NCBI GenBank assembly: GCA_027919835.1 | Contig: JANVFP010000009.1 | Coordinates: 1,302,001 to 1,366,000, forward strand | Reading direction: 5' to 3' | DNA: 64,000 bases | Origin: Lentinula raphanica | Lineage: Eukaryota > Basidiomycota > Agaricomycetes > Agaricales > Omphalotaceae | In this document: piece by piece, positions 1 through 64,000 of the stretch | Layout: each line of letters opens with the position of its first letter | Position numbering within the stretch: the stretch's first letter is position 1 | The notes under the pieces: generated by a model | Seen by the model: the letters and a program-made list of their open reading frames with translations, nothing else | The model's database searches: none | What the model was told of the DNA's origin: nothing | Made by a program: the position numbers and the translations under genes

Positions 1-347
1 TAGTAGATCCTCGCGACTGATGAAGCCACAACACTTCGAAGCTTCTCAATTTCATCGCTCAGAATGGTGTAGCACATATGTATATTCAATCGTTACGAGT
101 CGTTGCAAGTCGTAAGGTTCGTAAAACCAATAATGTAACAACCCAATGTACAACGCACAGAGAAGATGAAGGGTCAGGTTATTATAGAGGTGATGTGCTC
201 TAAACGGAGAGAGAGAGTTTGAGGAAACTATGCAAAGGGATAGATAATTTAGCATCCCGAATATAAGACAGCAAGAATCAAAGCAAGGAAGCAGAATATG
301 AGCAACGAAGATGACTGATCAATCAAGTGGCGAAAGAGAAAAGATGC
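1..347. other. Edge sequence, no gene seen
   Basis: No convincing coding exon is visible. It probably holds the 3' untranslated region and terminator of the minus-strand gene that ends at 348. The short open frame here has no recognisable features. Confidence 0.4.
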
Positions 348-891
348 CTATGAACGTTTTCCCGCAGAGCTAGGAGGTCTTGAATTTGCACTCTCGCTCT
401 GGCCTCTCGGGCGACTATCTGACAAAGCAGAAGGAGAGCGTTTTGGTAGGGACATGTCGTCTTGGGAGCCCTTGGAGAAAAAATCGTCCTCGTCTTCATA
501 CGGTGATGATGCTGCGTTGATCTAGAAAAGATGCGTCCGTTCGTATGATATGTCTGGACATAAAATCATCACGTACCCATTGTCCCAGAACTTCCGCCAC
601 CCTAGCTGCTTCCTCCGGACTAAACCGACATTCTGTCCCTTTCTCTGCATGTAACCTCAACAGCTCACTCAAAGATCTCTTCCCTTTCGTTCCAATTGGT
701 CCCGTTGGAGTTGCATGGACTTCGCCATCTGTAGGAAATGCAACAGAATTACGCGGCGTTTTCGCGTCGTTTGACACATCTCCCTCGTTCATGACCAGTG
801 AACGGTCCCAGTCTTCACTTTGGGAACTATTTGAATTGAGGGAGAGTTGTGACATAGAAAAGTCGGCGGAATCGACAGAAGCTGAGGACAT
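348..891 (-). CDS. Conserved hypothetical, Ser-rich small protein
   Basis: Two exons (891-577 and 521-348) join across a 55-nt intron (522-576) with donor GTACGT and acceptor CTAG, in frame, giving about 162 aa. The N-terminus is Ser/Asn-rich. A conserved-looking core follows (RSLSELLRLHAEKGT, then SPEEAARVAEVLGQW), and then an acidic stretch with DEDDFF and a Ser/Arg/Pro-rich tail. From memory, mushroom genomes carry proteins with this core, but I know no function and see no enzyme motif or membrane segment. I chose the ATG at 891 because the longer upstream frame is low-complexity and unlike coding sequence. The second exon is only visible after splicing; the unspliced frame stops at 496. 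Confidence 0.6.
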
Positions 892-1696
892 GGTGGGAGT
901 AAAGATGGGATAGGAACTGGGATAGCTGTGAGATGTGATGCACGACAAATAGATATGTTGCTCTAAGACGAGAGGGAAGAGGGAGTTGATTGGAGAGATG
1001 AATGGATGAGAAGTAGGCGTGCGGATGTTTTGAAGATGTCGCAAATCAGATGGCGCAAAATTGGAATTTCTGTGTATCAAGCCGTTTGAGAGGATACTCT
1101 AGCTCGCAGCGCAGCGAAAAATAAGATAGTCGGAAAACGGTTCTACGCTGCAAAGGTTCAAACGTTCGGTAACAAATCAACGAGACACTACTGAGGATAT
1201 CTTACCTGTAATCGCTGGAGACGCAGCCAGGCTATGATGTGGAAAAGGAGGAGGGTGGTGGCGATTATAAAAAGGGATAGATTTCTCACGCGTCCGAGGA
1301 TCAACAGAACAATAATGGGCGCTAATGGGCGCTTTGCCTGTTGACCGTGGTCCGTACTCTAGTACGACGTATGTTCTCAGATCTTGCTTTGTCCACCCCT
1401 TGACTGACTGTAGAGCAGATTTTTATGGTCATGCTGATAAGCTTTATCCCTCTCGAAAGCTGATCCATTTTTAGGACTCAGCCACTTCCGACTTTGAATT
1501 TGAACAACCGGTGGTAACTGAAATGGACCATGCATGATGCCAGTGTCTGAATTCTGGAGTCGATTCGTCTGCTGCTCCGGAACTATCCCAGTATCCGAGG
1601 TGATTTCGGAATGACTGTTGAGTATTTAATGAAATTATGTACTCAAACTGGATGTCGTCGAAGATACGAGAAGCGACCTTGGTTCCTCGAATTCAT
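892..1696. other. Intergenic, promoter of the small hypothetical
   Basis: Upstream region of the minus gene starting at 891 and 3' flank of the minus P450 ending at 1697. An A/T-rich run lies near 1265. No gene is seen. Confidence 0.4.
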
Positions 1697-3805
1697 CTAT
1701 TTACCAACACCAACTCTCTCAAACTTGGCCTGACTTATGAGCTCCGCCACATCAGCGTTGCGTGCAGTGAACTGGCACCCAAATGGCTGTGGTCGGCTGT
1801 GAAAGAGGGGAGAGTACGATAATTGTAGGAGATTCGATTTACATACTTGATTAAGACTTACATTATCAGACCTTCGATAGATCTTAGAGGATCAGGAAGC
1901 TTGGGTTTCCTATCTGCATCCAACTCGGCAGTGATATTGAATGCCCAAAGCATATACGCGATATGAATGAACAGGCTGTTGTTTGCTACGTGTCGCCCTA
2001 CACAGATTCTTTCGATGTTGGTGATTTTTGAGTATGTGAGTCGTGAAATTTACATCGTTGACAAGCGCACCTCTTTCCAAAACCAAAACTGAAGTGACCC
2101 TCATCCTTTGTATTTTTAATTGACGAATCAACCCCTCCGTCAGCGTTTGGAAACCGACTAGGATTGAAATGCTCGGCATCGTCGCCATAGAGTTCGGTAT
2201 CATGATGCATCGACCTCGCATATGAGTGAAGTGAATGTCATATTCCAACATCAGTAAGTACATACACTCACCAGATATTCGGGAAACAGATTGTGCCCTT
2301 GGGCAAGAAATATCCTTCATAGTTGTCATCTTGGTTGAGTCGGTGGGGCGCGCCTATCACAAGGAAACTGAGTATGAACTCTGCAGTAAAAGAGTTCATT
2401 GAATTCACCAAGAGGGGCTACCGGTCTCCAACGCACAATTTCTTTGACTATAGCCCGTATATATGGCAGATGCTCGTAGTCATCGAAAGTAGGAAGGCGG
2501 AATGAGCCAACAACATCATCTTGTAAATTTAGCCTCAATATTCAAGTTCAAGAAATATCAGTAATCCTAACCTAATTCTTTGTGCGCTCGACGCTGAGTT
2601 TCTGGGTATAATAGCATTGCTTGCGTGAACCACGCGAGTTGAGCAGCAGTCTGCAAAATATTACAGAATGAATCAGGCTCATTCAGAGCTCGAGACAGAA
2701 CTGACCGTTTCGGATCCAGCCGAACTATCACCAGACTGAGAAAACAAACTCGTGGTAAATATATCAACATACTAAACAGAGGCAGCATTCCAGATTGCCT
2801 CGAATTCGCTCTCGCTGTTTTTGAGAAGCTTTCCGGCTGCACAAAAGGTGTCGTCACCTGCTTCCTGAGAGAAAACAGTCAGTATCATATCAAGTACAAC
2901 AAGTTCAGGATGTAATTTCACCATCCGTTTCTGCACATTTGCAGACAGTTCCTCAAGCATGACCGAATCACGTCTAAATCTCCTCTCTGCATCTTGTCTC
3001 CAACGACACATCCATGCTGGTAAATATTTCATCCAGTTGAAATATTTGAATTCCACCCAGTAATTTCCAGGTGTAGCCGCTACAACGATCTGGCGATTGA
3101 ATTCGTCAACCCGCAGAATAGTTGGGTGGGTCGAGTCCAAGACTGGCGACCATCCGTATATTATGGACAGGTTAAGGGAGGTCGAAACACGTTGAAAATG
3201 CTCGAGGAAATTCTCTGGGTCGGTAAGGAGTTGATCAATTAGGATGACAGACTCCGTCTCCTGATAGGGAAAGTAGTCTTTTGCAGCCTGAGGACTCAAA
3301 GCTCTGAAAGGATCGAACCATTGAAATCAAGAATTCTCCTATTCTGAATATGATTCAAGCACTCACTCATGGGCCAATCGGCGTTGTCTTCTCCATAGCT
3401 CGTCCGCTTGACCCAAAAGCCAATGCATGCCACCAGTGAGAAGATTGGGAACAACAAGCTCGGGCCTGTCAGAATACGCATTGGCTCTTCGATCTAATAA
3501 ATCTGTCGCTGCTTTGTGTCTTCCAAGCACGATTGTATCTTGACCCGCGATGTTGAGATAGAAGATAGGACCTGTTTCACCAATAAGCGCTACCTTGAAG
3601 TAACGAGATGGGCATTAATACCATATTGCTTTGTCCAATTGTCAAAAGTTAACCATGGCTGGCTTCGGGGAAGCTGCAAGACGTTACCAAGGATTGGAAG
3701 GCCTGGGGGTCCAGGAGGCAGTTTTGAACGCAAGCGGATTGTTTTGATCACCCAAAGTGCAGATAGTATAGCGACAGGGAAGAATATGGTGTTCAATATT
3801 GTCAT
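1697..3805 (-). CDS. Cytochrome P450 monooxygenase, complete
   Basis: A microsomal P450 of about 500 aa can be assembled across several short introns. A hydrophobic N-terminal anchor ([19 protein letters not shown]) is followed by the proline-rich hinge [13 protein letters not shown]. The I helix carries AGSETTAAQL, with the ExxR motif as KEIVRWR. The heme loop FGFGKRICVGRH is split by an intron (donor GTGCGC near 2073) inside the Arg codon before ICVG. The last exon ends at 1697 with a stretch containing RPQPFGC. All joins keep frame, so the gene looks functional. The hinge resembles fungal P450s annotated as O-methylsterigmatocystin oxidoreductase-like, but the substrate cannot be read from sequence. 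It is clearly different from the five tandem P450s further on and was not produced by the same duplication. Confidence 0.88.
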
Positions 3806-4471
3806 GCTGGTCTGATGGTAGATGTTATGTCGGGACAGATTTGTTTAAATAGTGAGCCTGGATACTCTCAAGGTCTGTGATTCGACAGGATAGCGGCCGT
3901 CACGGGTACGTACGAGTGCTGCTATGAATCTGGTTATCTCCCAGTGGTCACTGGACCGATACTATGTAGCTGCTTCACTATATCGCCAAATTTTCACCGA
4001 TGTCTTGGTTCAGCATTGAAATATTTGAAGCTTGAAGCTTGAAGCATTATTACGAACGTCAGTCATGATCATATCTTCACACCGATTGTCAGAAAAATAT
4101 AGTCAAAGTCAAGATAGCTGCTTAAATTACCTGATTTCATGGCAGCTCATTATTCTTCTTGCCGTTGTTGGCTATATTGAACTGTGTGGAATCTGGATGT
4201 TATACGATGCGGCCTTTGAGTGTAGTATTTCCTGGATCAGGCAAGACGTACACAGAACCAGCAGTTATTCAAAATCTGAGTATAAAGCAAAGGGTATTGA
4301 GCACAACTTGAAGGTGTCAAGAGAAAAGGACCTACTACTATGATACTCATGAAAAGCCAACCGCCGCGTCGAAAGTCATGGTTGGGTCAAAGCCGCGATA
4401 AGAATTTGGCGCTCAAAGGGCGCTTGTCAAATTCTCATCTTATCTGAGCAACTTCCATCATCCCATGCGCG
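3806..4471. promoter_or_regulatory. Divergent promoter region
   Basis: This 666-bp stretch separates two divergently transcribed genes (P450 on minus, NOL8-like on plus) and must contain both promoters. A short direct repeat of AAGCTTG lies at about 4028-4046. No gene is seen. Confidence 0.5.
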
Positions 4472-6307
4472 ATGGCAGACTCACCAGTGGTTAAACGACT
4501 ACACATATCTGGCCTTACCCCTTCTCTCACACCCGCTGATCTCTCTGCACGATTATCCCACTTTGGCACCGTGAAATCCGTGGATGGTTTCGGTTTGTCG
4601 GATGGTGTGGGCCAGCCACGAAAGTTTGGTTATGTTACGATCGAGACGACGAGTGGGATGTTAAAAAAATGTGAATTGTGGTGTAATTTTCTTTTCACCC
4701 TTGTTGCTTTGATTTACGAAATTCCAACCCAAACAGGTCTTTCGTCACTAAGCGGGACGACATACAAAGGGGCGAAGCTACGCATCGGTGAAGCAAAGCC
4801 CGACTTTACTGAACGGTATGTAAACTGTCCTCACGCGTCGATGCTCGTCTCAGTATCCTAGGACTCAGAATAGCGAAAGAAAAAGCAGAAAGTAGCTCGG
4901 AAAATTCAAACAAGCAGCGAAGACTGCATCATAGCAAATTTTCCGGAGTTCAAGCCTCGGATATGTCCCTCGTCACACGCGATAATGCTTCGCAGAGACT
5001 TGGGTGGAAAGTCATGCCTTCAGGTCGGGTAGTCCGAACGATGAAGATGAGACCTGGGAAGCCATTGCCTCCTCTACCGACGCATCTAATGGACCAAAGT
5101 CATTCGAAAGTCAAGAAGAAGAAGGTTAAAGAACCCGATGCTAGGGCTAGGTCTAGGCTTATTGATGTTACGAAGTGGGATGGTTCGTATGTTTCTGGTG
5201 TATTTCTGGGTGGGGACCAAGTCGCGCAAGTTGTCGATGGTCGTGTCGGAGCTATGCAGGCGAAGAAGAAGGAGCAGGAGGAAAAGAAGGAGAAATCCAA
5301 GGGAACAGTGAAGGAGAAGAAGAAGAAGACGGAGAGCGAAACAATAGTAATCGACAAAGAGGAGAACGTCCCGTCTCCTCCTCGTCCTTCCACACCGCAA
5401 TCAATACCGATACCCACTGTTGGAGCTCCCCTTCCTACATCTTCATCATCTTCGAAGCTCCCAGATTTGAGCGCTGAACGAGCTCAAACACTTTCCTTCC
5501 TCAACACCTTCCTTTTCTCATCCTCCAAGACTCAATCGGCGAACCCTATCGACTGGGATTCAGACGTCGATCTCGACGAAGTGAATGTCTTGGAAGCGCC
5601 GAACGCTGTTGGTGCGAACGATGCTGATGAAGAGTATGAGATCGTTCCTGGAGAGGCAGAACACGAAGATCAGATGATCGTCGACGAAGACCAAGGACAC
5701 GGAGATAGTGTCGACGGCGCCGATGAGGATGATGTGGCCCATGTTTCTCAAGACGTAGATATGAGAGATGAAAATACGACTGAAGCCCAACCTCCACCGA
5801 ACAAGAACAAGAATACATTACAAGACCTCTTCGCTCCGCGCGAAGATGAAGGCGAGTACGACCTCATTTTAGTCATATTTAGGCTCAACCTATCTCTTCT
5901 CAGGTGGCTTTTCTCTATTGAACCATCTTGACCTCGAGGATGACGACGACCTGGACCTCGACGTGGTTCCGTTCCCTACATCTGCGCCCGTTGTAGAGAC
6001 ACACCAAGAGGATGTATCCGTGCATGATACCAATTCGAATCAACCGCCGACACTGCGTTCCCAGCAGAATAGGTCATCTCAACCCATTACCCTGGACCCC
6101 AAAAAGCCTCTCTTCTTCCCTCGGTCAATAGCTCTAGCTACATCGGGTGCAGCCTCTTCCCCGTTCTATGCTCATCTCACACCGGAAGAGATACAGAGAC
6201 AATGGGAGGAGAATAAGGTTGAGTTGACGAGAGGATGGAAGAAGCGGCATAGGGAAGCGGGGAAGGTGAGAAGGAGGAGAGGGGTTGGGGTTGGGGTAGA
6301 GGATTGA
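4472..6307 (+). CDS. NOL8-like nucleolar RNA-binding protein
   Basis: The N-terminus is an RRM with LHISGLTPSLTPADLSARL as RNP2 region and KFGYVTIE as RNP1, split by an intron after codon KK. A basic linker follows, then a Lys/Glu-rich coiled-coil-like block (about 5270-5370). Next comes a long acidic segment and a C-terminus with TPEEIQRQWEENK and a WKKRHREAGKVRRRRG basic tail. RRM plus this tail is the arrangement of NOL8-type proteins, which act in nucleolar ribosome biogenesis. Introns run from about 4671 and 4816, both GT-AG. The last intron (5852-5903) uses a GC donor, AAG|GCGAGT. Only that donor opens the acidic C-terminal exon; the nearest GT (5856) gives a stop at 5929. Assignment rests on motif order, not on a search. 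Confidence 0.7.
5852..5903 (+). other. GC-AG intron in the NOL8-like gene
   Basis: The donor reads AAG|GCGAGT, close to the GC-donor consensus, and the acceptor is CTCAG. Joining 5851 to 5904 gives EDEGGFSLLNHLDLEDDDD in frame. The neighbouring GT donor at 5856 leads to an early stop. Confidence 0.65.
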
Positions 6308-6838
6308 TTGGGATGAATTGGGTGTAGTATTTCTTTTTGATCGGAGATGGTATAAGTAAGTACAGGATATAGTATGCTAATGGAAGGTCCTCCAAATCTT
6401 GTTCCGGAAAGGCGTGGTGGAAAAAATCTATAACGTCTGTGCGTACGGTTCGCGAGAAGGAGGTTGAGGATGCATTAGTTTCCAGGAGTCAGTGAGCATC
6501 GGGCCCAAAGAGGAAGAGAACGGGCCACTTTGAAAGCGATAGGTATAAGACGATGCTGATGATCACCTGGGCCCGTTGGACAGCCACAGATGTACATAGA
6601 ACGTTGTCAAGCTCTCGTGGCAATGCTCTTTGGGCCGAATCGATCCATTCTTTCTAAATGTTCTGAAATATTCAAATGAAAATGCACGCATCAACAAAAA
6701 AATCTCTGTAACGGTACTTAGAGGAAGTTGTCTGCAGGTAATGATAAAAAGTCAAAACCATTAAATTATCACGATCATCCCTGAGAATCTATGTTACTGT
6801 AGATCGGTCTGCCCCTCGATATATCCTTCCTAGAACCT
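6308..6838. other. Convergent intergenic region
   Basis: Lies between the ends of two convergent genes, so it should hold both terminators. No gene is seen. Confidence 0.4.
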
Positions 6839-8379
6839 CTACTTCAAAGTCCCTGCTCCAGCACCAGGAATAACCATAGTCGGAGGCAAAGTCGTGATAG
6901 GCGGTAACAGCGAAGCAGCGGTTTTCCGCGCGTTCTGAATCAACAACTGATCCATGACGACCAAGCTCGCCATCGCCTCGACTATGGGCACCGCCCGGGG
7001 GACGACACACGGATCGTGACGCCCACGGGCGGCAAGTGAGCCAGGGGTGCCGTCGTATTGCGCGGTGGATTGGGCTTGAGAGATCGTGGCGGGGGATTTG
7101 AAGCCGATGCTAGGATGATTGGATGGGTTAAAATACGATGGATGATACGGAAGTTGTATGTAGAGATAGGTAGGGGAAATTCACCGAAAGTAGATATCCT
7201 CCCCGTTCGTAATCCCACCCTGAACCCCACCACTCCAGTTCGTCTTGGTCCTGAGTTTCCCATGTTCTGTCCTGACGAACGCATCATTGTGTTTACTCCC
7301 TGGAACCTGTGTCCCTCTGAACCCCGATCCGATCTCGAATGCCTTGGTGGCAGGGATGGAGAGCATCGCGTGGGCGAGGGTCGCTTCGAATTTGTCAAAG
7401 CAGGGTTCGCCCAGACCGGAGGGGACGTTGCGGATGACACAGGTGACGGTTCCGCCGATAGAATCTGAGGCGTCTTTGGCGCGGATGATTCGCTGGGGGG
7501 AAGATACATTGTTGGAGAAAGAGAAGGCGATTACAAGAGATGGAGACAAACCTGAGTCATTCGTTCTGCAGTTTCTGGATGTGGGCAACGAGTTGCGTGC
7601 CGGTCGACTTGGTCTCTGGTGACGGTTGCGAGGAGGTTGCGGAACTCTTCACTGAGCGCGTCTTCGACGTCGTCCTCGTCTTCGTTGGAAGGCGACGAGG
7701 AAGGTACGCTGAAGGGGATGTTGATCTTTCCTACGGAGGAAACAAAGGCGACGACTTCGATCCCAAATGCAGTCTTGAGATATTTCTCGGCTATAGCCCC
7801 AGCTGCTACTCGACCTGGAGATGGCATTAACAGACTTCGGTCTTCCCTTGATGAGTGAAGAGAAAGGGGATGAACGGACCGATGGTTTCTCGAGCACTGC
7901 TCCTACCCCCACCACTGCTCGCTTTCACACCGTACTTCTCCAGATAGGTGTAATCTGCATGGCTCGGCCGCGGATACAGGTCCGTCTCGGAATAATCATG
8001 AGGACGTTGGTCTTCGTTCTTGACCAGGAGAGCTATGGGTGTTCCGAGGGTGACGCCGAGTTCTAGGCCACTTTGGAGATGGACACGGTCTTTTTCGTTT
8101 CTCTAATGGAACGATGTGGATCAGTGAATGGATTGGGGATGGATGGAGTGCGTGTTTACGAACGGGAGTTGTAAGGTCGCTTTGACCAGGTCTTCTTCTG
8201 TCTAGTTGGATCTGGATGTCTTCGGGCGAGAGTGTTAGGCCCTACGATGGTAAATCGATGAACATCAAGAGATCAGAGGAAAGACAGACTGGTGGACATC
8301 CATCTATTATCGCGCCTACAGAAGCACAGTGACTTTCACCAAAGGTTGTTACGCGGAAGAGATGGCCAAAGGTAGACAT
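6839..8379 (-). CDS. ARO2: Chorismate synthase
   Basis: Catalyses the last shikimate-pathway step, EPSP to chorismate, with reduced FMN, in the cytosol. Fungal enzymes carry their own flavin reductase activity. The protein starts [18 protein letters not shown], the family signature with the catalytic His. It continues with [13 protein letters not shown], then [19 protein letters not shown] across an intron (donor GTCCGT), then EIGSGF and [12 protein letters not shown]. The end region reads [15 protein letters not shown] and then [17 protein letters not shown] before the stop at 6839. At least six exons join in frame. Length is about 400 aa, as expected. The start is fixed by the conserved MSTFG N-terminus at 8379. 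It is transcribed divergently from the SAP30-like gene. Function is near certain from the motifs. Confidence 0.93.
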
Positions 8380-8580
8380 TTTTTGAGGTAGATTGGGACA
8401 CAGTTGGCGTTTTATAGGAGAGAAAATCCGATGTGTTCGAATTTACAGAGGTCCGCGGCCGAAAAAAGTTCAAAGCAGTGACTCGCACTCTCTCGCACTC
8501 CGGCCGGCAATTCAATTTGGCTGGATTTGGTTATGCCCAGGGCGCTTAGAGTAACTGAGCTCTTCTCCATCATCATCATC
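8380..8580. promoter_or_regulatory. Compact divergent promoter
   Basis: Only 201 bp separate the ATG of chorismate synthase (minus) from the ATG of the SAP30-like gene (plus). Both promoters must lie here or extend into the genes. A GCACTC/CGCACTC repeat is visible near 8485-8500. Confidence 0.45.
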
Positions 8581-9292
8581 ATGTCTACCACAGCTCAATC
8601 AACGAGCAGTCGCTCCAGAAATCAAAACAGAAAAAAGGTCAACGAAGATGCTTCCTACATCGGCCCTCCAATGTCTAGTGCAGCTGGTGTCAAGAGACAA
8701 GCTGTCGAACGTCCAGAAGGTGACTCTTCCAGAGCCAAAAGGAAAAAGGTCGAAATGCCCCTCGTGCAGAGTAAGCTTGGAGATAGTGAGAGTAGACCCT
8801 CTGTGGTACGTTCTCATTCGACCCGTTGGACCACATTCCTCATACGCGTCTTCAACACAGGCAGATTTTGCCAAAATGCCCTCTTCTTCTGTCCACCGCT
8901 ATCTAGCCACATTCGACCTCATCCCTATCATCCGACCATCTCCAAGCACCGCCGACGAGCCTCCACCACCATACACCCTAAACCCAAACTTTCCCCAGCC
9001 GCCTTCTCGGGCCCCATCTCCTATCCCTGTGGCAACACCTGCCAATCGACCGCGACGCGAGCCGCATTCCAAAGACCAGTCACATAGAAGGAGCTCGAGA
9101 CTTTCAGATGAAACCTCTTTTCCGCAACGCGCTCCGATACTTGCAGACGTGCACGAGCTGCATCTCGTCCTTGCTGGGATCGCTGAAAAGCATTTCCGGG
9201 AGATAGCTCCGATCAGTGGGAGAGAGGAAGTGGACACGCTGGCGGCGTTTATGTTTGCGGTTAGTAATGCGAAAAGTGGAAGGATGAAATAG
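8581..9292 (+). CDS. SAP30-like putative Sin3-binding protein
   Basis: Two exons (8581-8805 and 8861-9292) join across a 55-nt intron with donor GTACGT, giving about 218 aa. The N-terminus is low-complexity and basic, with KRKK near residue 60. Exon 2 holds the likely functional part: DFAKMPSSSVHRYLATFDLIP followed by RPSPSTADEPPPP. This resembles the Sin3-binding domain of SAP30-type histone deacetylase subunits as annotated in basidiomycetes; that match is from memory. A Pro-rich linker, a basic RRxSRL stretch and a helical end (HLVLAGIAEKHFREI) follow. I chose the ATG at 8581 because the open frame from 8527 adds only uncharacteristic residues. A decayed copy of exon 2 lies downstream at 12862-13085. 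Role would be nuclear transcriptional repression, by inference. Confidence 0.6.
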
Positions 9293-10055
9293 CTTAGGTT
9301 CGTTATCGCACCTTGGCTCGTTTACTGGCTCTATCAATTAACGCTTTGTCGTGACAGGTTCTTTGTGCATTCAATTTTCGTGTTGTATATAGCTATTCCT
9401 TCATATAATATTGCTTCCTATCTGTTCTCCGCTCATCAGACTCCTTTGCTTCGAATTTACCGAGCCGCAACCGGTGCAAATCACAATTGACGGCCACAAG
9501 GAATATGAAGATTGAATTTAGCGCACGAACGATGATCATTACGCGTCGTGGTGTGGTGTTAGATCCCCTATGTGTGAGTGTCGGTTTATTGAAAGAACGG
9601 CGAGTGCATACATCCGACTTTATGTCTGGATTCTGGATGCTAAAGTTCTCACTCCTTCTATTCTTTCAGATATTATCACAGCAATCCGTGGATCGATGAT
9701 CACCTTCTCTCTCGCCCTGGGAAGCCTGGGAACCCCCTCTGGAAAACCCGACGGGTTTCAACTTTCTCGTCAGCAGCATTGATCATCTGTCAAGGAAGTC
9801 TATGATAGTTCGCAGGTTCCTCAGCGCTCATTCGTAGACATAACGATTATGAATGGTTCTGCCGCATTACAAGATGCATTCGGCAGTGGCAATCGTAGAC
9901 TCGTAGTCAGAACTGCGTACGTGACTCGGTTAATCCTGGTTATACAGTGACATACTTATAACTTACTGCGACTATAAAGTTCAACTGTGCAGCAGAGGTC
10001 CATAGAGCTGTAACATCACCTTCCTTCTTACTGTAACTCTGCTTGATAGAGCTCG
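9293..10055. other. SAP30-like 3' flank and P450 A upstream region
   Basis: Holds the 3' flank of the SAP30-like gene (about 9295-9385) and then the P450 A promoter. Both parts recur, diverged, upstream of P450 B and in part upstream of C. So this region is inside the tandem-duplication unit. Confidence 0.55.
9902..9980 (+). promoter_or_regulatory. P450 A upstream box and TATA-like site
   Basis: A box with CGGTTAATCCTGG near 9926-9940 follows CGTAGTCAG at 9902. A TATA-like ACTATAAA lies at 9971-9978. Closely related sequence lies at the corresponding place before P450s B, C and D. Confidence 0.5.
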
Positions 10056-12489
10056 ATGCATCCCCTCCTCCAAATCATCCTCTCCATCTTTGGGACTCTG
10101 GGGTCCTACGGACTGTTCCTACTCATACGATACGTATACGCAGAAGCGACATCTCCCTTGACCAAACTACCTGGCCCCCCAAATCCCAGCTGGATCCATG
10201 GGAACTCGAAGGAACTCCAAGATGCTGCAAGTCTCTCATCTTTTAGAATCCCAACGAACAGAACCCCTCATACTTTTTCCCCCCTCTTTTCGTGACCTCC
10301 GCAGGAAATAGCCGTGATGCAGGAGAGATGGGTAGAGCAATATGGTCCTACTATAGCGTACAAGTGGTTTCTTGTAAGTTGGCAACTTGAAGGGAAAGGC
10401 GTCGTTGACTCTTGAATTTTGTTGGTTGATTCCCATTTGATATTGATATCAATTTGATTACAGGGAAACCGGCTTTACACACAGGATACCAAGGCTCTAC
10501 ACCATATCCTCATGAGCGGATATGATTATCAAAAACCAGAGGCGTTGCGAAAGTGGAGTTTGAGGAATGTCGTGGGGTCAGGTACGATGATTTTGTATTG
10601 TGATTGGATCCATGCCAACACATTCTCTTTTTCTCTGTGTCAAGGGATACTCGTTCAGGAGGAAGACGAGCATCGACTCCAGCGTAAAGTCATGGTGAGT
10701 GAAAACCTCTGCGTCGATTTTCAAGCTTCGACGCCAACGATTTTCATTATTCATAATCAATTCTGAAATCAGAATCCTGCTTTCGGCGTCGCTCAAATCA
10801 GGGAATTGACCGAGATCTTCGTGGATGAATCGATTCATGTACGGTGGTCTACAGACACCTTCCTGCGCTGAGCACTCATGTGGAACCCGTTATCAGCTGA
10901 GGGATATCTGGGCCTCTCAAGTAGGACCTGAAAATAATCCAATCCGCGTCGAAGTTCAATCATGGCTCAGTAGAATGACGTTGGATGTGATAGGCCGGGC
11001 AGGTAATGTTTGGTTCTTAGCTTCTTAGAGTGCCTTCTCTCAGACGAGCTCTACATACAGGTTTCAACTACCGCTTCAACGCACTGGACTCTACCGAGCC
11101 GGACGAGCTGAACAAAGCGTTCTCTGTGATATTTGGGATAAGTAATCGGTTCACGTTGTGGAATGTATTACAAACCGTCGTCCCTGTGCTCCGGCTCATC
11201 GTGAGTACTGTAGCGCATTCGACGCTGTCGTCTTTTCTCATTTGTTGTGACCTCGCGTTTTCCGCTCCTCAGCCGTCGACGACCGACTCCGTGAAGAAAG
11301 AAGCCCAAGCTACGATGGAACGCATCGGCCGGGACCTTCTTCGGCAGACAAAGGAGTATTTGGCTGCTACTGGAGAGAAGGCAGATGGTTGGATCGCGAG
11401 AGACTTGTTGTCGTTGTTGGTTCGATCGAACATGAGCAAGGATATTCCGGAACACCAGAGAATGACGGACGAGGATGTTATCGCTCGTGCGTATCAATAT
11501 TACATATTGTCCTTGACGTCGTGAGCCCTGACTTATATAACTGTTCCAGAGGTTCCAACGTTCCTGGTCGCAGGCCACGAAGTAAGTGGACCTTTGCTTC
11601 TTGCGTGGCATAGCCCTATCGCTGACGTTCCACAGACCACATCGACGGCGGTAACATGGGCGTTGTTCGCTATGACTCAGAATAAGGAAATCCAGAACAA
11701 GTTACGCGAAGAATTGCTCCAAGTAGCGACTGAGAGTCCGGACATGGACACACTCAACTCGCTGCCTTATCTCGATGCTGTGGTGAGGGAGACGTTGCGT
11801 GTACACTCTCCCGTCACGGGAACTCTGAGAGTGGCGATGAAGGATGATTTCATACCTCTGGGCACGCCGTATACTGATAAAAATGGCGAAGTACACAATT
11901 CGATACAGTCAGTCTATCTGTGCGGTGATTGTCAGAGATGCATCAGACTGAGATTTTTTGATTTTTCGTGTAGAGTCAGCAAGGGGGATACGCTCAGTGT
12001 TCCGATTCTTGCTGTGAATAGGTCCAAGGAGATATGGGGAGAGGATGCAAGGGAGTTCAAGTACGTCGCTGTCAGCTTTGGATGTCTTTAGTCGTTTGAC
12101 CAAGTTGGGACTTTGATTCGACAGACCTGAACGTTGGATGACGCCTGGCGGTGTTCCAAATGCAGCCTCGACTATTCCCGGAGTCTGGGGTAACATGTTG
12201 TCCTTCTTAGGAGGTGCCCATGCTTGTATTGGATATAGGTTCTCTCTGGTCGAGTGCGTTTGATTTCATCTCAGTCTCCATATATCAAAGTCATCTGATA
12301 CGTGTGACTGGTCTACATAGGATGAAAGCCCTCCTGTTCGTCCTAGTCCGCAAATTCGAATTCGATCTTGCAGTGTCCCCGGACGACGTGGTTGGGAAGT
12401 CGACCATCGTACAACGTCCGCATTTGAAGAGCGAACCGGAGAAGGGAAGTCAGCTTCCGCTGTGGATGAAATTGTATGTGCCTTCGTGA
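10056..12489 (+). CDS. Cytochrome P450, tandem copy A
   Basis: About 540 aa in 13 exons, all joins in frame. It starts with an N-terminal membrane anchor ([20 protein letters not shown]) and the hinge [13 protein letters not shown]. Later come the I helix VAGHETTST (split by an intron after HE), ExxR as [11 protein letters not shown] and the heme loop [13 protein letters not shown]. The end is MKLYVPS. Intron 1 (10227-10304) has a GC donor, GCT|GCAAGT. At the same place the paralogues have GTAAGT or GTGAGT, and reading through meets a stop before the acceptor. An endoplasmic-reticulum monooxygenase is expected; substrate and family number cannot be assigned. It is the first of five tandem copies with the same exon plan. 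Confidence 0.9.
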
Positions 12490-12861
12490 AGGAGCCCAAG
12501 GAGCGAATGTTACGGTGATTTTTGTTCTCTCGAGTGTATGAATATAATCCGTTCGGTGATTCCACGCAATGAGTTGCGGTTGCTCTTCAAGAGGGGGTGG
12601 TTTGTTTTAACTTGAGTGTTGTACGAATGACGATTTCAGTGGTACTACGCGTACACATTGCTCAGTCGAGGAGCCTCTCGCCAGCCATCTTCACTCTGGT
12701 ACTGATCACGTCTCATTCTATTCTTCTTCGACAGATATGCCGATGCAAGGCTTCCATATCCATGTTCACCTCAAATCATCAACCGAGAATCGACTACCTT
12801 TGGTGCATTGCTTCGTGTATTCTATCACCGACAAAGTTGCTGATATGTGTCTTGAATATAG

Positions 12862-13085
12862 GTTCAATATGCGAAAATGGCAGGCTCCTCTTACTATTCA
12901 GCAATATTTGACGTTGTTCTTGTCATACGACGTTCTGTCACAACACCCGTCAATCAAGCGCGACGCGAACCGCAACCCAAGCATCAGTCATTAAAACGCT
13001 GTTTGAGGCTGTCATCGGATGAGATTATTTCTTGGATAAGTGGCTCCAGCCTCCAATGCTTGGAGACGTACACGGACGGCGGCAT
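12862..13085 (+). pseudogene. Relic of SAP30-like gene exon 2
   Basis: The frame starting at 12877 reads MAGSSYYSAIFDVV, then after a gap TPVNQARREPQPKHQS and LRLSSDE. This matches the intact gene's MPSSSVHRYLATFDLIP and TPANRPRREPHSKDQS and RLSDE. The Pro-rich linker between the two blocks is deleted and the rest drifts out of frame. DNA similarity continues past it (CTTGGAGACGTACACG versus CTTGCAGACGTGCACG). Exon 1 is absent. It was carried along when the P450 unit duplicated. Confidence 0.75.
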
Positions 13086-13108
13086 CTTGTGCTTGCCGAT
13101 TGATCCCT

Positions 13109-13141
13109 GAGGTAGAGGGAGGTAGAGGGAGGTAGAGGGAT
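13109..13141. repeat. 10-bp tandem repeat, three units
   Basis: The unit GGTAGAGGGA is repeated three times, perfectly as read, just past the SAP30 relic. It is absent from the intact locus. Confidence 0.8.
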
Positions 13142-13710
13142 GAGTTGGCATAGGTTCGTTACCGCGCATTCGTTCATCCAGCTCTACCCTCTCACTTTTC
13201 TTCGGAAAGCTTCTTCCTTTGTCTCGACAGGTTCTGTGTCTATTCAAGTCTGATTCTGATTCAAGCTGTGTCTTATACAACCCTCCTCCTGACATCACTG
13301 TCTAGTATTCTAACTTCTCACTCGCCGCTCATCATGATCAGACTCTATTGCTTCAAATTTTCCATGCCGCAGCTGGTGCAAATCGCACTCGAATACCACA
13401 AGAAATCAAGAAATAATTATACATCAAGATGGAAATTGAAATATGCCATATAAAAATCTCCCGCCATGGTACCCTGTGTGAGAGAGACGGTATCTTGAAA
13501 GAATGGGAAGTGACGGGAGGTGACGGCTGGGTGACGGGGAAGGTGAATACATTCTGCTCTGTATCTGGATCTTGTTCTCACTCGTTTAGTTCATCTCCTC
13601 GCAATCTTGGAACCCCAGCAGGTTTTTCAATAACAGCATAGTTACTCATTCATGAACATTGGATGGTTGTGCCGTTTTGCTGTTATTATAGCACACTTGG
13701 CACCGTTCTT

Positions 13711-13800
13711 CATACTCAGAACTGCGTACCTGGTCGGTTATCCTGGTTAAACCTGGGCTATACGGTTATACATTGACATATAGACTTACTGCAACTACAA
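13711..13800 (+). promoter_or_regulatory. P450 B upstream box
   Basis: CTCAGAACTGCGTACCTGG is followed by TCGGTTATCCTGG (13733-13745), and then by an AACTACAAA stretch where copy A has ACTATAAA. It is the counterpart of the box before copy A. Confidence 0.5.
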
Positions 13801-13902
13801 AATGGTTATGCAGCAGAGGTAGAAAACCGCAAAACTGCTTTCCATTTCAACGTTCAAACACTCATTCATCGTTTGCTAGCTGCCTGGTGACGGTAGAGCT
13901 CA

Positions 13903-16191
13903 ATGCACCCTATCCTCCAACTCACCCTCTCCATCCTCGGGACTCTAGCCTCTTATGGACTGTTTCTACTGGCGCGATACCTACACCGCGAAGCAACATC
14001 TCCTTTGAACAAGTTGCCTGGCCCACCAAACCCGAGCTGGATTCTTGGAAACTCAAAAGAACTCCAAGATGCTGTAAGTCTCTATCTAGAATTCAGACGG
14101 ACCAGAACCTCATCTTGTCCTAACTCAGGAGCTTGACGAGATGCAAGCGAAATGGGTAGAAGAATATGGCCCAACTTTCGTCTTCAAATGGTTTCTTGTA
14201 AGTGCCAAATTTGTGATTGACTGCAAATCTTGTTCACATTTCCTCAAGGGAAAACGTCTCTACACCCAGGATACCAAAGCTCTGAACCATATCCTCATGA
14301 GCGGTTATGAGTATCAAAAACCAGAAGCTGTGCGAAAGTGGCGTTTGAGAAACGTCGTTGGGTCTGGTACGACAATTCTGAATTCCGAATGAATCCAAAC
14401 TGACACTGATATGTAGGGCTACTCGTTCAGGAGGAGGACGAGCACCGGCTACAACGTAAAGTCATGGTGAGTGTAAGGCCCAATTGATCTCAAATTCAAT
14501 TCTGAAATCATTCCCCAGAATCCTGCTTTCGGTATAGCTCAAATACGGGAACTGACCGATATTTTCGTGGACGAATCAATTCATGTACGTGTTTTGCACA
14601 ATCATCTTGTTTCCTACACTCATGGATATTTTCTAGCTGAGGGATATATGGGCCTCTCAAGTAGGATCTGAAAATAGTCCCGTCCGTGTCGAAATCCGAT
14701 CATGGCTCAGTAGAATGACGTTAGATGTAATAGGTCGCGCAGGTAATGTTCGATCCTCAGGAAATTTGAGTTCGTTCTCAGTCTCTATAGGTTTCAACTA
14801 CCGCTTTAATGCACTGGACTCTACCGAGCCGGACGAGTTAAACAAAGCGTTTTCAATTATATTCGGAATATCTAATCGTTTAACATTTTGGGACATACTG
14901 CAAGCCGTTGTCCCTGTGCTGCGATTATTCGTCAGTAACATTTCCACCGCTGCTACCATTTGCACTTCCTCACCCCTTCACTTCTCAGCCGTCGACGACC
15001 GACTCTGCGAAGAAAGAAGCTCAAGCTACTATGGAACGCATTGGTCGCGACCTTCTTCGGCAAACAAAGGAATACCTAGCTGTAGCCGGAGAGAAGGCAG
15101 ATGTTTGGCGTGCAAGAGACTTACTGTCATTATTGGTTCGATCAAACATGAGTAAGGATATACCTGAACAACAGAGGATGACTGATGAGGATGTCATTGC
15201 CCGTTCGTGGAAGATTCAATTCGTCGAGGATGTTTGTCTAACCCACATGACTGTTTCAGAGGTCCCGACATTCCTTGTTGCAGGCCACGAAGTAAGTGCC
15301 GCTTTCTTTGGGTGCAAGAGGATCGTTGCTAACGTTCAGCAGACTACATCGACAGCTGTAACGTGGGCGTTATTTGCTGTTACTCAGAAGAAGGACATCC
15401 AGAGCAAATTGCGCGAAGAGTTGCTGCAAGTAGCGACGGAGAGTCCGGACATGGACACACTCAACTCGCTGCCTTATCTCGATGCCGTGGTGAGGGAGAC
15501 GTTGCGTGTACACTCACCTGTTCCAGGGACTCCGAGAGTGGCGATGAAGGACGATTCCATACCCTTAAGCACCCCATATACTGATAGGAATGGAATAGTA
15601 CACAATGACATCCAGTGAGTCTATCCATACGGAGACTATCAGGAATGCTCTCGACTGAACTTTCTGTATAGAGTCAGTAAAGGAGATACCATATTCGTTC
15701 CGGTTCTTGCTGTAAACAGGTCTAAGGATTTATGGGGAGAGGATGCAAAGGACTTTAAGTAGGTCACTGCCACAGCCCGGTGGGGTCTGTCTTCAGAAAG
15801 AATTTCTGACTCATGCATACCCCATATAGACCTGAACGCTGGTTGACTCCCGCCAGTATTCCAACGGCAGTTTCGACTATCCCTGGAGTTTGGGGTAACA
15901 TGTTGTCCTTCTTGGGAGGAACTCATGCTTGCATTGGGTACAGGTTCTCTCTGGTTGAGTGCGTTCACTCACCTCACTTTCTGCATTCTCGAAGTCAAGG
16001 CTCATGCGTGTGATTACCTTAGGATGAAAGCTCTACTGTTCATACTGATTCGAGCATTTGAATTCGATCTCGCCGTGCCCCCAGAAGAGGTTGTTTCAAA
16101 GTCGTCAATCATACACCGTCCTCATCTGAAGAGCGAACCTGAGAAGGGAAGTCAACTTCCTCTGTGGATGAAATTATATGAAGGAGCCTGA
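13903..16191 (+). CDS. Cytochrome P450, tandem copy B
   Basis: Same 13-exon plan as copy A, full length. Anchor [19 protein letters not shown], hinge [14 protein letters not shown] helix VAGHE|TTST across an intron, Exx[12 protein letters not shown] and heme loop [13 protein letters not shown]. Intron 1 has a canonical GTAAGT donor. It ends MKLYEGA where the other copies end MKLYVPS or similar, because the end of the last exon is changed. The closest relative by eye is copy C. No broken frame is found. Substrate unknown. Confidence 0.9.
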
Positions 16192-17412
16192 GCAGTGAAT
16201 GATACTCATTTCACGGTGATTTTTGTTCTCTCAAGTGTACAAATATAATCTGTTCGGTATCAATGCAGTGAGTTGCGGTTAGATGGTGTATACCACCTTG
16301 AGTGTTGCACGAATGACGACAGAAGTCAGCGGTATGGGCGTACACAGTGCTCAGTTGAAATTCTCTTATCACTCTTACCAGACATTTTTACTCTAGTACT
16401 GATCACTTCTCATTCTATTCTTATTCGACAGGTATGACGCTGCAAGGCTTCCCGGGGCTGTGTCCACCTCAGATCATCAACCGAACGAACGTTTCAATAC
16501 GGTGCTTTGTGATCGTCCGCTTCCCCCACGCAGACCCCATATTCCAAGTTAGTCGCTCATTATGTTGAAATTCTTCCAGACTAGAAAACACTGCCGAGTA
16601 TCTTTGTATGCTCTGCCATCACGGTCGTCGGTTTGTCCCAGTGCCGACGGAGTTCGCTTAGGTTTGTTACTGCCACACATTCGCTCATCAACTAGCTCTA
16701 CTCTCTCTAACTTCTCTTCCTTTGTGTCAACAGCTTCTTTGCATGTTGAAGTCTGATTCTGAATCCTGATTGAAGCTGTGTTGCGTTCAACAGCATACAA
16801 CTCTCCTCCTGACATCATGCAGTATTCTCACTCACCGCTCATCACATTTCCTCGCCACAAATTTCCATGCCGCAACTGGTGCAAATCACAATCGAATACT
16901 TATCACAAGAAATCTAGGGACTCTGATCAATCACACATCAAGATGGAAATCAGAGTCACCAAACGTTATACGAACTTTCCCCGTTGTATCTTGAAACTTG
17001 AAGAATGGCAAGACGGGAGGTGAGCATGGCCTACGGGCAAGTCGAATTCATACCGCTCTATATCTAAATCTTGTTGCTCTCACTGGTTCAGTTCATCTCC
17101 ACACGATCTTGGAACCCCTACGCTCCCCTACGGGCTTCTCAACAGCAGCATAGTTACTCATTCATGTCCATATTGGATGGTTGTGCCGTATTGCTGTTAT
17201 TACAGATGCACTTGGCGCTGTTCTTCCGAATAGCCAGGTCAGAACTGTGTACCTGGTCGGTTATCCTGTTTAATCCTGGGCAATACGGTTATATAATGAA
17301 TAACTGCAAGTTCAGCTATAAAATCTGCAGCAGAAGGCGTATGTAGGACTGTAATCCTGCTTCCAAGTTTCCACCAACCTTCTACTCATATATTGGCTAA
17401 CCTGCTGCCTCG
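16192..17412. other. Spacer B-C with duplicated relics
   Basis: No gene. The segment at about 16665-16800 (TAGGTTTGTTACTGCC, then TCGCTCATCAACTAGCTCTA) is a diverged copy of the SAP30-like gene's 3' flank at 9295-9385 and 13150-13290. The SAP30 exon itself is no longer recognisable. Confidence 0.55.
17239..17324 (+). promoter_or_regulatory. P450 C upstream box and TATA-like site
   Basis: TCAGAACTGTGTACCTGG, then TCGGTTATCCTG and a second TTTAATCCTGGG, followed by CTATAAAAT at 17316. It is the same box as in copies A, B and D. Confidence 0.5.
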
Positions 17413-19699
17413 ATGCACCCTATCCTCCGAATCACCCTCTCCATTTTCGGGACTCTAGGCTCTTATGGACTGTTTCTACTAGCGCAATACCTATACCGAG
17501 AAACAACATCTCCTTTGAACAAGTTGCCTGGCCCACCGAACCCGAGCTGGATTCATGGAAACTCAAAAGAACTCCAAGACGATGTAAGTCTTCATCTTGA
17601 ATCCAAACAGACCAGATCTCATTGTCTCCTAACTCAGGAACTTGACGTGACGCAAACGAAATGGGTAGAGGAATATGGCCCAACTCTAGTCTTCAGATGG
17701 TTTCTTGTAAATCCCAAATTCGTGGTAGACTGCTACAAACATTGCTTATCGTTCACATTTCCTCAAGAGAAAACGTCTTTACACCCAGGATACTAAGGCT
17801 CTGAACCATATCCTCATGAGCAGTTATAATTATCAAAAACCAGAGGCTTTGCGAAAGTGGCATTTGAGGAACGTCGTTGGGTCAGGTACGACAACTCTGA
17901 ATTCTGAATGGATCCAAGCTAAAACTCTGTTATGTAGGGCTACTCGTTCAGGAGGAAGACGAGCACCGGCTACAACGCAAAGTCATGGTGAGTGTAAGGA
18001 CCAGCTGATTTCAAAATCTGAAATCTCTCCAGAATCCTGCTTTCGGTATAGCTCAAATACGGGAAATGACCGATATCTTTGTGGACGAATCAATCCATGT
18101 ATGTGTTGTGCACACAACAGTTTGTTTTCTGCGCTCATGAAAATTGTGTTATAGCTGAGAGATATATGGGCCTCTCAAGTAGGACCTGCCAACAGTCCAG
18201 TTCGTGTCGAAATCCGATCATGGCTCAGTAGAATGACGTTGGATGTAATAGGTCGGGCAGGTAATGTTCGATCCTCAGGGATTTTGAGTGCTTTCTCTAA
18301 GTCGTTATAGGTTTCAACTACCGCTGTAATGCATTGGACTCTACCGAGCCGGACGAGTTGACTAAGGCGTTTTCTATCATATGTGAAATGTCTAATCGTT
18401 TGACATTTTGGGACATACTACAAGCCGTTGTCCCTGTTCTGCGATTATTTGTCAGTAACATTTCCGATGCTGCCGCCGTTTGCACTGACTTGCCCCTTCT
18501 CAGCCGTCGACGTCCAACTCTGCCAAGAAAGAAGCTCAAGCTGCCATGAAACGCATTGGTCGGGATCTTCTTTGGCAAACAAAGGAATACCTGTCTGCAA
18601 CCGGAGAGAAGGCAGATGGACGGCGTGCAAAAGACTTGTTATCGTTGTTGGTTCGATCAAACATGAGCAAGGATATACCTGAACAACAAAGGATGACTGA
18701 TGAGGATGTTATCGCCCGTTCGTGAAATTCATTTCATTGACATTGTTCGTCCAACTCACATGACTATCTCAGAGGTTTCAACATTCCTTGTTGCAGGTCA
18801 CGAAGTAAGTACTGCTTGCTTTGGGTGCAAGAGCATTGCTCACGTTCAGCAGACTACATCGACAACATTAACGTGGGCGTTGTTTGCGATGACTCAGAAG
18901 AAGGAAATCCAGATCAAACTACGCAAAGAGTTGCTGCAAGTAGCAACTGAGAGTCCTGACATGGACATACTCAACTCGCTACCTTATCTTGATGCAGTGG
19001 TCAGGGAGACATTGCGTGTACACCCACCTTTTGCAGGGATTCCGAGAGTGGCCATGAAGGACGATTTCATACCGCTAAGCACTGCGTATACTGATAGGAA
19101 TGGCAAAGTACACAATGGAATTCAGTGAGTCAATCCGTGCAGAGACTGTCTGGGAAGCTTTCAACTGATCTTTTCTTGTAGAGTCAGGAAAGGAGATACT
19201 ATCAGTGTTCCGGTTCTAGCTGTAAACAGGTCCAAGGAGTTATGGGGAGAGGATGCAAGGGACTTCAAGTAGGTCACTGACAGAGCCCAGTGTAGTCTGT
19301 ACTCGGAATGTCCCTCTGACTTGCATACCCCCCAACAGACCTGAACGTTGGTTGATTCCCGGCGGTATTCCGACTGCAGTTTCGACTATCCCTGGAGTTT
19401 GGGGTAATGTGTTGTCATTCTTGGGAGGAGCCCATGCTTGCATTGGGTATAGGTTCTCTCTGGTTGAGTACGTTCATCATTTACCTCACTTTCCACATTC
19501 TTGATGTTCTTATGCATGCGATATTCTTAGGATGAAAGCTCTACTGTTCGTACTGATCCGAACCTTTGAATTTGATCTCGCCGTGCCCGCGGAAGAGGTC
19601 GTTTCAAAGTCGTCAATTTTACACCGTCCTCACCTGAAGAGCGAACCTGAGAAGGGAAGCCAACTTCCTCTGTGGATGAAATTGTATGTACCTTTGTGA
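17413..19699 (+). CDS. Cytochrome P450, tandem copy C
   Basis: Full-length copy with the common 13-exon plan. Hinge [14 protein letters not shown] helix FLVAGHE|TTST, Exx[12 protein letters not shown] and heme loop [13 protein letters not shown] are intact. It ends MKLYVPL at 19699. Some otherwise uniform positions differ ([33 protein letters not shown]), so it may have drifted or changed substrate, but no stop or frame break is visible. Intron 2's donor is GTAAAT, weaker than in the other copies. Confidence 0.88.
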
Positions 19700-20344
19700 A
19701 CGATAGTTAGTTCACGGTAATTATTGTTAATATTCTTATCTACTAATATAAGCTGCTCATTGACGAAGAAGTTGCCGGGAGTACTGCGCGTACTAAGTAG
19801 TATCCCGTAGGCAGACTCTTCGCGGCTTATGTACCGCGCGTACGCGTCATTGCTCAGTCGAGTCTCTTACAAACAGACTACATAGCAATGATATATTCAC
19901 TGGAATTCTCAACCAATGAACGTCACAATGCCATGGTTTCAATTTGTGTTTTCCCTACGCAGACTCCAAGGCTATCCGTTCTCATCCTTCTTCATCACAA
20001 TTCGTACCAAGTGGGCCGTGGCCGCCGAGTACTGAATTCTGACATTCATACGCGGCCAGTGCTGTGGGCATGATGAACAGTTGAAGCTAGTTGAACATGA
20101 CATGGACTGCTGAATTCAACAGTGAACTTGGTCGTCATTGGAACGTTGAAGTTCAACGAATCATATAAGTTCGGCTTCCTCGTAGTCAGCTTTGTTACGT
20201 GGCCGGTTAATCCTGGTAAAGCTCACTAATATAAAAACAACTCATGCCAATGCAATTAGGTAGAACTTCATTTTCCAATTCCTTGATACCGCTGTTACCT
20301 TGAATTCATACATTGGCACTTGTTTGAAGGACCTCACTACCTCA
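19700..20344. other. Spacer C-D
   Basis: No gene seen. It contains remnants related to the A-B and B-C spacers (GCGCGTAC next to TTGCTCAGTCGAG near 19840) and the promoter of copy D. Confidence 0.45.
20181..20240 (+). promoter_or_regulatory. P450 D upstream box and TATA-like site
   Basis: CGTAGTCAGC at 20181, then CGGTTAATCCTGG near 20204-20216, and AATATAAAAAC near 20228. The box matches that of copy A almost base for base. Confidence 0.5.
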
Positions 20345-22685
20345 ATGAACCCAATCATCCAGATTGTAGCCTCGATTTTTGGGACTTTAGGAGCTTATGG
20401 TCTTTTCCTATTGGCACGATTCCTCATTCGAGAAGCGATTTCTCCTTTGAACAACTTGCCTGGCCCCCCGAATCCAAGCTGGATCCAGGGGAATTCGAAG
20501 GAACTCCAGGATCCCGTGAGTTCCTTGTCTTGACTTTCCGTGTGGGATCTCATTTTGTTCCATTCAGGAACTTGACGTGGCCCAGGAGAAATGGGTCGAC
20601 AAGTATGGGACAACTATAGTCTACAAGTGGTTCGTCGTAAGTGAAAGCTTCCTGCCCCAGATAGATGCCCGATGATTTTGATTTTCTGTAGTGGAACCGT
20701 TTGTACACCGAGGATACTAAGGCCATCAACCATATCCTTATGAGCGGGTATGATTATCAGAAACCGGAGCCTGCTCGAAAGTGGGCGTTGAGAAATATCA
20801 TCGGGTCAGGTATGAGAACTCATGGTTGCAATGGTTCAGCTCTACACACACGCTAACGATGAATGTTCTAGGAATACTCGTCCAAGAAGAAGACGAACAT
20901 CGCCTCCAGCGCAAAGTCATGGTCAGCGGGATTGAACCATTTAATGTGAAGACGAACTCACGACTACATCATCCAGAACCCGGCTTTCGGTGTTGCACAA
21001 ATACGGGAGCTGACAGAAATATTTATGGATGAATCGATCCATGTATGTGATCTGCATGATATTTATAGTCAGAATAATTCTCACTCTGGTTGATCGTGTG
21101 CTCATCCTACTTAGCTGAGAGATATATGGGTATCCCAAGTGGGCCCCGATAATAAGCCAGTCCGAATCGAGGTTCAATCATGGCTCAGCAGAATGACGCT
21201 GGATGTGATAGGCCGCGCAGGTAATTTCCCTCGTTACTAGAAACGCGTGTATCTGAACACTGCTGTGCACCGTACCTTTCGCAGGCTTCAACTATCAGTT
21301 CGATGCGTTGGATTCCACAGAGCCCAACGAGTTGAACAAGGCATTTTCCATCATATTTGGTTTTGCATCTCGTTTCACCATCTGGAATGTTCTTCAATCT
21401 GTCGTTCCTGCGTTACGTTTATTTGTTCGTGCAACATTTCACTCTCACCAGTAATGAACCGCTGATGTGTTTCCTGGATGAGAATAGCCTTCAACCGTCG
21501 ATTCTGTCAAAAAGGAGGCTTATGCGACGATGGAACGCATAGGCCGAGATCTTCTGCGGCAGAGCAAAGCCCAGCTTGCCGCAACTGGGGAAAAGGGAGA
21601 TGGATGGCGCGCAAGGGATTTATTGACATTATTAGTTCGATCGAATATGAGCAAGGATATTCCTGAAAATCAGAGGATGACTGATGAGGACGTGATTGCT
21701 CGTACGTGTGCCAATTGGAGTCGCGATCGCCCTTTAGCAAGCTCACAAATCATCTGTAGAGGTCCCGACTTTCCTTGTTGCTGGTCATGAAGTAAATGAT
21801 ACTTTCATAAATCGCTAATCACATACTGAGTCGCTCTTCAGACAACGTCGACCGCAGTTACATGGGCATTATTTGCTTTGACGAAGGATAAGGCTATTCA
21901 GGATAATTTGCGTCAAGAACTTCTGCAGGTACAAACCGACAGTCCTACCATGGACACTCTCAACTCGCTGCCCTATCTTAATGCGGTGGTTCGGGAGACT
22001 TTACGCCTACATTCGCCTGTGTCTTCAACGATGAGGGTGGCAATGAAGGACGACGTCTTACCTCTGAGTACTCCATATACTGATAGGAAAGGTAATGTGC
22101 ACTATGAAGTTCCGTGAGTGATTTTTTGCGGTATGGCTGAGTCAAGCTCAGGCTGATTGAATATATAGAGTCCGCAAGGGAGAGTCTATCACGGTTCCTG
22201 TTCTGGCCATGAACAGATCCAAGAGGTTATGGGGCGAGGATGTCAAAGAGTTCAGGTGAGTTGTCATAACGCACGCTTATTGGGAAACATTGATTTCGAC
22301 GCGGTTCGGGCTGAAAAGACCTGAACGATGGTTGACTCCCGGGGGCGTTCCGAGTGCTGCTTCCTCCATCCCGGGAGTTTGGGGGAACATGATGACCTTT
22401 TTAGGAGGAGCTCATGCTTGTATCGGCTACAGATTCTCCTTGGTTGAGTGAGTTGATCCAAGTTTCCGTGCCTCCGAGAATGCACTGATGAATATTTCTC
22501 CTGAATGACATAAAATGAAAGCGCTACTCTTCGTACTCATCCGAGCCTTTGAATTCGATCTCGCGGTAGACGCTGATGATATTGTTGGCAAATTGGCGAT
22601 GGTGAGACGTCCGCATGTGAGGAGCGAACCTGAGAAGGGGAGCCAACTTCCTTTGTTGATGAAGTTGTACGTACCCTCGCAGTGA
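20345..22685 (+). CDS. Cytochrome P450, tandem copy D
   Basis: Full-length, same exon plan. Hinge [14 protein letters not shown] helix VAGHE|TTST, ExxR RETLRLH, PERW and heme loop [13 protein letters not shown] are intact. The end is MKLYVPSQ. I chose the ATG at 20345 because it aligns with the other copies' starts; an in-frame upstream ATG at 20300 would add 15 residues before the anchor. Copy D is more diverged from A-C, which resemble each other most. Confidence 0.88.
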
Positions 22686-23263
22686 AGTTGGACCTGCGAG
22701 GGAGGCTTTTGGAAATACCCAGATAATGAATCTGGTGGGACGCACTGTAACAGTAATTGATTATATCTATGATCAGGATTTGTAAGCCTTGCAAGGAAAT
22801 GGTTCGTCCTTCGGTTGAATCGCCGCTGAAATTCCAACAATTCTCTATGTTTTTTCAGCTCCCTCACTTGGGGGCATCCGATACCAGAGATCTGGCAAGA
22901 AAACTTTGAATAGTCATAATTGCAGCGGCGTAGTTCAGCTGGGATCATAGTGAACGATGGGCCTTGACCGATACAACATGGAGGAAGATGGGGAAGATGA
23001 GGGCGCGCGTCTAAATCTCCTGAACAGAAGTCGAGATGTTAACATCACAATTCCTGAACGTCTGAACGGCGCCGGCCGACGATATCCGTCATGGTTCGTA
23101 TTGTGCCGCCATGATCCATCTTCGAGTGACGAATATACTCGGCTTTTTCGTCCAACGTACCTCACCCGGAGCATATAAAACTGGATTGCAGCTCAGAACA
23201 TGGATCTACAAGCTGCAAGGCTGATCTCCGAGTCTTGCTCTCTTTGAATCCTGATCAACTTCA
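22686..23263. other. Spacer D-E
   Basis: No gene. A TATA-like GCATATAAAA at 23171-23180 lies about 85 bp before the ATG of copy E. The shared box of copies A-D is not recognisable here. Confidence 0.45.
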
Positions 23264-25688
23264 ATGAATCCTGTTACACGTCTCATCCTCTCCATCTTTG
23301 GGTCCATAGGATTATATGGAATGTTCTTGCTGGGTCGATTCTTATATCAAGAAGCGACGTCTCCTTTGAAGAACTTGCCTGGTCCGCCGAATCCTAGTTG
23401 GATTCGAGGAAATGCAAAGGAGATTCAGAAAGCTGTGAGTTTTGATCGTCGATATGTTTTGCTGCTGTCATTCATTTTCTAATACAGGAACTTGGTACAC
23501 TTCACGAGAAATGGGTCGAGCAATATGGATCGACCTTCGTTTTCAAGTGGTTCTTTGTGAGTCGGTCAATTCTCAGACAGTAGTGACGATGATGATAGGG
23601 TGCTGATGTTCTTATGTGCAGGCGAATCGTCTTTACACGGAAGATACGAAGGCGATAACTCATATTCTCCTGAGGAGCGGGTACACCTATCAGAAACCCG
23701 AGCTGGCCAGGAACTGGGTGATAAAGAACATAATTGGATCAGGTAAAGCAAGATTCTCATTGGGATATGTTCATGAAGATAAATGGGCTGCAGGGTTACT
23801 CGTGAAGGAGGAAGATGAACATCGACTACAACGTAAAGTGATGGTGAGCTTGCGAATTCTTCGATCTTCACACCCTTGATTTTGTTTGTTTCATCAGAAT
23901 CCTGCGTTTGGTCCAGCTCAAATACGGGAGTTAACGGAGATCTTCGTCGAAGAGTCTATCCATGTACGTGGGCCTCAACGTTCAACCTTCGCGTCTCCTG
24001 GACTGTTTGTTCATGAACTAATCCTTGATGATGATCCTTTAGTTACGGGACATCTGGGTGTCTCAAATGGGTTCTGACAATAAGCCCGTTCGGGTCGAGG
24101 CTCAATCGTGGCTTAGTAGAATGACGTTGGATGTCATAGGGCGAGCAGGTAGGTATAGTGTCCTTTTTTCGTCATGACCATCACTCCAATTATCTGCTTC
24201 TATCTGCTCACGGAAAACCTTGAAGGATTTGACTATCGCTTCAACGCGCTTGATTCGACGGATTCCAGTACCAATGAGTTGAGCAAAGCGTTTTCGTTGA
24301 TATTCGGGATCGCGACGAGGTTCAGTATTTGGAATATCCTACAAGGGGTTATTCCCATGTTACGATTGATTGTGAGTGATGATATCGTTCATGTTAAACC
24401 TTGTGCAGTGGTGTTGAGTCGCGCTTGTTCCTTCGACCTTTTTTGAACACAGCCATCAAGATCTGACTACGTGAAGAAAGACGCTCAAAGAACTCTGGAA
24501 CGTATTGGTCAGGACCTTCTTCAGCAGAGCAAGAAACGTCTTCTTGCGAGTGGAGAAAAGGCAGATGGATGGCGTGCTAGGGACTTGTTATCTTTGCTGG
24601 TTCGATCGAATCTCAGCGGGAACGATGAGCGTCAGAAGATGAGCGATGAAGATGTAATCAGCCGTACGTGTGCTTGCTTGGCTATCGAGCCTATCGAAAC
24701 CGCGTGCGCCCTACTGATTCGAGCTATTCCAATAGAGGTCCCAACGTTCATTGTGGCAGGACACGAGGTAAGTCTGAACTGATACAGAAACGATGAACTG
24801 GATGCTAACGCTTGAGATTGTTGATTGATAGACTACAGCGACGGCTGTGACCTGGGCGTTGTTCGCACTGACAAAGGACAAGGAGGTTCAACGAAGACTG
24901 CGAGAGGAGGCTCTAAACTTGGGGACCGAGAATCCGAGTATGGATGAATTGAACTCTTTGCAGTATCTTGATGCTGTGGTTCGAGAAACTCTGCGTGTGC
25001 ATGCACCTCTTGTGGCAACTCCAAGGGTAGCGATGAAAGATGATATCTTACCGTTGAGTGTTCCGTATGTCGATCGAAAAGGGGAAGTGCACAATGGAGT
25101 TAGGTGAGTGGGGTTTAATTGAGGATTGGTACGGGTGAGCTCAATTGTAGGGATATTGCGCGGTGTGTGTAGAGTCCGGAAAGGGGATCTGATTAGTATT
25201 CCTATCTTGGCCATGAACAAATCGAAAGAGCTGTGGGGAGAGGACGCTAAGGAGTTTAAGTGAGTTGCTACTACGTGTTGTCTGACTAATTGACCTCAAA
25301 ATTCGGTTCTCTTTGATCCAAGACCCGAACGGTGGTTGACGCCTGGAGGTATTCCGACCGCGGCTCTCGCCATTCCTGGAGTTTGGGGTAACATGTTGAC
25401 GTTTTTGGGAGGCGCACATGCGTGTATCGGGTACAGATTCTCTGTCATCGAGTTGAGTGGATTCCTTTCGCGTTTTCTTCCTTTGAAGAGTCACTGACGG
25501 ACTTGTTGGTTTATTGTAGAATGAAAGCTTTGTTGTTTGTGCTTGTGCGAACGTTCGAGTTTGATCTTGCGGTTCCTGCGGAGGATATTGTGGGGAAGAT
25601 GGCGCTCATCCAACGACCGCATGTGAAAAGTGAGTCTGCGAAGGGGAGTCAGCTTCCTTTGTGGATGAAGCTGTATGTGCCATCGTGA
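23264..25688 (+). CDS. Cytochrome P450, tandem copy E
   Basis: Full-length and the most diverged of the five. Anchor [20 protein letters not shown], hinge [14 protein letters not shown] helix VAGHE|TTATA, Exx[12 protein letters not shown] and heme loop [17 protein letters not shown]. It ends MKLYVPS. Where copies A-D have STEPDELNK or STEPNELNK it has the longer [11 protein letters not shown]. Its last two exons and about 320 bp of 3' flank recur almost unchanged at 52.6-53.4 kb. Substrate unknown. Confidence 0.9.
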
Positions 25689-26332
25689 AGAATCATGGAA
25701 GATTGGGGTAGTGATAATTCATTGCTGGATCCTTGAGGATCCTTGACTCATGTGCATGAAGAACCGCTGGTTTTCATTTCAGCTCTTGACTCGTTGTGTA
25801 CAACACCTCATGTTCAGGGCACTTGCTCGTTCATCGTAAATCAAACAATTTCAATTGGACCGACTGCAAAGAAAATGGGCGGCCAGAAGAATGTGAACAA
25901 ATATTCATATCTCGAGCGAACAGCGAACATAAGTATAACATACTAAAATTTGAGGAACCTAAGGGATGCTCACATTCATGGACGGTCACTACAGCCCGAT
26001 TTAGGGCTGTATAGGTGAGTATAGGTGTTACATGTACAACTGTTAGTGGAACTGTGGAGGCGACACGGCTGAAAAGGCGCCACTTCACTTTCAATTTGCG
26101 CGGGCCTATCGCGGGCGCTTACACGTACTAATTTTTGCTTAATTCGAACAGCTTCATCGCAATTGCAGTTTTTCTCGGTGCCTTGCTTCAGACTTGACTC
26201 ACGAAAAAGTACACGTTGCGAGCTTCCTGCAAACCATATTACGAACTAGTCATGCTATCGTTGATATCTGCAAAAATCGACACCTGGGCCTGAACGTTTG
26301 AACCATAACTACCATACTCTTACTCACTCCTC
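25689..26332. other. Intergenic, P450 E to F1
   Basis: No gene. The first part, to about 26005, is duplicated at 53044-53370. A short palindromic GGATCCTTGAGGATCC lies at 25727-25742. Confidence 0.5.
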
Positions 26333-27840
26333 ATGACAGTTTTCCCTCTCATTGCCACAAACCCTACACCATCACACAATGCTAGTGCTCCTCGGTATGT
26401 TTCCTTGCTCTCACCTTGCAGTAACTTGTCCAGTGATGTCTTTCAGCATTGAAGGCAGTCGCGGTCCTACCGACGCTCCTTCTGCCCATGCACCAGCTAT
26501 TTCTTCGACGTCATTTAAGACCAATAAGATGCAAGATGAAACCATACAGTTCGTCCCCTTTGTCGAAAGTGACATCTATGCCCGAATTCTATCTCTTGGT
26601 AAACGAGGATATCCGTTGTGGACACCGAAATTAGAGAGCCCACAACTACCGGAAGTCTACAAGAAGAATGGAGCACACATTGGAGATGTCGGGAGAGTGA
26701 CTCGGTTCGGGGAATTCGACTATCTTTTCAATGTCTGTCACGGAGCAGATCATGAACTGAATCGGGGGAGAGTTCCTGAAGGTTTCGAACCTATTTCCAA
26801 CTTCGATGCTGATGGAATAATAGAAAACGAGTATCATATGGCCGACTCTGTTTTGAGCGATCCTATCCGAATCCACCAGCGCGACATACAGATTGAAAAC
26901 TCCTTTCAAGATTCGCCGAACCAGTGAGTGACATTGCAATAGTCCTTTGCTGAATCTGATCTTCATATAAGGCTTGAGGGAGTACCAAAAGAGTTCGGTG
27001 GAGGACAGGCTTATTCTTCGACGACATCCAATGGTGCTATCCTAATCTTACCGGAAGGAGGAACTAAATTTGACTGTCTACAACCTGAAGTATTCGCCAA
27101 ATACGCTGCCGAAAATGCAGCCTCGTGGTATTCCTATGCCACCGGAACGGGTCGTAGAATGCGAAATGGATCCTTGTACCTTGTCACTGGCTTCGATAAG
27201 GCAAGAGTCTGGGAAGTAGCCACGTTCCGCAACGCAAATCCTCAGAATGTTTCCTTGGAATTTGTACCAAAAGCTGCGAAGGGAAACTCGAGCTATCCGC
27301 ACTACTGGTTCCGTACAAGCCAATCTGCGGAAGCATCGAGTGGTGCAGATGATACATATGGGCAGCAGTCTGGAAGTGTTTTCTTGCGCGGTTATAAGAT
27401 CGCTATACGGCGAAGCTGGTTGCGCAAAATGGCTCCCAGCCTCAAGTATACCTACGACGGAATTGATTCCGATCGTCCACTCAATTTTTTGTTGAACTCA
27501 CCACCCTTGAGCTGGATCACACGACGGCTCTCTTCTTCGTCTTCAACCAACCATCGATCCAATCAAGTAGTGAAGTTGGAATTTGTACCCGATACTGAGG
27601 CTTGTCCTTACATTCCACAATATCGGTATGGAACTAATCATGCTGTATCACAGGTCTATCATCCATCGGACGCAATCGTCAACTGGCTTTTGAGGTACTC
27701 ACATGTAGACATTGCCCTCAGTCACGATGATGTTTGGTCACCACGGGCATTGGTCCTCAACGTTATATAGTGACTGATCAATATTGTCCATAGGATGATG
27801 AGGACATGCCAGACACTCCCGAGCTGATCCTTAGAGTTCG
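26333..27840 (+). pseudogene. F1, 5' part of gene split by the retrotransposon
   Basis: First member here of a paralogous family of unknown function (F1-F5). The short exon 1 (ATG at 26333) ends ASAPR before a GTATGT donor. Exon 2 carries RGYPLWTPK, HIGDVG and FDYLFNVCHGADHELN. Exon 3 carries GVPKEFGGGQAYSSTTS, RNGSLYLVTGFDKA and GQQSGSVFLRGYKIA. A later exon reads YHPSDAIVNWLL and DIALSHDDVW. After DDVW the usual exon end with its splice donor (AAVIRD in F3) is missing, so F1 may already have been damaged. The next exon breaks inside a codon at 27840, where the LTR begins. From memory, mushroom genomes hold many such proteins, but I know no function. Confidence 0.8.
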
Positions 27841-29533
27841 ATAATACGCCCATTTTGCGTGCAGGCATGCAATGGCCTAATTTTAACGATTAGAGCCTTG
27901 TAGAGTACTAAAGGACTGTAGTGAGCCCGAGCTGACAGTCAAACTTGTATCATGTTAATGCCAGGACGTCAGATCCAGACAGGAAAACACATCCTGACGA
28001 ATAATAAGAGTTCACACTCGAGTCCCTTGGTCGGGGAGTCCTTCAAGACAAAGCCACCTCTGATATGAGCTATCAAGGGATTATCAACTTAGTTTTCAAC
28101 GCCTAACGGCCAACTGAGTATGGTACTGCACCGAGACGAGCTTAGAACCAATAGATCTATTCGTATTACCAGTGGGGATGGATTATTCAAGGCCCAGACT
28201 CAACAGATCTATTCACTTAGATCGAGTTTCGGGATGGATCAGGTCGCAGGAATGTGACTAAACGGAGAAACAACCAAAGTGTATCATCCCAGTTACATGT
28301 GGACGTTTCCTAAATGGGAAATAGACGCCTGAGATGTACAGCTTTGACCAGGAGTGTTGCAAGGGTAGATCTTTCGACTTCACCATTGTTAAACCTCTGG
28401 ATCTATTCGATATATGCATATCGTTGGAAAGCTAGAAGCCAAACGAACCTATTGGGACAGGTTTCCCCCCTTTATATGTACTCCCATTCAGTTGGAGAGG
28501 CATACAACCGTTCACATAGCGGAATCAAATGAGGAAACGTTTGAGTTACCTGTGCAGGAGCTTATCCGTGCCCTTTAACCACCAGCATGTGGATGGACGC
28601 ACAGACCAGGTCCGGATTCGAAGGTCAGGCAACTAGATCTCGACGAAGGACCACCAGAAATGGACATTTTACTTGTTTTTATCCTTTTTACTCTCTGTTT
28701 CTCTGGTGTTTGTATCGTTTCTCGTCCTATCTTTCCTTATTTGTATCAGATCTCGGACTCCGTTCTCTCAAATCTATAGATCTATTCCATAAAATAGTAA
28801 ATTGGCTACAGATCTCTTCGTAGAAGTACTTAAGGACGTAGCCTACAAAAATATATGCAGGTTTTGTGCCCAGTTTCTCTGACTAGCTAACCTTTGCTCT
28901 CATACGTGAGGAGTAAAGGCTTTGTAAGCCGGGCGGTCTTCGAAAGTGGTTGTGAAATTCTCATCTCGTTAGGCCCGATATCTTGTCAGTTGATAAAGTC
29001 TCAGCTAGATTTGAATCGAAGGTAGACTCCTATCGTGGAGATACAGAGGGCTTGGTTCTCGGTTGTTCCAAGTGAGCGTTCAGAGTTTCGGTGGCTCTGT
29101 TCAAGCAGACGTGTGGTGATCGGTGATCCATACGAGCTGTGAAGGTTTCCTGTGATCGGTGATCAGTAGATCTTCAACCTGGTTCTGATAGTATTTGTGT
29201 GATCATAAAGTCTGATCTATACGAGTTCTTTCGTTCCTTGTAAACCCTTTGAGTGGATCACTCACCCCCTTCGAGTCCAGATCAAAAGATCTGTACTTCC
29301 GTGTCACTTCGCTCTGTTGACCTGTATTGCGGATCCAGTAGATCTTTTAAGACTACCAGTTCGTTCTAAGGTATAAGATCGTGCGGAATCTCTGACAACG
29401 CCCCACACCTCGCTTAAATACATTTGACAAACGACATAAGAAGTATATTGGTGATCAGTGTTCAGTGATAAAGTCACTAGGTCATTAGATCTATCCAACG
29501 AAGCATTAAATTGCACCCTTCATATCCTCGTTA
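27841..29533 (+). repeat. 5' LTR
   Basis: Starts ATAATACGCCC and ends CCTCGTTA, with the following TC ambiguous. It lacks the usual TG...CA ends; extended by one or two bases the ends form GATAA...TTATC. It contains eleven AGATCT hexamers. The 3' copy lacks two bases (near 29150 and 29207 of this copy) and has one substitution near 28858. Confidence 0.92.
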
Positions 29534-29535
29534 TC

Positions 29536-29554
29536 TGGAGCCCACCGCGAGGGG
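29536..29554 (+). other. Putative primer binding site
   Basis: TGGAGCCCACCGCGAGGGG starts two bases after the 5' LTR. Its complement ends in TCCA, as a tRNA 3' end with U at position 73 would. The tRNA is not identified. The tRNA-Arg in this window (A at 73) does not match. Confidence 0.5.
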
Positions 29555-29627
29555 TGGAATCTATATTTTGGAACGAACTCGAGAGATCTATCGATTTCTC
29601 AAACCATTGCCTTAGGTCGAACTTTGT

Positions 29628-31503
29628 TTGATCTTAAAAATAGCTCCAAGGGAGTCTCGGACGTCGAAGAACGCAGGTTCTTTAGATTACTTTGATCCAG
29701 AGGTGCAAGCCCCGGATAAAAGAAAACGTGTTACAAAGAAGCCTACGGTTCCTGTCTACGATCCGAAGAACCTCGGACGAGCAAAAGCAATCCAGATAAC
29801 GGGACTGCTGCTAGATCTGCTTCTGAAGTTCCAAGAACGAACAGATCTGGTGTAGTGCAAGGAAGCAGTAGACGTCAGGCAGTTACTGCTGAACCAGTCG
29901 ATTTGACTAGTTTGAATCCTACATTACCAAACTCTATTTCTTTTGACTTGCAACGTATCGTGTTTGGGAACAGAATACCAAATATAACGATGAGTACTAC
30001 ACAAAATGACCAAAATGCACAAGGTGCAAACGAGGCTCCAGTGGATATCCTCAAACTGTTGGGACCTCCTGCGTTGTCTCCTGAAGAGCAAGGGGAATAC
30101 AACAATGCGAAGTTCCCTGCCACTCATAAAACGGCTATGATCTTGGATCTAGCTGATCCGATCCAAATGCCTGAATGGATGAGGTTCTGTCTAACGACGT
30201 TCCAAGCCACGGGTGTGACCTCTGAGAAGGTGAAGATGCAAAGGATCTTTGGCTGGATGACCCTCCAGACGAAGCAAGCCTTAGAGCATCTCCCTGGAGC
30301 GGAGGAAGGAAAGGAGGATGCAGATCAATTCCTTCGAGCCATGATTGAGCGGTTCCCGTCTATCTTTGGCAAACCCCTGGGTTCCAAGAAAGCTATGCTG
30401 GAATTGGTTCAGAGGTTTCGACCATTGAGAGTCGAGGATGGATCTGAGCTGTTGATCTATTGCATGTTGTTCGAAGTCGAGGCCAATAAGTTGTTGAAAC
30501 CGCCTCCGGCGATTGGAAACCATGAATTGGTGTCGGTCTTTCTGTCAGCATTCGATGGAAACCTGAGAAAAGCTGTCTCGAAACGAGTTCAGCATCAGGT
30601 CCCCAACTCAAACTTGCGAAACGACGTACGGATGATCCATATACGTTCTCGGAATGGAAAAGTGCTGCAGAGGCTGTGGCTAGGCAGCCCCCTCTCGAAT
30701 CACTATACCAGACCTTTACTGGAACGGATGGAGCTGTCCTGAATGCAGAGACCAACTCTAGGGGAGGGATCTATATTCCGGTGGTTACCCCAGCAGCTGC
30801 TAAAGAGGAAACGCCAGATCTGACCCGTTTCTTTGCTACAGACACTAGATCTAGTGTTAAGCAGGAACAGGCAGAGGACCATGAACGTGCCTTTGTGGAA
30901 AATGTGGACAAATCGTCGTTGATGCTCAAAGAAATGGGGAATCTTAAGACGCGTTTTCAGGATGAGCTGACGTCGTTGCAGCAATTGCTCAATGATGTTA
31001 GGGCAGGAAAATCGGATGCTGGAATGCGACCCCAGCCCAGACCTGGCTTTTCTGGTAGTAGTAATCCCGGAACCAGTGGGCAGGGTCGAGGGATCCTTAA
31101 TGTCAATCCCACTCCAGGCCAAGGAATGCCAGATCGAACGTGTTTCTTGTGTCGAGGACCAGATCATATGATGAGTAACTGTCCTTTGTTCATGGAACTC
31201 CTTGGGAAAGGCTGGGTGATGCCGGAGTCTCAAGGATCCAAACGTCTTAAGCTGAAAGATGGATCTCCGTTACCAAATAACTTTGGTCCGGAAACTCGAT
31301 ACCAAAAGATCGTGAAATATGCTCAGAGCAAGAACTGGCCTGTTTTGGCGACGTTATACAATGATCTAATCCCCGATGAAGAGGATTATGCAGATCAGTT
31401 GGGGGATCCTACTTGGTTGTACCTTGCCAACGTAGTTGAATCTTCCCAGGGGAGATCTAGCAACAATGTTGCAACGGTGTACAGTAATGAGTCGGGAAAC
31501 TAG
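29628..31503 (+). pseudogene. gag: gag of the Gypsy element, frame-broken
   Basis: Structural nucleocapsid polyprotein. The first ATG with convincing downstream coding is at 29990 (MSTTQNDQNAQG), but coding-like sequence extends upstream to about 29628 without an ATG. The capsid-like region follows (EWMRFCLTTFQATG, AMIERFPSIFGKPLG). A CCHC zinc knuckle CFLCRGPDHMMSNC (C-x2-C-x4-H-x4-C) lies near 31141-31182. The frame slips by -1 near 29785, 30622 and 31492, each time at or beside a short run of one base (AAAA, GG, GGG). Whether these are real mutations or base-calling losses cannot be decided from the sequence. Confidence 0.8.
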
Positions 31504-33020
31504 AGGATCCAATGATTGAGTCGAGCAAGGGACGGAAAACAAGATCCCAGCTGAAGGACACGACTCATGAGGATGAACCTAAGCCCCGTTCATTGAAAAC
31601 TGTGCCTCCTACTAAGACAAACGTTTTGATGGAGTGCACATACCCGTAGATCGAAATCACCCAAATTTTAAAATGTTCCAATCAATCCAAATCTGCTCCT
31701 GAACCATCCAATTCGAAAGATCTGAACGGAAAATCGAACAGATCCAATCATTCATCAGGGGATACTTCACTAGGGAAGTCGAGATCTGTTAGTGTCGAAG
31801 AGAAATCAGATAAAGAGGATTCTGATTCTGAAGTAGAATTAGTTGAGGAAACTAGTGAGACCACTCGCAAAGTGCGTTTCAGGGAGCCCTCACCCTCTAG
31901 ATCTGACGAAACACATCGACCTTTTGATCATGTCCCACCCAGGGAAGTGTCACCCATACCTCGAAATCAACCAAAATCCAAACCGGAGAAGGTCACTGAA
32001 TCTAAAGGATCTTCGAAGGGACCCAAATTTCGGCTTCGGAATGAGTTATTCATTCCAGGCCTTGAAGAAGAATTAGCTGATCGGATTTCTCGTCAAATGA
32101 TCACATTGACGGCTGCTGAGGCATTCCAATTGTCAGGCAAAGTCAGGCAGATCATGATGAGGAAGATGAAAAACCGCCAAGTGCGTCCACAAGAACGAAT
32201 CAAGTCCTTTGTTAATGAGGCCCATGATGTTGAACCTAGTGTCGAGGAAATCCCGAGAACAGGGATGGAGATGCAACAGTTCATTGCCGTGGAAGATCTC
32301 AGTCTGTCAGAAGGCTTGATCTTTGAGAAAATACTCGAGGATCGAGATGGCATGAAGGCAGGGGATTATGTTCAGTTGGATCCGGTGGTAGCTTTTCTTC
32401 ATGATGTTGATGAAAATGATTCACGTCGTGATATGACTATAGTAGCCACTATGGGAAATGGCTTAAGATCTGTGTGGCCAGTTGTGAATAATCGAGATGA
32501 TCTAGACATCGAGAGTGTGTTAGACTCTGGATCTCAGATTGTTGCTATCGATATGTGTGTTGCCTAGGATTAGGACTAGGTTGGGATCCGAAAGTGACCA
32601 TCCAAATGCAGAATGTGCATGGAGGTCTGGCCCGTACCAAAGGACTGTCCAGGAACGTACCATTCCGATTTGGACCCATAACACTGTATCTACAATGCCA
32701 TGTGCAGGAAAAGGCCCCTTCGAAATTCTATTGGGTAGACCTTTCGATGTACTGACAGAAAGTGTCATCCATACGTTTGGATCTGGTGACCAAGAGTTAA
32801 CCATAACAGATCCGAACACTGGAAAGCAATACACCATAGGTACTAGTCCGAGAGGACAAAGTCCTAAAGCTCAGAAACGGCAGTTGGATAAGCAGAAGTA
32901 TGCTCAGACTCGGACAGAGACTCCAGATCCAAATCAGGAGACCAGTCCCGAAGAAGAGGAGAAAACTGCTGAACCAAATTTTTAGATAACCTCTGTGATC
33001 TGAGTAGCGATCAGGGAGAG
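31504..33020 (+). pseudogene. Linker and aspartic protease region of pol
   Basis: A Ser/Lys-rich linker leads to a retropepsin-like active site, VLDSGSQIVAIDM, at about 32517-32555. Downstream GPFEILLGRPFDVL fits the protease end. An in-frame TAG at 31647-31649 interrupts the linker while the same frame continues for 300 codons. The frame slips by -1 near 32562 (GTTGCC), 32712 (CCCC) and 32982 (TTTTT). Confidence 0.75.
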
Positions 33021-35690
33021 GTTGAAATCGCTGTGAGTGGGTATTGGGATCCTTTAGGTGAAGAAGTAGTCATTGAGTCGACCAAAGTGAAAGAAGGAGT
33101 GTTCCGAGACGAAGAATTGGCTGAACTATATGTTAATTATAGCCAACCCTCGTTTAGGGATTCACTTCCTGAAGTCGCTGAAACCATAGATCTATACCTA
33201 AACAAAGGTGTGGACCATCAACAAAATCGTGTGATCAATCCTTGGAAGGAAGGATTTCGAACTGATCCGGACGTGGAACAACTTGAACAGTCATTTTATC
33301 AGTCTATTAAAGCTAAGAGTCTGACGAGAGACGTTCATGGGTTGTCCCGGCCAAGTGATTACACTTCAGATCTGGACCATGTAAGTCCAGATCAACCGGA
33401 TAATTCCCAGTCCTACGACTTGAGGAGTGCCCGGGAACGAGTTCAATCGTGGGAACAAAAGAATGGAACATTTGAACAGCATATAGGCGCATATAGTGAC
33501 CCAATGTCATCATATTCAAATGTATCTGTCTTCGGTTCTCGAAAATATAAGCCTGTTGCGTTGAAAGTACGCCCGGTTAAGGCTGAACTTCCTGAGGAAT
33601 TTAGGGTTCGTCGTCATATCTTTGGAGATCCTTTGGAAGGATTGCCAGATCTGCCGACTCATCCACCTGAATTCACTCCGGGAGTCCGATACACGCAAGA
33701 GCGTAAGGAGATTATTGACAAGAACCATCCAGAAGGATTCTTAACAAATGAGGAACGAAAACTCGTTCATCATCTGATGAAGGTTCAGGAAATGGGTTTT
33801 GCCTGGGATCAATCCGAAGGTGGAACTTTCAGAGAGGATTTCTTCCCTCCAGTAAAGATTCCGGTTATACCTCACGAACCCTGGGTCGAGAAAAACATTC
33901 CCGTGCCTCCAGGAATCTTTCCAAGGTTTGTAAGATAATCAAGGATAAGATCCTTGCAGGAGTTTACGAACCATCGAGTGCAAGCTACAGATCTAAATGG
34001 TTCTGTGTGGTGAAAAAGGATGGAACGAGCCTAAGATTGGTGCACAGTCTGGAGCCTTTGAATAAGGTTACTATACGGCACTCCGGGGTTCCCCCAGCTA
34101 CTGCGGACATTGCTAGACACTTTGCAGGCAGAGCATGTGGAGGGATCTTGGATATCTTTGTGGGCTACATGAGAGACATATAGACGTTGGATCTAGGGAT
34201 CTCACCACTTTCCAAACTCCTTATGGACCACATCGTCTCGTCAAATTGCCTATGGGATGGACCAATCGGTACCAATATTCCATGACGATGTAACTTACTT
34301 GTTACGAGACGAAATTCCTGAATATACTATTCCTTACATTGATGATGTACCTGTGCGAGGACCCGAGAGTCGATATGAGTTACCAGGTGGTGGATATGAA
34401 ACCATCCCGGAAAACCCACAGATCCGTCGATTCGTATGGGAACATCTTCAAAACGTGAATCGGATCATCCAACGAATGAAGCATGCTGGAGGTACCTTTC
34501 AGGACCTAAAGCCTTCGTTTGTTGTGAGGAAACCACAGTGGTTGGACATCGTTGTGCCTATGAAGGACAGAAACCAGATGATAAGATCGCTACTACGGTC
34601 CTAACTTGGCCTAAATGCGAAACTCGAACACATGTGAGAGCTTTTCTGGGGACTGTTGGCCAGCTTCGAATGTTCATTCACAACTATTCCAAGAAAGCTG
34701 CCCCCTTGACTAAATTGACGGCAAATGTACCGTTTGAGTGGTCTGAGGAGCAGGATCTTGCTATGGAACTACTAAAGGAAGGAGTGCGAAATGCACCAGC
34801 CCTTAGAGTCATTGTTTATGATTGGGAAACACATCTATCAGTCGATAGCTCCTGGATGGGAACAGGATTTTACATTTATCAAGTAGATCCTAACGACCCT
34901 GAAAAGATCTATTACAATTACTTTGGATCTATTCCCTACGTGGAACGGGAAGCCCGTTTTTCACAGTCTAAACGTGAACTTTATGGTCTGAAACTTGCTT
35001 TGGAGTCCACCCATTATCTTCTTTATGGATGCCGACAACTGATAGTGGAAACTGATGCGAGCTACATACAGGGAATGCTTGAAAACCCCAGTAGTGGCCC
35101 AAATGCAACCATTAATCGTTGGATTGAGGCAATCCGTAAATTCCATTTCGATTTGGTACATGTCAAAGGTGTGACACATGGACCTGATGGCTTATCTCGA
35201 AGACCACCTGGTGGTTGGACAACTCCTCGCGGAAAGTCGACCAGTGAAGATGATCTGGACGAGGATGACTCCAACAACATCAGGTTTCTAAAAGCAGATG
35301 ATGCCGACGATCCATTTCCCTTTGATTCGTTTAAAGATCATATAGATCCAAGGCATGGTTATCTCCTAGGAATCTATTGCCCAGATTTCGAGGAAGATCT
35401 AGAACTTGCCAGAGAAGAAGATCTTGAGCATAAACTACGAAAGGACCATCTGCTTATGCATGGGATGCAACCAGTTTCTCAGTATCTGCAATATACTACG
35501 ATTCCTGACAATGCAGTCTGGGGACCAGATCAATCATATCCGGATTCCCACAGATCTGATGGAGGAAATCGTTTGGACAAGCAGTTGCCAGAGATCTTGG
35601 AGTGGCTGAAAAACCCTGATGCAGAATGTTTCGGGAAATTGGACAAGAAACAACGGTTAGAATGGATAGGAAAGTAATTCCCTTCTCCAT
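33021..35690 (+). pseudogene. pol: Reverse transcriptase and RNase H of pol
   Basis: RT motifs in order are SKWFCVVKKDG, LRLVHSLEPLNKV, SRDLTTFQTPYGPHRL, LPMGW and the catalytic YIDD box (34338-34349), then VVGHRC and VRAFLGTVGQLRMF. The RNase H fold follows with VDSSWMGTGFYIYQ and ETDASYIQGML, then LVHVKGVTHGPDGLSRRP, the usual end of fungal gypsy RNase H. The frame slips by -1 near 33921, 34168, 34252, 34500 and 35655. Each slip sits at or next to a one-base run, except 34168. Confidence 0.85.
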
Positions 35691-37135
35691 TGATCCGAAG
35701 GTCGATTGTACCATAGGAAGTTATCGTCAGATCAGCCTCGTTTAGTCGTGGATCCTGATCGACGAATGGCTCTTCTGAACAGTGCACACGATGCCCTTGG
35801 TCACAAAGGTGTCTTTGCGACGAAGGACTTCTTGGAAAAGAGGTTTTGGTGGCCAGATCTGGACAAAGACGTGGAGTGGTATGTTAAATCGTGCCAAGCC
35901 TGTCAGGATCGACAGAGGGCTCTCATTAGAATCCCTCCAACGGTTACTTATACCCCTTCCCTGTTTCAGAAGATACATATTGACACCATGTTCATGACTC
36001 CATCCAGTAATGGGTGTAAGTACATAGTGCATGGTCGAGATTCACTTTCATCCTGGTCCGAGGCGAGAGCCTTAAGAGTGGAAAATGCCAGATCTATAGC
36101 TGAATGGTTCTTTGATGACATTATCTGTCGATGGGGATGTCCTGAGGAAGTTGTTTCGGATAATGCACCCCAAATGAAGCTTATGCTGAAATGGTTGGAA
36201 CAAAAGTATGGGATCCGAGGAATTAAGATTTCCCCGTATAACTCTCAAGCTAATGGAAGATTGAGCGTGCTCATTATGATCTGAGGCAGGCCTTAGCAAA
36301 GACTTGTGCCGGAGATCTGAGCAAATGGTTCTACTTCCTGAAGCCGATGTTATGGGCAGATCGAGTCACTCCTAGGAGGGGTCTCGGATGCTCTCCCTAT
36401 TTTGTTGTAACTGGTGCAGAACCGTTACTCCCTTTTGATATCGTCGAATCTACCTATTTGGTCAATCCACCAAATCGAATCCTCTCTCGGGAAGAGTTGC
36501 TGGGTTATCGTGCCCAGGCCCTTTCCAAACACCGTTCCTTCATTGAGAACATGAGATCCAGGATTGATGCTAATAAGCGTCGAGATCTTAGGATCTTCGA
36601 AGACAAGTTCCGATATACTATCAAGGACTGGGATTTCAAACCAGGGACCTTGGTACAGATCAGGAACACCACCATCGAGAAGAATTTGGATCGAAAAATG
36701 TATAGTCGTTACCGTGGACCTATGGTTGTGATCAGACGAACACGAGGAGGATCTTATATCATTGCTGAAATGGATGGTACCGTACTGAAAGACAAAGTCG
36801 GTGCATTCAGAGTAATGCCTCATCATGCTCGTTTCGAACCAATAGATCTGCCCCAGAACATCCATGACCTGATAGATCTGAGTCCAGAACAACTGGAAGC
36901 TATGGTCGATGATGACGAGGATACCCCTGATAATGTTGAGGATCTAGTATTCGGAGCAATCCCTAAGATCAACATATCTGAGGATCCTGAAGTCACATTC
37001 GATACTTCAGCTGAAAAAGATACAGATCCTCCGGATCCGAAGGCTGCAGAGTCCGGTTCTAATGATGAAGCACCTGAGGATGACAATTCTGAGGCAGGCC
37101 CACGTCGTAGTCGAAGGATCTCCTCATCAAACTGA
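35691..37135 (+). pseudogene. Integrase with GPY/F-type end
   Basis: The zinc-binding HHCC domain reads HDALGHKGVFATKDFL with C-x2-C at SCQACQ. The catalytic core has HIDTMFM (first Asp) and VVSDNAPQ (second Asp). The Glu (IERAHYD) lies in the next frame because of a -1 slip near 36258 at GGAAGATT. A second slip is near 35717. The C-terminal part contains YRGPMVVIRRTRGGSYI, the GPY/F module of Ty3/Gypsy integrases, and an acidic tail; no chromodomain is recognised. It ends at 37135. Confidence 0.85.
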
Positions 37136-37153
37136 GTTAGACCAACAGATCTA

Positions 37154-37168
37154 TTTAGTTTGGGGGAG
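37154..37168 (+). other. Polypurine-tract-like motif 1
   Basis: TTTAGTTTGGGGGAG lies 18 bp after the pol stop. It is identical to the 15 bases directly before the 3' LTR and is where a minimal element's 3' LTR would start. Confidence 0.7.
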
Positions 37169-37343
37169 TCCGGTCATTGATCTTTCGAAATCTCTATCTC
37201 AACATGCTCGAGGAAGTTGGTCATCGACTGAATTACCTCAAAAACTACCTAATACGTTACTTGACTGCATATCAGGTATAAAAATAGGTACCAGGACAAC
37301 GGGAACGAATGGATCTGGTGTTTCAACTACTTCAGACGTCTAC

Positions 37344-39322
37344 CTAAGGCGCGGAATGTGGAGGAAGCGAAGGATCTAGGCGTGCTAGCTGTTCTCTATC
37401 ACCTTGTGGATCACCCCTGGGTGGCATCATAAGGGGACGAGTGTAGGGTGTGTAGGAAGGAACGACAACCACTTCCTCGCGAGGATTGCTGTCGTCGTCG
37501 ACGTTCAGGGGCTGTTTCATACGGAAAGCCTTCCAGGCGTTGTCGATAATGGCCTGACTTGCCAACCCACGTCGAGCGTAAAACCTAGCTTTGATGGAAC
37601 AGTCGAAAAGCTGATTCTGATGGAAGTTAACCAAGGCATTGAACTGTGCCTCGGTATAGTTGCTGTACTCAGCGGCGTGGCTATGAGTGATATCTTGAAG
37701 GAGACGGACGAGGTCCCAGTTTTCGGAATCTCCTGGGTCGCCTGTGAAGATGATTAGCTCGGATACCACGTCCTAGAGACAGTTCAAACGCAAGACAACA
37801 TGCTAAAGCAATAGATCTAGTGATCCTTGCTGCTCTGTGATAAATAATAGAGCGAAAAGAAGAGAAGATCTGTTGGAAATGACTCGAGGTACTTACAAGT
37901 ATCGGCCAGATCTAGGTAGACCTTGGTCCTCTTGGTCCGTTCCTCTCCGGTCGCCAGGGGCTGAACGATAGTCTCAGGTCCAGCAGTGGTTGAGTAAGGC
38001 TCAGGGTTCACTGAAGTCTCAGCGGATCCTGCTGCCCCCACGTCTTGGTCCTGTCGCTTTCGTTTTCCCTTGCCCTTGGAAGCCTTCGTAGTCTCTTCCT
38101 CAGCATTCGTCCCTTGGCCTTAGCCTTGGGTTTGGGTTCCTCTTCCATCTAAAGAATCGTCAGATCTATTCGTTTGAGTAGATCTAAAGGTACTTACGAT
38201 GATATCCGGGTCAGCCATTGGCTCAGGAGTCTCCTCGACGACCTTAGACTTCTTTTTGGACTTGGACTTAGACTTAGCCTTGGGAGACGCCTCTTCTTCA
38301 CCTGCAACGTCCTCCATCTGAAGATCTTCATCAGAAACCGTTAGATCTATCAAGTGGAACGACGTACAGGGCTATCTTGGTCAGCTACTTTGACGGGAGT
38401 GCCCTTTCGATACAACTTAGCACGACGTTCGGCTCGATAAGCAAGAATGGCGTAGGCTGCAATGCCATCACAGCCTGGACTTGCCTGTTGACGACGAAGG
38501 AAGGCAGTAGTTCCCTTGGGACGGGCCTTACGTGCAGCAGCCTCGTCTTCAGCTTCGGCGGCGGCGAGATCTGCTTCCTAACTCGATGGATCAATACTTC
38601 GGATCGACCCGACGAACAGATCTACTCACGATTTCTTCCATGAACTTCTGTTCAGCGTCAATGGGCTCGACTGAAGCACGTTCCACGGTCTTTTCTCTGG
38701 CCTTGGACGATTCCTTGCCTTTGGTCTTTGAAAATTGATCAGATCTATCGAAGGGACGAAGTTTTTCGAAGCAATACTTACTCCTGGAGTCGAGTTTTTG
38801 ACTTCCTTTGCAGCGGCTTCGGCCTTCTGCATTTTGGCTCGTGTGGCGGAACGACGGATCTTGACGAGCTCGTCGAGGAACAGTTCCATCCGGGAGTCTT
38901 GTCCACCCTCATTCTTGACGTTGGGGTAGAGTCTGCCGGCCTCCTCTGCGATCTCAGAGAAGGCCATGATGCCGATCAAGGCTTCACTCAAGGCCTCGTA
39001 CTGTTGCATGTACGATGTGTTGAGACTGGCAGCCTCCTTCGACACCTTAAGGGACTGGAAAAGTCGTCAGAAGACTGATAATGAACAGATCTAGTCATGA
39101 AATACATACAATGTGTTCATAGGCAGACTTTACATCAGCCATTATCGCTTTTCTCGTCGAAGTCTGAAGTTTGATGGATCCTTGTTGATTGATAGCAGCA
39201 CTGAAGCCTAGGGTACGATCTTGACATAGTACTTTGGCCCAGTGTGCTGCATCGTCAGCCCAGTCCTCAAGCTCGGACTCCAAACGAAGGGGAATGTTGG
39301 AAAATTCGTGGTTGGGCGCCAT
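37344..39322 (-). CDS. Antisense accessory gene AS2 in the retrotransposon
   Basis: No known family recognised. Exons as read: 39322-39110, 39054-38782, 38725-38630, 38577-38368, 38317-38198, 38148-37897 and 37772-37344. They are separated by introns of 49-56 nt plus one of 124 nt, all GT-AG. The first five joins keep frame. The N-terminal half is helical (MAPNHEFSNIPLRLESELED), and a Lys/Glu-rich, likely coiled-coil and nuclear middle follows (KSKSKSKKKSK). The last exon contains DVVSELIIFTGDPGDSENWD and looks globular. Exon 6 needs one extra base near 38112 (GGG run) to stay open, and its join to exon 7 is not resolved in frame. All six introns contain AGATCT. Either a broken or a mis-called gene. 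Confidence 0.6.
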
Positions 39323-40137
39323 ATTTTTGTTTGGGAGTTGGATCTACTCGGATCAGTGCTGTTTTATACGAAAAACTTTCCTTGACTGAGTCAGCAGGGA
39401 CTGCTGAGCTTTTAGTTTGGGGGAGGGGACACTGTGTTTCGAAAATTTTCAAAATTTAAAATTTTACGAAGTCAGTGATCTAAGTGAAACAAGCATGTGG
39501 GTAACATGTATAGCACTAGATCTGAGGCCGACGTAGCTCACATTAGTTGCCCAAAGGATTAAGAGACCTTAGGGCAGTGACCACCAACATTTTTATAAGC
39601 GAAAGGCACGAAAGAACGAATAGATCTATTCGTGTTTTCCGCATATATTCACAGATCCAGGGAACCTGTAACAAGGGATACTCTGGATCTGTTCATTTCT
39701 CTTACAAAGAGGCTCAATAGGGTCAACGGAATTGTATTTCAAAGATTTCTATTAGAGCTTACTTTATTTTACACTACTGAGGACAGATCTATTCATGATC
39801 GTTAACTTAGTGGACTTATGAAGGATTTCACACGAGGTTCAAGATCAAATTGGCACTAAGGCCATGCATTGGAGCAGACTACTAGGGTACTACCTAAGTG
39901 TCTGTAAGAATGTACCAAGAAATATTGAAAAGACCTCAAAGGAATACTACATAGGCTACGAGTAAAGAGTTGATGAGATTTAGTCCGTATGTAGTAAAAC
40001 TAGGGGTCTGTAGACGAGTCGGTGCGATTGAGATATGTACAGATCATTTTGTGCTGGTCCAAGAAGCCGCATCTCCAAACAGATCCTACCGGAGAAGGAT
40101 CACCCCGCAACCCATGAGCGTCGAAACCAAGTATGAT
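39323..40137. other. AS2 upstream region between the antisense genes
   Basis: No gene. It is the likely promoter of AS2 and the 3' flank of AS1. It holds a polypurine-tract copy and at least three AGATCT hexamers (near 39515, 39618 and 39784), two of them within AGATCTATTC. Confidence 0.5.
39411..39425 (+). other. Polypurine-tract-like motif 2
   Basis: TTTAGTTTGGGGGAG, identical to the copies at 37154 and 43272, about 90 bp upstream of the AS2 start. It separates the AS2 module from the AS1 module. Confidence 0.7.
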
Positions 40138-42812
40138 TCAAGGTTTCGCAGGATCAGGAGCGACGGAGGGGGCCTTCTTGTCATCCTTCGACTTCTTCTC
40201 CTCCTTCGACTTGTCGTCCTCGATGGGTCCGCTCTGAGCCGTCATGTGCGAGTACTCACGAACGACAGGGGGAAGGGAAGGCTCTTTGGCTGCGATTTCG
40301 TTTTCGTACAGCATGTCAGTGGAAGGGGGTGCCGGAACTTCAACTTCATGAGCCCGTATGAAGGCCTGGAACTTGGCAATACTTTCGGAATCCTTGAGGT
40401 ACGCGGACAGGTTGCACGACGAGTTCCAGCCAAAGAAGGTCGCAAACCAACAGGCGGTATCATAGTCGAGTTCCTGATTAGGATGCTCCTCGGCCCAGGC
40501 AGATAAGACAACGTTAGCGTCGAGACCAGCACGCTTCAGTTTGTTGGCCTGGCGAGCCAGGATAGTCAGGGAGTTTTGGAGCAGGCTCTCCGTGTTTTCC
40601 ATGACTCGGAAGTGGTTGTCCAAGGCTTCCTGGAACTGCTCCACGGCGTCGGAATACCCTGAAAGAAGAAAGCATCGTTAGCAAAAACGCGAAGTGGTAC
40701 AGATCTGTAGATACTGACCACCAGGAAGAGTGCGGACGGCTTCAGGGATGATGTCCAGAAGATCGGATTGAAGCTCCATGTGCAACGCACTGGAACAGGT
40801 GCGATGAGACTGTTCACACCCAAAGCAGGGACCTCCGAGTTGAGCCCCGGAACGACAGTTGAGCCCCCGGATGAGGCAGGATACGCAATCTGTGGTAGGC
40901 GCAACGTCGGGATCGACGGGATGAGACGACGGAGCCAGACCCCGTGAAGTCAAATGTGCAAAACGGGCGAGGTTGGAAAGTGAAAAGGAAACGTTCCCTG
41001 TGGTCAGGAAACTCCCTATTGCTTCCAACTCCGGGGAAACCGACCATTTCGGCTCACGAAGGATCTGCATGTCGTTGCGGCGTTTGGGAGTGCTGTGGGA
41101 GGCTCGTTTATATAAGACAGAAAATGCGAGTTTTGGCTTGTAGTCGGGATTGGCTAGGTAGGACACAAGGTGCTCGACATCGGTATCATTATCAGCCAAC
41201 ATTCCTGCGGCCTCAGCTCCAGAAGGCTCTGGTGGAGCCACCTCTTCGTATTCTAGCTCGTCCTCTTCTACCGTAGGAGGAGGAGTTACTGCACGAGTCT
41301 TGGCTTCGGTCTTCCTGGTTCTCTGTTTCTTGGCAGCAGGCGCAGAGGGAGGCTGGAGAAATGGCTCAGGCACCACAAAACCAGGAGACGAAGCAGTAAA
41401 CCTACCTCGGGCTGGTCATTGTCAGGACGTTCTCTCTTAACCTTGATCACGACGGCGGGTTTGGGAGAAGCGCGGGACTTGCCCTTGCCTTTACCTACCG
41501 GTGGACCAATCTTAGCAGGGGAAGATCGAGTGATCCGAGAGCGATGGGTAGCCAAGTCCTTTCCTGTGAAGAGGAAGTCAGTACGACTAAAGAGCGGCTT
41601 GGACATACTTACCAGTTCTGGTCCGGACACTGGAGACCTTGAAAACGTCGCCATCCTCCGCTTCTTCGGAAGAGGCCTCGGTCTCCCCCAGGTCAACCTC
41701 GTCGCCGTGAAAGGAAGACCCTACGGGCGATCCAAGCGGAGATGCTAAACCCCCGTCACTAAGGATGGGAGAGGCAACTCCTTGGTGACTAGTGGAAGCC
41801 TGAGGCGGAGATGGGCGTGGACCCGAAGACACGTAGCCGGGCTCTGGCAACAGGATCTGATTGGTGTAGGGATCTCGAATGGCTTGTTGGGATGTCCCGG
41901 TGCTAGCCACCTGAACAATGAGGTGCCCTTCATTGGACAAATAGTCGAATGGGATGGGAATAGCAAGGGACGCTACGGTTAACCCTCCGGGTTTGAAGGA
42001 CCTCTGGAGGCGGAAGTTGATGCATTAGAGACGAAAGGGAATCAGGGACGAAAAAGCAACGTACCTTGATTTCTGCTCGAAGAGATGCACTGACTCCGAG
42101 GCCGGCGTTCTTCTTCTCATCGTAAACATACTTGCTGAACTCGGCGGCATTCAAGTACCGATCGCAGTAGTCGCTGAATAAACACATAAAGCGAACGGCG
42201 AATAGTGGGCATGAGCGCGACCGATGCCAGAACCGACGATAATGTTTCTATACAATGTCAGTCGAGTATGGAAGGCAAGGGAGCAGGCACGCTTACCAAG
42301 GCATTCTGGATAGAAGGATTCTTGAGCATCTCCAACAGGCGACTCTGGGTCTTTGTGCGAGACTTGTTGGCAGACATGATATCAGCCACGGCCTCCTGCA
42401 CGATCCTAAGTCCCCGGTAGAGAAAAGACGCGTCAACCCGACACAATGGGCCGCTGGCAAAAGGCTTGTAGGTTTGGACCAGTTGACTGGGGTAGAAGCT
42501 GCTAGCCACCATGCCGTTGTAGTCAGAGGGAATGTGCAAAGGGAAGTCGACGTCGTCAAGATTCGTATACGCTGGCAACTCGAACGCCGAACCCAAGGAG
42601 TTACGAGTCTTAGGCCAAAGGCGTTGAAGGGCTTCAGCTTCCTCAACGGAGGAGGGCAAGAAAAGGATGGGTTTCTTCATCGACAATAAGCTATCCCGCG
42701 CGCGTACCGCGTCATGGAACGTGAAGTCGGATACCGGTGAAGAAAACAGTAAACGCTGTGAAGATCTATATTGGGTTTTCCCGGTGGATGCGTCCTTGCC
42801 TTTGCTCGACAT
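40138..42812 (-). CDS. Antisense accessory gene AS1, Zn2Cys6-like motif
   Basis: Six exons (42812-42297, 42247-42065, 42003-41613, 41563-41406, 41352-40719, 40658-40138) join in frame across five GT-AG introns of 49-61 nt. They give exactly 800 codons plus stop. The N-terminus is MSSKGKDASTGKTQYRSS. The middle is Pro/Ser-rich and basic (KIGPPVGKGKGKSRA), then acidic. Residues about 572-602 hold C-x2-C-x6-C-x9-C-x2-C-x6-C (DCVSCLIRGLNC, then GPCFGCEQSHRTC). This spacing fits fungal Zn2Cys6 binuclear clusters, although there they usually lie near the N-terminus with more basic residues. The C-terminal part is helical with a Lys/Asp tail. Unlike gag-pol it has no frame break. A DNA-binding or regulatory role is inference; another possibility is a captured host gene. 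Confidence 0.75.
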
Positions 42813-43286
42813 TGTGTTGTAGATTGGAGACAGTGGGCACACGCAAAAGCGGGGAAGTGAAAGTAAGAAAGGAAGCGGACTTAGAGAAAATTTTCGAAGT
42901 CCGGCAGCCTTTTATCCACGGTTCTTAAGAACTTCCCAGGACGTAATAAGCCACTGGGAAAATTCTAAGAATAGTAGGATAGAGCAATACTTACAAAGGT
43001 CAAAGGAATGAACTTTGTGAAGTTGCAGGAATTGTGAATTGATCTCTTGATAATCACACTCGGAAATTAGGCGCTTCTATCGAGTTAGCCGCGGGTTTAA
43101 TTATCATCAGTTGATCTCGAGGCAACCGAACAGATCTATAGCGTTAATGAGTGGGAATACCATTGGGATATCGAGGAGATCAATCCAAAAGCTCGGATCA
43201 GTTGCAGTACCACACTCCCAAGGGAGGTACGAGCCTGTCTACCCAACCAGATGACCGGGGACGGTCAGATCTTTAGTTTGGGGGAG
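42813..43286. other. AS1 upstream region and polypurine tract
   Basis: Likely promoter of AS1 (minus). It ends with the polypurine tract TTTAGTTTGGGGGAG at 43272-43286, directly before the 3' LTR. AGATCT occurs near 43132 and 43266. Confidence 0.6.
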
Positions 43287-44977
43287 ATAATACGCCCATT
43301 TTGCGTGCAGGCATGCAATGGCCTAATTTTAACGATTAGAGCCTTGTAGAGTACTAAAGGACTGTAGTGAGCCCGAGCTGACAGTCAAACTTGTATCATG
43401 TTAATGCCAGGACGTCAGATCCAGACAGGAAAACACATCCTGACGAATAATAAGAGTTCACACTCGAGTCCCTTGGTCGGGGAGTCCTTCAAGACAAAGC
43501 CACCTCTGATATGAGCTATCAAGGGATTATCAACTTAGTTTTCAACGCCTAACGGCCAACTGAGTATGGTACTGCACCGAGACGAGCTTAGAACCAATAG
43601 ATCTATTCGTATTACCAGTGGGGATGGATTATTCAAGGCCCAGACTCAACAGATCTATTCACTTAGATCGAGTTTCGGGATGGATCAGGTCGCAGGAATG
43701 TGACTAAACGGAGAAACAACCAAAGTGTATCATCCCAGTTACATGTGGACGTTTCCTAAATGGGAAATAGACGCCTGAGATGTACAGCTTTGACCAGGAG
43801 TGTTGCAAGGGTAGATCTTTCGACTTCACCATTGTTAAACCTCTGGATCTATTCGATATATGCATATCGTTGGAAAGCTAGAAGCCAAACGAACCTATTG
43901 GGACAGGTTTCCCCCCTTTATATGTACTCCCATTCAGTTGGAGAGGCATACAACCGTTCACATAGCGGAATCAAATGAGGAAACGTTTGAGTTACCTGTG
44001 CAGGAGCTTATCCGTGCCCTTTAACCACCAGCATGTGGATGGACGCACAGACCAGGTCCGGATTCGAAGGTCAGGCAACTAGATCTCGACGAAGGACCAC
44101 CAGAAATGGACATTTTACTTGTTTTTATCCTTTTTACTCTCTGTTTCTCTGGTGTTTGTATCGTTTCTCGTCCTATCTTTCCTTATTTGTATCAGATCTC
44201 GGACTCCGTTCTCTCAAATCTATAGATCTATTCCATAAAATAGTAAATTGGCTACAGATCTCTTCGTAGAAGTACTTAAGGACGTAGCCTACAAAAATAT
44301 ATTCAGGTTTTGTGCCCAGTTTCTCTGACTAGCTAACCTTTGCTCTCATACGTGAGGAGTAAAGGCTTTGTAAGCCGGGCGGTCTTCGAAAGTGGTTGTG
44401 AAATTCTCATCTCGTTAGGCCCGATATCTTGTCAGTTGATAAAGTCTCAGCTAGATTTGAATCGAAGGTAGACTCCTATCGTGGAGATACAGAGGGCTTG
44501 GTTCTCGGTTGTTCCAAGTGAGCGTTCAGAGTTTCGGTGGCTCTGTTCAAGCAGACGTGTGGTGATCGGTGATCCATACGAGCTGTGAAGGTTTCTGTGA
44601 TCGGTGATCAGTAGATCTTCAACCTGGTTCTGATAGTATTTGTGTGTCATAAAGTCTGATCTATACGAGTTCTTTCGTTCCTTGTAAACCCTTTGAGTGG
44701 ATCACTCACCCCCTTCGAGTCCAGATCAAAAGATCTGTACTTCCGTGTCACTTCGCTCTGTTGACCTGTATTGCGGATCCAGTAGATCTTTTAAGACTAC
44801 CAGTTCGTTCTAAGGTATAAGATCGTGCGGAATCTCTGACAACGCCCCACACCTCGCTTAAATACATTTGACAAACGACATAAGAAGTATATTGGTGATC
44901 AGTGTTCAGTGATAAAGTCACTAGGTCATTAGATCTATCCAACGAAGCATTAAATTGCACCCTTCATATCCTCGTTA
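43287..44977 (+). repeat. 3' LTR
   Basis: Nearly identical to the 5' LTR: starts ATAATACGCCC right after the polypurine tract and ends CTCGTTA. By my reading it differs by one substitution and two missing bases over 1.69 kb. Confidence 0.92.
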
Positions 44978-45312
44978 TCGAGCTCACAAGCAATGTATAC
45001 AATACGGTACTACGTCCAGAGGTATGTAAACCGATCTGTATCTGGATGACAAGAAGTTCAGTTCGAAGGTTTGATTCAGGCCACAAATGGGCGTGCTTGC
45101 AGGAAGTTCCATGTCAAGTGTCTTCCGAGTCATTGCATGGGACACTCAAAGGCACAAATCTCCTCAGTAAGTTCCAGCAGACAAGGACTCAAAGCAAGAC
45201 TAGGTCTTTTGTAGAGGTCATGAAAGAGTCAAGTTCAACCTACATACCAATTGTGTTCCCTGAACTTACACTTCGTTTCTCTAGTTGCATCACTTGTGGC
45301 ACTCATAAGTAG
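44978..45312 (+). pseudogene. F1, 3' part beyond the retrotransposon
   Basis: The exon broken at 27840 resumes as AGCTCACAAGCAATG, coding AHKQCIQYGTTSRG, matching F3's ANKHCIQYGTTSRG. It is followed by a GTATGT donor at 45022. The next exon starts at 45080 with GHKWACLQEV, the same block as GHKWVC in F3 and F4. The final exon end is unclear; a Cys-rich SCITCGTHK lies at 45284-45312. Confidence 0.75.
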
Positions 45313-46312
45313 GTATATTAATGATCTAACTCCTCAACATTGCATCTTGTAAGGAGGTGAAGGAGTGAAGGGGACGTCAACAGGATTGTGGAGAGTATAC
45401 ATACTGCGCGAAGGTCGATGTATGACCTCTGAATCCGATCTTTTTGTACAGTAACGGCGATTTGGAGTTCAAGTTTACTAGGGATCATATGAGCACCCGA
45501 ACCACTCAACGGTGGATGTGAGCCTATGTGATCTCAACCAAGTTGAAGTTTTGGAAGGGGATCCATCGATACATATGTGACTGACTGACCCGAAGGAATT
45601 AGATTTAAGATACACTGGATTTTCTGACACAACTCGCGGACCGTAACCTCGTTTATGTAGATGATAAGAGAGAAACCGTTTAGAATTACTAGTTGTAGAG
45701 AAAGAACAGCATCGAGGATCGAGGAAGGTGATAGTCACGGATGGATGTCTGAAGTCTGAAATCAAGCCTGGAACGTCATAAAAATGAACAAAAGTGCGGC
45801 TTGTGCTTGAATTCGGACGACAGACATCATTTTCACAGACGGATCTCTATGCTCTAGTAGACAGTCACTACATGGGGTCTTCAAGTTCAGAAACTTCGGC
45901 GAGTAGTGGAACTGTCTTGTACTATGTTGTTTGGTTTGATTTTTGGCAGTGAATTCTCCGAAGGACACGATCGTCGTCCATTTCAGCATCGATTTTCTGC
46001 CATGGTTCGAATGTATCTATTTGTTGCTCTGTATGATTGTTGCCAGAAGGCTGAATGTTGGTCCGTTGATAAATAGATCCAACAGATGATAGATCAACCT
46101 TGCTTCACTGGTCAAAGAACATCATCAACAAGAACCTATGGGTCATGTAGAACTACGACTGCCGGGTACATGCAGTGCTCGTCGTGTTGAACATTACTCA
46201 TCAAACCAATGACCAAATTATTTCTAGTACTACATATCAGTGTTTGAACTTTGACTGTCAAAATCTTCGATCAATTGAATCTCTCCACAATCTAAAGAAA
46301 AGAAGTGCCAGT
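45313..46312. other. Intergenic, F1 to F2
   Basis: No gene recognised. About 100 bp (45750-45855) recur at 56720-56835. The F1 and F2 genes converge on this region. Confidence 0.4.
45750..45855 (+). repeat. Copy of the flank beyond F5
   Basis: AAAATGAACAAAAGTGCGG and CGGACGACAGACATCAT match AAAATGAACAAAAAGGGCGG and CGGACGACGGACATCAT at 56752-56818, in the same orientation. The next upstream words (CAAGCCTGGAACG versus CAAGCCCGGAACG) also match. Confidence 0.6.
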
Positions 46313-48395
46313 TCAGCGTTGGAACAAGGTCAATAGTATGCAAAGTAAACAAACATCAAGTATATTGGTTCTCCTTGAGGAGCTCTTATTCCCCCCCTTG
46401 GACGGAGTCTCTGAGAAACTTGTTGTCTTAGTCGAATCAGGTTCAGCAAGCTTCGACTGTGTGATGGAATTGGATACTTGATGTTCTTCATGTACCCGCT
46501 GTGTACCAACTTGCACTGATAAGCTAGACACCCTGATAGATGATTGGTTTGGAAACACCCTTGGATCTTGAATAGTAGATAAGCATGCATAACGGTGGCC
46601 TATAATATAACTGTTTCCGAATGGTGATTCAATAGTCTGAATGTTTTAACGCACCTTTAGATGTGGTACCATATTCGATATGGCTAGCTCGCACTCGACA
46701 AAGCAGCTCTTGATCATCTGGCATCACCTTGTCATCCTACATATTTAGGCCATACCATGTCACTATAGTAGGTAACTAGGTTGAATAACCCAGATTCACT
46801 CACATCTCGAAGACATTCTAGCCAAACATTGTCATGACTGATAGCAATGTCTATTTGTGATTCTGTGTTACTGGTGTTGGGAGTGTCCAGACTACTCAAA
46901 AGCCAGTCATTAACAGCGTTCAATGGATGATAGATCTATGTAGACAACTGCAAGTCAGGTTCATGCCAATCGCATGAAAAAACCATTAGGACAAACCTGA
47001 GTATCAGGCGTGTGATCCAGCCCCAATATGTCATCATCAAGTTGGTCCTGACTGTCCTGTTGATTCGGATGCGTTGAAGAGTGTTGTGAAGAGTATCGTG
47101 AATCGGAGCGAGCCTGTCGAGCCCGGGACCCTGGCCAGATCCGTCGAGTCTTGTTCATTGGCGAATCGGAGAACGAGTGGTCAGGCTGAAAGTTCTCGTC
47201 TTGAATATTAATATGTTTGGGGGCTGGTTTACGGAAATACCGTTTTCGCATACTAATCCTCCACCCACGCAAGAAGACAGAACCAGATTGCTGTCTGTAA
47301 GTATCATCAGCACCATTTGCTGCTACAGCAGAGTCGCATGTACGGAAGTCATATTCTGGAAAGCCTGTGGAGTTTTCTCCAGAATATTTGGGCACAAACT
47401 CTAGAGCAACATCCTGAGGATTCGCATTCCTAAATGCGGCCATTCCCCAAGCTCTTGCTTTATGGACGCCAGTGATGACGTATAATCTGTTTTCAGTTAT
47501 ACGACCCAATGCCTCGCTGGCATGTGTAAACCACGAGGCAGCATGGTCGAGGGCATAGTCTAATAGCGGCTTTGAGTGAAGATAATCCAACCTCCTCGCC
47601 CCTTCCGGTAGGATCAGAAGAGCACCCTCGGATGTCGTTGATGAATAAGCCCGCCCTCCACCAAACTTATCTCGTAGGTCGAACTCGAACCTCCGAGTGT
47701 GAAATCAGATGGTATTGCGAGTGAGACTGTATTCACGAAACTCACTGATTCATGGGACCGTGGTGGATGTTTTCAATCTGTATTTTGTGCCGGCGAATCT
47801 GCGTAGCATCACTAAGAAAATGGGAACCTATTGGAAATTCATGTTGATTAATATCGCGGTCAGCGATATAGTTGGAAATGGGTATGAAATCCACAGGGAC
47901 CCTTCCCCGATTCAGTTCATGATCTGCTTCATGACAGACGTTGAAAAGATAGTCGAATCCTCCAAGCCGAGTCAATAGTCCAACATCCCCGAGATGTACT
48001 CCAACCTTTTTGTAAACTTCTGGCAGATGTTCGTTATAAGTTTTCGGTTCCCATAAAGGGTATCCTTGCCTGCAAGGAAGAAGCAGTTGGGCGTAAACAT
48101 CACTTTCCACAAAAGGAGTTGATCCCGCAGCTCGATCGGGCATCCGATCCACATTCGAGGTCGAAGGAGCGATAGGTGGATGGGGATAGGTAGATGTTTC
48201 AATAGAAGGGTAGACATTGAAAGTAGGGCCACGACCGCCTTCTATAGTGAACCCATGCGCAGAATGGAAAAGTCTGAAACAACATTCCCTGTGAGTTGTC
48301 TGATACTGGTACATACTATGGGATGGCAACGAGGCATACTGGGGAGAACTAGCACCAATTGGTGTAGTATCTGAAGGTCTTGTGGTAGCTGGCAT
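46313..48395 (-). CDS. F2, paralogous family member, complete
   Basis: Reading frame rebuilt over about seven exons. Exon 1 (MPATTRPSDTTPIGASSPQ) ends at a GTATGC donor. Exon 2 has FTIEGGRGPTFNVYPS, QGYPLWEPK, HLGDVG and FDYLFNVCHEADHELN. Exon 3 has GGGRAYSSTTSEGALLILPEG and ASWFTHASEALG, and carries an extra acidic Asn/Gln-rich stretch ending DTPDTQVC-like that the other copies lack. A later exon reads YHPLNAVNDWLL and DIAISHDNVW. The last exon (46558 downward, GHRYACLST) is much longer than in F3 and F4 and Ser/Thr-rich. Function unknown. It is tandem with F3 and inverted relative to F4. Confidence 0.6.
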
Positions 48396-48871
48396 AACTC
48401 TAATCTGGAGCAAGTAGGAAGGAGTAGGAGCTGTGGTATCGGTCCTGAGGAAGGAAGGGATTTTTGCCGCTGCTCCCAATCGAAAACGGAGTCCCACAAG
48501 TGAAAGCGCCCAGTTGCCTTGAGGAGTGCATGTGTTCAAGATAGGGCAGGATCAGAATAGACTGCCATGACCGTGGCACAAATGACTTTGCTGAACTTGG
48601 AAGTGGTGTTTTCCTATGTATGAGTATCATCGATGGAAAATCAGATCTGTGGATGCATTCAAGTTGGTCACGCGAACAATGTCAGGAGAGTCGGCATTAC
48701 TGTTCAGATTCTTCCGAATCACATTTTTTTGGCTATGAAGCTTTGAAGATTCAAGTCATAATGATTCACTCAAAACAAGCCGACAAGGTGACGTCGAACT
48801 CCAGTTTGTTTTTGTCACAGATTGATAAGTCACTAGTCATCCCTTGGTAAGCTACAGAATCCCCTCCACGT
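48396..48871. other. Intergenic, F2 upstream region
   Basis: Promoter side of F2 and 3' flank of F3. No gene is seen. Confidence 0.4.
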
Positions 48872-50588
48872 TCAATCAAGATGTTTCTTCAAGTTTTCGT
48901 TTGCGTTGCGGGAAAATGACAAAGGAGATCCCCTTAAGCACACCCATTTATGGCCTATACCAAATCACTAAACTTCACTTTCCAGCATCTGGTTGAAATT
49001 AGTTTACACACCTCTGGACGTGGTTCCGTATTGGATACAATGTTTGTTGGCGCGAACACGAAGGAGCAGCTCTTGAGTGTCTGGCATCTCTTTATCATCC
49101 TGTAAGGCAATCAGCCTGTATGTTACTATATGGCATTGGTGATTGAAGCCAATGGTTATTATTCCACTTACATCTCTGATCACAGCGGCCCAAGCATCAT
49201 CATGACTGAGAGCAATGTCTGCTCTTGTATGTCTCAATAGCCAGCTGTTAATTGCATCTGATGGATGATAGGCCTGTGAGTGTAAAAACAATAAGCTTCA
49301 TACCAATATATGGAAATATGAAGACACACTCGAGCGTTGGACACAGAATAAAAATCCACTATGTGGTCAGAAGAGAACTGTCGCTTAATCCAGTCCAAGA
49401 GTGATAAACTCAGCAACCAGCTGACCGGATGTTTGAGGAACCGGAACGAACGGTCAGGATCGAGGAAGTCAGAGGCATTGATAATACCAGGAATCATTCT
49501 TCGAAACCAGCTGTGTCGTAAAGCGATCTTATAACCACGCAAGAAGACACTCCCAGACTGTTCCCCATATGTACCATCTGCATCACTCGTTGCCGCAGCA
49601 GAGTGGCATATGCGGAAGTCATAGCTTGGATAGCTCGAGTTTCCCCTTGAAGATTCCGGCACAAATTCCAAGGAGACATCCTCAGCATTGGCATTGCGGA
49701 AAGTGGCTGATCCCCAAGCTCTTGCTTTGTCGAAGCCGGTGATGAGGTATAAGGATCCGTTTCGAGTTTCACGACCCATTGCTACTGTGGCATGTGTATA
49801 CCACGAGGCTGCGTGATCAGCAGCATAGTTGGCAAAAATTTCAGGTCGTAGATAGTCAACCCTTTTTCCACCTTCCGGTAGGATTAGGATCGCGCCGGTG
49901 GATGTTGTTGACGAAAAGGCCTGTCCTTCACCGAATTCCTTCGGTACTCCCTCAAACCTCATGTAGAAATCAGATATAGCAAGTAAACGTGGTCAAAGAA
50001 CTTACTGGTTCCCCGAACCTTGGACTCTGCTCTGATGAATCTGCTTAGGATCGCTCAAAACATAATCACCCAGACGATACTTGGTTTCAAGTACATCATT
50101 AGCATTGAAGTCAGGAATGGGTTTGAAATTGTCAGGAACTCTTCCAACATTCAATGGATGAGTTGCTTCGTGACAAACATTGAAAAGATAGTCAAATCCG
50201 CCGAACAGATTCAAGATTCCGACATCTCCAATGTGTGATCCCTTTTCCTGGTATATTTCGGGGTAAAGTGCGTTTTCAGTCTTCGGTTCCCATAACGGAT
50301 ACCCATTTTTACGAAGAAGTAGCATTTTGGCATAGATCTCGCTTTCAATGAAAGGCGTAGTTGACCTGCTCTTGCTGTGTACTTGATCTGTGTTTGAGGT
50401 CGAAGAGACAGCAGGTGGAGGGGGAGATGTTTCGATAGGAGTATAGTCGGTAGGGCCAGGAGCGCCTTGGATACTGGAGGAGACCTACAATGAGCTGTAT
50501 TTATAAGGAAAGGTAGCACCTTGACATACCGAGGAGCACTAGCACCATCTACTGGCGATGTTGTGGCGATGGAAGAATGAGTTGCCAT
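48872..50588 (-). CDS. F3, paralogous family member, complete
   Basis: Exon 1 is MATHSSIATTSPVDGASAPR, then a GTATGT donor. Exon 2 starts after CCTCCAG and reads IQGAPGPTDYTPIETS, NGYPLWEPK, HIGDVG and FDYLFNVCHEATHPLN. Exon 3 holds GVPKEFGEGQAFSSTTS, RNGSLYLITGFDKARAWG and GEQSGSVFLRGYKIALRHSW. Later exons are YHPSDAINSWLLRHTRADIA with SHDDAWAAVIRD, then MPDTQELLLRVRANKHC, then GHKWVCLRGSPLSF to the stop at 48872. No signal peptide or membrane helix is evident. It is the best full-length reference for the family here. Confidence 0.65.
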
Positions 50589-52605
50589 GAAGAGTGGAAG
50601 AGGAGTAGAAGCCTGCTCAGCGTTTGCTCAGGGTTTTCTATGCGAATATGATTATTAGCCTAACTAGCTCGTCGTGCGTAGGGTGAGCTCGTTCGTTGAT
50701 AAAGACTGTAGCAACAGCGACCTTCCGCGGAATGGGAGGTGCCGGTGGTGTTCAGCAGAAAGGAATACGAAAAACCAAATTCAGGTGGTCCGTTGAACCA
50801 GCTTGCACCTCGTCTTTCTTGTCCGGAGTATTCTGTCGCAATATCTCTACGACCAGCGTTGTTTTCGGGTAAATGTTCAATTTTACGGATTTAATCGATA
50901 GCCTGGCTAGCGAATCTTGTACTTCACATACGGTGAGCTCGTTCGTGATGAGACGACCTACCTCGAGGTAATGTTTAGAAGTGGTTTAGAAGCAAGAAGT
51001 CGATAGACGTGAGCGCTCGGGCCCGTGGAAATATTTGACATAGCGCATTCTTTAGCGCTCAGATTCTAGATTGAGAGCAACGACCTGGCAACGACTATCT
51101 TGCATTTCTCAAGCTATCAGTCCGACTTGGGAGACTGGCTACCAGTCCGACTTGGGAGATTAGCTCAGATACGTTCTGCACTCCTGTCAATCTCAATCAA
51201 CTCTCAAGCTCAACAAGCTCCAAGACTGATGACATCGCCATCTCTCGTACTACCATATGAACGTACTCATTCACGGCGCGCAAACCACTGTAAATCAAGC
51301 GAGCCGTGACAAATATGCACCCTTCAGCTGTGAGCTCTCTGGGTTTCGGCAGACGAGTGACCCGTTCGCATAAGCTCAGGTTCAAGTGCTTTTCTCCAGT
51401 GATTTTCCTTTGAATTCTGGTGAGGGAAGTCTCTGAGCTGCGGCTTGCGCATCCGGTGTCAGTCCAACAAAATGTGAGTATGAGATATCTTCTCGTTCTT
51501 TCTTGTCCTTCAGTTGACGGTGCTGGCGAGTAACTGACACGTTCTTGTTTTCCATAGCTTGTGACCTAGTATCGCTTGCGCAGTTCTTTCGATTGCGATA
51601 TCATTCCTTGAGCGACCTCTTCGTGACGATTACGACCAAGCGTTGTTTTCGTGCTCTCGAGAGTAACTTTGAACCTCTTCAAACCTGGTCATGTTTCCGG
51701 ATCTCCAGACCGAGTTACCACTCAGAAATGGATCATTTAGCTTCCAAACGTCTCTCATTATCTCTCATCGCGGCTCTCGATCTATTCTACTGGTCATGGG
51801 CTTTCGGACGACAGACGAGCGTTCAAGATGTGATGTCGGGTATAAGTATATGTAATGTGGGGATTTCTGGTAGGAAAGGTTACATAGTCCATAATGTTTG
51901 TGACTCAAACCGAACTCCATGAACGGAACGATGTTGCCGTTGTGGTCGAAAGAAGGGGTTTCAGCGTGGATCCTGGCTTCTTCCATTGAATCCTGTTTTC
52001 TGTCTCGTACCAAAAGGTTCCCAAGCGTTTGGGCATTTGGTGGGTGGAACGGAACTGGGATGAGCGATGGAGATGGAGATGGAGATGAAGACGGAGATGA
52101 AAAGGGTTTTGTTCGTTTTGTTCTGACACTGTTCTGGAGGCAAGTTTGAGGTTGCGGAGTCAACGCGGTGAATGGATCATGGCGTTGCTGGAAGTCGTTG
52201 GGTGGTGTGTTCACTGGATGGATAAAGCTCTAGCTCACCCGGTGAGAATTCTCATGACTGTCACTGTCGTCGTTCCGGACGGTTGGGTCATTTTGAGTCA
52301 CTGTGGTGGACATACTGTTCTGGGCGTACTGAATTATTCCGGGCGTGGTGACTGTTGATGGATGAATGGGCTAACGAAGGGAAGGAAGCGGCTGGAAGCA
52401 CAGAGGTGATGTTCAAGTACTGAGGGTGGCGATAACTGCCATGGCCAGTGGTGGGTTCGTAGACTCTAGGTCGGATGAGAGTTCTTGATACTGAATGGCG
52501 CGGTGGTGGGGCTCATACACTCTGGTCGATGGAGAGTTCTTACCGCAATACCTGACTTACTACGGACCGCAGAGAGAACGCGGACCACGATAATGGCGAT
52601 CGATG
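50589..52605. other. Spacer with relics, no intact gene
   Basis: Two kb without a convincing gene. A tandem pair CAGTCCGACTTGGGAGA lies at 51119-51160. A GGAGAT-type simple repeat near 52065-52100 opens a 149-codon minus frame (51765-52214) that is mostly low-complexity. CTCACAC/GGTGAGCTCGTTCG recurs at about 50682 and 50934. Confidence 0.45.
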
Positions 52606-53043
52606 GGAGGACGCTAAGGAGTTTAAGTGAGTTGCTACTACTACTACGTGTTGTCTGACAAATTGACCTCAAAATTCGGTTCTTTTTGATCCAAGACCCG
52701 AACGGTGGTTGACGCCTGGAGGTATTCCGACTGCGGCTCTCGCCATTCCTGGAGTTTGGGGTAACATGTTGACGTTTTTGGGAGGCGCACATGCGTGTAT
52801 CGGGTACAGATTCTCTGTCATCGAGTTGAGTGGATTCCTTTCGCGTTTTCAAGAGTCACTGTGGTTTACTGTAGAATGAAAGCTTTGTTGTTTGTGCTTG
52901 TGCGAACGTTCGAGTTTGATCTTGCGGTTCCTGCGGAGGATATTGCGGGGAAGATGGCGCTCATCCAACGACCGCATGTGAAAAGTGAGTCTGCGAAGGG
53001 GAGTCAGCTTCCTTTGTGGATGAAGCTGTATGTGCCATCGTGA
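52606..53043 (+). pseudogene. 3' fragment of P450 E
   Basis: A near-exact copy of the last two and a bit exons of P450 E. It has EDAKEFK, then [19 protein letters not shown], the heme loop [17 protein letters not shown] and the last exon to MKLYVPS. By eye, differences from 25234-25688 are an added CTACTA in one intron, an 18-bp shortened second intron and one Val-to-Ala change. It lacks everything upstream of PERW, so it cannot make a P450. Confidence 0.88.
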
Positions 53044-53370
53044 AGAATCATGGAAGATTGGGGTAGTGATGATTCATTGCTGGATCCTTGAGGATCCTTG
53101 ACTCATGTGCATGAAGAACCGCTGGTTTTCATTTCAGCTCTTGACTCGTTGTGTACAACACCTCATGTTCAGGGCACTTGCTCGTTCATCGTAAATCAAC
53201 ACAATTTCAATGGGACCGACTGCAAAGAAGATGAGCGGCCAGTGAGAACAAACATTCATAAGAGTACCTATTCACAAGTTCATCTCGAGCGACACTAAGT
53301 ATAACATATTAAAATTTGAGGAACCTAAGAGATGCTCACATTCATGGACGGTCACTATAAGTATGTGAAT
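53044..53370 (+). repeat. Duplicated 3' flank of P450 E
   Basis: Continues the match to 25689-26005, including GGATCCTTGAGGATCC and TTCATGGACGGTCACTA, with a few indels near 53195-53300. Together with the fragment before it, this is a segmental copy of about 770 bp. Confidence 0.8.
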
Positions 53371-53755
53371 AAGTACGAGGCTCGTCAAAATACGGTATGA
53401 AGAACGACACCATCACAGTGGCATCAACGAGCGTCGCCGCCGCGGCCCGCGAAGCGTGGTGCACTGGTAAGCGCTTAAATTGAATTAAGTTGGCTGGATC
53501 GGGATTACCCGCAATAAGCACATGGCATACAACTGGCCAAGGAAACCTCCGACACGGCGCTTTAACTTTTGCTTCTTGAACATCACCTCCAATATCGCTG
53601 TTGGTGGGTCTTTCGATGTTTTGCTACAGGCTCTTTTCACGAACAAGCTCGCTCTATGTGAAGTACGAGACGAGCTAGCTAGGCTATCAATCATTTCCGC
53701 AAAGTTTAACAACCAACCTCCAACGCTGCTCCTACCAAGCTCCTACTCACTCCTC
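53371..53755. other. F4 upstream region
   Basis: Promoter side of F4. No gene is seen. ACTCCTCATGCCA around the F4 start is shared with F5 and resembles F1. Confidence 0.4.
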
Positions 53756-55487
53756 ATGCCACTTTCCCCTCCCGCTGTCACAACATATCCATCACACGGT
53801 GCCGGTGATAGTCTCTCTTGGTATGTCATATCCTTACTCTATGGTAGACACATCTCATCAGGATGTCCTCCAGTAATGAAGGTGGCCCCGGCCCTTCAGT
53901 CGAAGCATCTGCCCCTGCACTCGCTATTTCTTCGACCTCAAATGTATATCAGGTGTACAATGAAAACAGGTCATCTAGTCCTTTTATTGAAAGCGAGGCC
54001 TATGCTCGAATGCTTCTTTCCCGTAAAAGAGGATATCCGTTATGGAAACCGAAAGCTCGAAACGCACAACACCCGGAAGTTTACAAGAAGCATGGAGTAC
54101 ACATCGGCGATGTCGGACTCCTGACTCAGTTTGGAGGATTTGACTACCTTTTCAACATCTGTTACGGAGCAGATCATGAAATGAATTTGGGAAGGGTCCC
54201 CAAGGATTTCAGACCCGTTTCAGACTTTGACGCTAACCATATAGTTGAATCCAAGTATCAACTGGGTGACTGTGTTTTGAGTGATCCTGGTCGGATTCAG
54301 CAGAGCGCAGTACAAGCCGACTATTCGCAAGGTTCGGCGAACCAGTAAGTCTTTGGAATTACAATCGCTTGCTCTATCTGATTTCTACATGAGGTTCGAG
54401 GGAGTACCAAAGGAGTTCGGCGCAGGACAGGCTTATTCATCGACAACATCCAAAGGCGCTATCCTAATCCTACCGGAGGGAGGAAAGAGGGTCGACTATC
54501 TATCACCTGAAATATTCGCTCAACATGCTGCCGAATATGCAGCCTCGTGGTATACACATGCCAACGCAATGGGCCGCGAAACTCGAAACGGATCCTTATA
54601 CCTCATCACGGGCTTTGACAAGGCAAGAGCTTGGGGAACAGCTACCTTTCGCAGCGTCAATCCTGAGGATTTTTCCTTGGAATTTGTATCCAAGCCTTCC
54701 AAGGGTGCTTCGAGCTATCCACAGTACTGCTTCCGTAAATGCCAGTCTGCTGTGTCAAAAAGTGGTGCAGATGATACGTATGGGGAACAGTCCGGGAGTG
54801 TCTTCTTGCGTGGTTATAGGATAGCCTTACGATACAGTTGGTTTCGCAAAACAATTCCAGGCATCATCAATGCCTCCGACCTCATCGATCCTGATCGTTC
54901 ACTCCGAGTCCCCAAACATTCCATCAGGTGGTTGCTGAGTTTATCACCTTTGGACTGGATCAAGCAACAGTTCTCTTCCGGCAAAGTGGTGAATTTTTAT
55001 CGTGCATCCAATACGCAGGCTTGTCCTTACCTTTCCAACCATCAGTATGAAACTTACTATTTTGTATGCACAGATCTATCATCCATTAGATATAATCAAC
55101 AGCTGGCTTTTGAGAGATACAAAAGCAGATATCGCTATCAGTCATGATGATGCTTGGGCGGCTGTTATCAAAGATGTAAGTGGGATCTTGACCATTAGCT
55201 TCGATCACCAATGCTATATAGTGTCATACATGCTGATTGCCCTACAGAATGACAATGAAATACCAGAATCACCACAGCTGCTTCTTCGAGTTCAAGCCAA
55301 CAAGCATTGTATCCATTATGGTACCACGTTCAGAGGTGTGTTAAATGTGATCTATATCTCAGTACTGGGGAGTTCAGTTCACTGCTTTATGATAGGCCAT
55401 AAATGGGTGTGCTTTTCGTCAGTTTCCGACACCGCATATGAAAAACTTGAAGGAACAGTCCTTGAATGCAACTCGTGCAAGTGTTGA
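53756..55487 (+). CDS. F4, paralogous family member, complete
   Basis: Exon 1 starts MPLSPPAVTTYPSHGAGD and ends before GTATGT. Exon 2 has RGYPLWKPK, HIGDVG and FDYLFNICYGADHEMN. Exon 3 has GVPKEFGAGQAYSSTTS, RNGSLYLITGFDKARAWG and GEQSGSVFLRGYRIALRYSW, then SWLLSL-like helices. Later exons are YHPLDIINSWLL with AISHDDAWAAVIKD, then IPESPQLLLRVQANKHC, and the last exon GHKWVCFSSVS to a Cys-rich end CNSCKC. All joins keep frame. The protein most resembles F3. It follows the P450 E fragment as F1 follows P450 E. Function unknown. Confidence 0.65.
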
Positions 55488-55821
55488 ATGAATTGACGGA
55501 AGATTGCTTCGCAAATTACTTCTGTAATGAAACAATAAATGAATTCGAGGTTACCAGAGAACACCTTGTAGTCAGTGAGTCATGATGACCGGAATCAGCT
55601 ACGCTTAGCAAATACACTTGCATCTAGTTGCATGGAAGCTCTTTCGACAGTCAAAAGCAGAGCAAGGGGGAAAACATGGCAGTCTGTCCATTTTCGGTAA
55701 TTCTGCCATACAACACATGCACACCTCGAGGCAGCTGGGGTTTCCTTTGTTAAATTGGGAAGTAGCTGCATATTTCCCTTCATTCCCTCTGGACTGACAA
55801 CATAACTCCTGCGTACTCCTC
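55488..55821. other. Intergenic F4-F5
   Basis: No gene seen. Probable F4 terminator and F5 promoter. Confidence 0.4.
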
Positions 55822-56211
55822 ATGCCAGCTTCCCCTCCCATGACCACACCCTTCAATACCGCATCATCTGGTGCTGCTAGTTTTCCCCAGTATGCCTTGT
55901 TGCCGTCCCATAGTAGTAGATAACTGACAAGAGTCATTTTTAGACTTTTCCAGTCAGCGCAAGGGTTCTGTATCGAAGGCGGCCGTGGACCTACTTTCAA
56001 TGTTTACCCTTCTCCTGAAACATCTACCCCTTCACCTATCGCTCCTTCGACCTCAAACAGTGATCGAGTGCACGATCGAACTAGTGCATCCACTCCCTTT
56101 GTGGAGAGTGATATCTATGCCAGATTACTGCTTCCTCGTAGGCATGGATACCCATTACGGAAACCGAAAGCTCGAAATGCGCAACTACCAGAAGTTTACA
56201 AGAAGGTACAT
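55822..56211 (+). pseudogene. F5, truncated family member
   Basis: Exon 1 (MPASPPMTTPFNTASSGAASF) and exon 2 (FCIEGGRGPTFNVYPSPET, ESDIYARLLLPRRHGYPL, LPEVYKK) are readable and closest to F2. The sequence leaves the family at 56211, just before the HIGDVG block, so more than two thirds of the gene is missing. The usual PLW is PLR here. Confidence 0.75.
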
Positions 56212-57335
56212 ACTTGTCACCACTTGATTCTCGAGGTTTCTCGATGCAATGCGATGAACTCGAGGCAACATGATACGAATACCAACACGCAGGCCAAGGA
56301 ATGAGGCTGTACTACTAGTGATGATGGCACTGGATTATCCGACATGAATCCCGCGTACGAAAGCTGTTCCGTCGTTTGAAAATTGAGAGACCGTGTATGA
56401 TACTATTAACCACCAACACTAGTAGTCTAGTACCACATACTTGGTGTAAGAGTGACTTCAATGGATGTAACCTAGCTGTTACTGATAACACCGCCCCTCA
56501 CCAGTGCACCGCTCATCACTGCCCTGTCTCTCCATCCAAAGCCCGTACCATATCAAAACCAATATTGAATATAGTACATAGTAAGCCGTCGTAACTTGTT
56601 TATCAGTACTTCGGGAGTCGTATGGTGGGTTCATACTTAGACTACACAGCAACTTGCACTGAGCTCAGAGCATTGAGCAACGACCGCTCAAAGGGCAAGC
56701 GCACAGCCACGAATGAATTAATGACAAAGTCTGAATAACAAGCCCGGAACGCCCGGGCGGGTAAAATGAACAAAAAGGGCGGAGGGCTTGTGTTTTGGAC
56801 TCGGACGACGGACATCATCCTCATCATCATCATCCATCATCTTTTTTTTCCTTGAGAGGAAGAATCTACGCTTCACTTTGTACTACAGAGGTCTACGAAG
56901 GGGCCTACAATATCACTTTGGTGAGTGAGTGAAGTTTCTGTTCTTTTGGGTTTTTCGAAAAACGCGTTGGAGAAGGTTGGAGAATTGGACAAGTCACTCC
57001 TGGGTTCTTCGGTGGTAGTTGGTGAACGCACGTTCGTTCGTTCCCAAGTTTTTGCTCTGTTCATGTTGTTGTTGTTCTTGTTCAAAGCTATCTATCTATA
57101 ACCCATCGGTGAAACGTCGAAACGCTGACGGTGCAACAGATCATCGATCACATCGAACGAACGAGAACGAAAAGGTCGAAACTGATCCATCGATTGGTAA
57201 CGACGACACATCTATAAGAACGACCCTCCATCGATTGACACGTCTTTATTATCCACCTCACAAGTAAAGTGAGAAAAGAGTAGAAAGAAAGAAGAGAACC
57301 TGGATTTAGAACTCAAAGCACCCCGAGCGATCAAG
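56212..57335. other. Intergenic and 5' region of the SEL1-repeat gene
   Basis: No gene recognised. The 3' end is the promoter and 5' untranslated region of the Skt5-like gene. It holds a TCATCATCATC simple repeat near 56818 and a T run. The part at 56720-56835 recurs at 45750-45855. Confidence 0.4.
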
Positions 57336-59762
57336 GTGACGACCGAGGGAGGGAATTTGTTGGATTTGGATTTGGATTTTCAGCAGGATATGAATGCGAA
57401 TGCGAATGTGCATCCTGGAGGAGGAGGAGGAGGAGGAGAGTATCATCCAGGTGGATTCCGGATACCACCACCTGGACCACCGCAGATACCACAGATACAG
57501 CAGATACAGCAGATGGCACCGCTGAACAGACAAGGCTCGTCTTCGTCCTATACGTTGCCGTATCCTTCCCAGAGTCCACCTCCACCACAGCAGCCGATGT
57601 CGATGCTCGCTGGCCTACATGATCAGGGTGGACGAGGAAGGAGAGCGGTGTCGCCTGCGCCGACTGTTTCTCAGTATCTGACCTATCCACCCAATCCGAG
57701 TCCATCGTCCGCGTCATCCCCGAACCTGTCTCCGAACCTAACCTCATCGTCTAATCCATCGACGACACCAGCGTACCCATGGATTCCACCTGCGTCTGAT
57801 ACCCTCACCGCGCCGTTGGCGACGATACCGAGCTTGCAGGCTGCGTTGGATAACGGGGTAGTGGGTAAGGGTGATGTGAGTGTGAAGGTGGCATGGGCGA
57901 GGGACGTGCTCGGGTTGGTGGATCGGGCGAGTGCGTTGGTGGAGGTTATGGGTGGAAATGAGTTGGGAGGAGGAGCGGTGGTCATCCAAGACGCGAGATT
58001 GTTGGAGTTGGCGAGGACAGCGATCCCGATGATCCTCGACATCGCCAAATCCCCCTCGAACCCTTCGACCGCGCCAGCGATCGCAGAAGCCACCTACCAC
58101 CGCGCCACTCTCCTCGCCTCTGGCGCATTCCCCGAGTTTCTACAGAAAAACCCGCGTCAGGCGTTTCGGGATTTCGAGAGCGCAGCGAGGAGTGGGTATG
58201 GCAAGGCGTGGTTTAGGATCGGGAGGGACTATGAGGGATTCGGGGACGTGGTGCATGCGAGGGAGTGTTTTGGGCGGGGAGTGAGGGTGGGGGAGGTCGG
58301 GTGTTTGTATAGGATGGGCATGGCGGGCGTCTTGGGGCAGTTGAAGGCAAAGGATGGAGAGGTAGAGATGGAGGAAGGCTTGAAGTTGTTGAAGAGAGCA
58401 GCGGAATGTGCGACGGTGGAGACGCCTCAACCGCCATACGTCCTCGCACTCATCCTCCTCAACGAATTCACCCCACTCCAATCCCAATCCCACCCACTCA
58501 ACGACAAACCGACGGTGGTCTCGCTCGCACTCAAACTGTCCCTCATCCCCCCCTCCCACTTCCACTCCCCACCCCAAGCCCAAGCGCACGCGCTCACGCT
58601 CGAAGCCAAACGACTCCTGCTCCTCTCGGCCTATCTGCATTTCTCCCCCGCCCAATACAAACTCGGACACGCGTACGAATTCGCCAGCGACGGATTCGAG
58701 TTTGACGCGCTGCGGAGCGTCGAGTGGTATTCGAGAGCGAGTCAGGGCGGGGAGGTCGAGGCGGATATGGCGCTCAGCAAGTGGTTCTTGTGTGGCAGTC
58801 GAGTGGGCGGGCAGCAGACGCCAGAAGGCACTGGGGGGTTTGAGAAGGATGAGCAGTTGGCGAGGATTTTTGCGGAAAAGGCGGCGAGGAGGGGGCTGGC
58901 GAGTGCAGAGTTTGCGATGGGGTATTATTGTGAGGTTGGGATTGGGGGTGAGGGGAGGAAGGAGGTGGATGAGGCCAGGGAGTGGTATAGAAAGGCCCAC
59001 GCCCACGGTAACCCAGACGCCTCTGCCCGTCTCGCTGCCCTTGAATCGTCTACGCCGCAGATGTTGTCAAGGGAAGAACACGATCAGATCACTGAAAGCA
59101 GGCTGGTCAGGACACGGACCCAGGCCAAGCAGAGGAGTGAAGCTCAGATGGTGAAAGATGGCTATCTGGCTCAGCAGCAACAAGGGCAAGGGGGACGAGG
59201 GAGGAGAGATTCAAAGCAGGTTGTGGATCTGATTAGGAAGAACACCTTGCCTTCTTCTAGACAACAGTCTATACCACCCTATGCTCAACAGCCACCCCAC
59301 GTACCACAACAAGCACCAGGTCCACAACAACCACCACGTCCACCACCACAAGGTCAACAACCACAAGCGTACCCAACAGCCAACAGATACACCCTCGTCG
59401 ATCCTGGCTCTGCGTCTGCTTCTCCCAGGGCGGATTCCAGGTCGCCTTCCCTCGGTCCTCCTGCACCTGCCGGAAGACCACACCCGCCACGGAGAGGTCC
59501 CAGTGGAGGTCTCCCTATCTCCGGTGGCCTTGGTGTTCCAGGAGGAGGAGGAGGGTCAAACTCGAGACCTGGGTCGCCTGCGGTGCAAGCTGGTGCTGGG
59601 ACATCGGGAGGAGGCACACCCGGAGCGCCGGGAGCTGGGACTGGTCAAGGTGCTGGTGCAGGTGCAGGTGCACAACCACCCAAACCCTCCGGTCCACAGA
59701 CGTTTGCCGAGATGGGCATCACCGGGGCAAAGGCTGAGGATGAAAAGTGTGTGATTATGTAG
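57336..59762 (+). CDS. Chs4/Skt5-like chitin synthase activator
   Basis: A single long open frame (808 codons). The N-terminal third is Pro/Gln/Gly-rich and disordered. SEL1-type repeats occupy roughly residues 230-580: AFRDFESAARSGYGKAWFRI, GLKLLKRAAEC, AQYKLGHAYEF with SVEWYSRASQGG, AEKAARRGLASAEFAMGYY, and EWYRKAHAHGNPDASARLA. The C-terminal third is Pro/Gly-rich and ends KCVIM, a CaaX farnesylation box. SEL1 repeats plus CaaX is the plan of Chs4/Skt5, which recruits and activates chitin synthase III at the plasma membrane. The open frame has no ATG before codon 19 (57390); either that is the start or a short upstream exon supplies it, since AAG|GTGACG could mark an acceptor. High G+C compared with the F region. 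Confidence 0.8.
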   Translation: MTTEGGNLLDLDLDFQQDMNANANVHPGGGGGGGEYHPGGFRIPPPGPPQIPQIQQIQQMAPLNRQGSSSSYTLPYPSQSPPPPQQPMSMLAGLHDQGGRGRRAVSPAPTVSQYLTYPPNPSPSSASSPNLSPNLTSSSNPSTTPAYPWIPPASDTLTAPLATIPSLQAALDNGVVGKGDVSVKVAWARDVLGLVDRASALVEVMGGNELGGGAVVIQDARLLELARTAIPMILDIAKSPSNPSTAPAIAEATYHRATLLASGAFPEFLQKNPRQAFRDFESAARSGYGKAWFRIGRDYEGFGDVVHARECFGRGVRVGEVGCLYRMGMAGVLGQLKAKDGEVEMEEGLKLLKRAAECATVETPQPPYVLALILLNEFTPLQSQSHPLNDKPTVVSLALKLSLIPPSHFHSPPQAQAHALTLEAKRLLLLSAYLHFSPAQYKLGHAYEFASDGFEFDALRSVEWYSRASQGGEVEADMALSKWFLCGSRVGGQQTPEGTGGFEKDEQLARIFAEKAARRGLASAEFAMGYYCEVGIGGEGRKEVDEAREWYRKAHAHGNPDASARLAALESSTPQMLSREEHDQITESRLVRTRTQAKQRSEAQMVKDGYLAQQQQGQGGRGRRDSKQVVDLIRKNTLPSSRQQSIPPYAQQPPHVPQQAPGPQQPPRPPPQGQQPQAYPTANRYTLVDPGSASASPRADSRSPSLGPPAPAGRPHPPRRGPSGGLPISGGLGVPGGGGGSNSRPGSPAVQAGAGTSGGGTPGAPGAGTGQGAGAGAGAQPPKPSGPQTFAEMGITGAKAEDEKCVIM

Positions 59763-60402
59763 GTCAAAGGAGGGGTGGACTTTTTTTTTTTCAAACTTTT
59801 CACGTTTGATTTTCTTTTCTCGACTCATTGTCGTGAACTTTTAAACTTTGATCATGACTATCTCAGTGCCATCGTACAATCTTTTCCACGACTTGCTCAA
59901 TTCAAGTGCCTCTTGTCTCGTCTCGTTTCGGTTCTTCTTTGCGCTCTTGCTGATACCTAGTAACCCGACTTTTACTACTAATACTGACTTGCAAATCCAT
60001 CTGACAACACTAGATTGGGTTTTTTCTTTGTTGCTTGTTTTAACTTATATACAGTACACACTCTCTCTTTCTTCGCTTCTTCCCTTCGCATCACTGCCAG
60101 TTCTTCGAGTTTCTTCAACAAGATCTAATTAGTAATAATGAAGTACTTGCGGTTTCGAAGGGAGCCCTTGAGAGGCTGAATCTCATCGAACTCTTCCAGT
60201 ACACACTCTCTCATCCTGTCGTCTTTCAAAAGACTATCATCAATATGTATGTATATCAACGATGCATGAAGTAATTGACTGTACCCCAATCCTGAGTTAT
60301 CGAGTACCCGAGTTGTGATTTTGAATCTGATCATGATTACTCAAGTACTCACTATCGATCCAGATGATCTATTGTAGACTCGATTCGCTCAAAGAAGTCA
60401 CT
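59763..60402. other. 3' flank of the Skt5-like gene
   Basis: T-rich 3' untranslated region directly after the stop, then unassigned sequence up to the tRNA. No gene is seen. Confidence 0.4.
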
Positions 60403-60502
60403 GGCCGCCTGGCGAAATGGCATCGCGTCTGACTACGATCTTCCATAATGCTGGTACGAAATTGTAATCAGGAGATTGCAGGTTCGACCCCTGCGGTGGT
60501 CA
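60403..60502 (+). tRNA. tRNA-Arg(ACG) with intron
   Basis: The cloverleaf folds by eye. Acceptor GGCCGCC pairs with GGTGGTC (two G-U pairs), and the D stem is GCGA/TCGC. The anticodon stem is TCTGA/TCAGG with loop CT-ACG-A, interrupted after position 37 by a 28-nt intron (439-466 of this 60-kb block). The T arm is GCAGG-TTCGACC-CCTGC, with discriminator A at 60502. Box A-like TGGCGAAATGGC and box B GGTTCGACCCC are present, as for an RNA polymerase III gene. No genomic CCA, as usual in eukaryotes. Confidence 0.9.
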
Positions 60503-60934
60503 ATGGAAAACATATATCCAACCGGGTGGATATAGGATTTCTTTTTCTGATTTTGTCCCGAGTCTGATTCTGAACGGTGAACCGCTCTGAATACTGGCGA
60601 TTTGAAGGTAAGAAGGAGATACTTGAAGTTGGTACAGTTTCACGTTCGGTCATAGTCAGAACGGTTCTAATTATAATCATCATTATTTCCTATGAGTTGT
60701 ACTATATACAGATTATTCGTCAATACGGTTGCAGTCTCTACTAGAGCAAAGCATACAGTGAACGTATTTCGAGCTCGCGCAACAACGGTTCGATGATCCA
60801 TACCCATACCCATACCCATCTCTATTTACATATCAAACACCAAACAACCCACCACGACCACAGTCCCCACCATGCACGCAAAACCTACCCCGAACCCTAA
60901 TCCCTTCGCCGCCCTTTGAATAATACAGACCAAC
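60503..60934. other. Intergenic after tRNA
   Basis: No gene. A short CATACCC triplicate lies near 60801-60821. Confidence 0.4.
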
Positions 60935-62549
60935 CTACACCAACCCAGCCCGGACCATCATCCTCTCGAAATCCTCCAGTCCCATCGTCTTATCCTGTCT
61001 ATCCGAAAACACCTCCAGCATTTCTACCATCTAACACATCGAGTTAGTTCGGCGTGCGAGAGATTCGATAGATGCGGGATGAATGCAAGCGCAGTATGAA
61101 AGACGTGAAGCAAGAGGTGAGAGATAAAAGGAAAGGAAAGGAAAGGAGAGACACCAACATCCCTTGAACGAAAGGCGAGCAGCTTTGAGAAACACCCCCC
61201 CCCTCCCCTCCCCCCTTGAAAATCGAAAGACCGATAGTAAAGTAACATATCACGTACCTCCTCGACTTTGAGCTTCTCCCCAAGCACCTCCGCTACTCTC
61301 CGAATTTCTGCTATACCAAGTCGTCTTCGTTCAAGTTCGGGATGCAAACTGGCTCCTTGGGTTGGAGATGCACGGTCTACGAAGAATAAATTGAAGGCTT
61401 GTAGACAGATTGTTTTCTCGTTTGGTCCGAGGTGAGCTTGGTCGGGAATGGTTTTGCTTGGTTTCTTGGTTGGTTTGGTTGATTTGGTTGATTTGGTTGT
61501 TGATTTCGTCGTTCTTGTTCTCCTGACTTTGACGAATGAATCGTCATCATCGTCAACGAAAGAGTCGTCCGAATCTTCGTCTTCATCTGGATCGGAGTCG
61601 GAGGCGTATCTGGGTTTCGTTCGACCAAGGCGGGTACGAGTAGGAGCAGTTGTTGTTGTGGATCTAGGTGTGGAGTTGGTTTGGGTTTTGGTTTTGGATC
61701 TCGTCAACCTGGATGTTGTAGCTGGTTCGTAGTCACCATCATTATCGTCAGCCTCTTCAACTCCAACGTCCTCATCATCCTGTTCAGCATCGACGTCAAT
61801 AACATCGACATCCATCTCCTCAAACCCTCCTCCTCCTCCTCCGGGTTCAAGCAAAATCGCACAAACCGCGCGCCAATCTGCGAGCGAGACTCCTATTTTG
61901 GAGTCCTCATCCTTCGCTGCAGCCTTGCCCTTGCCTTTACCCTCATCCCCATCCCCCCAACCACCCGCGGCGTTCCGAAACACGCTCAGAATGCGTTCGT
62001 CGTCCGGAGGCAAGCCCAAGTCTGCGAGTGCGGTCGGGATAGACAAAAGTCGGATGTAGGAGTAGGAACTTGAATGCGAGTCGAGGTTGGGTTGGGCTTG
62101 AGGTTGCTTGTTCTCAGTTTCCTCGGGGAGGAGCTCGGGATCGTCTATTATAAACCCTCCGCCGCCGCCTCCTCCTCCTTCGTCGTGCGCGGTTGTGTCT
62201 GGGAGTAAGAATCCACCACCACCACCAGTATCTGTCATCTCAGAGTTGGGATCTATATCCAGACCTTGGGCTTGGCCTCCGAGCTTTCTTCGCTTCGATG
62301 GTCGTTCGTCTGGATCCTCACGGCCGTTCAGAGAGCGTTCAGGATCTTCAGCACCTTCGACGCGTTTTCAACGCGTTTAACGCGTCCGAGTGAGCGAGTG
62401 GTATCATCAAGAGTATCAATAAGAGCAGCACCTAACGCAAACGCATGATCGATTCGCCGTTGGAGATCTTCCGGGAGCGCGAAGAATGCTTGGTCGTGAT
62501 CGTGTTCGGTCTCGGCGTGGTTGTTGTTGGGGTTGTGGATGGGGTCCAT
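60935..62549 (-). CDS. Acidic protein with EF-hand-like C-terminus
   Basis: Hypothetical. The N-terminal exon starts MDPIHNPNNNHAETEHDHDQ and holds a helical ALPEDLQRRIDHAFALGAALI. A glycine-rich region follows, then acidic stretches, a basic SRLTRSKTKT segment and a Lys/Thr-rich linker. The C-terminal part (TICLQAFNLFFVDR, then RRLGIAEIRRVAEVLGEKLK) joins over a 227-nt intron (61031-61257) to MVEMLEVFSDRQDKTMGLED. The helix-loop-helix pattern resembles a calmodulin/centrin-type EF-hand pair without a convincing calcium loop. The frame changes near 62340. Either a 38-nt intron (GTGCTG...GTGAG) or a one-base loss explains the join to REDPDERPSKRRK. Composition suggests a nuclear protein; no function assigned. 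Confidence 0.55.
61124..61216. repeat. Simple repeats inside an intron
   Basis: Four AAAGG-type units (about 61126-61146) and a C-rich run (about 61192-61216) lie in the long last intron of the EF-hand-like gene. They may explain its unusual length. Confidence 0.7.
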
Positions 62550-63172
62550 GACCTTGAGGCTACAAAGCTTTGGAATAGACGTTGAGTACTGAGTTTGAAA
62601 GTTATCGAGAGCGAAGGTGGATATAGTGGACCGACCTGAGAGAATGGATGGATAGATAATATTAATAATATTGGGGAAAGCAGAGTGTAAGCGCCGAAAG
62701 CATTTCATTCGGACTCCGCTTGCAAGCTCGGCACTGAATCAAGCCGTGGCATGCGCCCACTAGTGCTCCAAGTTCGACGCAAGTACTATGCCATGACCAT
62801 CTATCAAGTCATCGCACAGTCTATATCTGTGTTGGGTACTTATGTAGATGTGGAAAAGCTCAATAATCCTCGAAATCAACTCAAGGACTAGAAATTCGAG
62901 TGAAGAAACCAAGAAGCACTACGGCGGGTTGACGAGTTTTTACCAGACACTGTTTCACAAAGATCTCCGGTGCATCACTGTATGTCGTTCGCAGAGGCCT
63001 TAGAAAATCGGCTAGGATGGACATGTTTGCATCGATTAATCGTTTAGCAATTGTGTAGTATATTTTACAGGTATGACCATGAACTTGAACCTAATCGACA
63101 GTATTTCTTGCGGAATACGTGTCACTGTTCGATAGGAGGATCCAAAAGATATTCAAATGTTGCGAGCTGGCC
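62550..63172. other. Intergenic
   Basis: Promoter of the acidic protein gene (minus) and 3' flank of the glycopeptide gene (minus). No gene is seen. Confidence 0.4.
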
Positions 63173-64000
63173 TTAGGGGCAGAAGGTGATGGTGAACGCG
63201 ATATTCCCAGCGCCGCAAGCACGAACGGGCAAGTCGCTACCGCAGCCAGATAAATCCTGTAGGAAAGTGTGAAGGAGATGAGCAAAAAAGGATCTGGGGT
63301 AAAAAGGAAAATTGACGTACGCCAGGTGGGTAAGCTTCGCTGCACTGGGAAACGAGAAGGAAAGAAGTCAGCAGGTTGATTCGAAAAGAGCGAGAGAGGT
63401 TGGGAAGGGAAGACGGGGAGGAAAGGGATCAAAGAGGAAGAGGAGGAAAAGAAAACCACATACACCACAGTTCACATTGGTGCAAGTCACTGTGTCGCAA
63501 CCCGCGGCGGCGATTTCAATGGATTGAGTGAACCCTTGGATGTTGGAGATGTCATATGCTTGGGGAGTGTAGAAGTCGCCGGTGTCTAAGGTATAGACGA
63601 GAGAGGGAAAGGAAAGGTTAGAATAAGGATTATAGGAATGCGAGGTAATCAGCTGGATGCGTACCCAGGTTGAATTCGGTGATGGTGCAGTCTTCACCGC
63701 TAGCACCGCAAGCGCCGTTTTGGGCAAAGATACGACCGACCCACTGGACAACGTATAAGCATTTGAGTGATGATCCAATGAGGGAAGGAGGATATGCTGC
63801 GTACGTCGACGGGTATAGTGATCGTTTCACTCGCTCCGGCACCGAGGGTACCAGGCTGAGCGGCAGCTACAGGTGTTGATTCATTTCAGCAACAGAAGGC
63901 ATTGTTTGGCGTCTTGCACTCACTGTAGTAACCAGCACCAGAGCAACCTGAAGACGAGTGGGAGGTGAGTAGATGGACAGGATGGGTTGTTTAACGATAG
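63173..64000 (-). CDS. Thaumatin-like secreted glycopeptide, partial
   Basis: Runs off the right edge, so the N-terminus with any signal peptide is missing. At least six exons join in frame. They read CSGAGYY, then QPGTLGAGASETITIPVD, WVGRIFAQNGACGASGEDC, TGDFYTPQAYDISNIQGF, AAAGCDTVTCTNVNCG, CSEAYPPG and DLSGCGSDLPVRACGAGN, ending AFTITFCP. The many cysteines and the DISNIQGF and CGAGNIAF stretches fit the small thaumatin-like or glycopeptide proteins secreted by basidiomycetes, as I remember that family. Role outside the cell is likely, with possible antifungal or cell-wall function as inference only. Confidence 0.65.

Follow-up and report, generated by a model that had tools for sequence, protein, structure and literature searches.

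Among copies of a Ty3/gypsy retrotransposon in Lentinula raphanica, sequence comparison shows only one part, the antisense accessory gene AS1, to be divided into many allelic lineages of ancient divergence. The lineages are mosaic and not coupled to the backbone, which is otherwise homogeneous. Mean p-distance was 0.371 in AS1 vs 0.0186 (~1.9%) in the block containing the second antisense gene, AS2 (16 copies), a 20-fold contrast that would single out AS1 as a target of long-term selection for diversity. Together with the same confinement of divergence in a second gypsy family of the genome, which backs AS1 as the target, this suggests that selection keeps AS1 diverse. The DNA-level comparison is one of copies within a single genome, not of individuals.

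The element and its antisense genes

The window (64,000 nucleotides of contig JANVFP010000009.1, from a genome of 49 Mb) contains what its sequence identifies as a Ty3/gypsy retrotransposon with two accessory minus-strand genes between pol and the 3′ LTR (Table 1). The sequence-only reading had described, after the pol of a gypsy element, two spliced genes on the opposite strand, and the LTR pair, the pol domains and the AS1 and AS2 models bear this out. As in Ty3/gypsy elements, a direct LTR pair flanks gag-pol. In the window copy, the two LTRs are nearly identical (1 mismatch and 2 gap columns over an alignment of 1,696 columns), and their ends are bordered by GAGTTC and GAGCTC, a candidate target-site duplication with one mismatch. 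A domain profile search placed RT_RNaseH_2 and RT_RNaseH in 34436-35677 and the zinc-binding Integrase_H2C2 in 35706-36284, the Ty3/gypsy order of RNase H upstream of integrase; the rve domain scored below its own cutoff in pol in the same search. The last pol-side ORF stops at 37135.

Table 1. Features of the element in the window (positions are those of the window)
Feature	Position	Strand	Remarks
5′ LTR	27840..29535	+	ends GATAAT...GTTATC
gag-side ORFs	29855..31503	+	second ORF with weak, sub-cutoff zinc knuckle
pol region	31872..37135	+	encodes RNase H and integrase domains; in the window copy, spread among several ORFs that differ in frame
AS2 antisense gene	37344..39322	-	intact model (8 exons, 530 aa) in 7 of the 21 copies modelled; window copy departs after exon 5
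AS1 antisense gene	40138..42812	-	6 exons, 5 introns, 800 aa
AS1 exons	42812-42297, 42247-42065, 42003-41613, 41563-41406, 41352-40719, 40658-40138	-
AS1 residues 572-602	40795..40887	-	C-x2-C-x6-C-x9-C-x2-C-x6-C
Hypervariable block	40040..42860		AS1, from ~45 bp before the ATG through the 3′ UTR
Presumed AS1 promoter/leader	42861..43285	-	conserved
3′ LTR	43286..44979	+	paired with the 5′ LTR (27840..29535)
AGATCT-rich backbone	27840..40100		with 42850-43286, 54 sites vs 7.5 expected

For AS1, the join proposed from the sequence alone (800 codons over five introns) was recovered identically, with six exons and all five introns GT-AG. Comparison of 22 modelled AS1 alleles (including models of five interrupted copies) with deposited proteins gave two exact matches, L019 and L013. 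The L019 model equals the deposited 800-aa protein P0001 (C8R42DRAFT_718390), from which the window AS1 differs by one nonsynonymous change. As the sequence-only reading had demanded of other copies, the AS1 frame is conserved: of the 17 copies in which the AS1 region is complete, 11 have an exon structure that stays open throughout (8 by de novo prediction, 3 by transfer of boundaries from a relative), and dN/dS lies well below 1. Since the structure stays open although alleles fall to 43% amino acid identity, AS1 is a gene beyond chance. The five introns are present in all 17 copies (8 de novo; in the other 9, GT and AG lie at or near transferred positions), including the window copy with its near-identical LTRs. 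Such retention is what one would see if these introns were not spliced out of the sense RNA, in agreement with the earlier proposal that minus-strand introns can survive retrotransposition.

The second gene fared less simply. AS2 holds up as a gene across copies, seven of which support an intact model, but the window AS2 is off that model, a point the earlier reading missed. It fits the eight-exon structure as far as exon 5, and introns 5 and 7 are predicted at 114 and 43 nt vs 50 and 58; because of this departure, it is probably damaged. A stricter intron penalty turned five of the seven AS2 models into variants of 541 to 543 aa, which leaves some of the AS2 splice sites in doubt. Besides the open AS1 and intact AS2 copies, matches to both genes occur in many more copies.

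Coding constraint was estimated from eight AS1 and seven AS2 models, leaving out disrupted copies on which the gene predictor gave false splice paths (L018, L027, and others). For AS1, dN/dS was 0.07 to 0.13 between diverged alleles within one type (dS 0.75 to 1.8) and 0.16 to 0.27 between types in the 5 of 12 pairs computable; for AS2, it was 0.07 to 0.33. By these estimates and the gene models, both are spliced, protein-coding genes under purifying selection. Ongoing diversifying selection left no trace in five AS1 pairs, in which no 100-codon window had pN near pS.

The AS1 protein has basic runs and six cysteines that are invariant in five aligned proteins from three deep AS1 types. Their spacing fits the Zn2Cys6 consensus, CX2CX6CX5-12CX2CX6-8C. 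AS1 differs from that family (PF00172, Zn_clus) in having its cluster late in the protein and in its sub-cutoff score, with three AS1 segments reaching 7.6 to 11.3 bits vs the Pfam gathering cutoff of 21. A fold search gave no AS1 match with an E of ≤0.001. Among the ~7,990 candidates scored in each homology search, matches came from L. raphanica alone, 10 and 35 proteins for AS1 and 2 for AS2; both genes may occur more widely.

AS1 alleles against the backbone

Twenty copies were fetched, and 17, including the window copy, were compared after L015, L016, L023, and L027 were dropped for missing anchors or length. Pairwise identity of the AS1 core ranged from 49 to 100% and lay at 49 to 80% in 129 of the 136 pairs; the AS1 flanks were 96 to 99% identical in all 136. 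Going outward from AS1, mean identity regains 0.96 some 70 bp before the ATG and some 500 bp beyond the stop. Upstream of AS1, mean pairwise identity was 0.89 to 1.0 across 42860-43000, and 12 copies were 96 to 97% identical to the window across 43000-43250. The remainder of the element (gag, pol, AS2, and LTRs) is mostly 94 to 100% identical between copies: for gag (30000-31200), 25 further full-length matches reached 98 to 99% (40 of 86 candidates were scored), and for pol (34400-35600), 18 further near-full-length matches reached 98 to 100% (40 of 72 scored).

At 90% identity, the 17 copies fall into 13 AS1 allele groups. AS1 divergence showed no correlation with AS2-block divergence (Mantel r = 0.016; P = 0.36; 16 copies, L017 being dropped for an insertion in AS2), and AS1 alleles are mosaic (e.g., W/L021 and L024). 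Read from the nucleotides, AS1 is coding, constrained, and mosaic. Old alleles within recently coalescing, recombining flanks are the pattern of a balanced polymorphism, here among copies within one genome.

A second gypsy family of the same genome, 74 to 76% identical in pol 34400-35600, has AS1 and AS2 in the same place; the gene pair, we infer, predates the split of the two families. Six sister-family copies gave the same pattern, with divergence confined to AS1. Neither the hypervariability of AS1 nor the gene pair in a second family had been noticed in the sequence-only reading.

What could maintain the AS1 lineages

We give an even chance to the following account, in which the nuclear role of AS1, the selective agent, and the route of exchange are what we infer. 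AS1 would be a nuclear, zinc-cluster-type regulatory protein expressed from an internal antisense promoter. Negative frequency-dependent (balancing) selection would keep old AS1 lineages in the population of elements, and template switching between co-packaged genomic RNAs would exchange them while homogenizing the backbone. In the weakest step, AS1 would restrain or license elements in an allele-matched manner, amounting to self-encoded copy-number control from which copies with a rare AS1 escape. Since only AS1 varies in the part compared, a matched target, if there is one, could only be the AS1 protein or RNA. In its full form, this makes AS1 a polymorphic recognition locus, with many ancient alleles, under frequency dependence and freely recombined onto one backbone, that decide which copies are restrained; that we consider possible but doubtful. 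As a counterpoint, AS1 could have diverged neutrally after exchange across it had become rare.

A rather unlikely alternative takes AS1 and/or AS2 for VANC-like anti-silencing factors that bind dense element motifs and open chromatin, AS1 diversifying against host silencing factors. According to part of PMC5735166, the motifs that VANC proteins bind occur densely in the elements encoding them, and AS1 has its zinc-cluster-like motif and basic runs. Motifs of the AGATC type are indeed dense outside AS1 in both families, beyond the AGATCT sites of Table 1: the main family has 37 AGATCC vs 11.7 expected and 28 AGATCA vs 14.7, and the sister family has 51 AGATCA vs 10.8, 25 AGATCT vs 5.4, and 54 CGGAAA vs 9.0. 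Neither AS1 nor the rest of the window shows a clear excess of these motifs. However, the AGATC core is common to both families, and only CGGAAA, without excess in the main family (8 vs 6.7 expected), is clearly family specific. Greater constraint within the main family at motif sites than at other positions was suggestive but not significant (P = 0.18 to 0.20; 12 and 11 sites, 15 copies), and the motifs lie outside tandem repeats and also in coding sequence, unlike VANC targets. Moreover, a single AGATCT backbone carries AS1 types of 43 to 44% amino acid identity, which means that AS1 does not vary with the motif.

Selection for diversity may also be unnecessary, if a recent backbone burst recombined in old AS1 versions or if AS1 divergence sustains itself once too large for homologous exchange. 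The near-identical window LTRs and the low backbone diversity fit this, and a broken AS1 fragment with no AS2 match alongside (C22:879.6-880.0 kb) makes AS1 outside main-family backbones conceivable. Yet none of the best 23 AS1 matches listed lies beside a foreign backbone (19 adjoin an AS2 of the main family, and 4 extend past contig ends), divergence in the sister family is likewise confined to AS1, and exchange within AS1 still occurs; in the absence of selection, AS1 would be expected to coalesce as recently as its flanks. We judge this explanation unlikely. Escape from RNA silencing, with AS1 mRNA antisense to the genomic RNA seeding small RNAs and divergent nucleotides evading them under a conserved protein, would account for divergence across the 3′ flank, introns, and synonymous sites at low dN/dS, and a passage of PMC7264820 proposes that antisense transcripts of plant elements give rise to double-stranded RNA. 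It is quite improbable, since AS2 is likewise antisense to the genomic RNA yet homogeneous within the family, and the stretches of gag and pol that were searched are homogeneous too. Local hypermutation by targeted mutagenesis in place of old alleles would suit the sharp edge close to the AS1 start but is scarcely credible given the low AS1 dN/dS, the lack of a transition excess at fourfold sites (55 to 83 transitions vs 75 to 105 transversions in four within-type pairs), and the discrete mosaic lineages, three of which recur among the deposited proteins of another strain (P0002, P0009, and P0011; 95.7 to 96.0% identity).

Comparison with known systems

Antisense accessory genes are known in transposable elements, with their function open according to sections of PMC7264820 and PMC11963269. 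The sequence-only reading knew such genes from some plant gypsy elements and was not aware of this pair in fungi. It missed that antisense genes extend beyond plants: Boty of Botrytis and Sclerotinia is a fungal LTR element whose antisense accessory gene is brtn (PMC7264820 and PMC8365987, citing Zhao et al. 2011). The likeness is one of description, and the passages on Boty in these two papers make no mention of allelic hypervariability. Those gypsy elements of plants that have antisense ORFs located between pol and 3′ LTR (Retand/TRP28, Grande gene23, and RIRE2) are, as portrayed in parts of PMC11963269 and PMC7264820, similar in orientation, position, conservation in most copies, and suspected nuclear or DNA-binding products. 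The Lentinula element differs in its two spliced genes, its fungal host, and an AS1 far more diverged than the rest. TRP28 (PF04195), the Retand marker, had no match in 19 AS1 proteins or the AS2 relative P0036, and of the two genes AS2 is conserved like the element's other genes, as antisense ORFs are expected to be, and AS1 is not.

VANDAL elements are DNA transposons. The VANC/VANDAL anti-silencing system of Arabidopsis resembles ours in short motifs dense in the element and an accessory protein with a possible DNA-binding motif (here predicted); its motifs lie in noncoding tandem repeats, as stated in part of PMC5735166, whereas ours are dispersed. Ty1 offers self-encoded control with subfamily specificity, and recombination there swaps one gene in a related backbone, as proposed here; the control factor comes from gag, and Ty1/Ty1′ gag replacement involves two versions (abstract of PMC7055915), whereas here the control is putative and would lie in a separate antisense gene with many versions. 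The function of AS1 is testable: its 13 allele groups are natural reagents, and allele-specific effects are predicted. If the recognition-locus reading is true, a transposon population keeps ancient polymorphism as immune or incompatibility loci do, and AS1 may be likened to phage immunity regions and fungal mating-type alleles.

Structure of the element and its antisense genes

The genome examined (G000; 49.06 Mb in 75 contigs) contains the window at G000:C9:1302001-1366000. The window's element belongs to Ty3/gypsy by its RNase H and integrase zinc-binding domains, and its insertion is recent, since its two LTRs are nearly identical. LTRs usually end in TG...CA, unlike the GATAAT...GTTATC termini observed here. 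Copies of the family also limit the assembly: at least contigs C1, C2, C5, C6, C10, C12, C21, C25, and C37 start or end within one.

Coordinates of the element and its features in the window
Feature	Position	Strand	Description
Candidate target-site duplication	27834-27839 and 44980-44985		6 bp, GAGTTC/GAGCTC, one mismatch
5' and 3' LTRs	27840-29535 and 43286-44979		1,696 aligned columns: 1 mismatch, 2 gap columns
pol	31872-37135		Several ORFs in differing frames
AS1	42812-40138	minus	6 exons, 5 introns, 800 aa
AGATCT-rich main backbone	27840-40100 and 42850-44979		LTR, gag-pol, AS2

Two spliced genes, AS1 and AS2, lie on the minus strand between pol and the 3' LTR. The window AS1 consists of exons of 516, 183, 391, 158, 634, and 521 nt separated by introns of 49, 61, 49, 53, and 60 nt. 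AS1 models for two other copies, L019 and L013, were identical to the deposited Lentinula raphanica proteins P0001 and P0003, respectively, which agrees independently on splicing, although the deposited models may themselves be computed. A single nonsynonymous change separates the window AS1 from that of L019. The AS1 region was complete in 17 copies; among these, the gene was open over its full length in 11 (the window copy, L009, L010, L011, L013, L014, L017, L019, L020, L021, and L026; exon boundaries of L010, L014, and L026 were transferred from a relative) and interrupted in 6 (L012, L018, L022, L024, L025, and L028).

For AS2, 7 of the 21 copies modelled (L009, L013, L014, L019, L023, L025, and L026) gave a single 8-exon, 530-aa model. 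A stricter intron penalty lengthened the product to 541 to 543 aa in five of these seven, so some splice sites are uncertain. The window AS2 follows the 8-exon model to the end of exon 5 and departs thereafter. L017, a main-family copy, carries an insertion of approximately 3.2 kb within AS2; the matches on its two sides end at 38363 and resume at 38355. The homology search made for AS2 found no relatives outside the species.

The AS1 protein carries the pattern C-x2-C-x6-C-x9-C-x2-C-x6-C, and none of the six cysteines varies among five proteins representing three types. This spacing matches the fungal Zn2Cys6 cluster; however, AS1 fell below the Pfam Zn_clus cutoff and is therefore not assigned to that family. 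Only two of the six were listed as nearly invariant in an alignment of 19 deposited AS1 proteins, indicating that part of the cluster is absent from, or misaligned in, some deposited models. Runs of basic residues suggest that the protein enters the nucleus. An N-terminal helical domain was predicted with fair to good confidence at approximately residues 100 to 280, and no known match for it was found.

Hypervariability of AS1 in two gypsy families

AS1 was the sole hypervariable part found in the element. When window positions 37000 to 44990 were compared with 20 fetched copies (Blastn), sequence left and right of AS1 was ∼94 to 99% identical; in 12 copies (including L015, whose match was confined to the left side), AS1 either had no match or aligned only as 131- to 163-bp patches at 70 to 74%. 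Six of the remaining eight had a window-type AS1, and two were cut short. Sliding windows over 12 copies gave 95 to 100% identity to the window for AS2 and the LTR, 52 to 100% for the window's own AS1 type, and 44 to 64% for type-B AS1, about the value given by unalignable DNA. Across 17 copies, the flanks were 96 to 99% identical in all 136 pairs; AS1 identity ranged from 49 to 100% and was at most 80% in 129. Upstream of AS1, mean identity regained 0.96 at ∼70 bp from the ATG; downstream, it did so ∼500 bp past the stop. Mean p-distance was 0.371 for AS1 versus 0.0186 for the AS2 block, and the two sets of distances were uncorrelated (16 copies; Mantel r = 0.016; P = 0.36). The gag stretch searched was 98 to 99% identical in at least 25 other full-length matches (40 of 86 candidates scored), and the pol stretch 98 to 100% in at least 18 other matches (40 of 72 scored).

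AS2 and AS1 occupy the same place in a sister gypsy family of this genome. Sister pol is ∼73% identical to that of the main family over the aligned block; AS1 is 28 to 35% identical to the window AS1, and AS2 is ∼31 to 35% identical over its first exon, so between families both genes have diverged much more than pol. In each family, the first exon of AS2 ends at approximately the same residue (matches break near residues 72 to 76). Within the sister family (6 copies, 300-bp windows), identity was 44 to 77% in the AS1 interior, 91 to 100% in the flanks (a nonhomologous stretch of L034 left out), and intermediate (56 to 100%) in windows covering the AS1 3' end or lying past it. In element orientation, the first 1.5 kb of L034 lacks homology to the remaining sister copies. 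In the genome search, main-family AS2 adjoined 19 of the best 23 AS1 matches, the other 4 running off contig ends, and sister-type AS2 lay beside all of the 10 best sister-type matches. Broken AS1-like fragments (61% amino acid identity) were also observed at C22:879642-879973, with no AS2 match alongside.

Age and selection of AS1 alleles

The AS1 variants are old alleles rather than products of fast mutation. Diverged alleles within one type had dN/dS of 0.07 to 0.13 at dS of 0.75 to 1.8; between types, dN/dS was 0.16 to 0.27 in the 5 of 12 pairs with computable dS, and dS was saturated in the other 7. Near-identical pairs, with few changes, gave 0.08 to 0.35. For AS2, dS was 0.03 to 0.08 and dN/dS 0.07 to 0.33 (21 pairs, 7 copies). 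In the five pairs examined, pN approached pS in no 100-codon window, so ongoing diversifying selection is not signaled, and a transition excess looked for at fourfold sites was not found. Comparison among copies showed the alleles to be mosaic: the window and L021 were 99 to 100% identical up to ∼40.6 kb, next 96 and 86%, and then 65 to 73%, and L024 was L011-like over most of AS1 and L010-like near the 5' end of the gene. We also compared 35 AS1 proteins from homology searches with 22 modelled alleles of this genome. Identity to the nearest allele was 51 to 96% for the 24 whose locus tags belong to other strains and 42 to 100% for the 11 carrying this genome's tag, values that are lower bounds because the 22 represent part of its AS1 copies.

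Old, mosaic, purified alleles at a single gene of a young, homogeneous element are the pattern expected of balancing selection; neutral alleles should have coalesced together with their flanks. We favor a reading in which AS1 would be an element-encoded regulator whose action is allele matched. Anti-silencing by AS1, AS2, or both and a neutral history with no selection for AS1 diversity are less likely alternatives of about equal weight, and escape of divergent AS1 from RNA silencing is less likely still.

Short motifs and comparison with known systems

Against expectations from first-order resampling, AGATCT was strongly enriched in the main backbone (54 versus 7.5 expected); AGATCC (37 versus 11.7) and AGATCA (28 versus 14.7) were in excess there too. 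AGATCT occurred twice in AS1 (0.8 expected), and the remainder of the window held 16 sites (20.1 expected); AS1 had no clear excess of AGATCT, AGATCC, AGATCA, or CGGAAA. The backbone of one sister copy was rich in AGATCA (51 versus 10.8), AGATCT (25 versus 5.4), and CGGAAA (54 versus 9.0), the last of which showed no excess in the main family (8 versus 6.7). Thus, the two families share the AGATC core, and CGGAAA alone is family specific. In pol, 4 of 15 AGATCT sites were common to the sister copy and 0 of 14 sister CGGAAA sites to the window copy, versus 18% for any 6-mer. Since AS1 types have one backbone in common, the motif does not track AS1 type; by this reasoning, it may be tied to AS2 or to a host factor.

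Among the papers listed by our literature search, in which subscription journals were thinly covered, there was no report of these L. raphanica elements or of allelic hypervariability in an antisense accessory gene. Antisense accessory genes themselves are described from plants in PMC11963269 and PMC7264820, the latter also citing one in the Botrytis element Boty. Like the targets of VANC, the Arabidopsis VANDAL anti-silencing system, as presented in PMC5735166, both families carry short motifs densely within the element; unlike those targets, their sites are dispersed, coding sequence included, and lie outside tandem repeats.
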